In this document: positions 1-38,143 of the stretch, piece by piece
How positions within the stretch are numbered: position 1 is the stretch's first letter
Layout of the letters: each line of letters opens with the position of its first letter
Assembly (NCBI GenBank): GCA_018434245.1
Contig: JAHDPQ010000112.1
Span: forward strand, 1-38,143
From: Oscillospiraceae bacterium
Lineage (GTDB): Bacteria; Bacillota; Clostridia; Oscillospirales; Ruminococcaceae
Length of the DNA stretch: 38,143 nt
Direction: 5' to 3'
Notes under the pieces: model-generated
Told to the model about the DNA's origin: nothing
Database searches by the model: none
Seen by the model: only the letters and a program-made list of their open reading frames with translations
Position numbers and translations under genes: made by a program

Positions 1-9
1 GTGGATGTA

Positions 10-616
10 AGCTCCATATTGGAGCTACGATTGTTCAGCTAGCGCTGAACTGAAGGTTGTCGCTGCCGCGACGGGCGTTACTTTTCCCCACGGAAAAGTA
101 ACCAAAACGTGTATTAAGACCTGTGCAGGGAGGCCTGGCCGGCCCCCCTCGCAACCCCCCGCGACAAAGAAACTGCCACGAAAAGGTTGCGTTCTCCCGA
201 GCATCCTCGCCTTAGGTTAGCGGGCCGTAAACGTCGCTTTGCGACAACGGCCACCGAAAGAGAGGATACTTCTTAGGTTTTTATATCCTTACCGCTCGTT
301 GTCCTCGTCTCTCGGACGCCTTGCGGCGGTCAAGGGAAAATCACACATTGCCCTTTCCCTTTGTTCGTACCTACGTACCCAAGCATTGATGCTGCTTAGG
401 CATACAACCCTCCGGAAAACGTTTAATAGGAGTAGCATCTATAGCTAAGCAGCTACGGAACGCGGGGATACAAAGGGGTGTCAAACCCCTTTGAGAGGGG
501 TTTGGGGAAACTCCCCCAACGGGAGTACAGAGGGCGGCGCCCTCTGGCGTGTTTTGCCTCCTTTTGCACGAACAAAAGGAGGGGCCCTGCCGCGGCCTGA
601 GCGGCAAGTGTGCCGC
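10..616. repeat. Array of consecutive perfect hairpins, probable dispersed intergenic repeat
   Basis: At least ten inverted repeats follow one another: 10-26 (7 bp stem), 33-50 (7 bp), 59-72 (5 bp), 77-102 (11 bp, 4-nt loop), 223-252 (6 bp plus inner 5 bp), 319-335 (5 bp), 442-455 (5 bp), 482-504 (9 bp), 511-525 (5 bp), 528-546 (8 bp), 557-582 (10 bp) and 601-616 (6 bp). All stems listed are perfect Watson-Crick. No open reading frame here has a good ribosome binding site or recognisable protein. The cluster resembles hairpin-rich intergenic repeats I associate with gut Ruminococcaceae, but that is recollection, not a search. Confidence 0.7.
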
Positions 617-728
617 GATGCTCGTCGCGAAAGGAGAAGCCGCTCTGGAAACAGAAGAAATCGCCGCTTCGGCACAAGCACTCTGCTGCGGCTCAAGTGC
701 GACCACGATGCTCTTCGCGGAAAGAGAA
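616..728. repeat. Imperfect direct repeat, two ~23-nt copies
   Basis: A unit beginning CGATGCTCGTCGCGAAAGGA at 616-638 recurs at 706-728 with 20 of 23 bases identical. The copies are 90 nt apart and both are preceded by a similar CAAGTG-containing stretch. The region looks like decayed tandem duplication next to the hairpin array. The rest of 729-938 holds nothing I can identify apart from the leader of the next gene. Confidence 0.5.
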
Positions 729-938
729 ACACCTTTGGCTTTCAAAAATATCAACACCGAAATCGGTATTTACCTTGCAGCCATTATATCATGACCACGA
801 TTCAAAAGCCATTGCCAACAGGAGGATTTGCCTTACACCGTCTGCCTTCTGGTAAATAATGCTACTGATATTGGCAGATTATCCGTTAAAAATAATGAAG
901 AAACTGTATTCAAAGTCATCATCAGGGGGAATATATTC

Positions 939-2204
939 ATGAAAACCAAACTGCTTTGCACTGCTTTGGCTGTTTTTTTTGTTCTGTCTGGACCGACGCT
1001 GACCATAAAAGCTTTGGAAAATCCATTTGCCACCCGTTCGGTGCTGAGCCGTTCGCTGGAACAAAAAAACGCTCTAGTGTCGGTCGAAGCTGGGCAACTG
1101 CTGGAATTTTCCGCTGCCGATCTGGAGCGCAGGTTGGAGCTGGAAAAGGGTTCTCTTCAGGGTGTTACCGTCACCGGCCTGCCGGATTCTCAATTCGGAG
1201 GCCTGTTTGTAGACGGCGTAGAGGTGGCGGATTACGAATTCTTAGAACGTTCCCAGTTGAATAAGCTATGCTTTGCCGCTGCAACCACTGTAGGAACCGC
1301 GACCATGAGCCTACTGCCTCAGGGGAAAGGGGCGGGTGCGGCCACTTTGAATATTCAGGTGCTGGCTCAGGCCAACCGCCCCCCAGTGCTGGAAAGCCTT
1401 TCTTTGGAAACGGGGAAGAATGTCTCAGCCTATAGCTATCTCACCGCTTGGGACCCCGACGGTGATCCGGTGCGCCTGCAACTGATTTCCTCCCCTAAAA
1501 AGGGGGAAGTGACCCTTTCTGGAATGAATCTGGTTTATCAGCCCTGGCAGAACAAAACAGGGTCCGACTCCTTCCTCCTCTGTGCGGTGGACAGCAAGGG
1601 AGCCTACTCCTCGGAAAGCACTGTAAGCGTATCCATTCAAAAGGATAAACGCAGCTTTTTCTACGTCGATATGCCTCTTCATCCCAGCCAGTACGCCGCT
1701 TTAATGCTCCATGATGTGGGAGTTTATACCGGGGAACAAATTGGCGGCAGCTACTTCTTTCAGCCGGATCTGCAGAGGAACCGGGCGGATTTTTTAGTGT
1801 GGCTGCTTACGGCGGCAGGCATGGCCGACTCCCTGACTCCCACGGTGAACACCGGACTGCCGGACGATGAAAACATCCCCCTTCACTACAAGCGGTACGT
1901 CAAAAAGGCGGTGGAGGAGGGGCTAATCTCCTCCAGCCGGGAATTTGCTTGGCAGGAGATTCCCACCCGGGCGGAATGCGTTGTCCTGACGGCCAGGGCC
2001 GCCAAGATCGGGGATGTAAAAACCTATCCCCTGACCATGGCCGATGCGGATGCCCTGCCCGACTGGTCGGTAAAATCCTACCGGGACCTGTCCGCCTACC
2101 GCATGCTGGATTTATATGACGGTTATGCCCATCCAAAGGCTCCCCTCACCAACGCTTACGCGGCAGATTTGTGCTGGCAGCTTTACAAACACACCCACCG
2201 GTAA
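939..2204 (+). CDS. Secreted Ig-like / SLH-like surface protein
   Basis: A 421-residue exported protein of unknown specific function. The ATG at 939 follows AGGGGGA and begins a clear signal peptide (MKTK, then a hydrophobic stretch to about residue 25). An in-frame start at 828 would bury this signal, so it is rejected. Residues about 147-235 look like an Ig-like/cadherin-like tandem-repeat domain (NRPPVLES; WDPDGDPV; SDSFLLCAVDSKGAYS). The C-terminal 180 residues contain stretches resembling S-layer homology repeats (RADFLVWLLTAAGM; DADALPDWSVKSYRDLSAY), which in the family bind secondary cell-wall polymers. This suggests a protein held on the cell wall. Domain assignment is by pattern only; the SLH match is diverged. 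It lies just upstream of a peptidase lipoprotein in the same direction. Confidence 0.75.
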   Translation: MKTKLLCTALAVFFVLSGPTLTIKALENPFATRSVLSRSLEQKNALVSVEAGQLLEFSAADLERRLELEKGSLQGVTVTGLPDSQFGGLFVDGVEVADYEFLERSQLNKLCFAAATTVGTATMSLLPQGKGAGAATLNIQVLAQANRPPVLESLSLETGKNVSAYSYLTAWDPDGDPVRLQLISSPKKGEVTLSGMNLVYQPWQNKTGSDSFLLCAVDSKGAYSSESTVSVSIQKDKRSFFYVDMPLHPSQYAALMLHDVGVYTGEQIGGSYFFQPDLQRNRADFLVWLLTAAGMADSLTPTVNTGLPDDENIPLHYKRYVKKAVEEGLISSSREFAWQEIPTRAECVVLTARAAKIGDVKTYPLTMADADALPDWSVKSYRDLSAYRMLDLYDGYAHPKAPLTNAYAADLCWQLYKHTHR

Positions 2205-2279
2205 TCACAAAGTCCGGCGTTGCTCCCCAGGCGGCATTATGCTACAATAAAGGCATCGCCGCCCAAGGGAGAGAATGCC

Positions 2280-3080
2280 ATGAAGGTCTTAATCATACCG
2301 TTATGTCTGCTTCTGCTACTGCCCGGATGCTGGACGGCAGGCGCCTTGCAGTCAGTTTCGCAGCAGACTGCCGCGGAGCAGAAAGTTCTGGTGCAGAAGC
2401 AGGCTTCCTTGGAGCAAGAAGCTTCGGAGTATTGGGCGGAGGCCGCCCCCACCGTAGAAAATGAGCCTGCAGAAGCTCTGTATTCCCCGGCGGAGGGCTT
2501 TGCTGTGTACCCCCTTTCCCTCGAGCTGGAAGAACGGATTGCAGGAAACTCCTGGCAGGAAAACGACTTCCTTGCCCTGGAGGATTTGCACTACCTAACC
2601 CTACTCCATCTAGATTTTGAGGGAAGCATCCGGCAGGGGGAGATGATTGTCCACCACAGTCTGGCCCGGGAGGTAGCCGATATCTTTTGGGAACTTTATC
2701 AGGTCGGGTACCCCATTCACCGGGTATCCCTGGTGGAGGAGTTTGACTGTGATGACACCGCTTCCATGGAAGCGAACAACACCTCCTGCTTCAACATGCG
2801 CCTGATTTCCGGAACTCAGCGCCCCTCCAATCACAGCTACGGCAGCGCGGTGGACCTGAACCCCCTGCAAAATCCCTATGTCACGGCAAGCGCGGTGCGG
2901 CCCTCCCGGGAGTATCTGGAGCGGGGCGATGCAAGGCCGGGAATGATTACCGAAGGGGATCTCTGCTACGAGGCCTTTGTCTCTCGGGGCTGGAGCTGGG
3001 GAGGTTATTGGCCCCACCCCGACTACCAGCATTTTGAAAAGTCGGTGGAGTCGTCCAGCCAAAATCGCGGTTTAAAGTAA
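2280..3080 (+). CDS. M15-family D,D-/L,D-carboxypeptidase-like lipoprotein
   Basis: A 266-residue lipoprotein of the peptidase M15 (VanY/L-Ala-D-Glu peptidase-like) group, probably trimming peptidoglycan stem peptides outside the membrane. The ATG at 2280 follows AAGGGAGAG. A hydrophobic stretch ends in the lipobox LPGC with Cys17. Zinc-site motifs are SNHSYGSAVDLNP (His185, Asp192) and the C-terminal WPHPDYQHFE (His251, Glu253), as expected for M15C-type enzymes. Residues 25-70 are a polar linker. It is followed by its own terminator. The exact bond cleaved cannot be read from sequence. Confidence 0.85.
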   Translation: MKVLIIPLCLLLLLPGCWTAGALQSVSQQTAAEQKVLVQKQASLEQEASEYWAEAAPTVENEPAEALYSPAEGFAVYPLSLELEERIAGNSWQENDFLALEDLHYLTLLHLDFEGSIRQGEMIVHHSLAREVADIFWELYQVGYPIHRVSLVEEFDCDDTASMEANNTSCFNMRLISGTQRPSNHSYGSAVDLNPLQNPYVTASAVRPSREYLERGDARPGMITEGDLCYEAFVSRGWSWGGYWPHPDYQHFEKSVESSSQNRGLK

Positions 3081-3135
3081 AAAGTATGCCTTAGCTAAAC
3101 TCGTTATGCTGATCGGTCACATCGCTATAAATACA

Positions 3136-3162
3136 AAAAACCCGCATCATAATGGGGTTTTT
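3136..3162 (+). terminator. Intrinsic terminator after peptidase gene
   Basis: An 8-bp stem AAAAACCC / GGGTTTTT with an 11-nt loop ends in a T-run. It separates the peptidase gene from the mntP transcription unit. Confidence 0.75.
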
Positions 3163-3167
3163 CTGCC

Positions 3168-3196
3168 TTGACATTCCCGGATGGCCATGTTAGAAT
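3168..3196 (+). promoter_or_regulatory. SigA-type promoter of the mntP unit
   Basis: TTGACA (3168-3173), 17-nt spacer, TAGAAT (3191-3196). Transcription would begin near 3203, exactly at the start of the riboswitch. Confidence 0.85.
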
Positions 3197-3202
3197 CCAT
3201 AT

Positions 3203-3346
3203 GATTCACTCGTGGGGGAGTAGTCAGCGCAATAGCGTGGCAAGTCAACATGCTGACCTTTTCGGGTCTGGCTTGTCTTAAAAGGCGAGACTCACGTGTA
3301 TCCCAAGTCCTTGGGGCTTTTGGGCTGCGCGTGGTTTTTATGAGGG
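3203..3346 (+). promoter_or_regulatory. yybP-ykoY manganese riboswitch aptamer
   Basis: The leader carries the two conserved pieces of the yybP-ykoY class: GGGGGAGTAGTCAGC at about 3214-3228 and GTCAACATGCTGAC at about 3244-3257. A basal helix forms between about 3208-3214 and 3294-3300 with one mismatch. A strong terminator follows, and the downstream gene is mntP. In this family Mn2+ binding stabilises an anti-terminating fold, so export is switched on when manganese is high. Aptamer edges are approximate. Confidence 0.88.
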
Positions 3347-3383
3347 AAACCCAGACAGTCCAAGGGGATTGTCTGGGTTTTTT
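3347..3383 (+). terminator. Riboswitch expression-platform terminator
   Basis: AAACCCAGACAGTCC pairs with GGATTGTCTGGGTTT around the loop AAGG (about 15 bp including one wobble), followed by T6. Its place between aptamer and mntP makes it the regulated terminator. Confidence 0.88.
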
Positions 3384-3419
3384 GTTGTAGCATATAACCC
3401 AGCATGGAAAGAAGTGCAT

Positions 3420-3505
3420 GGGGGAAGATAGAAGTGCCGTCGTGGCGGCATCGATCTATCCCCCACAGGACGGGCTGCCTGCAATTAATGCAAGCCCTTA
3501 ATGTA
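3420..3505 (+). other. Two further leader stem-loops before mntP
   Basis: Downstream of the terminator, a long hairpin pairs GGGGGAAGATAGA (from 3420) with TCTATCCCCC (about 3455-3464). A second joins GGGCT (3472-3476) to AGCCC. They lie in the mntP 5' untranslated region just before the ribosome binding site. Role unknown; mRNA stability or a second control point is possible. Confidence 0.5.
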
Positions 3506-3519
3506 AGAGGAGAGTAGAC

Positions 3520-4149
3520 ATGGGTTTTTTGGAGCTGTTTCTCATTGCGGTTGGTCTTTCAGCGGATGCCTTTGCGGTTTCGGTCTGTACCGGGCTGACG
3601 CTGGAGGAGTTTAAGTGGAAGAAGGCGCTGATTACAGGGCTTTACTTTGGCATCTTTCAGGCGGCTATGCCCCTGACCGGCTATCTGGTGGGACACTTCT
3701 TTGCGGATATGATTGTGGCCTATGACCACTGGATTGCCTTTTTGTTGCTGGCGCTCATCGGCGGTAAGATGATTCGGGAAAGCTACGAAAATCCCGAATG
3801 TTGCAGCGATGCCTACCAGATTCCCACCAGCCCTTCTGCGGAAGGGGAGGGCACTCTTTACATCACGCAGGAGGCTTCTTTGGGTCCCGCCCGAATGCTG
3901 CCTCTGGCTCTGGCCACCAGCATTGATGCTCTGGCGGTGGGGGTAACCTTTTCCTTTCTGTCGGTGAAGATTATGCCTGCGGTTTCCTTTATCGGCATGA
4001 CCACTCTGGCCCTTTCCATGGTGGGCGTCAAGGTGGGCCACACCTTCGGTTCCCGATACAAGTCCAAAGCGGAGCGAATTGGCGGCGTCATCCTCATTCT
4101 CATAGGGCTGAAAATCCTACTGGAGCATCTGGGCGTCATCGGATTCTAA
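3520..4149 (+). CDS. mntP: Manganese efflux pump MntP
   Basis: A 209-residue integral membrane Mn2+ exporter of the MntP (YebN/DUF204) family. Six hydrophobic segments are visible in two halves. Each half carries the conserved acidic motif: ADAFAVSV (Asp16) in helix 1 and SIDALAVGV in helix 4. The halves are joined by a polar cytoplasmic loop of about 35 residues (PECCSDAYQIPTS and on), making the protein slightly longer than the usual 185-190 residues. The ATG at 3520 follows AGAGGAGAG. The yybP-ykoY riboswitch upstream agrees with the assignment and implies induction by excess manganese. Confidence 0.95.
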   Translation: MGFLELFLIAVGLSADAFAVSVCTGLTLEEFKWKKALITGLYFGIFQAAMPLTGYLVGHFFADMIVAYDHWIAFLLLALIGGKMIRESYENPECCSDAYQIPTSPSAEGEGTLYITQEASLGPARMLPLALATSIDALAVGVTFSFLSVKIMPAVSFIGMTTLALSMVGVKVGHTFGSRYKSKAERIGGVILILIGLKILLEHLGVIGF

Positions 4150-4185
4150 CGGCGCAACCTGTTGCGATTTTCCTTGGGACAGGCT

Positions 4186-4214
4186 TTGCGTGGGACTGGG
4201 GTTTATGATACAAT
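4186..4214 (+). promoter_or_regulatory. Promoter of yjbQ-exoA
   Basis: TTGCGT (4186-4191), 17-nt spacer, TACAAT (4209-4214), 30 nt before the GTG start. A small inverted repeat CGCAAC-CT-GTTGCG at 4153-4166 followed by ATTTTCCTT may weakly terminate mntP. Confidence 0.65.
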
Positions 4215-4243
4215 GAATATCATCACCAAGGAGCTGATTTATC

Positions 4244-4657
4244 GTGTCGGTCCGGGAATTTAACCTTTCTACTCCGCGGGAAGGGATGATCAACATTACC
4301 TCACACGTGCAGCAGGCAGTGAAGGAAAGCGGCATCACCAGCGGACTTTGTGTCGTCTTTACCCCTCACACCACGGCGGCCATCACCATCAATGAAAACG
4401 CAGACCCCGACGTGATGCGGGATTTTATACTGGGAATGGATACCGCCTTTCCCGACAACAGGGCCTTTCGCCACGGGGAGGGGAATTCCCCCGCTCACCT
4501 CAAATCCAGCAGCGTAGGCTGTTCCGAAACCATTATAGTGGAACAGGGCCGCCTGCTGCTGGGGACTTGGCAGGGCATTTGGTTCTGCGAGTTTGACGGA
4601 CCCAGAAGCCGCCGCTTTTGGGTGAAAATCATTTCCGACGGGGGAGTGGGAGCATGA
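4244..4657 (+). CDS. YjbQ / UPF0047 family protein
   Basis: A 137-residue single-domain protein of the YjbQ/UPF0047 family, members of which show weak thiamine-phosphate synthase activity; the physiological role is unsettled. Signature motifs are TPHTTAAITINENADPDV (His42), RHGEGNSPAHLKSS (His77, His85) and LLGTWQGIWFCEFDGPRSR. Full family length. The start is GTG at 4244, preceded by AAGGAG with a suitable gap. The stop codon overlaps the exoA start (ATGA), so the two genes are translationally coupled. Confidence 0.9.
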   Translation: MSVREFNLSTPREGMINITSHVQQAVKESGITSGLCVVFTPHTTAAITINENADPDVMRDFILGMDTAFPDNRAFRHGEGNSPAHLKSSSVGCSETIIVEQGRLLLGTWQGIWFCEFDGPRSRRFWVKIISDGGVGA

Positions 4658-5409
4658 AGCTGGTATCATGGAACGTCAACGGGCTGCGGGCCTGTTTGAA
4701 CAAGGGTTTTCTGGAAGCTTTTGAAGCGCTGGATGCCGATATTGTTTGCCTGCAGGAAACTAAAATGGAGCAGGGTCAGGCGGAAATCGACCTGCCTGGC
4801 TATCACGAGATTTGGAACAGCGCACAGAAGAAGGGCTATTCCGGCACCGCTGTCTTTACCCGCCAAATCCCTAAGGCTCAGTCTTTGGGGATGGGGGTGG
4901 AGGAAATGGACGGGGAGGGCCGGGTGATTCTGCTGGATTACGAGGATTTCTATCTGGTCAACGTCTACACCCCCAACTCCCAGCGGGAGCTGGCCCGTCT
5001 GGATTACCGCATGGAGTGGGAGGATACCTTCCGGGGCTTTCTGCAGGAGTTGGATAGCCGCCGCCCTGTCATCATCTGCGGGGATTTGAACGTGGCCCAT
5101 CAGGAAATTGACATCAAAAACGCCAAGAGCAACCGCCGCAATGCCGGCTTTACCGATGAAGAGCGGGGCAAGATGACCCAGCTTCTGGAGGCAGGCTTTT
5201 CCGATACCTTCCGCACCCTGTATCCAGACCGGGAGGATGCCTACACCTGGTGGTCCTTCCGGGCTAACGCCAGAGAGAGGAACATCGGCTGGCGACTGGA
5301 CTACTTTTTGGCCTCTAACCGCCTGATGGAGAAGGTGACCGCCGCCGAAATCCACCCCCATGTCATGGGCAGCGACCACTGCCCCATTTCGTTGGAAATC
5401 GACCTGTAA
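4654..5409 (+). CDS. exoA: Exodeoxyribonuclease III (ExoA/Xth family)
   Basis: A 251-residue AP endonuclease / 3'-5' exonuclease used in base-excision repair. All family motifs are present: MKLVSWNVNGLRA, CLQETK (catalytic Glu), YTPNSQREL, CGDLNVAH (Asp/Asn active site), WRLDYFLAS and the C-terminal GSDHCPI (His). The ATG at 4654 overlaps the yjbQ stop; a longer frame from 4618 would add 12 residues absent from the family. A terminator follows. Confidence 0.95.
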   Translation: MKLVSWNVNGLRACLNKGFLEAFEALDADIVCLQETKMEQGQAEIDLPGYHEIWNSAQKKGYSGTAVFTRQIPKAQSLGMGVEEMDGEGRVILLDYEDFYLVNVYTPNSQRELARLDYRMEWEDTFRGFLQELDSRRPVIICGDLNVAHQEIDIKNAKSNRRNAGFTDEERGKMTQLLEAGFSDTFRTLYPDREDAYTWWSFRANARERNIGWRLDYFLASNRLMEKVTAAEIHPHVMGSDHCPISLEIDL

Positions 5410-5420
5410 TGCTTCAACCC

Positions 5421-5445
5421 AACCGGCCTGAGGAGGCCGGTTTTT
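5421..5445 (+). terminator. Terminator after exoA
   Basis: AACCGGCC / GGCCGGTT stem with a 6-nt loop, followed by a T-run. Confidence 0.85.
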
Positions 5446-5532
5446 CCTTGCGCTAATAGGGAACCCACCTTCTGCCGGAGGGGTAGAGGGAGCACCTTTC
5501 GGTTAAAATATCCATATCATACAAAAATTGTA

Positions 5533-5570
5533 TTGCAATGAATTGGTGGCTGTGATACAATATATGGTAC
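5533..5570 (+). promoter_or_regulatory. nrdJ promoter with candidate NrdR box
   Basis: TTGCAA (5533-5538), 17-nt spacer, TACAAT (5556-5561). The stretch ATACAATATATGGTAC (5555-5570) overlaps the -10 and matches the NrdR-box consensus as I remember it at about 12 of 16 positions. A perfect inverted repeat, ATACAA-AAA-TTGTAT, lies at 5519-5533. NrdR control is inferred; the usual second box at a helical-phase distance is not obvious. Confidence 0.6.
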
Positions 5571-5619
5571 TTAAAACAATACAAAAACGCAAGATGTTGA
5601 AAAATATGGAGGAAGAGCA

Positions 5620-7980
5620 TTGAAATTGACAAAAAATGCCGTAACGGTTTTAGAAAAGCGCTATATCTCCAGAGATGAGCAGGGGAACCTCACCGAGACG
5701 GTGGAAGGGCTGTTTGATCGGGTGGCGGGAGCCATTGCCCAAGCGGACCTGACCTTTGATCCCAAGGCGGATGTCAAAAAGACTCAAAAAAAATTCTATC
5801 AAATGATGACCGACCTTGAGTTTTTGCCCAACTCTCCCACCTTGATGAACGCGGGCAAGGAGCTGGGGCAGCTTTCCGCCTGCTTTGTGCTGCCGGTAGA
5901 GGACAGCATGGAGGCCATCTTTGAGGCCATCAAGCAGGCGGCCCTCATTCACAAATCCGGCGGAGGCACCGGCTTTTCTTTTTCCCGACTGCGCCCGACA
6001 GGGAGCACCGTCAAATCCACTGGGGGAGTGGCCAGCGGACCCATCTCCTTTATGCGGGTGTTCAATATGGCTACCGAGGCCGTCAAGCAGGGGGGAACCC
6101 GCCGGGGAGCTAACATGGGTATCCTGCGGGTGGATCACCCGGATATTCTGGACTTCATCAACTGCAAAAAGGATAACGCCGACATTCAGAACTTTAATAT
6201 CTCGGTAGGGGTGACCGAAGCCTTTATGGAGGCGGTGGAAAAAGGAGAGGATTACCACCTGATTCATCCCGTCACCAAGGAGGCGGTGGGAACCCTCAGC
6301 GCCCGCAAGGTGTTTGATGAGATTGTGGCAGGTGCGTGGCAAAACGGGGAGCCGGGCATCATCTTTTTGGACAGGCTCAACCGGGACAACCCCATTCCGG
6401 GCCAAGGTGAGATCGAAAGCACCAACCCCTGTGGCGAACAGCCTCTGCTGCCCTACGAAAGCTGCAACTTGGGCTCCATCAACCTCTACAACATGATGCG
6501 CAGCAAAGAGGGCCGCTGGGAAATTGACTGGTCCAAGCTGGAAAAGACGGTAAAAAACGCCGTGCATTTTTTGGACAATGTCATCGAGGTCAACAAGTAT
6601 CCCTTGGATATGATCGAAACCGTCACCAAGCAGAGCCGAAAGATCGGTCTTGGAGTCATGGGCTTTGCCGACATGCTCCTGCGGATGGGAACCCCCTACG
6701 ATAGTGACGAAGGTGTGGCCCTGGGCGGCGAGGTGATGCGCTTTATTCAGGAGAAGGGGCATAAGGCCTCCATGGAGCTTGCCAAAACAAGAGGAGCCTT
6801 CCCTCTCTTTGAGGAGAGCACCTTCCGGGATGGCCAGCCCCTGCGCAATGCCACCGTCACCACCATTGCCCCTACCGGAACCCTTTCCATTCTGGCGGGG
6901 TGCTCGTCGGGGGTGGAACCTGTCTTTGCCTACGCTTACATCCGCAACATCATGGACGATACTGAGCTGCTGGAGGTTAACCCCGTGCTCCGCACCGTGC
7001 TGGAGGAGCGGAACCTCTACAGTGACGAGATTATGCGCAAGATAGCTCAGGAGGGGACTCTTGCCCACATCCAAGAGCTGCCGGAGGATATCCGAAAGGT
7101 CTTTGTTTGCTCCCACGACATTGCTCCGGAATATCACGTGCGGATGCAGGCGGCTTTTCAGGATCACACCGACAATGCGGTGTCCAAGACGGTGAACTTC
7201 GTCAACAGCGCCACCAAAGAGGAAGTGGCGGAGGTGTACCGACTGGCCTACCGTCTGGGCTGCAAGGGAACCACCATCTACCGGGACGGTAGTCGCTTTG
7301 CCCAGACCCTCAACATCGGCAAGGTGAAGCGGGAAGGGGAGCAGGAAGTGGAAGCTGTTTCAGAACCCCAAACTCCGGCGGAAGCTCCTGTGATCACGCC
7401 CCGGGACCGCTCCGAAAGTATGCTGGGCGTCACCAAGCGGGTGCGCATCGGCTGCGGAAACCTTTACATCACCGTAAATTACGACGATCTGGGCATCTGC
7501 GAGGTCTTTACCTCCACCGGAAAGGCAGGGGGGTGCCCCTCCCAGAGCGAGGCCACTGCTCGCCTGGCTTCGGTGGCGCTGCGGGCAGGGTTGGACGTAG
7601 ACGAAGTGGTCCGTCAGCTCCGGGGCATCCGCTGCCCCTCCACCATCCGCCAGCAGGGGATGAAGTGCACCTCCTGCCCCGATGCCATCGCCCGAGTCAT
7701 CAAAGAGGTGGACGACAACCTGAAAAGCGGACGGCTTTCCGCCATCAACGGAGCAAGAGCCATCCTTTATAAGTTCTGCCCCGAATGCGGAACCCCCCTG
7801 AATACCGAAGGCACCAGCCAAACCTGCCCCGGCTGCGGCTTTACCCGGGGGATTGGCAAACAGGAAAAGAAGAAAGATCAAAAAGGCGCCGGAAGCCGTT
7901 GCCCCGACTGCGGCGAAAAACTGGAGCACGAGGGCGGCTGTGTCTCCTGCCGCAACTGTGGCTATTCCAAGTGTAACTGA
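5620..7980 (+). CDS. nrdJ: B12-dependent class II ribonucleotide reductase
   Basis: A 786-residue adenosylcobalamin-dependent ribonucleoside-diphosphate reductase making deoxyribonucleotides without oxygen. The TTG start at 5620 sits 7 nt after GGAGG. Key residues: the redox pair Cys88 (SACFVLP) and Cys282 (ESCNLGSINL), and the radical loop NPCGE (Cys271, Glu273). A TSCPD domain follows at about 610-700 (GCGNLYITVNYDD; MKCTSCPDAI). The C-terminus has two zinc ribbons, CPECGTP..CPGCGF and CPDCGEK..CRNCGYSKCN. The last is the usual redox tail of NrdJ; the other looks like an extra copy. No cobalamin riboswitch is visible upstream. Confidence 0.96.
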   Translation: MKLTKNAVTVLEKRYISRDEQGNLTETVEGLFDRVAGAIAQADLTFDPKADVKKTQKKFYQMMTDLEFLPNSPTLMNAGKELGQLSACFVLPVEDSMEAIFEAIKQAALIHKSGGGTGFSFSRLRPTGSTVKSTGGVASGPISFMRVFNMATEAVKQGGTRRGANMGILRVDHPDILDFINCKKDNADIQNFNISVGVTEAFMEAVEKGEDYHLIHPVTKEAVGTLSARKVFDEIVAGAWQNGEPGIIFLDRLNRDNPIPGQGEIESTNPCGEQPLLPYESCNLGSINLYNMMRSKEGRWEIDWSKLEKTVKNAVHFLDNVIEVNKYPLDMIETVTKQSRKIGLGVMGFADMLLRMGTPYDSDEGVALGGEVMRFIQEKGHKASMELAKTRGAFPLFEESTFRDGQPLRNATVTTIAPTGTLSILAGCSSGVEPVFAYAYIRNIMDDTELLEVNPVLRTVLEERNLYSDEIMRKIAQEGTLAHIQELPEDIRKVFVCSHDIAPEYHVRMQAAFQDHTDNAVSKTVNFVNSATKEEVAEVYRLAYRLGCKGTTIYRDGSRFAQTLNIGKVKREGEQEVEAVSEPQTPAEAPVITPRDRSESMLGVTKRVRIGCGNLYITVNYDDLGICEVFTSTGKAGGCPSQSEATARLASVALRAGLDVDEVVRQLRGIRCPSTIRQQGMKCTSCPDAIARVIKEVDDNLKSGRLSAINGARAILYKFCPECGTPLNTEGTSQTCPGCGFTRGIGKQEKKKDQKGAGSRCPDCGEKLEHEGGCVSCRNCGYSKCN

Positions 7981-8101
7981 CGAACTTGACAGTCTACCCC
8001 AAAGCACCCCAAAGCATTTGCGGCTGATCCCCGGTGATTTCCGCCTGTTTGACGCATGAAGCTTCCTGCTTCTGCCAAGAATATAGGCGGAGGTGATAGT
8101 C

Positions 8102-8281
8102 TTGGCCAAAAACAAGCAGTCTCAAGGTTTAGACGGCGTACTTCGCTCGGATAGCGCCCAGCAGTATTTTTCCTCCCTGCCCACCTATGTGCAGGAAATG
8201 ATTATGCAGCGCCGGGAAAGCGTCCGCTCGGAGGACGATCTGCGAAGCTACGCCGAAAACCTGACCAAGGGCGACTCCTAA
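8102..8281 (+). CDS. Small protein of unknown function (59 aa)
   Basis: I do not recognise a family. The TTG at 8102 sits 6 nt after a strong GGAGGTG. An alternative GTG at 8093 lies inside that ribosome binding site and is less likely. The protein is soluble, polar and mostly helical by composition, with the core SAQQYFSSLPTYVQEMIMQR followed by RSEDDLRSYAENLTKGD. No signal peptide, membrane segment or Cys. Similar-looking short proteins occur in Clostridia. The strong ribosome binding site and a following terminator argue it is real. Confidence 0.65.
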   Translation: MAKNKQSQGLDGVLRSDSAQQYFSSLPTYVQEMIMQRRESVRSEDDLRSYAENLTKGDS

Positions 8282-8289
8282 GGGAAAAC

Positions 8290-8350
8290 ACCCCCTGCAA
8301 AAGCCCCTGCCGCATACCGGCTCAAGGGGCCTACATAGGGGTTCTTTTTC
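8290..8350 (+). terminator. Nested stem-loop terminator after the small gene
   Basis: GCCCCT (8303-8308) pairs with AGGGGC (8325-8330). A second outer pairing CCCCT / AGGGG encloses it, followed by TTCTTTTT. Not a classic hairpin, but well placed between genes. Confidence 0.5.
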
Positions 8351-8423
8351 CCGGGGATGGGGACCATATGGAGCCAAGGGGAAAAAACCGGAAGGACAAG
8401 AGGAAATAGCGTGGCAAAAATAC

Positions 8424-8452
8424 TTGCAATCGAGTGGTTTTTGGGGTAAACT
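8424..8452 (+). promoter_or_regulatory. Promoter of efp
   Basis: TTGCAA (8424-8429), 17-nt spacer, TAAACT (8447-8452). An overlapping TAGAAT at 8452-8457 gives a 22-nt spacer and is less likely. Confidence 0.6.
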
Positions 8453-8486
8453 AGAATGAGTTTATTGAAATATGGAGGGAAGCCGC

Positions 8487-9044
8487 ATGATTTCAGCCGG
8501 CGATTTTAGAAATGGCGCCACATTCGAAATGGATGGACACGTCATGCAGATTATTGAATTTCAGCATGTAAAGCCCGGAAAAGGCGCTGCCTTTGTCCGC
8601 ACCAAGATACGTAACGTCATCACCGGAGCCGTTACCGAAAAAACCTTCAGCCCTACCGATAAGTATCCCACCGCTTTTGTAGAGCGCAAAGAAATGCAGT
8701 ACCTCTACGAGGACAGCGGACTCTATTACTTTATGGACAACGAAACCTACGAGAACATTCCCATCGGTGCCGACAAGCTGGACGATAACTTCAAGTTTGT
8801 CAAGGAAAACACCGATGTCAAGGTTTTGTCCTACAAGGGCAACGTGTTCGGCGTGGAGCCTCCCTTCTTCATTGAACTGGAGGTCACCAAGACCGAGCCC
8901 GGGGTCAGAGGGGATACCGCCACCAACGTTACCAAACCCGCAACACTGGAAACCGGTGCCGAAATCAAGGTGCCCATTTTTATTAACGAGGGAGACCGGA
9001 TTCGCGTCGATACCCGCACCGGCGAGTACATGGAGCGGGCCTAA
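8487..9044 (+). CDS. efp: Translation elongation factor P
   Basis: A 185-residue EF-P, the factor that rescues ribosomes stalled on polyproline. The three beta-barrel domains are complete, ending in the signature [20 protein letters not shown]. The modified-loop lysine is Lys32 in KPGKGAAF, as in the Bacillus protein, rather than the Arg loop of EarP users. The ATG at 8487 follows GGAGGG; an upstream in-frame ATG at 8472 overlaps that site and is rejected. The next gene, 30 nt downstream, is a CD1247-type protein, a pairing I associate with Clostridia. Confidence 0.97.
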
Positions 9045-9074
9045 CACAGGACTATCCATTGGAAGGAGAAAATC

Positions 9075-9545
9075 ATGGAACTACTGGAAAAAGTAGCGTA
9101 TCTTAAGGGCCTTGCAGAAGGTTTGGGAATCGATGATGCCACCAAAGAGGGCAAGGTAATCAAGCTGATGATCGACATCCTGGATGATGTGGTACTGACG
9201 ATAGCCGATGTAGGGGAAGGGTTCGCTCTCTTTGGCGAACAACTTGAGTCCATGGATGAGGACTTGGAAGAAATCATGGATGACTTGTACGGTGATGACG
9301 ACGAGGACGATGATGATGACGGGTGCGGATGCATGCATCACGGGCATCACCACCACGACCATGACATCTTTGAGGGCGAGCTTTACGAGGTGACCTGCCC
9401 TTCCTGCGGAGATGTAATCTGCGTGGATGAGGACATGCTGGATGAAGGCGAAATCAATTGTCCCGGTTGCGGCGAGCTTCTGGAGTTTGATCTGGATGGT
9501 GAACTGGACGAAGAAGACGTCGAAGATAAAGAAGAAACCGACTGA
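9075..9545 (+). CDS. CD1247-family zinc-ribbon protein with Asp/His-rich linker
   Basis: A 156-residue cytosolic protein of unknown function. Residues 1-70 match the CD1247 N-terminal domain (ELLEKVAYLKGLAEGLGI; KVIKLMIDILDDV). Residues 74-97 are a run of Asp followed by CGCMHHGHHHHDHD. Residues 108-132 form a C4 zinc ribbon (Cys108, 111, 129, 132), and the tail is highly acidic. The fold is probably metal-bound; the His/Asp segment could chelate additional metal ions. It is probably cotranscribed with efp and ends at a terminator. Confidence 0.85.
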   Translation: MELLEKVAYLKGLAEGLGIDDATKEGKVIKLMIDILDDVVLTIADVGEGFALFGEQLESMDEDLEEIMDDLYGDDDEDDDDDGCGCMHHGHHHHDHDIFEGELYEVTCPSCGDVICVDEDMLDEGEINCPGCGELLEFDLDGELDEEDVEDKEETD

Positions 9546-9569
9546 GCGTAGGCTGCGTCGGGTTAGGAG

Positions 9570-9599
9570 AACCCGCCCTTCTATGAAAGGCGGGTTTTT
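9570..9599 (+). terminator. Terminator after efp operon
   Basis: AACCCGCC / GGCGGGTT stem with an 11-nt loop followed by T-rich sequence. Confidence 0.85.
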
Positions 9600-9882
9600 C
9601 CATGACTTTGGTGAGAATCTTACCTTTATAAGATATTTATAAAAATATAACCTCTTTGAAGGATGGAAAAGTTTGGGCATTCCCCATACAAGGCAAGATT
9701 CCGAAGGAAAACCCGGGACTATCTGCCGGGGGCAGATGCCCTCAAGGAAGAGCAAAAGGTGTTGATTTTCCCGGTCCCAAGCGGTGCGAAGGGTCCAAGG
9801 CGGCCGAAAAATGATGCTGTCTGGTCCGCAAAACCGGGATATTGTGAATATTGCACCAAACTTGTTAAAAAAGTGCCAACCG
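9600..9882. other. Intergenic stretch, no gene recognised
   Basis: About 280 nt between the efp terminator and the next promoter. It contains one perfect small hairpin (ATCTGCC-GGG-GGCAGAT at 9721-9737). An 81-codon frame at 9663-9908 lacks a usable ribosome binding site and runs through the next promoter, so I do not call it. No known RNA class is recognised. Confidence 0.5.
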
Positions 9883-9911
9883 TTGCAACCAAGTCATTAA
9901 TATGCTAGAAT
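9883..9911 (+). promoter_or_regulatory. Promoter upstream of Gx transporter and rnf genes
   Basis: TTGCAA (9883-9888), 17-nt spacer, TAGAAT (9906-9911), with an extended -10 TG at 9903-9904. It probably drives the Gx transporter gene and possibly the whole rnf cluster. Confidence 0.75.
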
Positions 9912-9943
9912 ATTTAGGGTTTTCGGCAAAGAAGGTGAAATAG

Positions 9944-10468
9944 ATGAATGTGCCTTCCCGCCGGGTAGCGCTGACAGGGATGTTATTTGCTCTTGCCCTC
10001 GCCCTTTCTTTTTTGGAGGGGATGATCCCTTTCCCTGTTCCGGTTCCCGGAGTGAAATTGGGACTTTCCAACATTGTGGTGATGTACTGCGTTTATGGGA
10101 TGGGAGCAGGACAAGCTTATTTGTTGGGTGTACTTAAGGCGCTGTTTGTGCTGATGACCCGGGGAATGAGCGGTGCGCTGTTAAGCCTTTCCGGCGGACT
10201 TCTTTCCATTACGGTGATGGTGCTGTTGCGGCGTTTTTTATCCAAAGACGACTGCTATACCGCCACCAGCATTGGAGGAGCCGTTGCCCACAATGTGGGT
10301 CAGCTGGCCTGCGCGGCGCTGCTGCTCGGTGGAGGAATATTCTTTTGGTATTATCTTCCGGTTCTCGCCGCTGTTGGCGTCCTTGTGGGAACGCTGACCG
10401 CGGTTTTGTTGCGTAACGTACTTCCAGCTCTGGCACGTATTCGGTCAGGGCCTTGGGCAGACGGTTGA
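9944..10468 (+). CDS. Gx transporter family (ECF S-component-like) membrane protein
   Basis: A 174-residue membrane protein with five to six hydrophobic helices, of the Gx transporter / 'heptaprenyl diphosphate synthase component I' family, related to ECF transporter substrate-binding components. Motifs: ALALALSFLEGMIPFPVPVPG, KLGLSNIVVMYCVY, LKALFVLMTRGMSGALLSLSGG and AHNVGQLACA. Substrate unknown. The ATG at 9944 follows AAGGTG. Relatives sit beside rnf genes in many anaerobes, so a role linked to flavin supply or Rnf assembly is possible but unproven. Confidence 0.85.
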   Translation: MNVPSRRVALTGMLFALALALSFLEGMIPFPVPVPGVKLGLSNIVVMYCVYGMGAGQAYLLGVLKALFVLMTRGMSGALLSLSGGLLSITVMVLLRRFLSKDDCYTATSIGGAVAHNVGQLACAALLLGGGIFFWYYLPVLAAVGVLVGTLTAVLLRNVLPALARIRSGPWADG

Positions 10469-10569
10469 CTGCTGGCGGGAAGGATACGCAGATCTTATTT
10501 ACAGTAAGGAAATGGTTGTTTGGCTGCCTTTAGCAGTGGGCAATCAGCCTATCAGGAGGAGGAATTCAT

Positions 10570-11910
10570 TTGTTGAGCATCTTCGATAAGCGGCTCAAGG
10601 GAGTCCGTGCTCCTCATTGCAAAAACACAATGGACAGCGCAACGCAAAAAATGCCTGTGCCGGACAAAGTGTATATTTGCATGTCCCAGCATATGGGACC
10701 CCCTTGCGATGTTCTGGTAAAGCCGGGGGATGAGGTGAAGGTGGGTCAGGTCATTGGTGATTCGGGGGCGTTTCTCAGTTCCCCCATTCACTCCAGCGTC
10801 TCGGGAAAGGTGACGGGGATTGACCAGATCATCATGCCCAATGGCACCCGTTCCAAGACGGTGGTCATTGAAACCGACAAGGAGCAAACCTACCACGAAA
10901 GTGTAAAAAAACCCGAGGTGACGGATCGGGAAAGCTTTCTCAAAGCGGTGCGGGGTGCCGGTCTGGTTGGTTTGGGAGGCGCAGGCTTTCCCTCCCATAT
11001 TAAATTTAACCCCAAGAATCTGGACGAGGTAGATACCCTCATCATCAATGGGGCCGAATGCGAACCTTACATCACCTCCGACTACCGCACCATTATGGAG
11101 CGGGGGGAGGATGTGATGACAGGCATCCAAGCCGTGATGAAGTATCTGAATATTCCCACCTGCATCATCGGCATTGAGGATAACAAGCCCAAGGGCATCG
11201 CCCGGATGCAGGAGCTGGCCAAAGGTGTGCCCGGAGTCCGGGTACAGTCGTTGGTCGCCCGTTACCCTCAGGGAGCGGAAAAGGTGCTGATCTTTGAGAC
11301 CACCGGGCGCATCGTTCCCGAGGGCAAGCTGCCCGCCGATGTTGGCTGCATCGTCAACAACATCACCACCATTGCTCAGTTGGCCCGCTTCCTCAAGGAC
11401 GGCCTTCCCCTCATTGCCAAATGTGTGACGGTGGATGGCGGAGCCATTGCCAAGCCCCAGAACGTTCAGGCTTTGATCGGAACTCCCATCAAAGAAGTCG
11501 TCGACTTTTGCGGCGGGTACTCCAAGGAGCCCCGCAAGCTGCTGATGGGCGGCCCCATGATGGGCACCGCTCTCTATGACGAGACTTACCCCATCCTCAA
11601 GAACAACAACGCCATTCTGGCTTTTGATGAGTCACAGGTGGAGGGCTATGCCGAAACTGCCTGCATTCGCTGCGGGCGCTGTGTCCGCTCCTGCCCCATG
11701 AACCTGATGCCCCTGCGCATTGAAGACGCCTTTATCAAGGATGATTATCAGGGACTTCAGGACTACAAAGTCAACCTCTGCATCGAGTGCGGCTGCTGCG
11801 CCTACTCCTGCCCCGCCAAGCGCCATCTGGTTCAGACTCACCGCTTGGCCAAGGCAAGGCTGCGCCGGTGGACGCAGGAGCAAACTGCAAAAGAAGGGGG
11901 AAAAGGATAA
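10570..11910 (+). CDS. rnfC: Rnf complex subunit C
   Basis: A 446-residue membrane-associated subunit of the ferredoxin:NAD+ oxidoreductase, carrying the NADH site and iron-sulfur clusters. The TTG start at 10570 lies 7 nt after AGGAGGAGG; the next codon is also TTG. The N-terminal lipoyl-like region has KPGDEVKVGQVIGDS. The NADH/FMN region has GLVGLGGAGFPSHIKF and INGAECEPYI. Two [4Fe-4S] motifs lie near residues 365-405 (CIRCGRCVRSCP and CIECGCCAYSCP). The first of six contiguous rnf genes in the standard order C-D-G-E-A-B. Confidence 0.97.
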   Translation: MLSIFDKRLKGVRAPHCKNTMDSATQKMPVPDKVYICMSQHMGPPCDVLVKPGDEVKVGQVIGDSGAFLSSPIHSSVSGKVTGIDQIIMPNGTRSKTVVIETDKEQTYHESVKKPEVTDRESFLKAVRGAGLVGLGGAGFPSHIKFNPKNLDEVDTLIINGAECEPYITSDYRTIMERGEDVMTGIQAVMKYLNIPTCIIGIEDNKPKGIARMQELAKGVPGVRVQSLVARYPQGAEKVLIFETTGRIVPEGKLPADVGCIVNNITTIAQLARFLKDGLPLIAKCVTVDGGAIAKPQNVQALIGTPIKEVVDFCGGYSKEPRKLLMGGPMMGTALYDETYPILKNNNAILAFDESQVEGYAETACIRCGRCVRSCPMNLMPLRIEDAFIKDDYQGLQDYKVNLCIECGCCAYSCPAKRHLVQTHRLAKARLRRWTQEQTAKEGGKG

Positions 11911-11911
11911 C

Positions 11912-12883
11912 ATGACACAGAATTTAGTCATCACCTCTTCGCCTCATTTCCGCGCGAAGGATACCACACGCACCATTATGCTGGATGTGCTGATTGCACT
12001 TTGCCCCGCCCTGATTGCCTCGGTGATCTGGTTTGGCCCCCGGGCCCTGCTGGTGTCGGCGGTCTGCGTGGGAGCCAGCGTCCTGTTCGAGTATACTTAT
12101 CGCAAGCTGATGCATCTGGACATGACCATCGGAGACCTTTCCGCCGCTGTTACCGGCTTGCTGCTGGCCTTTAACCTGCCCTCCAGCATCCCCTTGTGGA
12201 TGGCGGTCATCGGCTGCTTTGTCTCCATTATCATCATCAAGCAGTTGTTTGGCGGCATTGGCAAGAACTTTGCCAACCCCGCCATTGTAGGGCGGATTGT
12301 CCTGCTCATCTCCTTTGCGACTCCCATGACAAACTGGCCTGTTCCTCTGGGCACCGATGCTGTTACCGGGCCCACTCCCTTGGGCATGGTCAGCGCCATG
12401 GAGGCTGCCGGCGTAGATGCCGCCTCCTCCGCTACACCGCCCTCTCTGCCTACTTACGTCGATATGTTTTTGGGCAAGATCGGCGGCTCTCTGGGCGAGA
12501 CCTGCACCTTGGCTCTGCTCATCGGCTTTGTCTATCTGGTGATCCGCAAGGTCATCACCATTACCGAGCCGGTGGCCTTTGTGGGAACGGTCTTTGTGCT
12601 CAGCTGGCTGCTGGGTGCCGACCCCATCTTTCACGTTCTCGCAGGAGGTGTCATGCTGGGAGCTATCTTTATGGGCACCGACTACGTCACCACTCCCACC
12701 ACCGAGACCGGCCGCCTGATTTTTGGCATCGGCGCAGGAATTTTGACCGTTGTCATCCGCCTGTACGGAGCCTATCCTGAGGGCGTCAGCTTTGCCATTC
12801 TCATCATGAACATTGTCACCCCACATATCGACAACCTCACCCGCATCAAAGCATTGGGCGCGGAAGGAGGCAAAAAGGCATGA
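11912..12883 (+). CDS. rnfD: Rnf complex subunit D
   Basis: A 323-residue polytopic membrane subunit with a covalently bound FMN. The ATG at 11912 lies one base after the rnfC stop and follows GGGGGAAAAGG. FMN attachment motif: AVTGPTPLGM, where Thr155 is the likely site; the common TGAT is TGPT here. Several hydrophobic helices flank it (NPAIVGRIVLL; GGVMLGAIFMGTDYVTTPTT). The stop overlaps the rnfG start. Confidence 0.96.
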   Translation: MTQNLVITSSPHFRAKDTTRTIMLDVLIALCPALIASVIWFGPRALLVSAVCVGASVLFEYTYRKLMHLDMTIGDLSAAVTGLLLAFNLPSSIPLWMAVIGCFVSIIIIKQLFGGIGKNFANPAIVGRIVLLISFATPMTNWPVPLGTDAVTGPTPLGMVSAMEAAGVDAASSATPPSLPTYVDMFLGKIGGSLGETCTLALLIGFVYLVIRKVITITEPVAFVGTVFVLSWLLGADPIFHVLAGGVMLGAIFMGTDYVTTPTTETGRLIFGIGAGILTVVIRLYGAYPEGVSFAILIMNIVTPHIDNLTRIKALGAEGGKKA

Positions 12884-13419
12884 AGGATTTTAAGAAATTC
12901 CGGGACGGCTTTATCGGTCCTGTGATCATTCTGGCGGTCATCAGCCTGATCATCACTTGGGCGGTCGCCGCGACCTTTGGACTGACCTACGCTGAAATTG
13001 AAAAGGCGGAGTTTGAAAAAGCAAGGCTGGCCCGTATCGAGGTTCTGGCTGCTGCCGACGACTTTACCAAGTACGAAACTCAACTGCCCGAAGGCGTCAT
13101 GGAGGCCTACCGTGCCAACAACGGTGCCGGCTTTGTCTTTCAGGCCAGCGCCAAGGGCTACGATGGCCAGGTTCCCTTTATGATCGGCCTTGATGCCGAA
13201 GGAAAGATTGCCGGCATCAAAATGATGACCAACAACGAAACCAAAGGCCTTGGTTCCCGGGTGGGAGAGCCCAAATATCTGGAGCTTTACCTGGGAATGG
13301 AAGGTGACCCCGATCAAGTGGATTCCATCACCGGCGCAACCAAAACCTCCAATGCACTGAAAAATTCTCTGCGAGCCGCCCAGGAAGCTTATGAGCAGCT
13401 CAAGGATATGAATCCATAA
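12880..13419 (+). CDS. rnfG: Rnf complex subunit G
   Basis: A 179-residue subunit with one N-terminal membrane anchor (about 11-33) and an extracytoplasmic FMN-binding domain. The FMN attachment motif is SITGATKTSNAL with Thr154 as the flavinylated residue; NNETKGLGSRVGEP is also typical. ATGA overlap with rnfD. Confidence 0.96.
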   Translation: MKDFKKFRDGFIGPVIILAVISLIITWAVAATFGLTYAEIEKAEFEKARLARIEVLAAADDFTKYETQLPEGVMEAYRANNGAGFVFQASAKGYDGQVPFMIGLDAEGKIAGIKMMTNNETKGLGSRVGEPKYLELYLGMEGDPDQVDSITGATKTSNALKNSLRAAQEAYEQLKDMNP

Positions 13420-13436
13420 GAAAGGGGCAGGCGAGT

Positions 13437-14123
13437 ATGGAACAGAAAAAAAGCAAGATGAGCATTCTGATCAACGGAATCATCAAAGAAAACCCGGTTC
13501 TGGTGCTGGTACTGGGCACCTGCCCGACTTTGGCGGTCTCCACCATGGCGGTCAACGGTCTGGGCATGGGTGCAGCGGCTACAGTGGTGCTGGTGTTTTC
13601 CAACATCCTGATTGCGCTGCTCAAGGACGTCATTCCCGAAAAAGTACGCATTCCCTGTTACATCGTAGTCATTGCCGGTCTGGTGACAGTGGTACAGCTC
13701 TTTGTGCAGGCTTATTTCCAGAGCATTTATGAAGCACTGGGTATCTTCCTACCACTGATTGTGGTAAACTGCATTATTCTGGGCCGGGCCGAGATGTTCG
13801 CCAACAAGAACAGCGTGCTGAACAGCGCTTTGGACGGTGTCGGCATGGGCCTGGGCTTTACAGTGGCCCTCACCTTTATCGGCTGCGTCCGGGAGGTTCT
13901 TGGTTCTGGCAGCATCTTTGGAATGCAGATTCACAGCATTGATCCCATGACCATCTTTCTGCTGGCTCCCGGCGGCTTCTTCATCTTTGGATGCACCATC
14001 GCACTGGTCAACCGCTTGACCAAGGGCAGGGGAGTTAAGCGCAAAAGCTTTGGATGCGAAGGCTGCCCTGCTGCCAGTTCTTGCAGTCAGGCAGAAAAAG
14101 CGGAAGGGGGCTGTGAGGCATGA
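13437..14123 (+). CDS. rnfE: Rnf complex subunit E
   Basis: A 228-residue integral membrane subunit with about six helices. Motifs: NPVLVLVLGTCPTLAVST, ALGIFLPLIVVNCIILGRAE and ALDGVGMGLGFTVALT, including the conserved membrane Cys that, together with RnfA, is thought to hold an intramembrane iron-sulfur centre. A hydrophilic tail contains CEGCPAASSC. The stop overlaps the rnfA start. Confidence 0.96.
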   Translation: MEQKKSKMSILINGIIKENPVLVLVLGTCPTLAVSTMAVNGLGMGAAATVVLVFSNILIALLKDVIPEKVRIPCYIVVIAGLVTVVQLFVQAYFQSIYEALGIFLPLIVVNCIILGRAEMFANKNSVLNSALDGVGMGLGFTVALTFIGCVREVLGSGSIFGMQIHSIDPMTIFLLAPGGFFIFGCTIALVNRLTKGRGVKRKSFGCEGCPAASSCSQAEKAEGGCEA

Positions 14124-14710
14124 AGCAGATTGTCATCATTCTCTTTTCCGCCATTCTGGTGGACAACTTCGTCCTTTCCAAGTTTCTGGGCATCTGCCCT
14201 TTCTTGGGCGTTTCCAAAAAGCTGGATTCCGCCATTGGAATGAGCATTGCGGTTACCTTTGTCATGGTGCTGGCCACCGCCACCACCTGGCCAGTCTACT
14301 ACTATGTGCTGGTTCCCAACCATCTGACTTACCTCAACACCATCCTGTTTATCCTCATCATCGCCGCTCTGGTTCAGCTGGTGGAGATTATTTTGAAGAA
14401 GTACGTGCCCTCCCTGCATCGTTCTCTGGGCGTGTATCTGCCTCTCATTACCACCAACTGCGCCGTGCTGGGCGTAACGCTCCTCAATATTGAGGAGACC
14501 TACGGATTTTTACACGCCATCATCAATGCAACCGGAGCCGGTCTTGGTTTTATGCTGGCCATGGTGCTGTTTGCCGGAGTTCGCTCCAAAATGGAAAACG
14601 CTGTCATTACCAAAAGCTTTGATGGGATTCCCATCACCTTGATTGCCGCTTCCATCGTATCTTTGGCCTTTATGGGCTTTTCCGGCATCATTGACGGAAT
14701 CTTTGGTTAA
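14120..14710 (+). CDS. rnfA: Rnf complex subunit A
   Basis: A 196-residue six-helix membrane subunit, paralogous to RnfE and inverted relative to it in the membrane. Motifs: NFVLSKFLGICPFLGVS (membrane Cys), SLGVYLPLITTNCAVLG and NATGAGLGFMLAMVLFAG. ATGA overlap with rnfE indicates coupled translation. Confidence 0.96.
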   Translation: MKQIVIILFSAILVDNFVLSKFLGICPFLGVSKKLDSAIGMSIAVTFVMVLATATTWPVYYYVLVPNHLTYLNTILFILIIAALVQLVEIILKKYVPSLHRSLGVYLPLITTNCAVLGVTLLNIEETYGFLHAIINATGAGLGFMLAMVLFAGVRSKMENAVITKSFDGIPITLIAASIVSLAFMGFSGIIDGIFG

Positions 14711-14722
14711 GGAGGGAAGGAA

Positions 14723-15544
14723 ATGGCAATCGCATTACCGGTGATTATTGTCACCGTTGTAGGAGTGTTCTGCGGCGTACTGCTCTCGGTAGCCGACAAG
14801 TATATGGCGGTTCCGGTGGACGAGCGGGTCAGCGAGGTTCGCGCCATGCTGCCCGGCGCCAACTGCGGTGCCTGCGGCTTTGCCGGCTGCGACGAGTACG
14901 CTGAAAAGCTGGTGAACGAAGGGGTAAAGACCAACCTCTGCACCCCCGGCGGAGCAGGGACTGCTCAAAACATCAGCGCCTTTTTGGGAGCTGAGTTTGA
15001 GGATGTCGCTGCCAAGACCGCCATCGTCTGCTGTGCCGGAACCATCCAGCACACCCAGTACGTCATGGATTATCAGGGCCCCCAAACCTGCGAGGCCTGC
15101 AACTACAACTATCAGGGGCGGGGCAGCTGCTCCCATGGCTGCCTGGGCTTTGGAGACTGCGTCATTGTCTGCCAGTATGGTGCCATGGAAATTGTAAACG
15201 GCATCGCCAAAGTGGACAAATCCCGGTGTACCGGCTGCGGCATGTGTGCCAAGGTTTGTCCCAACGCCCTGATCAAGATCGTTCCGGCTTCCAGCGAGGT
15301 TTTTGTCGCCTGCTCCTCCACCGACAGGGGGGCCTTTACCCGCAAGGTCTGCTCGGCAGGATGCATCGGCTGCAAACGGTGTGAGAAGGCCTGTAACTTT
15401 GACGCCATCACCATCACCGACAATCTGGCTTCCATCGATCCGGAAAAGTGCACCAACTGCGGCGAATGTGTCAAAGTTTGCCCCACCAAGGTGATTCGCG
15501 TGGATCAGTGCCAGCCTCAGATCAACGTTCCCGACGCAGGCTAA
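14723..15544 (+). CDS. rnfB: Rnf complex subunit B
   Basis: A 273-residue ferredoxin-like subunit, the electron entry point from reduced ferredoxin. An N-terminal membrane helix is followed by the [4Fe-4S] motif NCGACGFAGCDEYA, and then a series of cluster motifs: CEACNYNYQGRGSC..C, CTGCGMCAKVCP, CIGCKRCEKAC and CTNCGECVKVCP. The ATG at 14723 follows AAGGAGGGAAGG. Last rnf gene; no strong terminator is seen immediately after it. Confidence 0.96.
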   Translation: MAIALPVIIVTVVGVFCGVLLSVADKYMAVPVDERVSEVRAMLPGANCGACGFAGCDEYAEKLVNEGVKTNLCTPGGAGTAQNISAFLGAEFEDVAAKTAIVCCAGTIQHTQYVMDYQGPQTCEACNYNYQGRGSCSHGCLGFGDCVIVCQYGAMEIVNGIAKVDKSRCTGCGMCAKVCPNALIKIVPASSEVFVACSSTDRGAFTRKVCSAGCIGCKRCEKACNFDAITITDNLASIDPEKCTNCGECVKVCPTKVIRVDQCQPQINVPDAG

Positions 15545-15683
15545 TTTGGATCGCAACGTAACCAACCTTTGAGAAATCTGCGCCCGTAAGGGTGGATTGA
15601 GCCGTTTGCGCACCAAAAACTGCTTAGGCGGGCTGGATTTACGCCGGAAAATTCTAAAAATTCACAAAATCTGCTTTTATTTG

Positions 15684-15734
15684 GGATGCTGCCGTTGTAT
15701 AATAATACCATTGTGTGGTATTATGGCAGCATCC
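15684..15734 (+). promoter_or_regulatory. Long inverted repeat over the promoter of the rhomboid-like gene
   Basis: GGATGCTGCC (15684-15693) pairs perfectly with GGCAGCATCC (15725-15734), and inside it ATAATACCA (15702-15710) pairs with TGGTATTAT (15716-15724) around TTGTG. A consensus -10, TATAAT, lies at 15698-15703 within the element; the -35 is poor. The structure could be an operator or an unusual transcript 5' end. Confidence 0.6.
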
Positions 15735-15757
15735 TGATTTTTATTGGAGGAATATCC

Positions 15758-16426
15758 ATGAAGTGGATCTATCGTCTGGAACGCAGACTGGGACGGAATT
15801 TTGGTATCCCCAACCTAATGATTTATATCACCTCCACCATGTTGGCGGTTTATATCATGGGCTTCTTTTTTATGCCTGGGTTAATCGGGTACTTTGGGTT
15901 GAGTTGGCGAGCTGTCCTCCAAGGACAAATCTGGCGGCTTTTGACTTTTTTGATTCTGCCACCCACCTGGGGAAATATACTCCTTCTACTCATCGCCCTC
16001 TATGCGACCTATCACATCGGCAACACACTGGAGCTAGAATGGGGCACCACTCTTTTTACCATCTACTACTTGCTGGGGGCGATGGGAGCCATTCTGGCCG
16101 CCGTCATCACCGGGTACGGAACCAACTACTATCTTTACCTTTCCCTGTTTCTGGCCTACGCTTACCTTTACCCCAACGCCACCTTTATGCTGTTTTTCCT
16201 GTTGCCTATCAAAGCCAAGTGGCTGGCCATCTTTAACTGGGTTCTTTATTTCTTTGCCTTTGTGTTTGGCAGCAACAGCGACCGGGCAGCGATTGTGTTT
16301 TCTTTGATCAACTTCTTCGTCTTTTTTGGTCCTGATGTTTTGCGCACCGTTAAGCAGAACTACCAGACTAGCAAGCGCCGTCGGGAGTACCGCAAAAACT
16401 GGGGCGACAACAACCCCTGGCGTTAA
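15758..16426 (+). CDS. Rhomboid-fold membrane protein, probably catalytically inactive
   Basis: A 222-residue membrane protein with about six helices. The rhomboid L1 signature is recognisable (WRAVLQGQIWRLLTFLILPP; YATYHIGNTLELEWGTTLF). The active-site GxSG Ser motif is absent: the corresponding helix reads YLYLSLFLAYAYLYP. I also see no catalytic His in a later helix. This suggests a pseudoprotease (derlin/iRhom-like) rather than a protease. The ATG at 15758 follows GGAGGAA; a longer frame from 15686 runs through the promoter and is rejected. The C-terminus is basic (SKRRREYRKNW). Confidence 0.75.
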   Translation: MKWIYRLERRLGRNFGIPNLMIYITSTMLAVYIMGFFFMPGLIGYFGLSWRAVLQGQIWRLLTFLILPPTWGNILLLLIALYATYHIGNTLELEWGTTLFTIYYLLGAMGAILAAVITGYGTNYYLYLSLFLAYAYLYPNATFMLFFLLPIKAKWLAIFNWVLYFFAFVFGSNSDRAAIVFSLINFFVFFGPDVLRTVKQNYQTSKRRREYRKNWGDNNPWR

Positions 16427-16432
16427 AACTTT

Positions 16433-16482
16433 ATGACTCCCTGTCACTAAAGCATCTAGCTGACAGGGAGTCATTTCTGTTT
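16433..16482 (+). terminator. Terminator after rhomboid-like gene
   Basis: A perfect 14-bp stem ATGACTCCCTGTCA / TGACAGGGAGTCAT with a 14-nt loop. The following T-run is interrupted (TTCTGTTTC). Confidence 0.75.
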
Positions 16483-16611
16483 CGAAGGCAGGGGGAGTGG
16501 CTGTCAGATTTCCCGCAATTATGCGGAGAATGAAAGTTGCAGAAGCGTATGCTTGAGCATTCGGGCGAAAGATCAAGAAAACATCCGCTAGATTCTATTT
16601 AAAAGAAAATA

Positions 16612-16682
16612 TGGTATAATTTGACCATTGATAAATAAGGATAGAAAGAGTACACTATTGTTAAAGGTCAAAGAAAGTCAAA
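16612..16682 (+). promoter_or_regulatory. ctsR promoter and CtsR box
   Basis: An extended -10, TGGTATAAT, lies at 16612-16620 with a weak -35. The CtsR operator follows: GGTCAAA (16666-16672), GAA, AGTCAAA (16676-16682), matching the heptad direct-repeat consensus. A third partial heptad, GTCAAG, follows directly. The operon is therefore autoregulated and derepressed by heat or protein stress. Confidence 0.88.
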
Positions 16683-16700
16683 GTCAAGGCGGTGGTTGTT

Positions 16701-17165
16701 ATGGGCATCAGCGATATGATAGCCAGATTCATCAACGAGGTGCTGGAAGGAGAGGATGGCTGCTGTGAATTGCAGCGCTCTGAGCTGGCCAACCGCTTTG
16801 GCTGTGTGCCCAGTCAAAGCAACTACGTGATCTCGACTCGGTTTTCCCCCGAGCATGGCTATCAGGTGGAGAGCCGCCGGGGTGGCAACGGTTTTATCCG
16901 TATCCGCAGGGTGCGGGTAGATGCCCGGTGTCTGATGATGCACACCGTCAATGTCATTGGGGGCAGCGTGGATATACGCACCACAAGGGCGCTGCTTTCT
17001 AACCTTTTGGACACCGAGGCATTGGAAGAAGAAACTGCCCGCCTGATGTTGGCAGCCATGGGCGAAGGGGCGCTGGGGTTTTTGCCCCGGGAACTGCAAA
17101 ATCGTGCCAGGGCAGGCATTTTTAAGCAGATGCTGATTCAACTCCTCTCAGAGCAAAGTGATTGA
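16701..17165 (+). CDS. ctsR: Stress-gene repressor CtsR
   Basis: A 154-residue winged-helix repressor of clp genes. The N-terminal DNA-binding part (ISDMIARFINEVLEG; LQRSELANRFGCVPSQSNYVISTRFSPEHGYQVESRRGGNGFIRIRR region at about 25-72) contains the conserved RGGNGFIRI wing. The C-terminal part (EARLMLAAM-like; FLPRELQNRARAGIFKQML) mediates dimerisation. The ATG at 16701 is preferred over an in-frame GTG at 16692 because family members begin close to the ISD motif. A CtsR box lies directly upstream. Confidence 0.95.
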   Translation: MGISDMIARFINEVLEGEDGCCELQRSELANRFGCVPSQSNYVISTRFSPEHGYQVESRRGGNGFIRIRRVRVDARCLMMHTVNVIGGSVDIRTTRALLSNLLDTEALEEETARLMLAAMGEGALGFLPRELQNRARAGIFKQMLIQLLSEQSD

Positions 17166-17242
17166 AACACAAAAGATGAAAAGTGACATAGAATGGGAGT
17201 AAAGTACATCTTAAATCCGGCAACTTCATCAGAAAGGGATGA

Positions 17243-17620
17243 ATGACGATGAAATGTTATCACTGTGGGCAAAATGAAGCGGAACACTGTTTTGTCCTTC
17301 AAATTATGGCAAAAACTGCCGAAATTCACCTGTGCAGCGGGTGCTTGGCAAGCTTTCAGCAGCACATCGCCCTGATGATGGGGTATGCAGGGGAAGAAAC
17401 TCCTTCTCCCAACGGCTATCCTCACACCCTGCAAATGCGGGAACTAGGCAACGACCCCTTCCCTCTGGATGCGGGGGAGGAATTTAAACGCCGCAGAATC
17501 CTCATTGAGCTCAAGACCCGCCTGCGGGAAGCCGTAGAGCGGGAGAATTATGAGCTGGCGGCACAGCTTAGGGATGAGATCCTGAGAAAAGAAGAAGGTG
17601 TATTTATTTATGATACATAG
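17243..17620 (+). CDS. mcsA: McsA-like zinc-finger/UVR protein (short)
   Basis: A 125-residue McsA relative; McsA normally activates the McsB arginine kinase and adapts substrates to ClpC. It has one N-terminal C4 zinc finger (CYHC and CSGC) and a C-terminal UVR motif (EFKRRRILIELKTRLREAVE; ENYELAAQLRDEI). It is shorter than typical McsA and lacks the second pair of CxxC motifs. The start is ATG at 17243 or 17249; the AAAGGG ribosome binding site fits neither spacing perfectly. The frame overlaps clpC by 11 nt. No mcsB follows. Confidence 0.85.
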   Translation: MTMKCYHCGQNEAEHCFVLQIMAKTAEIHLCSGCLASFQQHIALMMGYAGEETPSPNGYPHTLQMRELGNDPFPLDAGEEFKRRRILIELKTRLREAVERENYELAAQLRDEILRKEEGVFIYDT

Positions 17621-20084
17621 GGATATTTTTACCGCCTCGGCAAAAGAAGTGATGCAGGGTGCTTTTCGGCTGGCCATGGAAATGCGCCACAGCTTTTTGG
17701 GTAGCGAGCACTTGCTGTGGAGCCTTGCCCGGGACGGAGTGGGCAGTGCCTCGCAGGTGCTGCAGCGAGCGGGATTGGACTGCTCTATCATCCGGGACAT
17801 TATCCAGCGCTATGACGGTCAGGGCAAAGCGGAAACTCTGCAGGCCAAGGGCCTTGCTCCCGATACCGACCGGGTGCTGGAGCTGGCCGAGGCTCAGGCC
17901 AAGAAGCTGGGCCACAGCAGGGTAGAGCCGGAGCATCTGCTGCTGGGCATCCTGCAGGAACCGGAAAGCGTAGCTGCTAAGATCATCGTTTCCACCGGAG
18001 TGCCCTTGGATCGACTCACCACCGATATTCTGGAGCTGCTGGGCAAGGGTTGGCCCCGCCCCCAGCTCAAAGGCGGCGATAAAAAAGAGCAGCCCTCCAC
18101 CAAGACTTTGGAGCAGTATAGCCGGGATTTGATCGAGCTGGCCAACCAAGGCAAGCTGGACCCGGTCATCGGCCGGGAGGAGGAAATCGCCCGGGTGGTG
18201 CAGATTCTTTCCCGCCGGACCAAGAACAACCCTGTCCTCATCGGCGAGCCCGGTGTGGGTAAGACTGCCGTGGCCGAGGGACTGGCCCAGCGGATTGCCG
18301 ATGGAGAAGTGCCGGAAAACCTATTGGGAATGCGGGTTCTGATGCTGGACCTGACCAAGATGGTGTCCGGTGCTAAGTTCCGGGGGGATTTTGAGGAGCG
18401 GATCAAAGGCTGCATCGAGGAAGCGGCCGCCGCCGACAACATCATCCTGTTTATCGACGAGCTCCACACCCTCATCGGCACGGGAGCGGCCGAAGGCTCC
18501 ATGGATGCGGCTAACATCCTCAAGCCCGCCCTGTCCCGTGGGGAAATTCAGGTGGTGGGAGCTACTACCCTGACCGAATACCGCAAGCATATTGAAAAAG
18601 ATTCCGCTTTGGAGCGGCGGTTCCAGTCAGTTCTGGTGGTTGAGCCCTCTCAGGAGGACACCATCCAGATTCTGGAGGGACTGCGCAGCCGTTATGAGGA
18701 GCATCACAAACTGAGGATTACCGATGAAGCGCTGCAGGCGTCGGTGGGACTTTCTGCCCGATATATTCAGGACCGCTATCTTCCCGATAAGGCCATCGAC
18801 CTGATGGATGAAGCCGCTTCCCGGGTGCGGACGGGAAACCTCACCGTGCCGGAGGAATTTAAGGAAATGGAGGGCCGTATCACCGCCCTTTCCTCGGAAA
18901 AAGAGGAGGCGGTGCGGGGTCAGGACTTTGAACGGGCGGCTATGCTGCGGGATTTGCAGCGTCAGTTGCAGGATGATCTAAACCGCAAGCGGGAGGCGTG
19001 GAAGGCAACCCGTTCCGGCAGCGTTGCCGCCGAGGATATTGCCGCAGTGGTGGGCGCATGGACCGGGATTCCTGTCACCATGCTTACCGAGGACGAAAGC
19101 CAGCGCCTGCTGCGTCTGGAGGAGACCCTCCACCAGCGGGTCATCGGCCAGGAGGAGGCGGTGGCTGCCGTTTCCAAGGCCATTCGCCGGGGCAGAGTGG
19201 GGCTCAAGGACCCCAAGCGCCCCACGGGAGTCTTCCTCTTTTTAGGCCCCACCGGTGTGGGCAAAACCGAGCTGTGCAAGGCTCTGGCAGCGGCCATGTT
19301 CCAAGACGAAAACGCCATGATCCGGGTAGATATGAGCGAATACATGGAGCGTCATACCGTCTCCAAGCTGATCGGCTCCCCTCCCGGGTATGTGGGCTAC
19401 GACGATGGCGGCCAGCTCACTGAGCGGGTTCGCCGCAAACCCTACAGCGTTATCCTTTTTGACGAGATCGAGAAGGCCCGTCCCGATGTTTGGAGCGCCC
19501 TGCTTCAAATCATGGAGGATGGCCGCCTCACCGATGCTCAGGGCCGCACGGTTGACTTTAAGAACGCCATCATCGTCATGACCTCCAATCTGGGGGCCAA
19601 AAACATCACCGGAAAACAGCGGGGTACCCTTGGGTTCTCTGCCGCCGGCAGCGAGGAAGGGGAAACCCGGCCTCTCTCCGAAATTAAGGAGAAGGTGATG
19701 GCTGAGGTCAAGGATGCCTTTACCCCTGAGTTCTTCAACCGCATCGACGACATTATTGTGTTTCACCAGCTGGGCAGCGACCATATCCGCAGAATTGCCC
19801 GGAATATGGTGGGAATCCTCTCCCAGCGGGTGGCTGATCTGGGAGTCGCCATGGAAATTGATGACGAAGCCATCGACCTTTTGGTGACAAAAGGTTTTGA
19901 TCCGGCCTATGGGGCAAGACCCCTGCGCCGCGTGATCCAGACCTGTATCGAGGACGCCGCCGCCACCGCCTATCTGGAGGGCAGCTACCGGGAAGGGGAG
20001 ACCATGCTGGTCACCGCCCGGGACGGAGAAATTATACTGGAGAAAAAAGCGGAGCAAAAACTTCTGGCTACGGCAGCACAATAG
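17610..20084 (+). CDS. clpC: Clp protease ATPase ClpC
   Basis: An 824-residue Hsp100 AAA+ unfoldase that feeds ClpP. The N-domain repeats lie at about 1-145 (SAKEVMQGAFRLAMEMRHSF; EHLLLGILQEPESVA). AAA-1 Walker A is GEPGVGKT (212-219). The ClpC-type middle domain with a UVR motif lies at about 415-470 (EEAVRGQDFERAAMLRDLQ). AAA-2 Walker A is GPTGVGKT (about 546-553). The ATG at 17610 gives the standard N-terminus. Translated from inside the mcsA end, so coupled. The CtsR box upstream of ctsR governs it. Confidence 0.97.
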   Translation: MIHRDIFTASAKEVMQGAFRLAMEMRHSFLGSEHLLWSLARDGVGSASQVLQRAGLDCSIIRDIIQRYDGQGKAETLQAKGLAPDTDRVLELAEAQAKKLGHSRVEPEHLLLGILQEPESVAAKIIVSTGVPLDRLTTDILELLGKGWPRPQLKGGDKKEQPSTKTLEQYSRDLIELANQGKLDPVIGREEEIARVVQILSRRTKNNPVLIGEPGVGKTAVAEGLAQRIADGEVPENLLGMRVLMLDLTKMVSGAKFRGDFEERIKGCIEEAAAADNIILFIDELHTLIGTGAAEGSMDAANILKPALSRGEIQVVGATTLTEYRKHIEKDSALERRFQSVLVVEPSQEDTIQILEGLRSRYEEHHKLRITDEALQASVGLSARYIQDRYLPDKAIDLMDEAASRVRTGNLTVPEEFKEMEGRITALSSEKEEAVRGQDFERAAMLRDLQRQLQDDLNRKREAWKATRSGSVAAEDIAAVVGAWTGIPVTMLTEDESQRLLRLEETLHQRVIGQEEAVAAVSKAIRRGRVGLKDPKRPTGVFLFLGPTGVGKTELCKALAAAMFQDENAMIRVDMSEYMERHTVSKLIGSPPGYVGYDDGGQLTERVRRKPYSVILFDEIEKARPDVWSALLQIMEDGRLTDAQGRTVDFKNAIIVMTSNLGAKNITGKQRGTLGFSAAGSEEGETRPLSEIKEKVMAEVKDAFTPEFFNRIDDIIVFHQLGSDHIRRIARNMVGILSQRVADLGVAMEIDDEAIDLLVTKGFDPAYGARPLRRVIQTCIEDAAATAYLEGSYREGETMLVTARDGEIILEKKAEQKLLATAAQ

Positions 20085-20098
20085 AACAGAACAAAGAC

Positions 20099-20129
20099 AT
20101 CCCCCGGTATAACCGGGGGGATTTTTTTA
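20099..20129 (+). terminator. Terminator after clpC
   Basis: CCCCCGG / CCGGGGG stem with a 5-nt loop followed by a long T-run. Confidence 0.9.
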
Positions 20130-20239
20130 ACGCGAAACTTTTTATTACCAGCAGCGCCTGAAGGGCGCATGTTGTGTTCTGTCACATGCATATGAATTCT
20201 GCAAACGGACCACCCCGCATCTAATACGGGAGGTTCGTA

Positions 20240-20274
20240 CACAAAAAGACCGGAAGGTTTTCCTTCCGGTCTTT
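20240..20274 (-). terminator. Terminator of the acyl-CoA synthetase unit
   Basis: A perfect 13-bp stem AAAGACCGGAAGG / CCTTCCGGTCTTT with a 4-nt loop. On the minus strand it is followed by a T-run, which fits the convergent gene. The region 20130-20239 between the two terminators holds nothing I recognise. Confidence 0.88.
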
Positions 20275-20314
20275 GGGGCGGTGATTTTCTAACCTTGGGA
20301 TCCCTTGAGATGTC

Positions 20315-22054
20315 CTAAGCTCCCCGACGGGTTGCTACAGGCTGAGCCTGACGGCTCTCATCCTGACGGCGAATTTCCGCCCGCTTGATTTTGCCGGAAA
20401 AGGTTTTGGGAAGCTCCTCTACAAATTCCACAATGCGGGGATATTTATAAGGGGCGGTCTGCTGCTTGACATGTTCCTGCAGCTCCTGAATGAGGGTGCT
20501 GCAAGGGGAAAAACCGCTGGTGAGCACCACAGTTGCCTTAACTACCGTGCCCCGGACGGGGTCGGCTGCTCCCGTGACGGCACACTCCCGGACGGCGGGA
20601 TGCTCCATCAGCACGCTTTCAATTTCAAAGGGCCCGATGCGGTAGCCGGATGCCTTGATGACGTCGTCCACCCGCCCCACATACCAGTAAAAGCCGTCCT
20701 CATCCCGCCGGGCCGTGTCGCCGGTGTGATACATATTGTCGTGCCATGCTTTGTAGGTCAAATCACGGTCCCGGTAGTAGCCGCAGAAGAGCCCCACCTG
20801 CATCTGGTCGTGGCGGGTGCGGACAATCAGCTCGCCCACCTCGCCGTTGGGGACGCTGTTGCCGTCGGCATCCACCAGATCGATTTCGTAAAGGGGAGAG
20901 CATTTGCCCATGGAACCGGGTTTGGGCTCGGTTCCCAGCAGGTTAACGGTGAGGGCGGTGGTTTCGCTTTGGCCAAAGGCCTCCATAATTTTTACGCCGG
21001 TATGCTGGTAGAAACGGTTGAATACCTCGGGATTGAGGGCTTCTCCGGCGGTGGTGGCATGGCGGATGCTGCTCAAATCGTAGTGCTCCATTCCTTCCTT
21101 GATGAGGAAGCGGTAGATGGTGGGTGGCGCGCAGAAGGTGGTTACCTTGTATTGGGATACCATCCGCATCAAATCGGCGGGGATGAACTTGGTGAAATCG
21201 TAGACAAAGATGGAGGCGCCCACAAACCACTGGCCATAGATTTTTCCCCAGCTGGCCTTGGCCCAGCCGGTATCCGCCACTGTCATGTGTAGGTCGTCTC
21301 CGGTGATGCCGTGCCAGTATTTGGCGCTGATGATGTGGCCGATGGGATAGGTGTGGTTGTGATAGGCCATTTTGGGATTTCCGGTAGTGCCGGAGGTAAA
21401 GTACAGCAGCAAAGGCTCCTCCGCCTTGGTGGGGATTCTCTCGTTCAGGGGCTGGTGGAAGCAAAGCTGGTTGTTGAAATCGATCCAGCCGGGACGCTTG
21501 CCGCTGTCAAACTGAGAGCCTGCCACTAGAAACTTGCCTTTTATCCCATCGTATTGTTGACAGGCGGCATCGGCATGGTCGGCGGTTTCTCCCTCTGCGG
21601 TGGCGATGATATACCGGACATCGGCGCTGCGGAAGCGGTAGAGGTAATCTTTGGCGGTGAGCATGTTGGTGGAGTTGATAGCCACCGCGCCCAGCTTATG
21701 GAGCGCCAGTATGCAGAACCAGAACTGATAGTGGCGGCTGAGTACCAGCATCACCATATCGCCCTTTTGAACCCCATGATCCTGCAGCATACCCGCCGTC
21801 AGGTCGGAGTAGTACTTCATCTGCCCAAAGGTAAATATTTTTTCTTCCCCGTGCTCGTTGGTCCATACCATGGCCCGGCGGTCCGGCTGCAAGGCGGCAA
21901 TTTGATCCACCACGTCGTAGGCAAAGTTAAAATTGGTGGGGTAGACAGGCTCAAAGGTGTCAAGCACGCCGTTTTCGTCGAAGGTCTCCTTGCAGAAGCT
22001 TTGATAAAGGGTCTCTACCATGATAGTTTGATTGGCTGTGTAAGTGTTTTCCAT
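20315..22054 (-). CDS. AMP-forming acyl-CoA synthetase (MACS-like)
   Basis: A 579-residue ANL-superfamily ligase that activates a carboxylic acid to acyl-AMP and then acyl-CoA. Motifs: the P-loop YFTSGTTGNPKMAYHNH, the adenylate motif GEALNPEVFNRF with EAFGQSETT, YHTGDTARRDEDGFYWYVGR, the hinge region DDVIKASGYRIGPFEIESVL, and the catalytic-lysine motif PKTFSGKIKRAEIR. It resembles medium-chain acyl-CoA synthetases; the substrate cannot be told from sequence. The start is ATG at 22054, 8 nt after GGAGG; upstream in-frame ATGs extend into the leader. It is the only gene in its unit and sits behind a complete T-box leader, so expression should depend on an uncharged tRNA. This points to a role in amino acid supply. 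Confidence 0.92.
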   Translation of the reverse strand: MENTYTANQTIMVETLYQSFCKETFDENGVLDTFEPVYPTNFNFAYDVVDQIAALQPDRRAMVWTNEHGEEKIFTFGQMKYYSDLTAGMLQDHGVQKGDMVMLVLSRHYQFWFCILALHKLGAVAINSTNMLTAKDYLYRFRSADVRYIIATAEGETADHADAACQQYDGIKGKFLVAGSQFDSGKRPGWIDFNNQLCFHQPLNERIPTKAEEPLLLYFTSGTTGNPKMAYHNHTYPIGHIISAKYWHGITGDDLHMTVADTGWAKASWGKIYGQWFVGASIFVYDFTKFIPADLMRMVSQYKVTTFCAPPTIYRFLIKEGMEHYDLSSIRHATTAGEALNPEVFNRFYQHTGVKIMEAFGQSETTALTVNLLGTEPKPGSMGKCSPLYEIDLVDADGNSVPNGEVGELIVRTRHDQMQVGLFCGYYRDRDLTYKAWHDNMYHTGDTARRDEDGFYWYVGRVDDVIKASGYRIGPFEIESVLMEHPAVRECAVTGAADPVRGTVVKATVVLTSGFSPCSTLIQELQEHVKQQTAPYKYPRIVEFVEELPKTFSGKIKRAEIRRQDESRQAQPVATRRGA

Positions 22055-22142
22055 CTTCTGTTCCTCCATAATCGTTAGTAATGGCGGAAGTGAGAAAACG
22101 AAATGAGCGGGGAAGGAGCGTCTTTTTTGAGGGAAAACAAAA

Positions 22143-22416
22143 AATGCTCCATCCCACAATGGGACGAGCATTTACCCGTGTTACCACCCAAATTGTACAG
22201 AAAATAATCCTGTACCACTCATTACGGATTCCAACAAATCCTCGGCCTATAACGCTGCCTTTGCGTAGACATCTACTTGCGCAATGCGCTTTCTTGTCTC
22301 GGCTCCAGGGCTACAGTTCCTGCCGTTTGCCACCGGTTTGCACCAACCACCGGCTCTCTGAGGGCAAAGGATGGAAGGAACCCTCCCTGTCACTGCCTTT
22401 TGGGAAATCTTTAATT
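22143..22416 (-). promoter_or_regulatory. T-box leader with terminator/antiterminator
   Basis: Read on the minus strand, Stem I has AGAGAGCCGGTGGTTGGTGC and the pairing AACCGG, nearly identical to the family consensus. The base helix is CAGGG / CCCTG with GA/GGAG kink-turn bases. Further hairpins follow (GGATT..AATCC; GTACAG..CTGTAC), then the T-box TTTGGGTGGTAACACGGG (plus-strand 22175-22189 is its complement; the usual ACCGCG is AACACG). Last comes the terminator AAATGCTC..TCCCA-TTG-TGGGA..GAGCATTT plus T-run (22143-22173). The specifier lies in GGAACTGTAGCCC. Depending on alignment it reads CUG (Leu), UGU (Cys) or GUA (Val), and I cannot decide. Confidence 0.95.
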
Positions 22417-22422
22417 TTTATC

Positions 22423-22451
22423 AGGATACCACGGTGAATCTGTTTTGTCAA
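22423..22451 (-). promoter_or_regulatory. Promoter of the T-box leader
   Basis: On the minus strand: TTGACA (22451-22446), 17-nt spacer, TATCCT (22428-22423). It diverges from the his promoter only 46 bp away. Confidence 0.85.
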
Positions 22452-22497
22452 GAGGTAATTATAAAAATGTTGAACAAAAAATACTTTAGCATGGTAA

Positions 22498-22526
22498 TTG
22501 ACTAAAACAATAAAGGGGAGTATAAT
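22498..22526 (+). promoter_or_regulatory. Promoter of hisZGCB
   Basis: TTGACT (22498-22503), 17-nt spacer, TATAAT (22521-22526). The short leader contains one small hairpin (GGAGC..GCTCC) but no T-box or attenuator that I can see. Confidence 0.88.
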
Positions 22527-22589
22527 ACAAAGGTGTATCCAGTGGGTGGAGCTATTTTGCTCCGGTGCTTTACATAACGTATATATGGG

Positions 22590-23726
22590 ATGTGTTTAGG
22601 AATGAAGGGTAACGGCCTTACGGCCTTTCCGGCGTTTTCGCCCCGGGAAGCCTGTATCCTCCGGCTGCGGGCTCTGTACGAAAGCCGAGGCTTTTGGCGG
22701 ACGCAGACCGCCAAGTTTGAAGATTATGACCTCTATCTGGACAATAAAAACTTTTTAGGGACCGACCGAATCCTCACCTTTATGGACCACAGCGGAAGAC
22801 TGCTGGCTCTCAAGCCAGATATCACCCTGAGCCTTGCCAAAAACCAGCCTGTTCAGGCTCCGGCTATCCCAGAAAAGCTCTACTATATTGAGGAAGTGGT
22901 GCGCTTTTCCCCCGAGAACCGGGCCTACAGGGTGCTGGATCAAATCGGGTTGGAGTGGATGGGCAGGGAGGACATCTTCGCCAATCTAGAGGTGCTGGAC
23001 CTTGCCCTGCGCAGTCTTTCCCTGATAGGGGAGAGCGCCATGGATGTCTCCCATCTAGGCTTTGTCTCAGGCCTGCTGGAAAACACCGGGATTTCCCCTG
23101 AGGTGGAGCGGAAGGTCCTGGGGGCTATCCACGCCAAAAGTCCCCATGATGTGGCAGGGGTTTTGGAGGCGGAGGGTGTGGTCAACAGCCGCCGAGAGCA
23201 GATTTTGGCTCTGGCGGGCATCCATGGGCCCTTTCAAAAGGCTTTACAGGAGGCCAAAAGCCTGATTCGGGGGGAGGGGATGGCAAGAGCATATGCTGAA
23301 CTGGAATCTCTGGCAAAATCTCTGCAACCCGCCCAAAATCAAACCCTGTATCTGGATTTTTCGGTGGTCAATGATCTGGACTACTACAACGGCCTGATTT
23401 TCCGGGGGTATATCCGGGGAATCCCCGGAGTGGTTTGCAGCGGCGGCCGGTACGACAATCTGATGCAAAAGCTGGGCAAGGATTGCCGCGCCGTTGGATT
23501 CGGCATCGCCCTGCATCAGCTGGATACTTTTCTGAGGGAGGGGCAAAGGCAAATTGATGTGCTGCTGCTGTATCCCGCCCACTGTGAATTAAGCGCCCTC
23601 ATGGAGCGGGTGCAGGAGCTGAACGCCCAGGGTCTTTCGGTGCGTTGTGAAAGGGAAGATTCCGACGTCACGGGGCTCTCTTATGGCAAGCTGGAACGGT
23701 TTGGAGGAGGTGGAAATAAATGCTGA
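22590..23726 (+). CDS. hisZ: ATP phosphoribosyltransferase regulatory subunit
   Basis: A class II aminoacyl-tRNA-synthetase-like protein of 378 residues (374 if the ATG at 22602 is used) that joins short HisG to form the first enzyme of histidine synthesis. Motifs: RALYESRGFWRTQTAKFEDYDLY, LALKPDITLSLAK, YYIEEVVRFSPENRAYRVLDQIGLE and CSGGRYDNLM. It keeps the HisRS-like fold but lacks an anticodon-binding domain. Ribosome binding sites for both candidate starts are poor. It overlaps hisG. Confidence 0.93.
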   Translation: MCLGMKGNGLTAFPAFSPREACILRLRALYESRGFWRTQTAKFEDYDLYLDNKNFLGTDRILTFMDHSGRLLALKPDITLSLAKNQPVQAPAIPEKLYYIEEVVRFSPENRAYRVLDQIGLEWMGREDIFANLEVLDLALRSLSLIGESAMDVSHLGFVSGLLENTGISPEVERKVLGAIHAKSPHDVAGVLEAEGVVNSRREQILALAGIHGPFQKALQEAKSLIRGEGMARAYAELESLAKSLQPAQNQTLYLDFSVVNDLDYYNGLIFRGYIRGIPGVVCSGGRYDNLMQKLGKDCRAVGFGIALHQLDTFLREGQRQIDVLLLYPAHCELSALMERVQELNAQGLSVRCEREDSDVTGLSYGKLERFGGGGNKC

Positions 23727-24358
23727 GCGTAGCTCTTCCAAAAGGCAGACTGGGAGATCAGGTGTTTTCCATGTTGGAGCAGGCGGGGTATGGGGGAGCC
23801 AATCCGGTCAAGGGTTCCCGCCGCCTGGTGGTGGAGGATAAAGCCGCTGGTATCCGGTACTTTTTAGTCAAACCCTCCGACGTCGCCATCTACGTCCTCC
23901 ATGGCGCTGCCGATGTGGGGGTGGTGGGGAAGGACATTCTGCTGGAAACGACTCCCGACATTTACGAGCTGCTGGATTTAAACATCGGTGTCTGCCGGAT
24001 GGCGGTGGCAGGCTTACCGAATGCAACCTTCTGCCGGCAGGCTTTGCGGGTGGCCACCAAGTATCCCAACATCGCCAAGAGCTACTTTGATGCTCAAAGC
24101 AGGGAGATTCAGCTCATCGCCCTCAACGGCTCCATCGAGCTGGCTCCTTTGGTGGGGCTTTCCGACGTCATTGTGGATATTGTAGAGACAGGCTCTACTC
24201 TCAAGGCCAATCACCTCAAGGTGCTGGAGGAGATCATGCCCATTTCCGCCCGGCTGATCTCCAACATTGCCAGCTATAAATTTAAGGCGCAGGCCATTCA
24301 AGCAATGCAGGATGCCTTGGCCCGAGAAGCAAATAAAAAAGGGGAGGGGACGAAATGA
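23720..24358 (+). CDS. hisG: ATP phosphoribosyltransferase, short form
   Basis: A 212-residue catalytic subunit joining ATP and PRPP in the first step of histidine synthesis. Short-form length explains the need for HisZ. Motifs: LSVALPKGRLGDQVF, GAADVGVVGKDIL, RVATKYPNIAKSYF, LNGSIELAPLVGLSDVIVD and the PRPP loop VETGSTLKANHL. The start at 23720 lies inside the end of hisZ and follows GGAGGTGG. Confidence 0.96.
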   Translation: MLSVALPKGRLGDQVFSMLEQAGYGGANPVKGSRRLVVEDKAAGIRYFLVKPSDVAIYVLHGAADVGVVGKDILLETTPDIYELLDLNIGVCRMAVAGLPNATFCRQALRVATKYPNIAKSYFDAQSREIQLIALNGSIELAPLVGLSDVIVDIVETGSTLKANHLKVLEEIMPISARLISNIASYKFKAQAIQAMQDALAREANKKGEGTK

Positions 24359-25416
24359 GCCACTTTCTCAGCCGCCACGCATCGGGATTGGAACCCTATG
24401 TACCGGGGGAGCAGCCGTTAGACCGGCAGTACATCAAGCTCAACACCAACGAGTGCCCCTATCCCCCTGCACCGGGAATCGCCCGCCTATTGGCAGGGCA
24501 CACAGGGCGGGAGTTTGCCCTTTACCCCGATCCCGAAGCCAAGGATTTGCGGGGCGCAATCGCACGCCGGTACGGCCTTGCTATCGAGGAAGTGTTTGTA
24601 GGCAACGGTTCTGATGAAGTGCTTGCCTTTCTTTGCATGGCTTTTTTTGATAGGGGGGACCCAATCAATTTCCCCGATCCTAGCTACGGATTTTACGGGG
24701 TATATGCCAATCTCTTCGGCCTGAGGGCCCGGCTCATTCCCTTGGCGGAGGACTTCTCCCTAAGAGTGGAGGATTATTTGCAGCGGGATGGTCATATCCT
24801 CCTTGCCAACCCCAATGCCCCCACCGGCCTTGCCCTGTCCCGCAGTAAAATCGAGAGGATTCTCAAGGGCAATCCCCATCGTCTGGTGGTGGTGGATGAA
24901 GCATACGTGGATTTTGCCGGCGAGGATGTCACCAGTCTGCCCCTGCTCCGCGACTACGACAACCTGATGATTGTGGGGACCTTTTCCAAGTCCCGGTCCC
25001 TTGCGGGTCTGCGGCTGGGTTACGCCTTTTCCCGGCCGGAGCACATCGCCGCTTTGGAGCGGATCAAATATTCCTTTCACCCCTACAACGTCAACCGGCT
25101 TACCCAGCAGGCAGGCGTCATTGCCGTAGAGGACGATGCTTACCTAAGCCACGTGCTGGAGAAAATCACCGCCACCCGGGACAGAACCGCCTTGCGCCTG
25201 CAGGAGCTGGGATGCAGGGTGTTGCCCAGCAGCGCCAACTTTCTGTTTGTCGCTCACCCCAGCTTAACGGGGAGGGAGCTCTATCAAAAACTACGGGAAA
25301 AGGGGATGCTGGTGCGCTGCTTTGAGCATCCCCGTACCCTTGAATTTGTCCGGGTGAGCATTGGAACCGACGAGGAAATGAAAGCGTTTTTACACGTAGT
25401 GGAGGAAACACTATGA
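24355..25416 (+). CDS. hisC: Histidinol-phosphate aminotransferase
   Basis: A 353-residue fold-type I PLP aminotransferase converting imidazole acetol phosphate to histidinol phosphate. Motifs: LNTNECPYPPAP, FVGNGSDEVL, ANPNAPTG, VVDEAYVDFAG and the PLP lysine Lys212 in GTFSKSRSLAGLRLGYAF; the C-terminal Arg is in FVRVSIGT. ATGA overlap with hisG and again with hisB. Position in a his operon supports HisC over other aminotransferases. Confidence 0.95.
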   Translation: MSHFLSRHASGLEPYVPGEQPLDRQYIKLNTNECPYPPAPGIARLLAGHTGREFALYPDPEAKDLRGAIARRYGLAIEEVFVGNGSDEVLAFLCMAFFDRGDPINFPDPSYGFYGVYANLFGLRARLIPLAEDFSLRVEDYLQRDGHILLANPNAPTGLALSRSKIERILKGNPHRLVVVDEAYVDFAGEDVTSLPLLRDYDNLMIVGTFSKSRSLAGLRLGYAFSRPEHIAALERIKYSFHPYNVNRLTQQAGVIAVEDDAYLSHVLEKITATRDRTALRLQELGCRVLPSSANFLFVAHPSLTGRELYQKLREKGMLVRCFEHPRTLEFVRVSIGTDEEMKAFLHVVEETL

Positions 25417-26000
25417 GACAGGTCACTGTGAACCGGCAAACCACCGAGACGCAAATATCCCTCACCTTGAATCTGGACGGCACGGGTTGCTATGAGATCG
25501 ACACCGGCATCGGTTTTTTTAATCACCTACTGGAGTTGTTTGCTGCCCATGGTTCCTTTGATTTGAGCCTGCAATGCCGGGGCGATCTTTTGGTGGACGG
25601 CCATCATACCGCAGAGGATGTAGGAATTGCGCTGGGTACGGCGTTTCAGCAGGCATTGGGAGAAAAGCGGGGAATTCACCGCTACGCCGATCTGGTCCTC
25701 CCCATGGACGAGGCGCTAATTTTGATTGCTCTGGACCTTTCCGGCAGGGGGTATTTAGGCTACGAGGTAAAATTCACCGTTCCCATGATCGGCCAGTGGG
25801 ACACCCAGCTGTTGGAGGAATTCCTCCTTGCCCTGACCCGATCCATGGGGCTAACCCTCCACGTCCGGCTGCTGGCGGGGAAGAACGCTCACCACATCGC
25901 CGAAGCTGTTTTGAAAGGGCTGGGCCGCGCCTTATGCCGTGCAGTTACCATCCAGCCCAACATGGAGGGTAAAATCCCCTCCACCAAAGGCTCCTTATAA
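25413..26000 (+). CDS. hisB: Imidazoleglycerol-phosphate dehydratase
   Basis: A 195-residue Mn-dependent dehydratase. Metal-binding motifs: FNHLLELFAAHG, DGHHTAEDVGIALG, DLSGRGYLGYEV and GKNAHHIAEAVLKGLGRAL. It lacks the histidinol-phosphatase fusion seen in enterics. Last gene of the cluster; hisD, hisH, hisA, hisF and hisI are not in this window. Confidence 0.96.
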   Translation: MRQVTVNRQTTETQISLTLNLDGTGCYEIDTGIGFFNHLLELFAAHGSFDLSLQCRGDLLVDGHHTAEDVGIALGTAFQQALGEKRGIHRYADLVLPMDEALILIALDLSGRGYLGYEVKFTVPMIGQWDTQLLEEFLLALTRSMGLTLHVRLLAGKNAHHIAEAVLKGLGRALCRAVTIQPNMEGKIPSTKGSL

Positions 26001-26047
26001 GGACAGGGGAACTGCCGTTAAGGCTTTGCCCAGAAGCAATGCACCTT

Positions 26048-26082
26048 AAAAAGGAAAGAGCTTTTCAGCTCTTTCCTTTTTT
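26048..26082. terminator. Bidirectional terminator between hisB and the symporter gene
   Basis: AAAAGGAAAGAGCT / AGCTCTTTCCTTTT with a TTTC loop. T-runs on both strands serve both convergent genes. Confidence 0.88.
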
Positions 26083-26121
26083 ATGGATTTGTTTACGATG
26101 TTCTGTTCCGGACAACTTCCT

Positions 26122-27465
26122 TCAATGGGAGGGGGAGGCCCCTTGGGGCAACTGAATATGGCGGCGCAGCAAAATCATGGCGGCGACATTGGGAATGGCC
26201 ATCATGGCATTGAGAGCGTCTGCCAGCCCCCAGAGCCTGCGCATTTCCCCCACGGCCCCCACTACGGCACAAGCAATAAACAGCCAACGATAGAGATGAA
26301 TGGCCGCTTTGCTTTCTCCTGTCAAGAAGCCGATGGCGGTCTCGCCATAAAAGCACCAGCCCAGCATCCCGGCCACCGCAAAGCACATCACCGAAATCGC
26401 AATAAAACCCGCACCCTTGGGGCCGAACACGCTGGCAAAGGCAGCCGAGGTCATCTCGACACCGTCCAAGCCACTTTGCCAGAGGGTGCCTTTCTGAGCG
26501 GTCAAAAGTACCAGTGCCGTCAAAGTGCAGACAACGATGGTATCCAGAAAGACTTCAAAAATCCCCCAGACGCTTTGATGTGCCGGGCTCTTGCAGTCTG
26601 CGCAGGCATGGGCGATGGGCGCCGATCCAAGCCCAGCCTCATTGGTGAATACGCCCCTGGAAATTCCATAGCGGACCGCAGAGGAAAGGCCGTGACCCAA
26701 CACCCCCCCCACCATTCCTGCGGGGGCAAAGGCCCCCCGGAAAATAAGGGCAAAGGCGCTGCCCAGATACCACTTGTTGTGGATGAGCACCGTCACGGAG
26801 CATGCAATATAAGCGATGGAGATAAAGGGAATCATCACCTCGTTAACGGAGGCGATGCGCTGTAGCCCTCCAAAAACTATCAGAGCCAGCAGGGTAGCCA
26901 CCAGAATACCGCTGGCCCAAGGGGGGATTCCAAAGGCGGCCAGGGCCGCTCCGGAAACGGCGTTCACTTGAGTCATGTTGCCGATCCCAAAGGAGGTAAG
27001 GGCGCACAATAAGGCAAAGATACCGCCCAACCATGGTTTATTGAGAGCATTTTTCATATAATACATGGGTCCGCCCCGAAATCCGTCCCTGGTTTTTTCC
27101 CGAAATTTTACCGCCAAGAATATTTCACTGTATTTGGTCATCATGCCAAAAAACGCCGATATCCACATCCAGAAGATGGCTCCGGGGCCTCCTAATGTCA
27201 AAGCAGTTGCAACTCCGGCAATATTTCCCACCCCCAATGTTCCGGCCAACGCGGTGCTCATTGCCTGAAAAGGTGAAATACTTGACAGGTCTGACTTAAC
27301 ATCCTTTTCCATGAATGTGCCCAGGGTGTTCTTGAGGATGAAGGGGAGGCCACGTAGCTGAAAGAACCGGGTTTTTAAGGTAAACCAAATACCGGTTCCA
27401 AGAAGCAAAGCCACCATGGAACCTTGGTACAAAAGGCTTTGCAATAACTGTAAAGCTCTTTGCAT
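26122..27465 (-). CDS. Alanine/glycine:cation symporter (AgcS family)
   Basis: A 447-residue membrane transporter of the alanine or glycine:cation symporter family. Motifs: GTLGVGNIAGVATALTLGGP, WISAFFGMMTKYSEIFLAV, GGPMYYMKNAL and SRGVFTNEAGLGSAPIAH. About ten to eleven hydrophobic helices. The ATG at 27465 lies 8 nt after AAAGGAG. It imports a small neutral amino acid with Na+ or H+; the substrate cannot be assigned exactly. Monocistronic. Confidence 0.94.
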   Translation of the reverse strand: MQRALQLLQSLLYQGSMVALLLGTGIWFTLKTRFFQLRGLPFILKNTLGTFMEKDVKSDLSSISPFQAMSTALAGTLGVGNIAGVATALTLGGPGAIFWMWISAFFGMMTKYSEIFLAVKFREKTRDGFRGGPMYYMKNALNKPWLGGIFALLCALTSFGIGNMTQVNAVSGAALAAFGIPPWASGILVATLLALIVFGGLQRIASVNEVMIPFISIAYIACSVTVLIHNKWYLGSAFALIFRGAFAPAGMVGGVLGHGLSSAVRYGISRGVFTNEAGLGSAPIAHACADCKSPAHQSVWGIFEVFLDTIVVCTLTALVLLTAQKGTLWQSGLDGVEMTSAAFASVFGPKGAGFIAISVMCFAVAGMLGWCFYGETAIGFLTGESKAAIHLYRWLFIACAVVGAVGEMRRLWGLADALNAMMAIPNVAAMILLRRHIQLPQGASPSH

Positions 27466-27528
27466 TTACACAGCTCCTTTTATATAATCCGCTGGTAAAT
27501 GTATATGGTCCTTGTAAAGGGAATAGCA

Positions 27529-27557
27529 TTGCCATTCTGGAGTTTTTAATGTATAAT
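27529..27557 (+). promoter_or_regulatory. Promoter of the lytic transglycosylase gene
   Basis: TTGCCA (27529-27534), 17-nt spacer, TATAAT (27552-27557). This leaves a leader of about 155 nt in which GGGCTT (27609-27614) can pair with AAGCCC (27698-27703). Confidence 0.7.
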
Positions 27558-27720
27558 ATAGCTTCGGACAACCAATAATGCTATTTGATACCAGTTATGG
27601 AAAAAAATGGGGCTTGCGACTACAAGTGAATCTTCATAGATCACATGCAGGCAGTGCAATCCAAAGTAGTTGAAATGTACCGCCGGCATTGTGCGGTCAA
27701 GCCCGCAACAAGGTGGTTTC

Positions 27721-28455
27721 ATGCTAAAACAGATACTGAAAAATAGAATGTGCAGGAAGCTGGCTGTTTTCGTGGTGGCTTTTGCTGCAGTGGGTGCTCT
27801 GGTAATTCTGCAAGCGGCCTGCCCCGAAGCCGGGCCTGCCGGCCGGATGGCTTTTTTGCCTTCCCGTGCCCTGTTCACGGTGAGCGGTCCCCCTGCACCT
27901 GCCCCTCTGACCGACAACGACCTTACCCTTCAGCTGGAAGAACTGGACTATCAGGAGCCTTCTCCCGTAAAGCCTGCCGTAGTGACGCAGGCTAAGGGAC
28001 CCTATGTCAATCCTCCCTACTCTTATATGGAGCTGCCTTTGTCGGAGGAGCTTCAGCGCTATACCCACGGCCGCTGCCAGGAGCTGGGGCTGGAGTACGA
28101 GATGATTCTGGCCATCATGTGGCGAGAAAGCCGCTTTCAACCTAAGGCGGTGGGGGTAAACCGCAATGGCACCCGGGACAGTGGGTTGATGCAGATCAAC
28201 GACGTCAACAAAAAGTGGCTTTCGGAAGAGCACGGCATTGAGGATTTACTGGACCCGTATCAGAATATCGATGCCGGTACGGCCATTCTGGCCGGGTACT
28301 TTTCCAAGTACAGCGAGAACTTTGCCCTGATGGCCTATCAGTATGGGGAGCAGGGGATGCTGGAAAAGGCAAAGCAGGGAATGGAGACCAACGATCTGAC
28401 CACCAAGGTGCAGCACAAACGGGATGAGTATAGGAAAATCCGCTTGGCTCAATAA
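27721..28455 (+). CDS. Membrane-anchored lytic transglycosylase
   Basis: A 244-residue protein with a membrane anchor at about 12-33, a proline-rich linker to about residue 105 and a C-terminal SLT (lysozyme-like) domain that cleaves peptidoglycan glycan strands. The catalytic Glu136 is in IMWRESRFQPKAVG; further motifs are SGLMQINDVNKKW, NIDAGTAILAGYF and MAYQYGEQG. The ATG at 27721 follows AAGGTGG; an upstream in-frame ATG would disrupt the anchor topology. Followed by a strong terminator. Confidence 0.92.
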   Translation: MLKQILKNRMCRKLAVFVVAFAAVGALVILQAACPEAGPAGRMAFLPSRALFTVSGPPAPAPLTDNDLTLQLEELDYQEPSPVKPAVVTQAKGPYVNPPYSYMELPLSEELQRYTHGRCQELGLEYEMILAIMWRESRFQPKAVGVNRNGTRDSGLMQINDVNKKWLSEEHGIEDLLDPYQNIDAGTAILAGYFSKYSENFALMAYQYGEQGMLEKAKQGMETNDLTTKVQHKRDEYRKIRLAQ

Positions 28456-28476
28456 AAGTGTTCCAAAAGGTGTTCC

Positions 28477-28510
28477 AAAAGAGCCGGACCATTTGGTCCG
28501 GCTCTTTTTT
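28477..28510 (+). terminator. Terminator after transglycosylase gene
   Basis: A perfect 14-bp stem AAAAGAGCCGGACC / GGTCCGGCTCTTTT with loop ATTT and a T-run. A 12-nt direct repeat (GTGTTCCAAAAG) precedes it. Confidence 0.92.
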
Positions 28511-28656
28511 CTGCCGAAAGGGGCAGGGGCCTTGATCAGAATCGGCTCCGGGATACTCCAACTGCTTGCGTTCCGGTAAAAGCGCAATGACAGCAAGACA
28601 TCTTGTTCAGCACATTAACAAAACAATTTGTACAAAAAACGTAAGGGCTGTCACTC

Positions 28657-28693
28657 TTTTGCGACAAAAATGACGGCCCATCTCTTCTATAAT
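28657..28693 (+). promoter_or_regulatory. spoIIGA promoter with candidate Spo0A box
   Basis: A consensus -10, TATAAT, lies at 28688-28693. TTTTGCGACAAAAA (28657-28670) contains, on the minus strand, TTTGTCGCAA, one mismatch from the Spo0A box. It overlaps a -35-like TTGCGA placed 23 nt from the -10. An over-long spacer with 0A boxes at the -35 is the known layout of the Bacillus spoIIG promoter. Confidence 0.55.
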
Positions 28694-28733
28694 AAAAAAG
28701 TACTTGTTATTTACCATAATAGGATGGTGGAAA

Positions 28734-29645
28734 ATGCAGACCCCGGTTTATGTGGATGTGCTGTTGGTGCTCAATTATGTGGTGACGGCGCTGTTGGTTG
28801 TCTGCACCGCGGGATTGATGGGAATCAAAATAAAGAGACGTGAAATAGTCATGGCCGCTCTGCTGGGATCCTTGGGCTCGCTGGCTATTTTTTTACCGTT
28901 TATGAACTTTTTCACCATGCTGATCACCCGAATTCTGCTCTCCGGCCTGATTGTTATGGCCGCTCTGTCTTTTCGGGGAGTGGGGCAGTTCTTCAAGGGG
29001 TGGTTCATCTTTTTTGCCGTAAACTTCTTTTTTGCTGGGGTGATGCTGGGAATCTGGATGCTTTTTGCTCCAACTGGAATGCTCTATTATAACGGAGTGG
29101 TTTACTTTAACGTCAAACCAGTTACCCTGCTCCTCTCCACGGTGGCTGCTTATTTGCTACTCCGGCTGGGGGGACGGTTTTCCAGAGGGGGCAGGCTTCC
29201 CGGCAACCGGTGCCGCGCCACAATTAAGCTTTGGGGGAACACTTGCACTCTGGAGGCTTTGATCGATACCGGCAATAGTCTTTGCGAGCCCTTCAGCGGC
29301 ATTCCTGTGATCGTCTGCCGGTTAGATGCGATCAAGAACCTTTTGGGTGCTTCCCTCTATCACGCTTTAAAGAAAGAGGGCCTGGAAGCAGCGGCAAAAA
29401 TCCCCAACGTGAAGATCAGAATGATTCCCTATGCGGGACTGGGCAGCCGGGGCGCACTGCCGGCCATACAGGCGGACCAACTGATGATACAGCGAGGAAG
29501 TGATCTATACAAGGCAGAGCTTGTTTATATGGCGGTGTCCGGCCAGCGCTTCGGGGATGGGTATGACGCCATCCTCAACCCGGATTTGATCAGTGTTCCA
29601 TTGAAATCCCCCACGGGGAAAGAAAAGCAAATAACGGTGGTGTAA
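28734..29645 (+). CDS. spoIIGA: Sigma-E processing peptidase SpoIIGA
   Basis: A 303-residue protein with five N-terminal membrane helices (about 5-147) and a C-terminal aspartic-protease-like domain. The catalytic motif is [12 protein letters not shown] with Asp178; [15 protein letters not shown] and [12 protein letters not shown] are typical. It removes the pro-sequence of SigE in the mother cell after a signal from the forespore. The ATG at 28734 follows GGTGG. The sigE gene starts 5 nt downstream. Confidence 0.95.
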
Positions 29646-29649
29646 ACAA

Positions 29650-30366
29650 ATGTGGTGTACCTTTTTGGAACAAGTGACTCAGTTGTGGCTCAATCTGTTT
29701 TACAAATTTGCCCGAACTAAAATTTACTATATCAACGGACCCGACACTCTGCCCGCTCCTCTGACCAGAGAGGAGGAGGAAGAGGTGTTTACCCGGCTGA
29801 CTGTTGGGGATGAAAAAGCCAAGCAGGAGCTGATTGTTCACAATCTGCGTCTGGTGGTGTATATTGCCCGCAAATTCGAAAACTCCGGCATTGGGGTGGA
29901 GGACCTTATTTCCATAGGAACCATCGGGCTCATTAAGGCGGTCAACACCTTCTGCCCCGAGCGGGGCATCAAGCTGGCTACCTATGCCTCCCGCTGCATT
30001 GAAAACGAAATATTGATGCATATGCGCAAGTGTCAGTCCCAAAAACATGAAGTGAGCATCGACGAGCCTCTCAACATCGATTGGGACGGCAACGAGCTGC
30101 TGCTTTCCGACATCCTGGGTACCGACGTGGACGCCATCAACCGCCCCATCGAACAGGCCATTGAAAAAACCATCCTGCTGGAGACGGTGGATCGGCTGGG
30201 GGAGCGGGAACGGCGGATTATGCAGCTGCGGTTCGGGTTACTGGACGGGGAAGAGCGCACCCAAAAGGAAGTGGCTGAGATCATTGGCATTTCCCAGTCC
30301 TACATATCTCGTTTGGAAAAGCGAATCGTCAAGCGCCTAAAAAAAGAGCTGGAGCGAATTTCGTGA
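29650..30366 (+). CDS. sigE: Sporulation sigma factor SigE
   Basis: A 238-residue sigma-70-type factor directing early mother-cell transcription. The N-terminal pro-sequence (about 1-30) resembles the SpoIIGA substrate. Region 2: [20 protein letters not shown] and [17 protein letters not shown]. Region 4: [20 protein letters not shown]. In many spore-formers sigG follows sigE; here the next gene is a flavin reductase-like protein. Confidence 0.96.
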
Positions 30367-30440
30367 GAGGGGAGCAAACCCGTTCCCCCCTGGGGAGAAA
30401 AGTATACAATAAAAGTATAGAATTCAATTTAATTTTTTAA

Positions 30441-30470
30441 TTGCATCCCGGTGGCATGATGTGTTACAAT
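30441..30470 (+). promoter_or_regulatory. Promoter of the flavin reductase / rubredoxin genes
   Basis: TTGCAT (30441-30446), 18-nt spacer, TACAAT (30465-30470). Confidence 0.7.
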
Positions 30471-30477
30471 ATGCTAA

Positions 30478-30578
30478 AGTTCTATATTCCGGGAGTTCCT
30501 AAGGTGGAAGCGGTCCGGAGTGTTTGGCGGTTCCCGCCCGGACAAGCTGAACCATAACCGCTCAAAAGGTTGAGACAG
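30478..30578 (+). promoter_or_regulatory. Structured leader RNA of unknown class
   Basis: AGCGG (30509-30513) pairs with CCGCT (30558-30562), enclosing GTCCG (30513-30517) / CGGAC (30539-30543) and GGCGG (30526-30530) / CCGCC (30534-30538). Alternatively CTCAA (30561-30565) pairs with TTGAG (30570-30574), placing the AAGG ribosome binding site in its loop. The outer stem and this hairpin share bases and exclude each other. I do not recognise a known riboswitch. Confidence 0.45.
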
Positions 30579-31058
30579 ATGAAAGCAGACATCAGGACTC
30601 TTTTTAAAATTCAATGCGGTTTGTTTACGGCAGGCTGCGAGTTAAACGGCAAAGCAAACGCCTGTATTTGCAATACCCTGTTGGAGCAGAGCCACATGCC
30701 GGTCAGATTGAGCGTCACCCTGGGGAAAGACCATTTAACCCACGACATGGTGATGGAAAAGCGTTCGGTTTGTGTTTGTGCTCTGGCAGAGTCGATTCCT
30801 ATGAATATTATCCGCCGGTTTGGCTTTGTCAGCGGCAGAGATCAGGACAAGTTTGCCGATATTGCTTATAAAACAGACTGCAATGGCAATCCTTATCTTG
30901 ATGACCCGGCGATTGTTGCAGCACGGTTTTCTCTCAGCGTCTACGACACGGTGGATGTGGGAACCCACACCTTGTTCTTGTGCACCGTGGACGACATGGA
31001 GGACTATGCATCCAATGCGTTGACATATTCCGGCTATCGTGACGGAATAAGAAAATAA
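30579..31058 (+). CDS. Flavin reductase-like FMN-binding protein
   Basis: A 159-residue split-barrel flavoprotein of the flavin reductase-like family. Motifs: LFKIQCGLFTAGCELNGKAN, ACICNTLLEQ, SVTLGKDHLTHDMV and RRFGFVSGRDQDKF. It matches the N-terminal half of high-molecular-weight rubredoxin (Hrb) of Moorella, which passes electrons from NAD(P)H to a flavodiiron protein. Here the rubredoxin half is the next gene. The start ATG at 30579 is chosen over a TTG at 30570, which lies directly against the AAGG site. Confidence 0.88.
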   Translation: MKADIRTLFKIQCGLFTAGCELNGKANACICNTLLEQSHMPVRLSVTLGKDHLTHDMVMEKRSVCVCALAESIPMNIIRRFGFVSGRDQDKFADIAYKTDCNGNPYLDDPAIVAARFSLSVYDTVDVGTHTLFLCTVDDMEDYASNALTYSGYRDGIRK

Positions 31059-31085
31059 ACTACAGACAGAAAAGAGGCAGAGAAT

Positions 31086-31247
31086 ATGAAAAAGTATGTA
31101 TGCACAATTTGCGGTTATGTTTACGATCCCGAAAAGGGTGAGGTAGATTACGGCGTAGCTCCCGGCACTGCTTGGGAAGATGTCCCCGAGGATTTTGTCT
31201 GTCCGGCCTGCGGCGTAGGCAAAGACATGTTCGAGGAAGAAGCCTAA
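31086..31247 (+). CDS. Rubredoxin
   Basis: A 53-residue iron-sulfur electron carrier. Complete Fe(Cys)4 site: Cys6 and Cys9 ([10 protein letters not shown]), Cys39 and Cys42 ([13 protein letters not shown]), plus the typical [13 protein letters not shown]. Starts 27 nt after the flavin reductase gene, with AGAGG upstream. It probably carries electrons from the flavoprotein to the downstream flavodiiron protein. Confidence 0.97.
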
Positions 31248-31272
31248 CAGTATCATAGTCTTTCACATCACA

Positions 31273-31312
31273 GGTGCCAAAGCAGAATCCTCTGCTTTGG
31301 TGCCGCTTTCTA
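31273..31312 (+). terminator. Stem-loop after rubredoxin
   Basis: A 14-bp stem (31273-31286 with 31291-31304, two G-T pairs) with a 4-nt loop. The following T-run is short (GCTTTCT), so read-through into fprA is likely. Confidence 0.6.
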
Positions 31313-31425
31313 GGTCCCTTGGCTCAGTGTGCCCACGACGTGTGAACCCCCTTCCGGCTTGCACCAACTGTATTGAAACCGGAGGCGTGTTCCATTCCAA
31401 GGGCAGTTAAAAGCCGAGGCCCTAG
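31310..31425 (+). promoter_or_regulatory. Large structured element before flavodiiron gene, class unknown
   Basis: CTAGGTCCCTTGGCT (31310-31324) pairs with AGCCGAGGCCCTAG (31412-31425), with one mismatch, one bulge and one wobble, closing an 87-nt domain. Inside, CCTTCCGG (31350-31357) pairs with CCGGAGG (31379-31385) with one bulge. AACTG (31366-31370) in that loop can pair with CAGTT (31404-31408), which would be a pseudoknot. It ends about 20 nt before the fprA ribosome binding site. I recognise no known family. Confidence 0.45.
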
Positions 31426-31455
31426 ACAGTCCATCAGCCTGGAGGAATAACTACC

Positions 31456-32655
31456 ATGAAACAAATCACCGAAGGCGTATTTTATACCGGCGTCCTCAAC
31501 CCCAGCCTGCGGGTGTTCGACGTCATTATGCGCACCGAATACGGCACCAGCTACAATTCTTACATTGTAACGGGCAGCGAAAAAACAGCGGCGGTGGAAG
31601 CTGCTCACCTGAGCTTTTCCGACTATTATCTGGACAATATCTTGCAGGCTCTGGATGGCCGGGAGCTGGATTATCTCATTCTCAACCACTGCGAACCGGA
31701 CCATACCGGCTGCATCAATCGGCTTTTGGAGCGGTTCCCCAACCTGACGGTGGTGGTCAGCCCCGCCGGTGCCATTTACATGAAGCAGATTTCCAACCGC
31801 CAGCTTAATCTGCAGGTGGTAAAGGATGGGGATACTCTGGAGCTGGGGGGCAAAACTCTGCGGTTTATCAGCGCCCCCTTCCTGCACTGGCCCGATTCCA
31901 TGTTTACCTGGCTGGAGCAGGATAACATCCTGTTTTCCTGCGACTTTTTGGGATGCCATTTCTGCGAGCCCCAGATTTTCGATGTCTGTACCATCTATGA
32001 CGACAAGTATCTGGCCGCATTGAAATATTACTACGACTGCATTTTTGGGCCCTTTCAGCCCTATGTGCGTCAAGGCCTTGAAAAGATCAAGGATCTGGAT
32101 ATTGTCTTTAACTGCAACAGCCACGGCCCCATCCTCACCAAGGACGGCAAGCTGCCTCAGGTGCTGGAGCTCTACCGCCAGTGGTCGGCGGAAGAAAGCC
32201 GTCAGCAAAAGCGGATCCCCATCTTTTATGTTTCCGCCTATGGTAATACCCGCAAAATTGCCAAGGCCATCACCCAGGGCATCACCCAAGTCATCCCTGA
32301 TGCCCAGGTGGAAAGCTACAACATCATCGAACACGATATGGCCAAGCTGGCTGCCCTGCTCAACGAGAGCGACGCTTTTCTGATCGGCTCTCCCACCATC
32401 AACCGGGATGCAGTGGCTCCTGTCTGGCAGCTCTTGGCCGGTATCGAGGCCATCAACATTCAAAAGCGGCCGGTCGCCGTGTTTGGCTCCTTTGGCTGGA
32501 GCGGGGAGGCGGCCCCCAATTTGGCGCAACGGCTGACTTCCCTCAAATGCAAGGTTTGGGAAGAGCAGCTCAAGGTCAACTTTGTTCCATCGGAGCAGGA
32601 GTTGGAAAAGGCCACGGAACTGGGCAAGGCTTTTGCTCAATCTCTGGCGGAGTAA
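31456..32655 (+). CDS. Flavodiiron protein (FprA-type oxygen/NO reductase)
   Basis: A 399-residue protein with an N-terminal metallo-beta-lactamase-like diiron domain and a C-terminal flavodoxin domain (from about 250; FYVSAYGNTRKIAKAI; FGSFGWSGEAA). All diiron ligands are visible: His78, Glu80, Asp82, His83 (NHCEPDHTG), His144, Asp163 and His223. It reduces O2 to water, or NO to N2O, using rubredoxin electrons. The ATG at 31456 follows GGAGGA. Confidence 0.96.
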   Translation: MKQITEGVFYTGVLNPSLRVFDVIMRTEYGTSYNSYIVTGSEKTAAVEAAHLSFSDYYLDNILQALDGRELDYLILNHCEPDHTGCINRLLERFPNLTVVVSPAGAIYMKQISNRQLNLQVVKDGDTLELGGKTLRFISAPFLHWPDSMFTWLEQDNILFSCDFLGCHFCEPQIFDVCTIYDDKYLAALKYYYDCIFGPFQPYVRQGLEKIKDLDIVFNCNSHGPILTKDGKLPQVLELYRQWSAEESRQQKRIPIFYVSAYGNTRKIAKAITQGITQVIPDAQVESYNIIEHDMAKLAALLNESDAFLIGSPTINRDAVAPVWQLLAGIEAINIQKRPVAVFGSFGWSGEAAPNLAQRLTSLKCKVWEEQLKVNFVPSEQELEKATELGKAFAQSLAE

Positions 32656-32681
32656 TCATCGCCCCTTCCAAAGATTAAGAA

Positions 32682-32724
32682 AAGGGTACGGCCCTCGTCA
32701 TCACAGAAGGCCGTACCCTCTTTA
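32682..32724 (+). terminator. Terminator after flavodiiron gene
   Basis: AGGGTACGGCC / GGCCGTACCCT stem with a 15-nt loop and a short T-run. Confidence 0.75.
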
Positions 32725-32728
32725 TGCA

Positions 32729-32766
32729 AAAAACAGCAGGGCCCTCTTTGGCGGACCCTGCTGTTT
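32729..32766 (-). terminator. Terminator of the EEP-HAD-membrane protein operon
   Basis: AAACAGCAGGG (32731-32741) pairs with CCCTGCTGTTT (32756-32766). On the minus strand it is followed by a T-run. Confidence 0.85.
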
Positions 32767-32791
32767 GGCCGTCATGGAGAACGGCCTTTGT

Positions 32792-33100
32792 TCAACTTCC
32801 TTTTTTATAATTCCTTTTACTATTAGGAATTCCCCAGCTCAGGATGGCAAGGGCGATGGTGATTACTCCAAGAATGCAACAGATGATGATGGTTGCCTTG
32901 GGATTATGTGGCCTTTCCACTTTTGTAGGGGCCATGGCCTCTTGAGCATCGGGCTGGGATGGTTCGCCGGAGAGCAGCTGCTCTGTGTCATCCTGTTCTT
33001 GGGATGGCATCGCTGATTCATCCCTGACAGTCTGGCCGGCGCCCGACAGCAGGAGAACCCCCGCCGTCAGCAAAACCAGGATCACAAATAGACGGCGCAC
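32792..33100 (-). CDS. Small exported / membrane protein of unknown function
   Basis: 102 residues; I do not recognise a family. The GTG start at 33100 lies 7 nt after AGGAGGG. A signal peptide or first membrane helix lies at about 4-22, an acidic Gln/Glu/Pro-rich middle at 25-65, and a second helix at about 70-88 (ATIIICCILGVITIALAILS), with a short basic tail. The layout suggests an extracytoplasmic loop between two membrane segments. Last gene of the operon, 22 nt after the HAD gene. Confidence 0.75.
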   Translation of the reverse strand: MRRLFVILVLLTAGVLLLSGAGQTVRDESAMPSQEQDDTEQLLSGEPSQPDAQEAMAPTKVERPHNPKATIIICCILGVITIALAILSWGIPNSKRNYKKGS

Positions 33101-33122
33101 TGCTTTCCCTCCTTATCATGGA

Positions 33123-33890
33123 CTACTGGGTGGCAGATACGATGGGAGTGGCGATTTTCAGCTCTAAAATATCCAACAGGCTGGAAACGAGATGATCGGC
33201 TTCTTCTACCCCAACATCATAGCGAATATCGGAAACCTCAGTCAGATGGGATTGGATTCTCACACTGGCAGCGTATCCGGCAGCCCGTGCACCGCGGACA
33301 TCTCGGGATACGGTGTCTCCCACGTAGACACACTCCTTGGGAGCAACGCCCAAATCCGCGGCGGCAGCCAGAAACAAATCGGCATGGGGTTTGCGGAATC
33401 CCGCAATGCTGGAAAGATAGATGGTATCAAAAAAGTGGTGCAGATCATATTCGTGGAGGATTTCGATCACCTGAGTTTGACAGCCGGTGTTGGAGATGAC
33501 TCCCAACCGGAAGCCTCTGGCCTGGAGGCCCTGCAGAAGCTCCTTGGATTCCGGGCGCAGGGTCCGCTGATAGTAGCCCCGCTCCCACAGGTTGGCCAGC
33601 TTGTCGGCAATGGTTCGCAGTCGGTCCTGATCCACGTTAAAGTCCTTTAAATACCACTGAGACCAGATGGAGTAGGGGTCCAATTCCCGTAGAGACTCCA
33701 TGCCCCAGTGCCGGTACTCCCGGTTCTTCTGCTCCAGATGCAGGGCGAAGGCTTCCGACTCCATCTCAATGGGGATGCCGTGAGAATCGAGATACTGCAG
33801 GATAACTTTGCCGCAGCCATCGTTAAACTCCGGCTTATGTATGACATCCTCAAGGGTTCCGCCCATATCAAAAATAAATGCTTTTACCAT
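33123..33890 (-). CDS. HAD-superfamily hydrolase, atypical motif I
   Basis: A 255-residue subfamily-I HAD phosphatase with a helical cap. Motif I is FDMGGTLED (nucleophile Asp8), motif II is GVISNTGC, motif III is GFRKPHADLF (Lys) and motif IV is YVGDTVSRDV. The usual acid/base Asp two residues after the nucleophile is replaced by Gly10, which may alter or lower phosphatase activity. The ATG at 33890 lies 7 nt after GGGGAGG. Substrate unknown. 22 nt downstream of the EEP gene, so cotranscribed. Confidence 0.9.
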   Translation of the reverse strand: MVKAFIFDMGGTLEDVIHKPEFNDGCGKVILQYLDSHGIPIEMESEAFALHLEQKNREYRHWGMESLRELDPYSIWSQWYLKDFNVDQDRLRTIADKLANLWERGYYQRTLRPESKELLQGLQARGFRLGVISNTGCQTQVIEILHEYDLHHFFDTIYLSSIAGFRKPHADLFLAAAADLGVAPKECVYVGDTVSRDVRGARAAGYAASVRIQSHLTEVSDIRYDVGVEEADHLVSSLLDILELKIATPIVSATQ

Positions 33891-33912
33891 ACTGTTACCT
33901 CCCCGGCAGACT

Positions 33913-34959
33913 TTAGCATTTCACCACTACGGTGACTGCATCGTGATCGGAAAGCTCTTTCCCTTCAAAATCGGAAACATCGGCAGGTGGATTTTCGAGA
34001 TCCTTCATTCGGAAGATGGTCTCCACCCGCTGAGGCTGGGAGCATTTGAGGCCCCGTTGAAAAAACCAGTCCAGATTCAGCTCCACGGTGGCGCCGCTGG
34101 GCATGGGTTTGCGCCGGGTGATCTTGTTCATCAGGTTGCAGTCGCTGTAAGAGAAACCCCGCTGGGCGGCGTGATCCATCAAAGGCTCGATATTGGGGAT
34201 GTCCCCCAGACGGCGCAGCTGCTCCTGTGGATGCTCCTCCAGATACTCCATGCTGCCGGGAGTGTTGCCAGATACGGTGTTGGTGTTCATATCACCGCCA
34301 ATCAGCACCGGAAGATCGCCGAAATGCTGCTCTACCTCATCCAGCAGAAACTTCATCTGGCGCAGCCGCTCCTGAGGCGTGGCCCGGTTTTCCAGATGAA
34401 CGCTGACCAGACCCACCCGCTTGCCGGGAGCCACCTCTGCCTCAGCCAGAATGGCGTTGCGCATTCCCAGCCGGGAATCGCCGGGCATATAGAACCAGTC
34501 GAACTGGATGGGCAGAGGAACCACCTTACAGTTATGTAGAGGAAACCGGGACAGGATGGCGTTGCCGTGGAGTCCCTGTGTATTGCCCTTTTGCCCGGCC
34601 TTGCGGGTGATGAATTCGATGCCAAAAACATAGTTCATCCCCAAAGCCTTTGCGATTTCCCGGGTGGTATCCAAATTACCGGAGCGGGCCATACCGGCAT
34701 CCAGCTCGTTGGCCAGAATGACATCTACATTCCGCAGCTGGGGATGGCACTGGAAAAACGGGATGATGTACTTGAGCCGGGTGCCCTGCTCCATATTAAA
34801 GACAGCCGCCCGAAAGGGAAGAGGACCGCCTTTGCTCAGCCCATTTTCGACATCTGCCTGAAAATACTCGGGAAGATGCGCGCGCAATGCATCCAAGTGG
34901 GTTTTCTCTCCCACCAGATCGGCGGCGGCTTCTATTTTGGATAGGTCAAACTGTATCAT
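33913..34959 (-). CDS. Endonuclease/exonuclease/phosphatase-family hydrolase
   Basis: A 348-residue metal-dependent phosphoesterase fold. Motifs: FRAAVFNMEQGTRLKYI, ILANELDAGMAR (metal Glu), GLHGNAILSRFPL, GLVSVHLENRA, IGGDMNTNTV, LNLDWFF and the C-terminal GKELSDHDAVTV (His). The fold covers nucleases and sugar- or lipid-phosphate phosphatases; the substrate is unknown. The ATG at 34959 follows AAGGAGG. First gene of an operon whose promoter carries a LacI-type operator shared with the divergent lacI gene. Confidence 0.88.
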   Translation of the reverse strand: MIQFDLSKIEAAADLVGEKTHLDALRAHLPEYFQADVENGLSKGGPLPFRAAVFNMEQGTRLKYIIPFFQCHPQLRNVDVILANELDAGMARSGNLDTTREIAKALGMNYVFGIEFITRKAGQKGNTQGLHGNAILSRFPLHNCKVVPLPIQFDWFYMPGDSRLGMRNAILAEAEVAPGKRVGLVSVHLENRATPQERLRQMKFLLDEVEQHFGDLPVLIGGDMNTNTVSGNTPGSMEYLEEHPQEQLRRLGDIPNIEPLMDHAAQRGFSYSDCNLMNKITRRKPMPSGATVELNLDWFFQRGLKCSQPQRVETIFRMKDLENPPADVSDFEGKELSDHDAVTVVVKC

Positions 34960-35051
34960 AAGGGACCTCCTTTTTGAAGATGTATTCAGGCAAAACAGCA
35001 TAATGGCACGCTTTGACGAAGGCTTCTTCCAAGCATGCCGTTTGCAAACTC

Positions 35052-35106
35052 AAACGTTTGCGGTAAATCTTAATCTTATTCTATACAATAACTTCGATTT
35101 TGTCAA
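35052..35106 (-). promoter_or_regulatory. EEP operon promoter and operator O1
   Basis: On the minus strand: TTGACA (35106-35101), 17-nt spacer, TAGAAT (35083-35078). The operator AAACGTTTGCG lies at 35052-35062, inside the palindrome CAAACGTTTG, just downstream of the expected transcription start. Confidence 0.85.
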
Positions 35107-35173
35107 TTGTGTTCTCAAGAATATTTGATAGCCATGGGAAATTTGACGTTTACGCAATAGTTTGCGCCAACAA

Positions 35174-35236
35174 TTGACAAGTGGGTCTTCCTGTAGTAAC
35201 ATGTAATTATTCCTCACGATATTGAAAACGTTTGCG
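35174..35236 (+). promoter_or_regulatory. lacI-type gene promoter and operator O2
   Basis: TTGACA (35174-35179), 17-nt spacer, TAACAT (35197-35202). The operator AAACGTTTGCG (35226-35236) is identical to O1 and again lies just downstream of the expected start. A weaker related site, ACGTTTACGC, lies at 35146-35155 between the promoters. Confidence 0.85.
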
Positions 35237-35266
35237 AAGATCGTGGCCTGAACGGAGTAGATGACC

Positions 35267-36277
35267 ATGAAAAAAGTTACCATAAAAGATGTTGCCAAGG
35301 TGGCGGGGGTTTCCTATGCTACCGTCTCCCGCGCTCTTTCCGGAAGCCCGGAAATCGGGGAAGAAACCAGACAGCGGATCATCAAGCTCAGCAAGGAGAT
35401 GGGGTACACGCCCAATTCCGTCGCCCGTTCTCTGGTGGTGCAATCAACTAATATATTCGGCCTGGTACTAGGGAGAATCAACAACCCCTTTATGTCCGAG
35501 ATCGCCTTTTACGTGGAAAAACACGCCCGGGTAAGGGGCTACAACCTGATGCTTTGCAACTCCGGCAGCGACTTGGATCACGAGGAGGAGACCTACCGCC
35601 TGCTGGTGGGACGTCAGGTAGATGGCATCATCATCATTCCCTCCGGCGTCCACAGCTACGAACGGATCAAGCCCTATCTGGACACCACCCCCACTATTTT
35701 TGTCAGCGAAAACCTGCGGGACCTGCGGCAAAGCTATGTGACAGTGGACAACTACAAGGGCACCATGATGGGGATGGAATACCTCCATTCTCTGGGGCAC
35801 AAAAAAATCCTGTATTTTGGGCGGCGGATGGGAAGCATTACCCATCAGCTGCGGGCCCAAGGTTACGAAGAAGCCTGTAACAAGTTTGGCATTACCCCGG
35901 CCTTTGTGGATAGTCATTATACCCACAGCTCCATCAAAAAGGGGTACCTCATTGCTATGGAGCTGTTTCAGTCACAGGGGCATCTGGGCTATACTGCCAT
36001 CATGGCCTCTACCGACACTATGGCTCTGGGAATCATCAAGGCGGCTGACGAATTTGGCATGAGCATCCCCGAGGATTTTTCTCTCATTGGCTTTGATAAC
36101 ATCAACTTCAGCGGTTTGCCCAAAATCAACCTGACCACCATCGAGCAACCCAAAAACGCTATGGCAGCCGTGGCGGTGGACATGCTGATCAACAAGATTA
36201 CCGACCCCGCCGTAGGATACTCTCACCGCATTATGGAACCCTCCCTGATTGTGCGCAGCTCCTGTGCACCTGTTTAG
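35267..36277 (+). CDS. LacI-family transcriptional regulator
   Basis: A 336-residue repressor. The N-terminal helix-turn-helix and hinge are clear (VTIKDVAKVAGVSYATVSRA; NSVARSLVVQ), followed by a periplasmic-binding-protein-like effector domain (FGLVLGRINNPFMSEIA; LIGFDNINFSGLPKINLTTI). The ATG at 35267 is 9 nt from GGAG and is preferred to one at 35261, which is only 3 nt away. It probably represses itself and the divergent operon through the AAACGTTTGCG sites. The effector is unknown, probably a sugar or nucleoside handled by the PfkB kinase downstream. Confidence 0.94.
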   Translation: MKKVTIKDVAKVAGVSYATVSRALSGSPEIGEETRQRIIKLSKEMGYTPNSVARSLVVQSTNIFGLVLGRINNPFMSEIAFYVEKHARVRGYNLMLCNSGSDLDHEEETYRLLVGRQVDGIIIIPSGVHSYERIKPYLDTTPTIFVSENLRDLRQSYVTVDNYKGTMMGMEYLHSLGHKKILYFGRRMGSITHQLRAQGYEEACNKFGITPAFVDSHYTHSSIKKGYLIAMELFQSQGHLGYTAIMASTDTMALGIIKAADEFGMSIPEDFSLIGFDNINFSGLPKINLTTIEQPKNAMAAVAVDMLINKITDPAVGYSHRIMEPSLIVRSSCAPV

Positions 36278-36364
36278 ATAAGTGGGGTTCATCAAGATAG
36301 TGGTTCCTTTCCCTTTGGGTCTTGAGCCTTCGGGCTTTACAACACATTATAAAGGAGAAGAACT

Positions 36365-37243
36365 ATGGCAAAATACGCAACTTTTATTCTGGGTCAGCCC
36401 TCTCTGGATATCAACACAGATTTTGACGGAACCACCATCCGGGCCGTTGGAGGCGCCGTGGTCTACTCTGGATACTCGGCGTCGTCGCTGGGACACAAAA
36501 CTGCCGTGCTTCCCAAAGCGTCAGCAGATATTGATGTGGATGCCGTCTTTCAGGATGCTGCTAACGTGACGGTGTTTCATCTTTCCAGCCCCAGCAGCAC
36601 CTCGATTTCCAACGTCTACCACACCGCCGACCGGGAGCGGCGCACCTGTAAGGCCATCAGCCGCATCGATCCCTATAAGGTGGAGGAAATTCCCGATGTG
36701 GACGCCGCCATCTATCACGTGGCCGGTCTGATGGTGGGGGATTTGGGGGAGGACATCATCGCCTACGCGTCCCAAAAAGCCATGGCGGCAGTGGATGTCC
36801 AGTGTCTGTTGCGCCGGGACGAAAACGGGGAGATGGTGTTTCGGGACTGGGATCAGAAGCTGGAGTACCTTCCCAAAATCCGCTTCCTAAAAACCGATAC
36901 TGCCGAAGCGGAAATCCTGACCGGGCTGACCGACCGGGTAGAGGCGGCCAAGCAGCTTCACGCCTGGGGCGCTGCAGAAATTATGATTACAAACAGCGCC
37001 GAGGTGCTGATCTACGACGGCAAGGAAATCTACACCCAGCCCATTAAGGCAAGGGATTTGTCCGGGCGCACCGGCAGGGGAGATACTTGCTTTTCCGCCT
37101 ACATAACCGAACGTTTGACTCAAGATATTCCGCAGGCTCTCTTGACAGCTACCGCCCTGGTCTCTCTCAAAATGGAGACTCCCGGGCCTTTTCAGGGAAG
37201 CCGGGAAGATGTGGAGCGGTATATCCAAGAATTTTACCGGTAA
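36365..37243 (+). CDS. PfkB-family carbohydrate/nucleoside kinase
   Basis: A 292-residue ribokinase-like enzyme that phosphorylates a small hydroxylated substrate with ATP. Motifs: the N-terminal AVGGAVVYSGYSASSLGHKT and the C-terminal anion hole LSGRTGRGDTCFSAY with catalytic Asp240. TDTAEAEILTG supplies the kinase middle motif. The substrate cannot be assigned. The ATG at 36365 follows AAAGGAGAAG; the 87-nt gap after lacI has a small GAGCC-TTCG-GGCTT-type hairpin but no terminator, so cotranscription is likely. Confidence 0.92.
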   Translation: MAKYATFILGQPSLDINTDFDGTTIRAVGGAVVYSGYSASSLGHKTAVLPKASADIDVDAVFQDAANVTVFHLSSPSSTSISNVYHTADRERRTCKAISRIDPYKVEEIPDVDAAIYHVAGLMVGDLGEDIIAYASQKAMAAVDVQCLLRRDENGEMVFRDWDQKLEYLPKIRFLKTDTAEAEILTGLTDRVEAAKQLHAWGAAEIMITNSAEVLIYDGKEIYTQPIKARDLSGRTGRGDTCFSAYITERLTQDIPQALLTATALVSLKMETPGPFQGSREDVERYIQEFYR

Positions 37244-37261
37244 ACCGGGAGGCTTTCATAC

Positions 37262-37978
37262 ATGTGGGAAACATTAGCAAACGTGGATATGTATACCCTG
37301 TTTGACAATCTGGGGCTACAGCATCTCACCTGGCAGGCGGTGGTTCTTCGGTTCCTTCTGGCTATTCTGTTCGGCGGGGTGGTGGGTCTGGAACGGACCC
37401 GCAAGCGCCGGGCGGCGGGATTTCGCACCCATATCCTGGTGTGTCTGGGAGCCACCGGCATCATGATGACCGGCCAGTTCGTGTTTGAGAACATCGGAGG
37501 CACCGATCCCGCTCGTCTGGGTGCACAGGTGGTCAGCGGCATCGGATTTCTGGGAGCCGGAACCATTCTGGTGACGGGCTCCAATCAGATCAAGGGGCTT
37601 ACTACGGCGGCTTCCCTGTGGACTTCCGCCTGCATGGGTATTGCCATCGGCATAGGCTTTTACTTTGGAGCTTTTATCATGTGCATCACTGTCTTTGCCG
37701 TCATGACTCTGTTTAACGAGGTGCAGAACCGGTACGTGGCCCGCACCAATGCCATGCGGCTCTATGTGGTGTTTGAATCCATCAAGGATATGAGCTGCTT
37801 CCTGGAGCTTTGCAGGGATAAGAGCATTCATATCGATGATTTTGAGACAACTCGCAGTCAACTGGGAACCGGTATCGCCGTGCTGTTCATGCTGCATTTT
37901 CAGGAGCACAAAAGCCATCAGGAAGTCATCAGGATGATCAGCGAATGCAGCGGAATCATCGCCATTGAGGAAATCTAA
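37262..37978 (+). CDS. MgtC/SapB-family membrane protein
   Basis: A 238-residue protein with an N-terminal MgtC domain of four to five helices and a C-terminal ACT-like soluble domain. Motifs: LAILFGGVVGLERTRKRRAAGFRTHILVCLGAT region (about 32-65), GSGIGFLGAGTI-like at about 92-103, and GLTTAASLWTSACMGIAIG. MgtC proteins are linked to magnesium homeostasis and to control of F-type ATPase in pathogens; the role here is unknown. The ATG at 37262 follows GGGAGG. Probably the last gene of the lacI-pfkB unit; the insertion sequence begins 25 bp after its stop. Confidence 0.92.
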   Translation: MWETLANVDMYTLFDNLGLQHLTWQAVVLRFLLAILFGGVVGLERTRKRRAAGFRTHILVCLGATGIMMTGQFVFENIGGTDPARLGAQVVSGIGFLGAGTILVTGSNQIKGLTTAASLWTSACMGIAIGIGFYFGAFIMCITVFAVMTLFNEVQNRYVARTNAMRLYVVFESIKDMSCFLELCRDKSIHIDDFETTRSQLGTGIAVLFMLHFQEHKSHQEVIRMISECSGIIAIEEI

Positions 37979-38002
37979 ACTATCACGCAAACCCCGGCCT
38001 TA

Positions 38003-38143
38003 TGAACTGCACCCTATTTGTTAGACAGTATGATATACTGAAAACGAATGGGGTGTTTTTTTATGCCAAGGGGAATACCTAATAAAAAGTACAGCGGGGA
38101 ATTTAAGCAGCAGGTAGTGGAAGCAATGCAAGAAGAAAATCTA
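38003..38143 (+). mobile_element. Left end of an IS3-family insertion sequence (partial)
   Basis: TGAACTGCACCCTATTTGTT at 38003 resembles the left terminal repeat of IS150-type IS3 elements and is followed 60 nt later by a transposase start. The element runs off the window, so the right end and any target duplication cannot be seen. Confidence 0.75.
38063..38143 (+). CDS. IS3-family transposase OrfA, 5' part only
   Basis: The first 27 codons of a helix-turn-helix OrfA: MPRGIPNKKYSGEFKQQVVE and on, a typical IS3 N-terminus (KYSxEFK). Truncated by the window edge, not shown to be broken. The ribosome binding site before the ATG at 38063 is weak. Confidence 0.8.
   Translation, partial: MPRGIPNKKYSGEFKQQVVEAMQEENL

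Follow-up and report, generated by a model that had tools for sequence, protein, structure and literature searches.

A valine-specifier T-box leader upstream of an acyl-CoA ligase gene, and its probable role in making valine from isobutyrate in an Oscillospiraceae bacterium

The T-box leader and its ligase gene

The stretch of DNA analysed here (the window; 38,143 nucleotides of contig JAHDPQ010000112.1, assembly GCA_018434245.1, from an Oscillospiraceae bacterium) carries on its reverse strand a T-box leader RNA and, downstream of it, one gene for an AMP-forming acyl-CoA ligase (Table 1). The leader is real and complete. Its match to RF00230 is the sole Rfam match above gathering score in the whole window and the top-scoring of the ten T-boxes in this genome, and the AGAGAG, GGTTGGTG and GGGTGGTAACACGG motifs are all present, in agreement with the first-pass annotation, which had placed a complete T-box leader ahead of a single ligase of this type. 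As in the T-box leaders known from Firmicutes (RF00230), which control genes for amino acid synthesis, transport and tRNA synthetases, we find the same Stem I, specifier, T-box sequence, antiterminator and terminator. Folding predicts both mutually exclusive structures on overlapping stretches: the 96-nt antiterminator/terminator region has a predicted fold of -33.3 kcal/mol (z -3.5), and the same leader stretch without the 3' side of the terminator one of -19.0 (z -2.2). The terminator-like stem lies at 22167-22149 on the reverse strand, followed by a T run (a consensus match), and the region contains two terminator-like and three promoter-like sites, against shuffled means of 1.0 and 0.9, respectively. 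The limits first given for this feature (20315-22451) coincide with the end of the open reading frame and with the point where the -35 match begins.

Table 1. Features of the T-box and ligase locus in the window
Feature	Position	Strand	Remarks
T-box leader RNA	22157..22402	-	RF00230, 121 bits (cut-off 93), E 1.8e-26; model positions 1-219 complete
Stem I with AGAGAG and GGTTGGTG motifs	22302..22402	-	Stem I model R1, 80.3 bits; the window leader is among the 26 sequences behind the model
Specifier codon GUA (valine)	22312..22314	-	At the Rfam columns that hold the specifiers in control leaders of the same genome
T-box sequence GGGTGGTAACACGG	22176..22189	-	UGGU can pair with ACCA (discriminator A)
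Intrinsic terminator hairpin and T run	22140..22173	-	Predicted; overlaps the 3' side of the antiterminator
Sigma-70-type promoter match TTGACA-17-TATCCT, upstream of leader	22423..22451	-	10/12 matches; consensus match only
AMP-forming acyl-CoA ligase, 579 aa	20315..22054	-	Predicted isobutyrate (short branched acid)-CoA ligase

The ligase gene stands alone, with a ClpB-like gene (17598-20084) on the other strand running towards it and hisZ-, hisG-, hisC- and hisB-type genes, also on the other strand, running away from it. Its product has the PF00501 (AMP-binding) and PF13193 (AMP-binding_C) domains of the ANL superfamily, both over their gathering scores. The best NCBIfam model is MbcS (NF047394), and since the score of 446.9 bits falls far under the curated cut-off of 850, we regard the protein as a relative of MbcS and not as a member. 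By far the best solved relative is the MacsMa enzyme of Methanosarcina acetivorans (PDB ID 3etc; 661 bits against 362 for the second, aligned over residues 17-567), which is, however, archaeal. Short branched acids are the substrates of the known enzymes: the paper on MbcS of Staphylococcus aureus (PMC10026030) gives 2-methylbutyrate and isobutyrate as used and isovalerate as a poor substrate, and that on MacsMa (PMC10455477) gives 2-methylbutyrate as preferred. Taken together, the family matches suggest that the window ligase is a MacsMa/MbcS-like enzyme that most likely converts isobutyrate to isobutyryl-CoA. The same kinship could point elsewhere. MbcS, the best-scoring model for our ligase, is reported in branched-chain fatty acid synthesis (PMC10026030), and the isobutyryl-CoA made by our ligase might accordingly prime branched-chain membrane lipids at times of valine shortage, with the T-box sensing valine only as the usual source of the primer; the gene clusters of relatives, described below, bear on this.

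The specifier codon and its tRNA

The specifier of the window leader is GUA, a valine codon. The first-pass annotation had left the choice between CUG, UGU and GUA to the Rfam model and thought that a leucine or valine reading would fit best; aligned to RF00230, the leader carries GUA at the columns where control leaders of the same genome carry their specifiers, which upholds valine and disposes of leucine, and the codon is not one unrelated to branched-chain or aromatic amino acids, the outcome that had been named as fatal to a role in amino acid supply. The controls at these columns read UAC (tyrS), UUC (pheT), ACC (thrS), UGC (cysS), UGG (trpB-like) and CUC (leuA), that is, the expected codon in 6/6 leaders whose amino acid follows from the gene, and three more T-boxes of the genome read AUC (an HTH-cupin gene and ligase paralogue, C181), UAC (a beta-eliminating lyase, C121) and CUC (a FadD-like ligase, C54); gene names here are readings of the translations, except for the scanned lyase and FadD-like ligase. 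A fixed-register reading gave ACA and GCG for the tyrS and cysS leaders, where an extra base shifts the register, and the Rfam alignment gave UAC and UGC. One detail counts against the assignment, namely the G that follows GUA in the window leader, a position at which the Rfam consensus has A. As for the two other candidate codons, the bases ahead of GUA or GUC vary in other valine-type leaders while GUA or GUC is retained, and a cysteine reading is disfavoured because the cysS leader of the same genome has a UGGA T-loop and the window leader UGGU.

The genome's own tRNAs fit this reading: tRNA-Val(UAC) is encoded (30/41 tRNA loci were examined), and tRNA-Val with UAC, GAC and CAC anticodons all end in ACCA, which fits the UGGU T-loop of the window leader. 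The leader is also conserved. GUA is retained in 3/3 orthologues of the window ligase (96, 86 and 71% identity), so that the absence of the T-box from close relatives, which the first-pass annotation would have taken as a sign of a chance neighbour, is not what is found.

Leaders, ligases and branched-chain genes in relatives

Relatives of the ligase (E 1e-100 or better) occur in 40/61 genomes, our own included, and a scan of the collection found them in at least 80 named loci. Leaders were located with a Stem I covariance model built from 26 of them, that of the window included, after a regular-expression T-box finder had failed on several known leaders, either overlooking or misreading them. 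This model gave 35 matches among the 80 named loci listed, 30 in 73 sources of genome stretches plus the window, 2 in 20 further loci and 29 in 44 more; among the matches listed, a T-box stands before the ligase in 30/80 named loci. Altogether 81 T-boxes with distinct Stem I precede a ligase in the survey, 58 with an isoleucine and 23 with a valine specifier, and none of the 81 has a specifier for any other amino acid. The fixed register served for 79 of them (57 AUC, 17 GUA, 5 GUC), and the other two, misaligned in that register as GGG (L137) and GTG (L058, whose match scored just 21.7 bits, E 0.058), were assigned AUC and GUA by visual inspection. Eight of the T-boxes stand directly before the ligase and 73 have an HTH-cupin gene or domain in between. 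The T-box core downstream of Stem I fits a strict pattern in 76/81, and the remaining five show the GTGGT core by eye. By that pattern 73/76 T-loops are UGGU; the other three are UGGC, which counts against the model. Three further leaders (L028, L030 and L031) read AUC by Rfam alone, were not among the input of the Stem I searches and stand outside the count of 81; L142:10930, with no assigned gene, was left out, and for some ligases a contig end would hide any T-box (L162 is itself cut by a contig end).

Leucine leaders accompany other genes. Those reading CUC precede LeuA-like genes (HMGL, six), one FadD-like ligase (C54 of our genome) and one leuA (C131 of our genome), and a FadD-like ligase gene neighbours the LeuA-like gene in 5/6 of the HMGL loci with a CUC leader. 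The substrate range of MbcS fits this division, with isoleucine and valine leaders on MbcS-like ligases and a different, FadD-like ligase near leucine leaders.

Codon and protein appear to have changed together. In a quick tree made from 57 isoleucine and 23 valine ligases (L194, of 404 aa, was dropped), the valine label requires four changes, at least three of them forced by well-supported branches, against a shuffle mean of 20, and the group that the window ligase forms at 100 with three other valine ligases from its genus sits among isoleucine ligases. The columns that best separate the two types, 268 and 265, fall in the six-residue loop W264-W269. Residue 265 is Ala in 23/23 valine ligases and Gly in 49/57 isoleucine ligases, and residue 332 is His in 23/23 of the former and Tyr in 42/57 (His in 12/57) of the latter; within the window's genus the loop reads WAKASW in 4/4 valine and WAKSVW in 3/4 isoleucine ligases, with residue 332 His in 4/4 and Tyr in 4/4, respectively. 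Residues K266, W269, C308 and G361, which we take to correspond to residues discussed for the MacsMa acyl pocket, are invariant in all 80 ligases. A search of the text of PMC10455477 for these pocket counterparts found nothing.

These patterns bear on whether the ligase might act on some other acid (2-methylbutyrate, an aryl acetate or a straight short-chain acid), with GUA following descent and not substrate. In favour of such a reading, the family is broad, the substrate of the window ligase is a prediction, and the nearest isoleucine-specifier ligases are 58-65% identical to ours. Against it, the same genome also has an isoleucine-specifier paralogue (L041), the valine labels cluster on the tree with at least three forced changes, and the two best separating columns lie in one short loop, and we consider it very unlikely.

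If the ligase feeds valine synthesis, the state of the usual branched-chain pathway is of interest. Nothing in the window's genome (G000) exceeds the cut-off for ilvC (best match 20 bits against 226); the genome is 91% complete, in 185 contigs, and this absence is therefore not final. Nor does any ilvC exceed the cut-off in G001-G007, 7/10 of the genus-mates, and G008-G010, placed in the same genus, have it. An IlvD-like protein of our genome lies just under its cut-off (583 of 618 bits). The genome does encode Vor genes, including VorB (G000:C30), and a branched-chain aminotransferase (G000:C26; 52% identical to that of the L063 cluster described below). Both lie on contigs other than that of the ligase, and no T-box was detected in the stretches searched around them (L087 and L236). 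Over 61 genomes, ilvC is missing in 16/19 with a T-box ligase and in 11/42 others (Fisher p 5e-5, which ignores kinship); the three T-box genomes that have ilvC count against the pattern. T-box status in this table was assigned manually; G003 (L058) does not figure there as a T-box genome, and G021, whose ilvC matches are all fragments under the cut-off, is placed among those with ilvC. The presence of PF01855 was also considered as a test and rejected as not discriminating, because 61/61 genomes have it. Copy number follows the same trend: in a set of 147 genomes of the order with a completeness of 90% or more, 51/71 without ilvC have at least two ligase copies (E 1e-140 or better), as do 8/76 with it (p 1e-14, again ignoring kinship). 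Against this stand the 20/71 ilvC-less genomes with fewer than two copies (ten with one, ten with none) and a tandem Ile-Val cluster (L268) in an ilvC-positive genome (G113).

Gene order in relatives supplies the remaining steps of a pathway. The L063 cluster runs from a leucine T-box, a LeuA-like gene and a FadD-like ligase through an isoleucine T-box with its HTH-cupin-ligase to a valine T-box with its own, and thence to a branched-chain aminotransferase (475 bits, NCBIfam cut-off 307), an unassigned protein, VorB (in two pieces), VorA and VorC. In another cluster, L065, VorB is over its NCBIfam cut-off (554 against 399) and VorA and VorC are under theirs (120 of 402 and 104 of 235). Eight tandem ligase pairs are found among the matches listed, besides that of G058, none of them used for the Stem I model, and seven of the eight (L261-L265, L267 and L268) read AUC then GUA, that is, isoleucine then valine; in the eighth, L266, the second HTH-cupin-ligase begins about 65 bases after the first ligase with no T-box between. 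Among these same listed matches, Vor-type 2-oxoacid:ferredoxin oxidoreductase genes adjoin 8/8 pairs and an aminotransferase match lies within 6/8 of the stretches, partial in two. Vor and aminotransferase matches occur together at L063, L089, L159, L261, L263, L264, L265, L267 and L268. At the window itself and in most mapped ligase loci, many of them short stretches, no Vor gene is seen near the ligase. One locus titled Methanobacteriaceae archaeon (L166) has HTH-cupin, ligase and Vor genes together, with no T-box detected.

Neither the clustering of some relatives under isoleucine or valine T-boxes with Vor and aminotransferase genes nor the way ligase copy number tracks the absence of ilvC is predicted if the ligase makes lipid primers, and as the main role of the gene we find that reading unlikely; lipid priming could be a side role.

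Probable synthesis of valine from isobutyrate under tRNA control

We consider it highly probable that a shortage of valine switches on isobutyrate activation through the valine T-box, for reductive carboxylation to valine in place of the IlvC route. When valine runs short, tRNA-Val(UAC) would be left uncharged and would pair with the GUA specifier and the UGGU T-loop, stabilising the antiterminator and allowing the single ligase gene to be transcribed. The ligase would then activate scavenged isobutyrate to its CoA ester, isobutyryl-CoA. Reductive carboxylation of this ester to 2-oxoisovalerate, with reduced ferredoxin, would fall to the VorB-type 2-oxoacid:ferredoxin oxidoreductase encoded on another contig, and a branched-chain aminotransferase would complete the path to valine. 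LeuA, behind its own leucine T-box, could take 2-oxoisovalerate on towards leucine. In the gut, the fermentation of amino acids commonly yields isobutyrate. In this way a reductive pathway known from rumen anaerobes would replace the missing IlvC route, with its entry step controlled by tRNA charging. A ligase whose CoA esters go to a ferredoxin-dependent 2-oxoacid oxidoreductase and on into amino acids was already proposed from the sequence at first pass, and the proposal gains support from the valine specifier, from the Vor and aminotransferase clusters of relatives and from ilvC not having been found, the substrate remaining a prediction. The adjacent Rnf genes invoked at the same time are real; since they end more than 5 kb from the ligase, behind other genes, their adjacency proves nothing.

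Vor-type enzymes can run in both directions, and among gut anaerobes there are many that ferment branched-chain amino acids. From this general background one could imagine that ligase and Vor run in the catabolic, Stickland-like direction and that the T-box is a leftover. However, T-boxes switch their genes on when the amino acid is scarce, which is the wrong sign for catabolism, and isoleucine or valine specifiers are retained over many loci. We regard the catabolic reading as extremely improbable.

With isobutyrate activation for valine synthesis as the preferred reading of the window, we lean, with more reserve, towards a wider one. Throughout an entire order of Clostridia, a reductive route that starts from scavenged isobutyrate and 2-methylbutyrate may have taken the place of the acetolactate route to branched-chain amino acids on many occasions, with the ligases each under a T-box for the matching amino acid; specifier and acyl pocket would have switched together at least three times, the codon thus reporting the substrate, and the fused HTH-cupin might give the ligase itself a second sensor.

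The T-box, the ligase type and the reductive pathway are each known, and their combination is new as far as we have seen. The window T-box differs from known ones in that it controls the acyl-CoA ligase of a proposed reductive route. The main text of one T-box survey (PMC3766115) does not contain the terms acyl-CoA, ligase or 2-oxo, and that of another (PMC2494555) lacks acyl-CoA, CoA ligase, oxidoreductase, AMP-binding, isobutyr and ilvC. MbcS serves lipid synthesis, and 'T-box' does not occur in the main text of PMC10026030. In the open-licence PMC literature we recognised no description of T-box control of an acyl-CoA ligase for the reductive route, and an earlier mention in a gene table is possible. 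A close precedent is the reductive carboxylation of branched-chain fatty acids in rumen anaerobes (Allison and co-workers), in which valine likewise arises from isobutyrate and isoleucine from 2-methylbutyrate (cited in PMC7356843); the gene set and the tRNA-sensing control proposed here are drawn from genomes.

In rumen fermentation isobutyrate serves as precursor of valine and 2-methylbutyrate of isoleucine, and that rumen anaerobes require branched short-chain acids as growth factors is an old observation (Allison 1962; both as cited in PMC7356843). The present analysis offers candidate genes and a regulatory logic for this dependence on branched acids, in which the substrate may be predictable from the codon of the RNA. 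The system is found in many ilvC-less genomes of the window's order, and the named relatives, among the matches listed, include Oscillospiraceae. With it, the T-box regulon would come to include a step that brings an external fermentation acid into amino acid synthesis, and cross-feeding, that is, which organisms need isobutyrate or 2-methylbutyrate, could be predicted from genome sequence.

HTH-cupin modules on and beside the ligase

In many relatives we found that the ligase carries a fused N-terminal helix-turn-helix and cupin module (see the table), and that in L065, a relative's locus with Vor-type genes, the HTH-cupin protein (HTH_19/HTH_3 and Cupin_2 by Pfam scan) is encoded by a gene apart from the ligase. 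Neither the Val ligase of the window nor its orthologues within the genus have this module, which is possibly a second sensor or an autoregulator. HTH-cupin and ligase pairs were also present, among the matches listed, in records titled as Bacteroidota, Geobacter/Pelobacter and archaeal (within L118-L180), and no T-box was detected at the pairs of these non-Bacillota-titled records; in one of them, titled Methanobacteriaceae (L166), Vor genes lie beside the pair. In most mapped loci with Vor genes, VorB is adjoined by a small protein with the motif GHYGTGKTN, and the L065 copy had no match in Pfam and NCBIfam scans at the thresholds applied.

Coordinates of the features discussed, with the Rnf genes of the window
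Feature	Location	Strand	Details
GHYGTGKTN protein	L065:1165-1803		~212 aa
HTH-cupin-ligase fusion	L063:8709-10976		Pfam HTH_19/HTH_3 and Cupin_2 (domain scan)
HTH-cupin-ligase fusions	L022, L025, L027-L031, L036		long open frames, read by eye
Third T-box ligase, own genome	L044 (contig C54), T-box 4763-4864, gene 2841-4658	-	Leu specifier CUC
TIM barrel-ligase fusion	L063:5891-8356		xylose isomerase-like TIM barrel domain, FadD-like ligase (domain scan)
Rnf genes	window 10570-14710	+	RnfC-type, RnfD-type, FMN-binding subunit, two Rnf-Nqr membrane subunits (domain scan)
Tyr T-box and tyrosine phenol-lyase/tryptophanase family enzyme	L043 (own genome, contig C121), 594-2398		specifier UAC

FadD-like ligases and leucine T-boxes

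The ligase at L044 is FadD-like, its top NCBIfam model being NF009233 at 757 bits against a cut-off of 832, and it is a candidate isovalerate-CoA ligase. At L063, a relative's locus, the FadD-like fusion gene is preceded by a short LeuA-like gene, which itself has a Leu T-box upstream.

A tyrosine T-box before a lyase

Considering that on C121 a T-box with a tyrosine specifier stands before a gene of the tyrosine phenol-lyase/tryptophanase family, this arrangement hints that under starvation tyrosine may be made by a normally catabolic lyase.
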